19,035 nucleotides of DNA. It comes from an uncultured Oscillospiraceae bacterium. Lineage in GTDB: Bacteria > Bacillota > Clostridia > Oscillospirales > Acutalibacteraceae. Position 1 is the stretch's first letter, and each line of letters begins with the position of its first letter. The stretch spans positions 1-19,035 of the forward strand of contig USBP01000004.1 of NCBI GenBank assembly GCA_900552985.1, in the 5' to 3' direction. Of the stretch, positions 1 to 19,035 are shown piece after piece. The notes under the pieces were generated by a model. The model searched no databases, was not told the DNA's origin, and saw only the letters and a program-made list of their open reading frames with translations. The position numbers and the translations under genes were made by a program.

Positions 1-228
1 ATGGACGCACCGCTGGTGCACCAGTTGTCACGCCAGTGGCACAGCTGGGCAGCTAAGTGCGGGAAGGATAAACGCTGAAAGCATCTAAGCGTGAAGCCAC
101 CTCCAAGATAAGATATCCCACAGCGTAAGCTGGTAAGACCCCTCAAGGACTAAGAGGTTGATAGGCTGCATGTGTAAGTGTTGTGAGACATTGAGCTTGG
201 CAGTACTAATAGGTCGAGGGCTTGACCA
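1..228 (+). rRNA. 23S ribosomal RNA, 3' end (partial)
   Basis: This is the 3'-terminal part of a large-subunit rRNA gene; the 5' part lies outside the window. I recognise the conserved late domain VI segments: the 'gggaaggataaacgctgaaag' type stretch near 60-80, the 'catctaagcgtgaagcc' stretch near 83-100, and the terminal 'tactaataggtcgagggcttgacc' type end near 203-227. The 3' boundary is set by similarity to other Gram-positive 23S ends and could be off by a few bases. No open reading frame competes here. The gene is transcribed rightwards and is closed by the hairpin at 324-357. Confidence 0.96.
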
Positions 229-323
229 TAGCGGTTGGTTCAAGGTACTTTGGTTTTTCCTCCTTTTCTCTTTCTCTTTGTTCAGTTTTCAGGGCGCAAT
301 AGTTTGAGCAAAAGATTTGTAAG
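229..323 (+). other. rRNA operon 3' trailer without a 5S gene
   Basis: This is the spacer between the 23S end and the operon terminator. It contains a pyrimidine-rich stretch (258-280) and a 'ttgttcagttttcagggcgcaat' type segment (278-300) resembling spacer motifs seen around Gram-positive rRNA genes, probably part of a processing stem. A 5S rRNA (about 117 nt) normally follows 23S in Firmicutes. The space before the terminator is too short for one and I see no 5S core motifs, and no tRNA cloverleaf either. Confidence 0.6.
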
Positions 324-357
324 GCTGTTTGACAGAGATGTCAGACAGCTTTTTATT
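324..357 (+). terminator. Intrinsic terminator of the rRNA operon
   Basis: An 11-bp stem pairs 324-334 (gctgtttgaca preceded by g) with 339-349, including one G-T wobble. The loop is a GAGA tetraloop (335-338), and a T-rich tail (ttttta, 350-355) follows immediately. Position and orientation fit termination of the rRNA transcript. Confidence 0.9.
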
Positions 358-476
358 ATACCATAAGTGCAAGACGGCACAAGTCGCCGAGCCTTATGAT
401 ACAATGTTCTCCGAAACAGCCCAAATCTTCGATTTGGTTTCTGTTTCGTGAGGTTATTATATCATTTCTTTCAGCA
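358..476. other. Non-coding spacer with two inverted repeats
   Basis: No convincing gene here. Two hairpin-forming repeats are visible. CATAAG at 362-367 pairs with CTTATG at 393-398 around an inner CGGC/GCCG (375-378/386-389). A stronger one has CGAAACAG (412-419) and CCAAATC (421-427) pairing with GATTTGG (431-437) and CTGTTTCG (441-448) around a 3-nt loop. Neither is followed by a T-tract on either strand, so neither is a standard terminator. A 68-residue minus-strand frame (562-356) has no recognisable motifs and I do not call it. Confidence 0.5.
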
Positions 477-504
477 TTGACAAAACAGCAGGGCCGGTTA
501 TAAT
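477..504 (+). promoter_or_regulatory. Sigma-A promoter with consensus hexamers
   Basis: TTGACA (477-482) and TATAAT (499-504) are both perfect consensus hexamers, separated by 16 bp. Transcription should begin near 511 and would give the downstream lipoprotein gene a leader of about 165 nt. A second TATAAT (573-578), with a weaker TGGATA (550-555) 17 bp upstream, could be an alternative start closer to the gene. Confidence 0.7.
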
Positions 505-677
505 GAAAATACCATTTCATGGGCACTGGCCCGGCGAGAGATGCTGGCGTGGATATCTCCATGGGGATAGGGTATAATGGTGGCGCGGATTTTCCCTACA
601 GGCTTCGCAATGCTACACAGCTGAGTGCAAAGAATAGAAGAAAATGAACCCATTTTTTATCAGAAAGGATTTTCATC

Positions 678-1655
678 ATGTATCGTAGGGCTTTGGCCAT
701 TCTGATAGCTGTATGCCTGATCGCGACCTTTTTTGCGGGCTGCGGCGGTAAGGGGGCAGATGATCCGTCCAACACCTCCGCTCCGATTGGGGAGAGCAAT
801 GTGACCGGTGCGGAGGCTGTGCTTCCTGGTGAAATGCAAAACGCGGGCGAATCCGGCACCGCGGGCCAGGCGGGCGGCGAGTCTATTTGTGTTGCTGGGG
901 GCAACGCTTCCGGTACGACTACGAGTCCCTTGGAAAACAGCTCCAGTGGGGACGGAACTTCGAACGCCGGAGATTCGCTTCATCCGACACAGCCTGCGGG
1001 CTTCGGCGGCTCAGCGACGCAGCCAATCACGACGAAACCCTCCGGTGGCAGCTCTGCACAGCCCAGCAAGGCCGAGATTATCAGCTATTTCAACACAGCG
1101 GCCAACAAGGTGAAAACCGGAAGGCCTCAGCTTGGCTACCGCATGGCGCTCTCGATGAATTTCAGCATATATGGCCGAGGGGTGCCGATGGAGGAGGAGA
1201 CCACGGAGGGGGCAATTCCCAAGGGCGGCGATCTCAACAGCGCGTTCCCTGTCAGTGGGAAAACATGGGCCAGCCGTCTTTCGCCCTCCGCCGTGAAGAG
1301 TGCGACGCGCACGCTAAAGGATGGGAAATACACCATCCAAATTGAGATGCAGGATGAAAACAAGGTGGCCGACGCCAGCGGCAGCGCGCACGGCCAGGCG
1401 TTTACGGTGCTGGATTTAAACGAGTTTCAGAAAACTGCGCAGGAGAAGGGGATCAATATCCAGAATGTTACGAACTCCTTCCGGGGCAGCACCATCACCT
1501 GTGTGGTGGATGCGAAAACGGGCAACATGCTCTCCGCCACCTACGTTTTGAAGGATCAGGGTTCTGCGACGATGCAGGCCAATGACATAAGACTCATTAC
1601 CCTCCCGGTGGAGATTGACCTGACCATGCGGACGGATTACACCATGGTTTGGTAA
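678..1655 (+). CDS. Secreted lipoprotein of unknown function
   Basis: A 325-residue protein. The N-terminus is a lipoprotein signal: MYRR, a hydrophobic core at residues 5-19 and an F-A-G-C lipobox with the lipidated cysteine at C22, so the mature protein is tethered outside the membrane. Residues 23-130 are a Gly/Ser/Thr/Ala-rich, low-complexity linker. The folded part (about 131-325) begins with a KAEIISYFN stretch and ends in MVW; it contains the SAHGQAFTV and VDAKTGNMLSATY stretches that I associate loosely with uncharacterised lipoproteins of Clostridia. No catalytic motif is seen, so I assign no function. The ATG at 678 is preceded by AGAAAGGA (662-669) at suitable spacing. It is transcribed alone from the promoter at 477-504. 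Its original terminator seems to be the one split by the insertion described at 1753-2689. Confidence 0.85.
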   Translation: MYRRALAILIAVCLIATFFAGCGGKGADDPSNTSAPIGESNVTGAEAVLPGEMQNAGESGTAGQAGGESICVAGGNASGTTTSPLENSSSGDGTSNAGDSLHPTQPAGFGGSATQPITTKPSGGSSAQPSKAEIISYFNTAANKVKTGRPQLGYRMALSMNFSIYGRGVPMEEETTEGAIPKGGDLNSAFPVSGKTWASRLSPSAVKSATRTLKDGKYTIQIEMQDENKVADASGSAHGQAFTVLDLNEFQKTAQEKGINIQNVTNSFRGSTITCVVDAKTGNMLSATYVLKDQGSATMQANDIRLITLPVEIDLTMRTDYTMVW

Positions 1656-1672
1656 ACGCGGAGGGATTTCTG

Positions 1673-1703
1673 CGCAGCCCTTGCTGCGCGGTGAAGGGCT
1701 GCG
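1673..1703 (+). other. Hairpin just after the lipoprotein gene
   Basis: CGCAGCCCTT (1673-1682) pairs perfectly with AAGGGCTGCG (1694-1703) around an 11-nt loop. There is no following T-tract, so it is more likely an mRNA 3'-stabilising or pausing structure than a complete intrinsic terminator. Confidence 0.5.
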
Positions 1704-1752
1704 GCTGCGAGAGAAAAGCTGGTTACTTGCAACTATATTTGTAGATTGTGAT

Positions 1753-1767
1753 AAAAAATCCGGCCTT
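1753..1767. repeat. Left arm of a 15-nt inverted repeat (split terminator)
   Basis: AAAAAATCCGGCCTT here is the exact reverse complement of 2675-2689. The two arms would form a 15-bp stem with an A-tract on the left and a T-tract on the right, the form of a bidirectional intrinsic terminator between the convergent lipoprotein and sensor kinase genes. They now lie 907 bp apart. Confidence 0.8.
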
Positions 1768-1772
1768 TAGAA

Positions 1773-1779
1773 GATGGTG
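1773..1779. repeat. 7-bp direct repeat, left copy (candidate target duplication)
   Basis: GATGGTG here recurs at 2664-2670 in the same orientation. Both copies sit in what would be the loop of the reconstructed terminator. The bases just outside differ (a1772/g2663 and t1780/c2671), so the repeat is exactly 7 bp. This is the pattern left by staggered insertion. Confidence 0.6.
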
Positions 1780-1790
1780 TCTCAAGGGAG

Positions 1791-1818
1791 AGACTACATA
1801 AAGAAGTAGTCTTTTTAT
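1791..1818 (+). terminator. Intrinsic terminator upstream of the HIT gene
   Basis: AGACTAC (1791-1797) pairs with GTAGTCT (1806-1812) around an 8-nt loop, followed by TTTTTATAG and a further run of seven T (1821-1827). It now probably ends read-through from the lipoprotein gene. A competing 5-bp stem, GTCTC (1779-1783) with GAGAC (1790-1794), shares the 5' arm, so an attenuator is possible. Confidence 0.65.
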
Positions 1819-1881
1819 AGTTTTTTTGTCTAAGCAGTATTTATATAACGCTTTATTTTGAATAAATGGAGGACTTTATTT

Positions 1882-2349
1882 ATGTGTCTCATCTGTGATA
1901 GAATTGAAATGATAAAAAGAGGAGACAATCCTTATTTTGTCAAAGAACTTGAAACCGGTTATGTTGTTGTAGGTGATTTTCAGCATTTCAAAGGATATAC
2001 TTTGTTTTTGTGTAAACAGCATAAAACAGAGCTGTTCTATCTCGATAAAGATTACAAGTTAAAATTTCTAGAAGAAATGTCAATTGTAACGGAGGCTGTA
2101 TATAAGGCTTTTGGTGCAAATAAAATGAACTGTGAGCTTCTCGGAAATGGGGACTCGCATCTTCACTGGCATCTCTTTCCAAGATATAATGGTGATCTGA
2201 CGGGTTATGAGTGCGGTCAAAAAGCCGGTCCTGTATGGTGGTATCCGATAGAAAAAATGAACTCACCCGAAGCAAGACCGTCAGACGATGAGCTTGACAA
2301 AATGAAAAAATCATTATCAATCGAACTCGACAAACTATTAACACTATAA
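1882..2349 (+). CDS. HIT family hydrolase (histidine triad protein)
   Basis: A 155-residue protein of the histidine-triad superfamily, cytoplasmic enzymes that hydrolyse or transfer nucleoside phosphates. The catalytic triad is H93-L-H95-W-H97 within DSHLHWHLFP, and a CLIC pair of cysteines at residues 2-5 fits the N-terminal zinc-site position of HIT proteins. I start at ATG 1882: it has GGAGG at 1868-1872 with a 9-nt gap, and HIT proteins commonly begin M-C-x-x-C. An in-frame TTG at 1858 would add 8 residues but has no ribosome binding site. The gene is much more AT-rich than its neighbours and lies alone in the presumed insertion, between convergent genes, which suggests acquisition by transfer. 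The substrate cannot be told from sequence. Confidence 0.9.
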   Translation: MCLICDRIEMIKRGDNPYFVKELETGYVVVGDFQHFKGYTLFLCKQHKTELFYLDKDYKLKFLEEMSIVTEAVYKAFGANKMNCELLGNGDSHLHWHLFPRYNGDLTGYECGQKAGPVWWYPIEKMNSPEARPSDDELDKMKKSLSIELDKLLTL

Positions 2350-2410
2350 CGAGATTTGGATTGCGGAAAAGAGCGAGGCTTTATCGCTTGAAATTAAATT
2401 TGTCAAAGAA

Positions 2411-2455
2411 AACCCACCATGCCAGCTTTCAATTCCGAAAGTGTCATAGTGGGTT
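2411..2455 (-). terminator. Long imperfect hairpin, probable terminator (mainly minus strand)
   Basis: The arm at 2411-2430 (AACCCAC...CTTTC) pairs with 2437-2455 (GAAAG...GTGGGTT) over about 17 base pairs, with one bulge, a wobble and a mismatch, around an AATTCC loop. Read on the minus strand it is followed by TTTTCTTT, so it could end transcripts coming from the sensor kinase gene 250 bp upstream. On the plus strand no T-tract follows, though it sits 62 nt after the HIT stop codon. Confidence 0.55.
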
Positions 2456-2629
2456 ATATGCTTTCATAAGTACTTTCAGCAAATAAAAGAACCTCTTTAT
2501 ACAGCACACTCCAAAAGCAAAATTTTTCAGTTGGAGTCAGGTCCTACATGGCGTGTCGTTTCATACTTTTTTGTGCTGGTTGAAAATAAAATTATCAGGA
2601 TATTGGTGCCAAAATCCGATGCTCGCTAA
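2450..2629 (+). pseudogene. Start-less open frame, possible gene remnant
   Basis: The frame 2450-2626 (stop TAA 2627-2629) is open for 59 codons and includes the plausible protein-like stretches WRVVSYFFVLVENK and IIRILVPKSDAR. It has no ATG; only an internal TTG (2531) could start it, without a ribosome binding site. I do not recognise the family. It may be the 3' part of a gene cut when the AT-rich segment formed, or chance in AT-rich DNA. The minus strand of the same stretch also has short open frames, so the evidence is weak. Nearby, ACTCCAA (2508-2514) and TTGGAGT (2531-2537) form a 7-bp inverted repeat. Confidence 0.25.
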
Positions 2630-2663
2630 ACATATAGACAAACCTTGGGGCACTTTCCTTACG

Positions 2664-2670
2664 GATGGTG
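2664..2670. repeat. 7-bp direct repeat, right copy
   Basis: GATGGTG, identical to 1773-1779 and in the same orientation. It is directly followed by CTTC (2671-2674), which can pair with GAAG (1770-1773) if the intervening segment is removed, as expected for the restored terminator loop. Confidence 0.6.
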
Positions 2671-2674
2671 CTTC

Positions 2675-2689
2675 AAGGCCGGATTTTTT
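2675..2689. repeat. Right arm of the 15-nt inverted repeat (split terminator)
   Basis: AAGGCCGGATTTTTT, exact reverse complement of 1753-1767. It lies 19 nt beyond the stop codon of the minus-strand kinase gene, the normal place for an intrinsic terminator, but alone it cannot form a stem. Confidence 0.8.
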
Positions 2690-2708
2690 GCGCCTGTTGG
2701 GCGTTCCC

Positions 2709-4430
2709 TCACCGCGCCAGCGGGAAGCGCACCTGGAATACGGTGCCCTGCTCCAGCACACTGTCCACGCTGATATCGCCGCCATAGAGCTGCACAATAT
2801 GCTTGACAATGGAAAGCCCAAGCCCTGTGCCGCCTAATTCTCGCGAGCGGCCTTTATCCACGCGGTAAAACCGCTCAAAAATTCTGGGAAGGCTTTCTTG
2901 CGGGATGCCGATGCCGGTATCCTGGACGCGGATTACCGCCATACCGCGTATCGCCTGTGTAGATATGGAGACGCTGCCGCCGGGGCGGTTATATTTGACT
3001 GCATTTTGAATCAGATTGGTAAAAAGCTGGCTGATCCGCTCCGGATCCGCCTGGATCGCAAGCCCTGGGGCAAGCTCGGATGAAAGTGTGATATGATGAT
3101 TTTGAGCCATCGGGGCGAGGCGCTCCAGCGATTCACGGGCAATTTTTTCTAAATCCGTTTTTTGGTTTTCCGCCGCTTTTGGTTCGCTGTTTTCAATTTT
3201 GGAGAGCTCCAGCAGATCGTCAATCAGGCGTTGAAGCCGGTCGGCCTCAATGCCGATGATTTCATAAAATTTTGCTCGTGTCTGTGCGTCACGCCGTTCA
3301 TCCTGCAAAAGCTCCACATAACCGCGGATGGAGGTCAATGGCGTTTTGAGCTCGTGGGTAACGTTAGCCACAAAATCCCGCCGCATTACCTCCAGCTGGT
3401 GCAGCTTTGTGACATCTCGGACAACGGCAAGGGCGCTGTTGGGCGCATCCTCCAAATGGACTGCGTATGCCTGTAAAACGCGGGGAGATGGGGAGGAAAC
3501 CGTGATCTCCTCAACGATTTCCTCCTGTGTTTGCATCGCCTTAGCAATGACCTGCTGCAAATAGAGATAGTTTGCGCCGCACGCCGGTAAGGTGATGGCG
3601 CCTTGCGGCACCTTACCCAGCATACGCTTTGCACGGCTGGTCAACAGCGTAATTTTTTCATTTTCAACGGCAATCACGCCTTCATCCAGGCTTTGCAGAA
3701 TCGTATGCAGCCGGTCATTGCTCCTGCGCAGCTCGTCGCTGGTGTCGCTCAATTCCTGTGTGACGCTGTTGAGCGCATTGCCTAACTCCTTGAAATCCCC
3801 CTCCGGGCGGGCGCGCTGTGAAAAATCACCGGCTGCAACCCGGTTTGCAATTTTAGTCAGATCAGCTACCGGCTTGGAGGAGCGCGCCGCCCATATGCGG
3901 GAGAGAAACAGCGCGACGACTACCCCGGTTAAAAGGCCGGTCAGGGAATACAGGTTCAGTAGCAGGGCAGAATGCCAAACGTTTGCCACAGGCATAGCGG
4001 CCCGGTAAATGAATCCACCGGAAGAGTAGGCCACATAGGAATAGAACGTACCGGTGGATTCACTTTGACGTGTGTCGGCCCCCCATTGGCTTGCCAGGGC
4101 TTGCTGTATCTCCGGGCGGTCAAGGTGGCTTTGGCCAAGTGTCGCATCCGAGCTGCTGTCGGCAATCACATACCCGTTTGCATCTAAAAGCGTAAGGCGG
4201 ATATTAAGCCCATTCCCAGCCAGAGCGGCGGCGCAGCGGTCGGAAAAGGCGTCCGGTTCTTCTGCCGGAGCATCTTCCCATGCACTGCTGAGCACGACCA
4301 GAATGCTTTTCAACTGCGCCTGTGTTTGACGCAGATTATGCTGCTGCACAAGCGGCATGGACAGCAGAAAAGCCGCGATCAGGCTGATCACGGCGGAAAG
4401 AGAAAATAAACGGATCAGGTGCTTTTTCAT
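2709..4430 (-). CDS. phoR: PhoR-type sensor histidine kinase
   Basis: A 573-residue membrane sensor kinase that presumably phosphorylates the response regulator encoded just upstream. Order: TM1 (about 8-25), extracytoplasmic sensor region (26-150), TM2 (about 153-177), HAMP (178-232), a PAS-like domain (about 240-345, starting LHTILQSLDEGV), HisKA with phospho-acceptor H359 in FVANVTHELKTPLTS, and HATPase with N-box TNLIQNAVKYN (471-481), G1 DTGIGIP (504-510) and G2 GGTGLGLS (533-540). All catalytic motifs are intact and the layout is that of PhoR/WalK-type kinases. I choose ATG 4430: it overlaps the regulator's stop as ATGA and has GGGAGG upstream; a frame starting at 4478 adds 16 residues lying inside the regulator gene. 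The linked pst-phoU genes and Pho box make phosphate control the likeliest role, though the ligand is not visible. Confidence 0.93.
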   Translation of the reverse strand: MKKHLIRLFSLSAVISLIAAFLLSMPLVQQHNLRQTQAQLKSILVVLSSAWEDAPAEEPDAFSDRCAAALAGNGLNIRLTLLDANGYVIADSSSDATLGQSHLDRPEIQQALASQWGADTRQSESTGTFYSYVAYSSGGFIYRAAMPVANVWHSALLLNLYSLTGLLTGVVVALFLSRIWAARSSKPVADLTKIANRVAAGDFSQRARPEGDFKELGNALNSVTQELSDTSDELRRSNDRLHTILQSLDEGVIAVENEKITLLTSRAKRMLGKVPQGAITLPACGANYLYLQQVIAKAMQTQEEIVEEITVSSPSPRVLQAYAVHLEDAPNSALAVVRDVTKLHQLEVMRRDFVANVTHELKTPLTSIRGYVELLQDERRDAQTRAKFYEIIGIEADRLQRLIDDLLELSKIENSEPKAAENQKTDLEKIARESLERLAPMAQNHHITLSSELAPGLAIQADPERISQLFTNLIQNAVKYNRPGGSVSISTQAIRGMAVIRVQDTGIGIPQESLPRIFERFYRVDKGRSRELGGTGLGLSIVKHIVQLYGGDISVDSVLEQGTVFQVRFPLAR

Positions 4431-5149
4431 CGGCGGCCTCCCTCTGGGGCAGGGCGCCCCGTCTCTTCTGCAAAGCAATACCCCACTCCGCGGACTGTCA
4501 GGATATATTGTGGATGCTCCGGTTCATCCTCTATCTTCTGGCGCAGGTAACGGATGTGAACGTCCACTGTGCGTGTGTCGCCAAAAAAAGCGGTTTTCCA
4601 GACGCGCTCCAATAGCATTTCGCGCGTCAGCACCCGGCCGGGCTTTTTCATCAGCTCATATAGCAGCTCGAATTCCCGCAGGGAGAGTGCGATGGGCGTG
4701 CCATTTTTGGTGAGCTGGTGCCGGGCGAGATCCATGGTGAGCGCGCCGCGCGTCAGCGTTTCCTCGGTGCTGTTGAGGTAGTCCGCACGGCGCAGCAGAG
4801 CCTTGATGCGGGCAGCCAGCTCCTTCACGCTGAAGGGCTTGGTCATATAATCGTCCGCACCGAATTCCAGGCCGAATACGCGGTCCCCTTCCTCTCCGCG
4901 GGCTGTGAGCAGAAGAATGGGCAGATGCCTCTGCGCCGGGTTTTCCCGAATGCTGCGGCAGACGCTTAGCCCATCGGGAGGGGGCATCATCCAGTCCAGC
5001 ACCAGAGCGTCCGGCATTTTTTGCTGCATTGCGTGCAGCACCTCGCTGCCGGAGGAAAAGCTTTCGGTCTCAAAGCCTGCGTCCGCTAGCCCAAAGGCCG
5101 CAAGCTGGCGGATATTGGCTTCATCATCCACAATATAAACCAGGGGCAT
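4427..5149 (-). CDS. phoP: OmpR/PhoB-family response regulator (PhoP type)
   Basis: A 240-residue cytoplasmic transcription factor. The receiver domain (about 1-118) has the acidic pocket D8/D9, phospho-acceptor D52 in LVLDWMMP, T82 and K104 (YMTKPF). The C-terminal winged helix (about 132-232) has the LSLREFELLYEL and TVDVHIRYLRQKI stretches typical of OmpR/PhoB proteins and ends in GVGYCF. The start at ATG 5149 has AAGGGAG upstream. It is co-transcribed with the kinase gene (ATGA overlap). Its probable target in this window is the four-unit Pho box at 12557-12600. I see no clear promoter in the 84 nt separating it from the GH95 gene, so it may be read from inside or upstream of that gene. 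PhoP is used as the Firmicute name; the family alone does not prove phosphate specificity. Confidence 0.92.
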   Translation of the reverse strand: MPLVYIVDDEANIRQLAAFGLADAGFETESFSSGSEVLHAMQQKMPDALVLDWMMPPPDGLSVCRSIRENPAQRHLPILLLTARGEEGDRVFGLEFGADDYMTKPFSVKELAARIKALLRRADYLNSTEETLTRGALTMDLARHQLTKNGTPIALSLREFELLYELMKKPGRVLTREMLLERVWKTAFFGDTRTVDVHIRYLRQKIEDEPEHPQYILTVRGVGYCFAEETGRPAPEGGRR

Positions 5150-5233
5150 AATTAGGTTGGCTCCCTTCAGAAGAGATGCAGCAGACCGGCTTTGCAGCCG
5201 CTGCCGGAGGATTGTTTTGAGAGGATCGGTGGC

Positions 5234-7534
5234 TCAGGCCGTCGTTTTCTGCCATCCGTTTTCTGCCGTATAATCCAGCGCTTCGCCCTCCCGCAAGAGA
5301 AAGGAGGCATCCGCCCCATCAGGGGTGTGAATGTGACAATCGCCGCTTACGCGGGCAAAGATATGGGCGCGGATTAGATGCTTGTTTTTCCACTGGGCAT
5401 CCACCACAAAGTTTCCTCGGGCCACAAGCCCCTGAAAAGCGCCATCCGGCCAGGCATCCGGCAGAGCGGGTAAAAGCTCGATTGCTCCGGCATGGCTTTG
5501 CAGCAGCATTTCGGCTACGCCTGCCGTACCGCCGAAGTTGCCGTCGATCTGAAAGGGCGGATGCGTATCCCACAGGTTTGGCAGCGTACCGTAGCGCAAC
5601 AGATCACTGTAAAGCTTGTGGGCGCGGTCACCCTCCCCTGCGCGCGCCCAGAGGTTGATGCGGTGCGCCATGGCCCAGCCGGTGGATCGGTCGCCGCGCT
5701 TATTGAGCGTCACCTTGGCCGCTTTCATCCATTCGGGCGTATTCCTGGAGATCAGCGTGCCGGGGTACAGCCCTACCAAATGCGAGATGTGACGGTGATG
5801 CGGTTCACCGATCTCCCCATATTTCTCCTCTTCCCGAAACTCCTTGATCTGACCAGAAGCACCAATTAAAACGGGGTCGAGTCTGCCAAGCTGTTCCCGC
5901 AGCGTTTGAATAAGCGCATTCTCGCAGCCAAGCTCCTGCGCCGCCTGGATGGTGTTTTTGTGGTTTTCCCATACCATCTGCTGATCGAAAGCACAGCCTT
6001 CCGTCATATAATACGCATTGTTTTTGCGCTGCTCCGGGGAAGCGGAAGCGGTCACCAGCAGCTTGCCGCTTCTCTCCTCCAGCGTTTTGGAGAGAAAGCG
6101 CGCCATTCCATATAAAACGGGATAGATCTGCTCAAGCACGCGCCGGTCTTTTGTGAAAGCATAATAATCCCAGAAAAGCATGGAGGTAAAAGCGCCGGTT
6201 CCGGGGCCGGAATGAGGGCTGGAGCCTTCTATTGTATAGAGCCATCCGCCGGTGCCGATCGTCCATCCATTTTGGCCGGGGGCTTCCAGGTGATTTTTGT
6301 GCAGACGCTCAATATATGCATCTGCCATGCGCTCTGCCAGCGGGAGATAGGCGCGGTTATACTCCGCATAGGCGGAGAACATTTCCGCCAGATTGGTGGA
6401 AAATGCAGGCCAGTAATTCATTTGGACGTTGATATTATGCCAGTAGCCGCAGCTCCAGGGCGGGTTATCATGGCAATTCCAGGTGCCTTGCAGGTTGGCG
6501 GGCGGCGTGCCCTGACGGGAGGAGGCGATCAGCAGATAGCGGCCGTATTGAAAATAGAGCTCCTCCAGATAACGCGCTTTTGCATCCTCCTTTGGCGCGA
6601 GGTGTACCCGACGGCGCCGCCTTGACTCTGCGGCATATTTCTGATAATGCCGAAGCAGCTTATAAGTGGGGATATTAACGCCTTCCCCACCGAAATCGAC
6701 CGACGCACGGTCAAAATACTGTGTATAATCCGCCAGATGGCGCTGATAAAGGGTCTCATAGCTTTTTTCACTGGCAGCGCTTAAAACAGCGGAAACCTGT
6801 TCGTGCGGATGCGGGTAGGGGGCGAGCTTTTTTTCCCGGTCTGGTTCCAGGAAAACGCGGCTTTCCATCCGATAATTGGTGCCGAGCGCGATCAGGATCA
6901 GAGCGGAATCCGCTTCCTCGACGCGGATGGCGGCGTGATCCCCCTGCGCATCCTGCTGAATGGATAACCGGCCGCCCTGCGGCAGCACCCGGAACTGCCC
7001 CTCAAAAAGGATTTGATAATAATGCATTTTGCCGGATAAGGTCAGCGTATCCCTGCTGGCGGTGACGCGGCCGCTTTTCCCGGCCTGGTCGCCTTCCTTA
7101 AGGCCATAATTCCGCAGATAGGGGATGGTGGGGCGCAGCGTAAAGCTCAGAGACGCGGGGGCGGAGGCGGTCAGATGGATGACCATGACCTGATCCGGGT
7201 AACTGGTGAAATAGGTGCGCTCATACCGCACCCCCTCGCAGCGGTATTTGACATAGGCTATAGCCTCGTTGAGCGACAGCCCGCGCTCATATTGCTCCAC
7301 TTGTGTATGCCCAAATTCCAGATAGACTTCAGAAAAATTATTCAGCCCGCCTAACCCATAAGGGTTGGAGAGAGATTTTTCCGTGAGCTGAATGCGCTCC
7401 GTATCAGTGCGGCCGAAGACATTGGCGCCAAAATAACCGTTGCCCAAAGGGAGTGAGAACCGCTCCCAGGCCTGCTCCTCGCCGGCCCGGTCAGCCAGGG
7501 CAGGGGAGCGGTACATCAATCGGTATGGTTTCAT
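5234..7534 (-). CDS. GH95 family glycoside hydrolase (alpha-L-fucosidase type)
   Basis: A 766-residue protein with the full GH95 layout: N-terminal beta-sandwich domain opening with [16 protein letters not shown] (26-41), an (alpha/alpha)6 barrel in the middle and a C-terminal beta domain. Signature stretches are [23 protein letters not shown] (331-353), [11 protein letters not shown] (366-376), [14 protein letters not shown] (579-592) and [12 protein letters not shown] (658-669). By analogy with the Bifidobacterium enzyme AfcA, N367, N369 and D664 match the catalytic Asn/Asp positions; the general acid is probably among the glutamates just before HHRH, which I state tentatively. The family removes alpha-1,2-L-fucose or alpha-L-galactose from glycans. 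There is no signal peptide, so it should act inside the cell on imported oligosaccharides. The run ESRRRRRV (303-310) is an unusual basic stretch. ATG 7534 has AGGTGA 6 nt upstream and its own promoter (7577-7604). Confidence 0.92.
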
Positions 7535-7576
7535 AGGGGCTCACCTCATCCGGATTTTTGTGAAGTTTCTAGGCCC

Positions 7577-7604
7577 ATTCTACCACAAAGCGGATGAATT
7601 GCAA
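7577..7604 (-). promoter_or_regulatory. Promoter of the GH95 gene
   Basis: Read on the minus strand: TTGCAA (7604-7599), a 16-bp spacer, then TAGAAT (7582-7577) preceded by TGG, an extended -10. Transcription should start near 7570, leaving a leader of about 36 nt. It lies between the phoU stop codon and the GH95 start. I find no terminator after phoU, so read-through from the pst operon is also possible. Confidence 0.6.
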
Positions 7605-7618
7605 CGGCTTTCCCACGC

Positions 7619-8302
7619 TTACTCCGACGAACGGGGAGGATTTCCATGATTTAGCTCCGGGTGCTCTCCCGTTTCAATGAAAATGGTCCATTCTGCGATA
7701 TTGGTGGCATGGTCGGCAATCCGCTCAATGTACTTGGCGATGAACATATAATCCGCGCCGCGCGGCACAACGACGGGCTGCCCTTCAATTGCGGCGCAGA
7801 TTTCGAGAATGATGCGGGAAAACATGGCATCCACCTCGTCGTCCCGGCCGCATACCTGATAGGCGAGCGCTATCTCGTGGGAAACAAAGGCGGAGAGTGC
7901 ATCGTCAAACATGCTGCGGGCCTGCTCCAGCATTTCTCCCAGATGGGCAGGGGGCTTGGCGCCATCGCTCACAGGGGCGAGCGCACACAAAATTTCACAG
8001 ATATCGCAGCACTGATCGGAGATACGTTCCATATCCGTCACGATCTTCAGCGTGGCGGTAATGGTGCGCAAATCACGGGCCAGAGGCTGCTGCAGCGCGA
8101 TGATATTGACGCAGCTGTCCTCAATGCGGCGCTCCATGGTGTTAACGGCCTCTTCGCGTTTTGCCACTTCCGCTGCGGTGCCGTTCTCCGGCTGATGAAG
8201 CATGCGCAGCGTTTCTGCCAAAATGGTATCGATCAAATGCCCCATGTCAACAAGGCTTTCTTTTAAATCACGCATTTCGCGTTCAAACAGGTTCCTTGGC
8301 AT
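7619..8302 (-). CDS. phoU: Phosphate transport system regulator PhoU
   Basis: A 227-residue helical cytoplasmic protein with the two PhoU repeats, each carrying the metal-binding E-x-x-x-D motif: E92-R-I-S-D96 and E193-R-I-A-D197, the second followed by HATN. It starts with the family's usual LFEREMRDLKE segment. PhoU links the PstSCAB transporter to the PhoR kinase and keeps the Pho response off when phosphate is plentiful. I choose ATG 8302, with GAAAGGA upstream; an in-frame TTG at 8386 would add 28 residues rich in Arg/Pro with no family similarity. It is the last gene of the pst operon, 80 nt after pstB. The short tail after TGEHPELNHG is probably disordered. Confidence 0.96.
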   Translation of the reverse strand: MPRNLFEREMRDLKESLVDMGHLIDTILAETLRMLHQPENGTAAEVAKREEAVNTMERRIEDSCVNIIALQQPLARDLRTITATLKIVTDMERISDQCCDICEILCALAPVSDGAKPPAHLGEMLEQARSMFDDALSAFVSHEIALAYQVCGRDDEVDAMFSRIILEICAAIEGQPVVVPRGADYMFIAKYIERIADHATNIAEWTIFIETGEHPELNHGNPPRSSE

Positions 8303-8382
8303 TCTTCGCCATCCTTTCTCTGGCTTGGCCCTTTCTGCCGCCGGCCGCATAAGCATACCGGCTGACGGCGGGCGGTTCCCGG

Positions 8383-9141
8383 TCAACCAAACCGGCCGGT
8401 GATATAATCCTCCGTGCGCTTGTCACGCGGCATGCTGAACATTGTCTGGGTCGCGTCATATTCCACGAGCTCGCCCAGCAGGAAGAAAGCGGTGCGGTCG
8501 CTGATGCGGGCGGCTTGCTGCATGTTGTGGGTAACGATCACAACGGTATACTTTTTTTTCAGATCCGCCATTAAATCCTCGATTTTTGTGGTGGAGATCG
8601 GGTCAAGCGCGCTTGTCGGCTCGTCCATGAGTAAAATATCCGGCTCTACAGCCAGGGCGCGGGCGATGCAAAGGCGCTGATGCTGGCCGCCGGAAAGGCC
8701 GAGCGCCGATTTTTTAAGGCGGTCCTTCACCTCGTCCCAAAGCGCGGCCTCGCGCAGAGAGCGTTCCACAATTTCATCCAGCAGATGTTTTTTTTTGACT
8801 CCGTGAACACGCGGCCCGTAGGCGATATTGTCATAGACGGACATAGGGAAGGGGTTCGGCTTTTGAAAAACCATGCCGGCACGCTTGCGCAGCAGAGTGA
8901 CGTCCGTCTGCGGGGCGTAGATATCCTCTCCGTCGATGAGAACGCCGCCAGTGATCCGGCACCCCTCCACAAGGTCGTTCATGCGGTTGAGCGTTTTCAG
9001 GCAGGTGGATTTCCCGCAGCCGGAGGGGCCGATGAATGCGGTGATTTCCCGCTCTGGAATTTCCATTGTCAGGCCCTTCAGAGCGTGAAAGTCACCATAA
9101 TATAGGTTCAAATTACGCAGGGCGATTTTGGGATGATTCAT
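8383..9141 (-). CDS. pstB: Phosphate ABC transporter ATP-binding protein PstB
   Basis: A 252-residue ATPase that powers phosphate import through PstC/PstA. Walker [11 protein letters not shown]-loop [15 protein letters not shown], signature [14 protein letters not shown], Walker [14 protein letters not shown] and the switch histidine in IVTHNMQQA are all intact; the KPNPFP and ALDPIST segments are typical of PstB rather than other ABC ATPases. I start at ATG 9141, which has AAAGGA with a 9-nt gap; the double ATG at 9162/9159 lacks a ribosome binding site and would add only 6 or 7 residues. It lies 24 nt downstream of pstA. Confidence 0.97.
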
Positions 9142-9165
9142 GTGTTCGGTTCCTTTCATCAATGG

Positions 9166-10059
9166 TCAGCTCTGCTTTTTACGCAGCGCACGGGCCGTGA
9201 GGCCCGCTACGCGGTTGAGCAGGAAGACCAGAATCAGCAGCACTGCCGCTGTGGCGTAGGGGACGGAAATCGGGTCGCGCGCCTCCATGGCTGAGGTGTA
9301 GAGAAAGAGGGAGAGCGTGCAGCCCTGGCCCATCATATGGCCGAAAAGCTCTTCCGGCAGGCGGAAGCCGGAAACGCCCACCGTAAAGAGCAGTGCCGCT
9401 GTTTCGCCGACGATGCGTCCCATGGCGAGCACCACAGCAGTGGCAATTCCAGGCATGGCGCAGGGCAGCAGGATGGAAAAAATCACCCGCAGCTTAGAGG
9501 CTCCCAGCGCCATCGCCCCCTCCAGGTATCCCTGCGGGACGGCAATGAGCGCTTCCTCCGTGGTGCGCACAATCGTGGGTAGAATACAAATGGCCATTGT
9601 CAGGCAGCCGGCGAGGATGCTGTATTGCAGCTGGAAGCTGATACAGAACACCGCATAGCCGAACAGGCCGAAAATGATAGAGGGAATGCCGGAGAGCACC
9701 TCGGTGGCAAAACGGATGGCGCGCACAAGCCGGCCCTTTTTGGCGTACTGCGTGAGATAAACTGCGCAGCATACGCCGATTGGTACGGCAATCAGCAGCG
9801 TGATAACGACGACATAAAGGGTGTTGATCATCATGGGGAGAATCCCCTTGCTTCCCGTCCGGCTGGCGGAATAGGTGCTGGAGAGAAACTCCCATGATAT
9901 ATGGGGCAGCCCGTTCCATAAAATGTGCCCGAGGATCGCGATCAGGATGGCGACGGTGCAGAACGCGCACAGGTAGATCAGCGCCCGCAGCAGCGTATCC
10001 TTGAGGCGAAACCGCCTTCCGGCAAGCGCACCAGGGAGATGGGATTGCCTATTTTTCAC
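9166..10059 (-). CDS. pstA: Phosphate ABC transporter permease PstA
   Basis: A 297-residue membrane permease with about six transmembrane segments: the first at about 23-48, then a periplasmic-side loop (HISWEFLSSTYS), a large MetI-type permease core, and the last segment near 270-287. The EAA-type cytoplasmic loop that contacts PstB is EGAMALGASKLRVIF, followed by the GRIVGETAALLFTVG motif characteristic of PstA/PstC. The start is GTG at 10059, overlapping the pstC stop region, with AAAGGAG 9 nt upstream; this overlap implies translational coupling with pstC. Together with PstC it forms the channel for phosphate delivered by PstS. Confidence 0.96.
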   Translation of the reverse strand: MKNRQSHLPGALAGRRFRLKDTLLRALIYLCAFCTVAILIAILGHILWNGLPHISWEFLSSTYSASRTGSKGILPMMINTLYVVVITLLIAVPIGVCCAVYLTQYAKKGRLVRAIRFATEVLSGIPSIIFGLFGYAVFCISFQLQYSILAGCLTMAICILPTIVRTTEEALIAVPQGYLEGAMALGASKLRVIFSILLPCAMPGIATAVVLAMGRIVGETAALLFTVGVSGFRLPEELFGHMMGQGCTLSLFLYTSAMEARDPISVPYATAAVLLILVFLLNRVAGLTARALRKKQS

Positions 10060-11395
10060 CTTCCCCCACTCCTTTCTTGGAAATCCAGGTGAACAGGATA
10101 TTGATGAGCATTAAAAACAGGAACAGGACAAGCCCGATGCCAAACAGCGCCTGACGGTGCAGCCCGGTCGCATAGCCCATTTCAAAGGCAATGCCTGAGG
10201 TCAGCGGCCGCACGGCGCCGAACAGGTGGGGGAAGGATACCGTATTGCCCGCAACCATGATGATCGCCATGGTTTCCCCGATCGCCCTGCCCACTCCAAG
10301 GATCACACCCGCCAGAATGCCGGATTTGGCGGCCGGAAGCTGCACCTTGAAGATCGTGCCGATGTGTGTGTTGCCCAGAGCCAGAGAGGCCTCCTTATAA
10401 GAAACAGGCACCGCCTCCAGCGCGTTTTGCGAAACGTTGATGATGGTCGGCAGGATCATCATGGCGAGAATCAGGATGACGGCCAGGAGGCTGTCGCCGT
10501 TCGTGCGGCCCGGGAACAGCTCGCGCAGCCCTGGCACGATCACACGCATGCCGAAAAAGCCGAAGATGACGGAGGGGATACCTGCGAGCAGCTCCACGGC
10601 GGGGCGGACAATTTTGCACAGCCAGCGCGGTGCAAGCTCTGCGAGAAAGACCGCTGTCAATAGGCCGACAGGCACCCCCAGCAGCACAGCCCCCGCTGTG
10701 CCGAAAACGGAGGCCAGCACCATGTAGGCGATGCCGTAGGAGGGATGATCCGCTGTAGGACTCCAATCGGTAGAAAAGAGGAATTCCTTCAACCCGATCT
10801 GATAAATGGCCGGCGCCCCTTGCAGGACCATATAGATACAGATCAAAGCGACCGCGCCGATAGAGACGCAGGCCGCAGCTAGGAAAACGGATTTGGCAAA
10901 GCTTTGTATCCCCGTGGAAAGCAGGCTCAGCGCTGCGGCAAGCAAAGGCAGCAGCAGCGCGAGAAAAAAGCCTGCGCGCATGGAAAGGGCGATGTTATCC
11001 ACACCGGCGGATGCAACTGCCTGCTGCAAGGCGGCGCTGCCGGAAAGCAGCATCACGGCACACAGAGCGCCGCCGGCATAGAGCACTCCGGCGGCCTGTG
11101 CCTTTTTGCACGCGAGCAAAACGCTGCCCGCCGCACAGCACAGCAGCACGCCGGCAAGCGGCAGCCGCAGGGAGAGGGGAAGGGCGAGCACTGTGCGATT
11201 CACACGCAGCGAGGCGGTCAGAAGCTGATAGCCGGTAAGCGTATAGGATATGTTGTTAAAAACACCGTTCAGAACCGGCAAAAATAACACGCACAAAGCG
11301 CAAATGCCCAGCGCGAACGCAACGGCGCAAAGCGCTTTGGCCAGCGCTTGCCTGCGTGGCGGTTGGCGCAGGGCGCCCGGTGGTTGAGCGTTCAT
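10049..11395 (-). CDS. pstC: Phosphate ABC transporter permease PstC with N-terminal membrane extension
   Basis: A 448-residue protein. Residues from about 165 to the end are a normal PstC: first segment 168-191, the WSPTADHPSYGI loop, AGIPSVIFGFFG (271-282), EAA loop EASLALGNTHIGTIF (335-349) and GVGRAIGETMAIIMVAGN (367-384). The first about 160 residues are extra: a Pro/Arg-rich start, then hydrophobic segments at about 20-41, 79-96, 100-118 and 141-160, with the polar ISYTLTGYQLLTASLRVN stretch (49-66) between the first two. PstC proteins are usually around 290-330 residues, so this looks like a fusion to a small four-helix membrane module resembling uncharacterised clostridial membrane proteins. 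ATG 11395 has GAGGTGA close upstream. It follows pstS after a 190-nt spacer with hairpins. Confidence 0.94.
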   Translation of the reverse strand: MNAQPPGALRQPPRRQALAKALCAVAFALGICALCVLFLPVLNGVFNNISYTLTGYQLLTASLRVNRTVLALPLSLRLPLAGVLLCCAAGSVLLACKKAQAAGVLYAGGALCAVMLLSGSAALQQAVASAGVDNIALSMRAGFFLALLLPLLAAALSLLSTGIQSFAKSVFLAAACVSIGAVALICIYMVLQGAPAIYQIGLKEFLFSTDWSPTADHPSYGIAYMVLASVFGTAGAVLLGVPVGLLTAVFLAELAPRWLCKIVRPAVELLAGIPSVIFGFFGMRVIVPGLRELFPGRTNGDSLLAVILILAMMILPTIINVSQNALEAVPVSYKEASLALGNTHIGTIFKVQLPAAKSGILAGVILGVGRAIGETMAIIMVAGNTVSFPHLFGAVRPLTSGIAFEMGYATGLHRQALFGIGLVLFLFLMLINILFTWISKKGVGEGEK

Positions 11396-11473
11396 TTGGT
11401 CACCTCAGTTCGTTTGCCATGGGAAACGGGAAAGCCCCCTAGTTCACCCACGGCGCATGCAGATCAGAAAGTG

Positions 11474-11538
11474 GGAGCATCCCATGCTCCAAGGCCTGAA
11501 ACATCCCCGCGCGAATACAGGACTGCATTTGCGCGGGG
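11474..11538 (-). promoter_or_regulatory. Hairpins in the pstS-pstC spacer
   Basis: Two stems lie in the 190-nt gap. A strong one pairs 11505-11520 (CCCCGCGC...CAG) with 11523-11538 (CTG...GCGCGGGG): 14 Watson-Crick pairs, one wobble and one mismatch, the innermost pairs probably opening as the loop. A second pairs GGAGCAT (11474-11480) with ATGCTCC (11484-11490). Neither is followed by a T-tract in the direction of transcription. Such structures after a binding-protein gene often protect its mRNA end or cut read-through, giving more PstS than permease; that role is inferred. Confidence 0.55.
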
Positions 11539-11585
11539 TGCTCCAGGTGTGTGTTTTGATAGAAAGAGGGCGCTGGGGCGGGGAA

Positions 11586-12467
11586 TCAGGCCTGGTTCGG
11601 CACCGCGCCGTTTTCCGCAATAATTTGCTGCCCTTCATCGCTGTTGACAAACTCCAGGAATGCTTTTACAAGCGCATTGGTTGTGCCCTTCTTGGCGATC
11701 ATGATAAAGGGGCGCTGCACCTTGTAGGAGCCATCCTTGACGGTATCCTCGCTGGGCGTTACGCCGTCTACCTGAAGCGCCTTAACGGTATCGTCCACAG
11801 CGCTCAGGCTGATATAGGCGATGGCGTTTTCGTTGCCGGCTACAGACTGCTTGGCCGCACCGGTAGAATTATAAACGTTGTCATATTGGCATTTGCCCTC
11901 AACGGTTTCGCCGTTTGCCTGGATGAGCTCCTCAAAGGCGCCGCGGGTTCCGGAGCCCTCCTCGCGGCCGACAACAACGATTTTGGCATCCTTGCCGCCG
12001 ACCTCGCTCCAGTTGGTAATCTCCCCGGTGTAAATCTGACCGATCTGCTCCTGGGTGAGGTTGTCCACCGGGTTGCCGGGGTTGACTACCATGGCGATAC
12101 CGTCATATGCAATGGTGTAAATATCGAAGCTGTCCGGATTCTCGCTATCCTTTATCTCGCGGGAGAGAAGGCCAATCTGCGCCGTACCGGAGGTGACGGA
12201 GGTCGGCCCCTCGCCGGAGCCGTTGCCGCCGACTGTGACGGTCACGCCCTGATTTTTTTCCATGAATTTTTCGCCAAGTGCGTTGGAGATTTCCGCCATG
12301 GAGGTAGAGCCGTTGAGGTTGAGCGTGCCGCTGAGCGCGGTGGATGAACTTCCCTCGCCGGATACATTCTCTCCCTCAACCGGGGCTTTTGAGCATCCGG
12401 CTGCGAGTAAAATGCTACAGGCGGCCGCTGCGCATAAAATGCGGAAAAACCATTTTTTCTTCATCAT
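11586..12467 (-). CDS. pstS: Phosphate-binding lipoprotein PstS
   Basis: A 293-residue solute-binding protein that captures phosphate outside the membrane and hands it to PstC/PstA. Signal: MMKKK, hydrophobic stretch 10-23, lipobox A-A-G-C with lipid-modified C25. A short Glu/Ser/Gly linker leads into the domain; phosphate-contact stretches are NGSTSM (52-57), TSGTAQIGLLSREIK, the GREEGSGTRGAFEE loop and NSTGAAKQSV, all typical of PstS. ATG 12467 has AAAGGAG with 6 nt spacing; a second ATG follows directly and an upstream TTG (12488) is unlikely. It is the first gene of the pst operon and sits behind the Pho-box promoter at 12546-12600. Confidence 0.97.
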   Translation of the reverse strand: MMKKKWFFRILCAAAACSILLAAGCSKAPVEGENVSGEGSSSTALSGTLNLNGSTSMAEISNALGEKFMEKNQGVTVTVGGNGSGEGPTSVTSGTAQIGLLSREIKDSENPDSFDIYTIAYDGIAMVVNPGNPVDNLTQEQIGQIYTGEITNWSEVGGKDAKIVVVGREEGSGTRGAFEELIQANGETVEGKCQYDNVYNSTGAAKQSVAGNENAIAYISLSAVDDTVKALQVDGVTPSEDTVKDGSYKVQRPFIMIAKKGTTNALVKAFLEFVNSDEGQQIIAENGAVPNQA

Positions 12468-12545
12468 TTGCAGCTCCTTTTTTAACAAATCTTTTTGTGC
12501 TTTTGCCGGGTGGTGCGCTGGGCGCTTTCCCTGCCGGCGGAGTTT

Positions 12546-12600
12546 ATCATACCCCCCGCATGTTAAAATGGCGTTAAAGAGAGCTTATACTCTGTTTAAA
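12546..12600 (-). promoter_or_regulatory. Pho-box promoter of the pst operon (four 11-bp repeats)
   Basis: Read on the minus strand, four consecutive 11-bp units start at 12600, 12589, 12578 and 12567: TTTAAAC, TATAAGC, TTTAACG and TTTAACA, each followed by 4 bases. This matches the TTAACA-type repeats with 11-bp period bound by PhoP/PhoB-family regulators. A -10 hexamer TATGAT (12551-12546) lies 5 bp after the last unit, and there is no good -35, as expected for an activator-dependent promoter. The start of transcription should be near 12539, giving a leader of about 70 nt before pstS. Confidence 0.85.
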
Positions 12601-12789
12601 TCTGCCGGGGCGGATTTGGCCTAGCTGCGGATTCAGCGGCCAGACGCAGGCGGATAGAAGCAGAAAACGCTGCGATATGGAGTCAGCACTGCAAAAAGCG
12701 GCGTTTCCCAATGGCCGACGGCAATATTTTCCCCGCAGGGTTTGTATTTAACCGGCCAAAGGGAAAAGACGGCCCAGATGGAAGCAGAC
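12601..12789. other. Non-coding spacer between the pst promoter and the phosphoesterase terminator
   Basis: No open frame with protein-like content. One inverted repeat is visible: AAACGCTGC pairs with GCGGCGTTT (near 12666 and 12708) through a wobble, with a loop of over 20 nt. No second Pho box or consensus promoter is clear on either strand. Confidence 0.4.
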
Positions 12790-12824
12790 AAAAAGCCGGG
12801 CTCCTGCATCCGCAGGGGCCCGGC
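12788..12824 (-). terminator. Strong intrinsic terminator of the phosphoesterase gene
   Basis: A 13-bp stem pairs 12795-12807 with 12812-12824 (one wobble) around an ATCC loop. In minus-strand direction the GC-rich stem is followed by TTTTTGTC. It lies 36 nt after the stop codon at 12860-12862 and isolates this gene from the pst operon. Confidence 0.92.
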
Positions 12825-12859
12825 CTGTTGACAGCGGGTATTCTGTTTATTCGGAATGG

Positions 12860-15800
12860 TTAGCGCTCACTGCGCGTTTTTTTGCGCCGCATGGACTGCG
12901 CGAAAACGAGCGCCGCCAGTGCGGTTACAGGCACAGCAGCCAGCAGCAGGGAAGTGTTATCCCCTGTTGACGGGTTTTCCGTGTCCTCAGACGCCTGTGC
13001 GCCGGTGGTGGGTTCCGGCGCCGTCTCCCCGGCAGGGGCCTGGGTTGCGGGCTCTTCCTGCTGAGCAGTCGTGGTGGTTACGGCAGGCTTTGTTGCATCC
13101 GGATCCGTCTCCTCCGGGGTGGCAGGTGTTGTAGGCTCCTGTGTCGACGGGGTATCCGTGCTGGTCTCCGGCGTATCGGCCGCCTGCTTCTGGATTGCAA
13201 AGGAGTCGATCCGGGTCGCGCCGTCCGAGCCCACAGTATAGGCGTCAAAATACAGCGTGTCGCCGTCAATCTGGAAGGCTGAGAAAATCGGGTCGGTCGC
13301 ATCGGCAAGCTTCTCCGCACGCGGGAAGAGCTCGTCAGTCTCCGAAGGATCCTTCGTCACGTAGGATTTCACGCCGGAGCAACCGCTGATGACATAGATG
13401 CTGCCCTGAGGGTCAAGCTTTGCAGTATATTCTCTGCCGCCGTAGGAGATGGTTTTTGTCTGTGTTTCTACTACGGCGTTATTATCCATCACGCCGGTGC
13501 GCAGATACACGTGGTCATGCCCCTGAAGGACAACATCGATGCCCAGCTCCGGCATCAGCGTGCTCAGCTCCTTGCGCAGCTGGATCACATCGTCATCGTC
13601 AAAGTGAGAACCATTGGAGTAAGGCGCTTTGTGCAGCGCCACGATTTTCCACTGCGCGTCGCTGGCGGAGGCATCCTCGCGGAGCCATTCAAGCTGGTCT
13701 TTACTCAGGCCTTCCGATTCGGAGAGGTTGTTGGTGTTGAGCACCATGAAGTGCGCATTGTTATAATCAAAGGAATAGTAGACGCCGGTAGTACGGTCCT
13801 GCTCCGGCACATTGGAGAGGACGAAATTCTGATCGATGGCGTATTCGCTGCTCTCCTCATGGTTGCCTGCGGTGGGCATTAAAACAGTTTTCATCAGGTT
13901 GGCGGCTCCTGTGTTGAAGAACCACTGCCACTGGTTCGCATTGTCGCCCGCATCTACATGGTCGCCTGTATGCATGATGAAATCGGCATCCGGATACATG
14001 GTAAACGCCGTGTCGAGCACGTTGGCCCAGGAGCGGCTATATTGCCGTTCGCTCTGGGACTGGCTGTCGCTCATGTGGAAGAAGGTGAGGTTGTCGGAGT
14101 TGTCCGCCATCTCCAGCACCCCTACCTCGCTCCACCAGCCCTTTTCCGCATCGCCCACGCGGAAGCAGTATTTCTCGCCGGGCTGAAGGCCTGTGATCTC
14201 CACAGTGTGGCGTGTGGCGTCGAAATAGTAGGGGAACAGGCCGAATACACCGATATCAATCCCCGGGAATTGGAGCTTTACGGGTTCCGCATTGGCCTTC
14301 ACCTTCACGCCGTCGGGCAGCTGATCGGAGAATTCCGGGTTTTCGCTATAGGGCACGATTTGAATATCCGTGTTGTAGGGCAGCACCTGCGTGCCGTCTA
14401 CCGTGCATTTGGTATACCAGTTGATGTTGCGCGCAGTTGCCGCGTCCTCGCCGAAGGTGATGCCGATATTGGAGGGAAGGCGGTAATTTTCCGCTGTGGC
14501 CTCCACCGCCACCTTGCCGCTATAGGTCAGCGTTGCATGCAGATCAAGCTGCTCGGCGGGGTTTTCATCAATCAGGAGATCGTCTACAATATAGGCGACC
14601 TCATGGCCTACGGATTCGATCTGGCTCTCTGTCAGATACTCTTCAATATAATGGTCGAGAATCGCGTTGATGCTGTCATAGGGGATGATGCCCAGCCCGG
14701 AGAGCAGCTGGAATGCAAAATCCACGATTTTCTGATAGCTGGGGTCGCCCTGCATAACCAGCTCCAGCAGCAGCTGAAGCGCATCGGCTGTATGGGAGCC
14801 GAAGGAGCCATCCGGGAACAGGGCGTTGATGCGGAATTCGAGGTTCGTCAAAATCTCGCCCTGCACCAGATCGTTGAGCAGGATATCAATCAGCTCGTCA
14901 ATCAGCCGCTGCGCCGTATCGCCGTTTTCAAAGCCCTCCAGCGCCTCGGCGACAAATGCATCCGGGCTGTCGCCTGTTGCGACATAGTGACCATCCCGGA
15001 ACGAGACGCCGGTTTCATCGCCCGCCGTGTAGGCGTGCATGATGCACAGCACCAGGTCGCCCAGTGTGCCGTAGCTCTTGCCCTCGCCGATATGGTAGCG
15101 CTTAGCGTACTCTGCGCTCGGCGGCGTATCCGCTACCTTGAAATTGACAATCCGGTCAATGGCGCCATCGAGAATTTCCATCGTCTTTTCCGGGTCGGAG
15201 AGATATCTCTCCTCAATTTGGCCGAAGAGATCCTCCAAAAACGCCATTACATTGTTTACAGTGAAAATATCATAGCCGAGAATACTCACTCCATCGCCCA
15301 GGAAGCCAGTGAGCAGCTCTTCCAGGTCAATTCCGTTTGCCTTCAGCAGGTTCATCAGGCCGCCCGAGGCGGAGATGGTCTCCAGCCCGTCGGAGAGGAA
15401 GCCCTCCGCCATGGTTTTAATAAAGTCTTCGGCATTTCCCTTCTTGTTGGAGAAAGCGTAGGAGTAATCCTGATAGGTCGGGTAGAAGTCGCCATCCAGC
15501 TCATAGCGGTAATCGCCGTTCTCCGGCCGTGCGATGGCGGCGGCATCCGGGTTGCTCGGGTCAATGTTGACCATCTGATCCCGGTCCACCGGATAGGTTT
15601 CCACCTGCGCGGTAATCTGGCCGCTTTGCGTATTATCCAGGCGCACTTCGCGGAAAAAGTTCGGGTAGCCGGAGAGTGAATTGGTTTGAATATCATAGAG
15701 GGTTTCGCCATTGTCAGAAACCGCTTTGGCGATATCGTTCTGGTGCATGTGGCCGGTAAAAACATAGTGCATACCGGCGTCCGCCAGCGCCTCGGCTACG

Positions 15801-16657
15801 TTCTGATAGTTATCCAGCACGAAATCCTGCGCGATGGTCGCTTCCAGCCACATATGGGGCACCAGGCTGAAATGGGTCATACCAATGATGGTTTCGCCTT
15901 TGGCCTCTGCCTCAGCGCATTGGTCGAGTACCCACTCGAGGAAATCCACAGAGAAATTGCCTCCTGTCTCATGCCCGCCGGAGGCGTCCGCCGCCATATT
16001 ATCGGGGCTGTATTTTCCGCCGTCCATCACAATCAGGCGATAGCCGCCCTCCAGGCTTGCCGCATAGGAAAGGCCGTTTGCCTGCTTGCCCTCAGGAGGG
16101 GTGTAAACATCCGTCGCCAGATCATAGCCAAGGTTTTTGTAGATTTCCTTGAATTGCTCCGGCGTGGTGACCAGGCTTGCATCCTTTACCTCCTTGCCGG
16201 TGGTGAAGGAGGCGGCGTCATAGTTGTTGATGTCATGGTTGCCGTTGATCACAAGCACCTGAGCGCCCGTATCTGCCTCAAACTGTTCCAACTTGGCGGC
16301 AAGGCTTTTGTGCGCTTCCACTTCACTGTCTTTTGTCAGGTCCCCGGGGATCAGCACATATTTGAGCCCCTTTTCCTGCACATCTTTGGCCATGGCGGCT
16401 AGCGCAGCGTCTATGAGCCCTCCCGTCTGCGGGAATTGCTTGCCCTTGACCCGGCAGAAATCGTTGAACGTCTCCCATCCCTGCTCATCCCCATCCGCTG
16501 GCATAAGGGAGCGCGGATAATAGTGCGTATCGGACATGACGCCGATGGTCAGCGGCGCTGTTTCCACCGTGCGCGCGAACGCGCCGAACGGGACGGCAAC
16601 CGCAATCAGCACAACCGCCAGAAGGACGGCCAACATTCCTTTCAGATGTCGTTTCAT
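12860..16657 (-). CDS. Wall-anchored protein with two metallophosphoesterase domains
   Basis: A 1265-residue secreted protein. A signal peptide (1-28, A-F-A cleavage) precedes a calcineurin-like phosphoesterase domain with metal ligands D43/H45, GD105-106, GNHD139-142, H262 and GHMH302-305. Residues about 390-700 are a mostly helical, unrecognised region. A beta-rich stretch with the Fn3-like ITGLQPGEKYCFRVGD (821-836) introduces a second, purple-acid-phosphatase-like domain: SD864-S-Q866, GDH898-900, GNHE931-934, H1009 and GHDH1046-1049. A Thr/Pro/Glu-rich spacer (1158-1227) leads to NPSTG (1228-1232), a hydrophobic segment and RRKK, a variant sortase signal. It should hydrolyse phosphate esters at the cell surface; exact substrates are unknown. 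ATG 16657 has AAGGAGG 6 nt upstream. Its position next to pst suggests phosphate scavenging, but no clear Pho box precedes it. Confidence 0.9.
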   Translation of the reverse strand: MKRHLKGMLAVLLAVVLIAVAVPFGAFARTVETAPLTIGVMSDTHYYPRSLMPADGDEQGWETFNDFCRVKGKQFPQTGGLIDAALAAMAKDVQEKGLKYVLIPGDLTKDSEVEAHKSLAAKLEQFEADTGAQVLVINGNHDINNYDAASFTTGKEVKDASLVTTPEQFKEIYKNLGYDLATDVYTPPEGKQANGLSYAASLEGGYRLIVMDGGKYSPDNMAADASGGHETGGNFSVDFLEWVLDQCAEAEAKGETIIGMTHFSLVPHMWLEATIAQDFVLDNYQNVAEALADAGMHYVFTGHMHQNDIAKAVSDNGETLYDIQTNSLSGYPNFFREVRLDNTQSGQITAQVETYPVDRDQMVNIDPSNPDAAAIARPENGDYRYELDGDFYPTYQDYSYAFSNKKGNAEDFIKTMAEGFLSDGLETISASGGLMNLLKANGIDLEELLTGFLGDGVSILGYDIFTVNNVMAFLEDLFGQIEERYLSDPEKTMEILDGAIDRIVNFKVADTPPSAEYAKRYHIGEGKSYGTLGDLVLCIMHAYTAGDETGVSFRDGHYVATGDSPDAFVAEALEGFENGDTAQRLIDELIDILLNDLVQGEILTNLEFRINALFPDGSFGSHTADALQLLLELVMQGDPSYQKIVDFAFQLLSGLGIIPYDSINAILDHYIEEYLTESQIESVGHEVAYIVDDLLIDENPAEQLDLHATLTYSGKVAVEATAENYRLPSNIGITFGEDAATARNINWYTKCTVDGTQVLPYNTDIQIVPYSENPEFSDQLPDGVKVKANAEPVKLQFPGIDIGVFGLFPYYFDATRHTVEITGLQPGEKYCFRVGDAEKGWWSEVGVLEMADNSDNLTFFHMSDSQSQSERQYSRSWANVLDTAFTMYPDADFIMHTGDHVDAGDNANQWQWFFNTGAANLMKTVLMPTAGNHEESSEYAIDQNFVLSNVPEQDRTTGVYYSFDYNNAHFMVLNTNNLSESEGLSKDQLEWLREDASASDAQWKIVALHKAPYSNGSHFDDDDVIQLRKELSTLMPELGIDVVLQGHDHVYLRTGVMDNNAVVETQTKTISYGGREYTAKLDPQGSIYVISGCSGVKSYVTKDPSETDELFPRAEKLADATDPIFSAFQIDGDTLYFDAYTVGSDGATRIDSFAIQKQAADTPETSTDTPSTQEPTTPATPEETDPDATKPAVTTTTAQQEEPATQAPAGETAPEPTTGAQASEDTENPSTGDNTSLLLAAVPVTALAALVFAQSMRRKKTRSER

Positions 16658-16746
16658 AATTCTCCTCCTTTATCGGCGAAAGAAATCCTTCCGCCAGTCC
16701 TGCCTGCCGCTGGTTGATTGGCGGCTGGCATTTTCATACAGGGTAT

Positions 16747-16755
16747 AGTATAGCA
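16747..16755 (-). promoter_or_regulatory. Extended -10 promoter of the phosphoesterase gene
   Basis: Minus-strand TGCTATACT: -10 hexamer TATACT (16752-16747) with the TG extension at 16755-16754. No good -35 is seen at 17 bp, which fits an extended -10 or an activated promoter. The leader of about 80 nt contains CCGCCA (minus strand, 16724-16719) pairing with TGGCGG (16696-16691). Confidence 0.5.
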
Positions 16756-16772
16756 CAGTTTTTCTATCTTTG

Positions 16773-16811
16773 TTTCTATATAGAAATAAAAATGGATTTA
16801 ATTTATTAAAT
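16773..16811. promoter_or_regulatory. AT-rich divergent control region with palindromes
   Basis: TTTCTATATAGAAA (16773-16786) is a perfect 14-bp palindrome placed where the -35 of the leftward promoter should be, so it is a candidate operator. A second symmetric sequence, ATTTAAT-TT-ATTAAAT (16796-16811), follows. The whole 16740-16890 region is strongly AT-rich compared with the genes on both sides. The regulator is not known; the motif does not match the Pho repeats at pstS. Confidence 0.4.
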
Positions 16812-16883
16812 TTAAACAAAAACTATGATGCAAAACTACAAATATTGACAATTCATTCTGCGGCAGTCAAAAGAATTGGGTAA

Positions 16884-19035
<2,152 letters not shown>

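Follow-up and report, generated by a model that had tools for sequence, protein, structure and literature searches.

A HIT-gene cassette inserted in a bidirectional terminator shares its ends with an element encoding a TnpX-like serine recombinase

Introduction

Integrative mobilizable elements of the Tn4451/Tn4453 type carry a characteristic gene set, TnpX, TnpV and Mob. A passage in PMC5704250 states that Tn4451 recombines at 2-bp identical sequences. The main text of Durrant et al. (2022; PMC10083194) presents a clade of multi-targeting large serine recombinases, 63% of which have a DUF4368 domain and which includes TndX-like enzymes. The site motif given there for Cp36 is A-rich, then an AA core, then T-rich, and for another multi-targeting integrase the core is TT and the ends are enriched in T and in A (PMC10083194). 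The words "terminator", "hairpin", "palindrom" and "inverted repeat" do not occur in that main text. Our own literature search, which covered few subscription papers, recognised no paper on terminators as targets of the DUF4368/TndX-like clade.

Mobile insertion cassettes (MICs) consist of a passenger gene between mobile-element ends without a transposase. Integron gene cassettes are small, carry varied cargo and have no recombinase of their own. Pseudo-SCC elements are moved by the Ccr serine recombinases, and SCC uses one chromosomal site.

Here we analyse an 889-bp element in the window, by which we mean the whole 19,035-nt stretch of DNA under study. Its ends are also those of an 8.2-kb element that, like Tn4451/Tn4453-type elements, has a TnpX-like recombinase, TnpV, a MobV relaxase and a 2-bp core; the window element differs from them in lacking these genes, in having a terminator as target and in the cores of its family, which are AA, TA, TT and AT. 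The Cp36 motif is the profile that we find around these elements, here coinciding with terminators, and our work adds to the main text of Durrant et al. (2022; PMC10083194) the non-autonomous cassettes and the role of terminators as natural targets. The locus is like a MIC in its passenger gene between mobile-element ends without a transposase, but its ends belong to a serine-recombinase element and not to an IS, and it has a 2-bp core. The small size of the cassettes, their highly varied cargo and the absence of a recombinase of their own recall integron cassettes, whereas the elements described here are scattered single insertions in terminators with inverted-repeat ends. Finally, like pseudo-SCC they would be non-autonomous and rely on a large serine recombinase, but they occupy many sites. 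We consider it likely that positions 1786-2674 are a non-autonomous cassette with the ends of TnpX/TndX-like (DUF4368) elements, moved in trans into terminators at a 2-bp core.

Results

An insertion in a bidirectional terminator and its empty counterpart

The HIT gene of the window is flanked by AAAAAATCCGGCCTT (1753-1767), the A-tract and stem arm of a split bidirectional terminator, and by its exact reverse complement (2675-2689), which supplies the other stem arm and the T-tract. This pair has no further match in the window at up to one mismatch, and 0.01 would be expected by chance. Around the insert lie two convergent genes, a lipoprotein gene (678-1655, plus strand), whose name comes from the original prediction and whose product has no Pfam match, and phoR (2709-4433, minus strand).

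Comparison of PhoR with the genome contigs gave 23 loci, a single one of which is close (L001, 89% identical); the next best reaches 36% over nearly the full length. In L001, AAAAATCCGGCCTTGAGAAGATGGTGCCTCAAGGCCGGATTTTTT stands between the same lipoprotein gene and phoR. The HIT gene is missing there, and both halves of the window's terminator are intact in an uninterrupted hairpin that contains a single GATGGTG and is predicted to fold at -35 kcal/mol (z -7.6). The rest of the left side of the target, TAGAAGATGGTGTCTC (1768-1783), has the counterpart GAGAAGATGGTGCCTC in L001. GC content is 36.7% in 1786-2674 and 56.2% elsewhere in the window (counted from base 301). The inverted 15-mers and the marked AT-richness of the insert that the original prediction had described are thus confirmed. 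Its reading of the locus as a passenger cassette, with one intact gene and no transposase, placed in a terminator is supported by L001, which presents the uninterrupted hairpin and the single GATGGTG expected of a relative lacking the HIT gene. L001 is the sole empty site that we found, as a search with the flanks of three other elements in 4 genomes of one genus returned distant flanks only and no comparable terminator. L001 also has a sequence with open frames (about 9080-10410, minus strand), lying between the end of the rRNA and the lipoprotein gene, that is absent from the window.

The ends belong to a family of small elements with varied cargo

The ends of relatives, together with L001, place the element at 1786-2674 (889 bp, plus strand), between two copies of an AA core (1784-1785 and 2675-2676); a boundary of this kind is found family-wide. 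The left end (LE, GGGAGAGACTACATAAAGAAG, 1786-1806, plus strand) differs from the family pattern GGGAGACACTTCGTAAGGAAG at 4 of 21 positions, and the right end (RE, CACTTTCCTTACGGATGGTGCTTC, 2651-2674, plus strand) has 3 mismatches to its own pattern. Each is predicted to form a hairpin. That of the LE (1787-1816, plus strand; -12.6 kcal/mol, z -4.7) is terminator-like, its 3' arm extending into a T-run, in agreement with the earlier proposal that the cassette brought its own terminators; that of the RE (2643-2678, plus strand; -23.3 kcal/mol, z -4.9) takes its final 4 bases from the target. In aligned copies the left end reads GGGAGACACTTCGTAARGAAG and the right end CACCTTCCTTACGGAGGGTGCCNC, which are imperfect inverted repeats of each other and can each fold, and a repeated dinucleotide lies directly outside both.

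The exact right-end pattern is present in 52 of 398 related-family genomes (1 for the reversed-pattern control) and in 26 of 295 genomes of the order (control 0), two sets that overlap in some genomes. Window positions 2385-2672 match 99 of the 398, often at an internal block (2437-2464, plus strand) present in many related genomes and at the very end, ...CTTTCCTTACGGATGGTGC. Copies of the element ends stand in many other terminators of related genomes; the original prediction had suggested looking for them in the same genome, especially inside other terminator loops.

Besides the window element, 58 distinct elements of 84-3318 bp could be paired, in a set selected partly by the pairing of their flanking arms; the window element is outside it because its left arm is too far from the left end for the pairing script. 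Most are short: 38 measure at most 387 bp, 36 of them without an ORF of 80 aa, and the other 20 are at least 576 bp long. From the larger elements 28 cargo ORFs were scanned, 11 of which have no Pfam match. The types recognised were a GNAT acetyltransferase, methyltransferase, TIM-barrel, radical SAM, TetR regulator, EcoRI-type methylase, DUF4041/T5orf172, IrrE-like peptidases, DUF4417, an EndoU nuclease domain, zinc-ribbon and helix-turn-helix; none of the 28 is a recombinase or transposase. The same cargo can occur between unrelated 300-bp flanks, in different genomes at 98.1% identity (L173 and L174) and, for L147, L175 and L120, at 83-95% by segment.

A few loci depart from this layout. 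L151 has one left end followed by two right ends in succession, possibly a tandem or partial second copy. L259:428-2345 has a left end and, judged by eye, an ATPase-like gene; there the left terminator half is directly repeated (about 45 bp) ahead of an intact right terminator, which misfits the simple model. A different short element with near-perfect inverted repeats, GGGCGACACTTCATAAGGAA, lies at L285:480-758 between the arms AAATAAAGGTAA / TTACCTTTAT, and a lone terminator, CAGAGAGACACTTCATATTGAAGTGTCTCTCTG (L305:1438-1470), resembles a solo left end.

Elements with the same ends encode large serine recombinases

Initially 28 right ends had no paired left end and hence no boundary, some being paired later, and the recombinase search covered 46 ORFs beside 19 of them. 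The first scan took in 41 of these ORFs, with the best 25 of 69 families viewed, and all 46 were later covered by name. Large serine recombinases account for three of them (L139, L160 and L170). Each has Recombinase, Zn ribbon and DUF4368 domains, and in each locus the distance from the end of the ORF to the end of the right-end pattern is 86 bases; contig ends truncate L139 and L170. Among the remaining 43 ORFs is one Mob_Pre protein (L160), and no transposase family turned up in the 46.

Together with a left end in L262, L160 makes up a single element, L314 (about 930-9124, 8.2 kb), which has LE, RE and AA on both sides and is sited in AAAAAAAGCACCC / GGGTGCTTTTTTT. Its recombinase combines Resolvase, Recombinase, Zn ribbon and DUF4368 domains and has TnpX as best PDB match (2mhc, 4.8e-30). 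The element further encodes a TnpV match (1.5e-48), a relaxase that scores 79 bits for MobV, below the NCBIfam cut-off of 100, and 141 bits for Mob_Pre, above that of Pfam, and PadR, FtsW-like and VanZ-like proteins. As a non-autonomous derivative should, the window element has the LE and RE of this recombinase-bearing element and the AA core on both sides; the HIT ORF is the only likely gene in its 889 bp, which hold neither a large serine recombinase nor a relaxase.

A second full element, L352 (10.8 kb), encodes a recombinase 64% identical, has diverged ends and is sited in AAAAAAGCGCCG / CGGCGCTTTTTT. It alone had a convincing end pair among the 20 loci fetched, 19 of them with a recombinase; the other 18 gave none, the candidate pairs of L350, L357 and L359 being unconvincing by eye and several loci stopping at contig ends. 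A run of at least 5 T, 40-160 bases past the stop codon, follows 7 of the 12 recombinase genes with at least 61% identity and enough sequence, against control averages of 3.2-4.7; in L321 there is no T-tract after the right end. Among the matches listed, a recombinase of at least 60% identity occurs in at least 4 of 52 RE-positive and at least 10 of 346 RE-negative genomes, a weak co-occurrence, and in some of those 10 the right ends narrowly miss the pattern (L319, L321). In G138, the host of a sister HIT cassette, no recombinase at E<=1e-60 was found among the 3 of 8 candidates scored. With the recombinase inconsistently present where cassettes are, the helper may be absent or transient.

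The inverted-repeat ends and 2-bp flanking repeats would also fit a DDE transposon family that prefers palindromes and duplicates 2 bp of target, the serine-recombinase elements only resembling what it moves; IS30-like and IS630-like families are candidates with such duplications and targets. We regard this as unlikely, since no transposase family appears among the 46 ORFs beside the 19 unpaired right ends or the 28 cargo ORFs, whereas three serine recombinases keep a constant distance to this right end and both ends are present in L314.

Intrinsic terminators are the common target

The flanks of the relatives are the halves of intrinsic terminators, in the order A-tract, arm, element, arm, T-tract. 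Arm-pairing scores in the 58 elements have a median of 12, against 6 with swapped partners; as the set was partly selected for pairing, arm-blind and out-of-sample checks were made. Of 48 arm-blind pairs, 37 have A4 on the left together with T4 on the right, 36 have equal 2-bp cores, and in 34 the arm GC-pair score is no lower than the shuffled 95% point. In the set of 58, cores are equal in 44 pairs (permutation mean 22.5, maximum 37 in 20,000), being AA in 31, TA in 7, TT in 5 and AT in 1, and unequal in 14, several of these through a one-base shift. A position profile built from the 44 equal-core pairs only shows A at -15 in 93% and T at +13 in 89% (script numbering), with C/G-rich arms between. 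The out-of-sample loci came from the order scan, excluding one short locus and all loci from G202 and G180. There, 24 of 26 right ends have T4 at +8 to +23, a run that occurs in 137 of 1482 control windows (9%) taken from these loci, and the pairs have equal cores in 9 of 10 (AA, TA, AT) and an A-tract (A4) in 10 of 10. A guide RNA matching the target was also considered and rejected: the longest matches between flank and interior are on average no better than with swapped flanks, and one of 13 bases lies inside a T-rich stretch.

Hairpins can themselves be recognised, as single-stranded DNA, by recombining enzymes; integron integrases do so on attC, and group IIC introns insert at terminators. 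That the targets are hairpins, that both element ends fold and that the GC pairing of arms is as high as the shuffled 95% point or higher in 34 of the 48 arm-blind pairs would suit a recombinase that acts on the folded strand. The A- and T-tracts are, however, sharply positioned relative to the core, in keeping with the motif published for a DUF4368 recombinase, and no such hairpin-recognising enzyme was found among the ORFs scanned beside the ends, which makes this explanation quite improbable.

The junctions and the cargo of the window element

GATGGTG does occur twice, at 1773-1779 and 2664-2670, as the original prediction stated, within a longer similarity of 13 of 15 bases. Its reading as a 7-bp target duplication did not hold: the elements of relatives end in conserved ...TTACGGANGGTGCCNC, which makes the right GATGGTG(CTTC) part of the element and leaves the 2 bp after it, AA, as the repeated target. 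An element that duplicates 7 bp, moved for instance by a tyrosine recombinase, would be permitted by the window and L001 taken alone. It becomes very unlikely once the relatives are considered, as the right GATGGTG lies within their conserved end GGANGGTGCCNC at other sites, the motif is found within 80 bases to the left in 0 of 58 and their repeat is 2 bp.

Positions 1773-1783 resemble the 3' half of the right end, and a match with at most one substitution occurs in 16 of 11,600 shuffled flanks. This RE-like half, the motif absent to the left of the 58 relatives, stands in L001 (GATGGTGCCTC) and left of the window core (GATGGTGTCTC). Judging from the sequence, an older copy may have left it behind as a scar, beside which the HIT cassette would have inserted. 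Such a scar would account for the 7-bp repeat and also for the remoteness of the core from the left A-tract, the distance being 25 bases in the window against about 9 in the family profile.

The cargo gene (1882-2349, plus strand) encodes a HIT-family protein of 155 aa (PF01230) with the motif HLHWHLF, which we take to be the HIT triad. Sequence comparison within the window gives an internal inverted repeat, AACCCACCATGCCA / TGTCATAGTGGGTT, at 2411-2455. Of 200 related-family genomes, 18 have HIT relatives. The protein of L025, in genome G138, is 95% identical to that of the window, and the body of its cassette, between dissimilar 300-bp flanks, matches that of the window at 91.6% identity over 622 bases and at 81% over another 143. 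One relative cannot by itself polarise an event, and the HIT gene could be ancestral at the site and lost in L001, which is extremely unlikely given that the terminator is whole at the rejoined site, that the HIT cassette occupies an unrelated site in G138 and that its GC content departs so far from that of its surroundings. L069/L189 and L025/L191, from two genomes of one genus, apparently represent one site but differ, one pair holding the HIT cassette and the other a right-end remnant only.

Carriage by phages or plasmids was rejected, neither collection giving a DNA match. HIT relatives occur in 43 plasmid records and 1 phage record, all below 60% identity, and in one IMG/VR locus at 67%. 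The right- and left-end patterns match 9 and 18 stretches of viral contigs, 0 of the 27 holding an LE and RE pair; of the left-end matches inspected, three belong to one near-identical stretch, which we took as chance or coding.

Discussion

We propose that a TnpX/TndX-like recombinase supplied in trans would excise the cassette as a circle joined at the 2-bp core (RE-AA-LE), and that this circle would insert where an A-tract and a T-tract enclose a matching dinucleotide. In these genomes, bidirectional intrinsic terminators supply such sites, with their A-tract, stem arm, loop containing AA, stem arm and T-tract in succession. We infer that the A/T tracts and the core are what is recognised and that the hairpin accompanies them; the opposite is possible. 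Insertion splits the terminator, and the hairpin ends of the cassette would take its place, the left-end hairpin with its T-run possibly standing in for the broken one.

Taken further, DUF4368 multi-targeting recombinases may naturally land in bidirectional terminators and sustain, in trans, an integron-like pool of cassettes across one order, with the Gut-1 RNA as part of the elements; we lean towards this joint reading. If it is true, the pool distributed over these terminators comprises gene-free elements as well as passenger cassettes. It would also offer a biological meaning for the "relaxed specificity" motif, as A-rich, AA and T-rich is the look of a bidirectional terminator, and terminators between convergent genes would be safe places for insertion. 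Because the cassettes carry no recombinase, they escape searches for mobile elements. DUF4368 recombinases appear in PMC10083194 and PMC13137831 as integration tools under development, so the rules of their natural sites matter for use.

The joint reading would also give a place, within small mobile elements, to the orphan RNA family Gut-1 (Rfam RF01706). It was found in 4 of the 19 relative loci searched, each time inside the element. The insert of the window has no Rfam match at gathering score, Gut-1 included, and two matches to other families are at chance level (E 0.23 and 0.94). Gut-1 is given in the text of Weinberg et al. (2010; PMC2864571) as found in the human gut only and likely non-coding, and the word "mobile" does not occur in that text. 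The four matches (L133, L137, L258 and L267) consist of arrays of 9-base repeats, AGTGATATT and then AATATAACT, with short palindromes between them.
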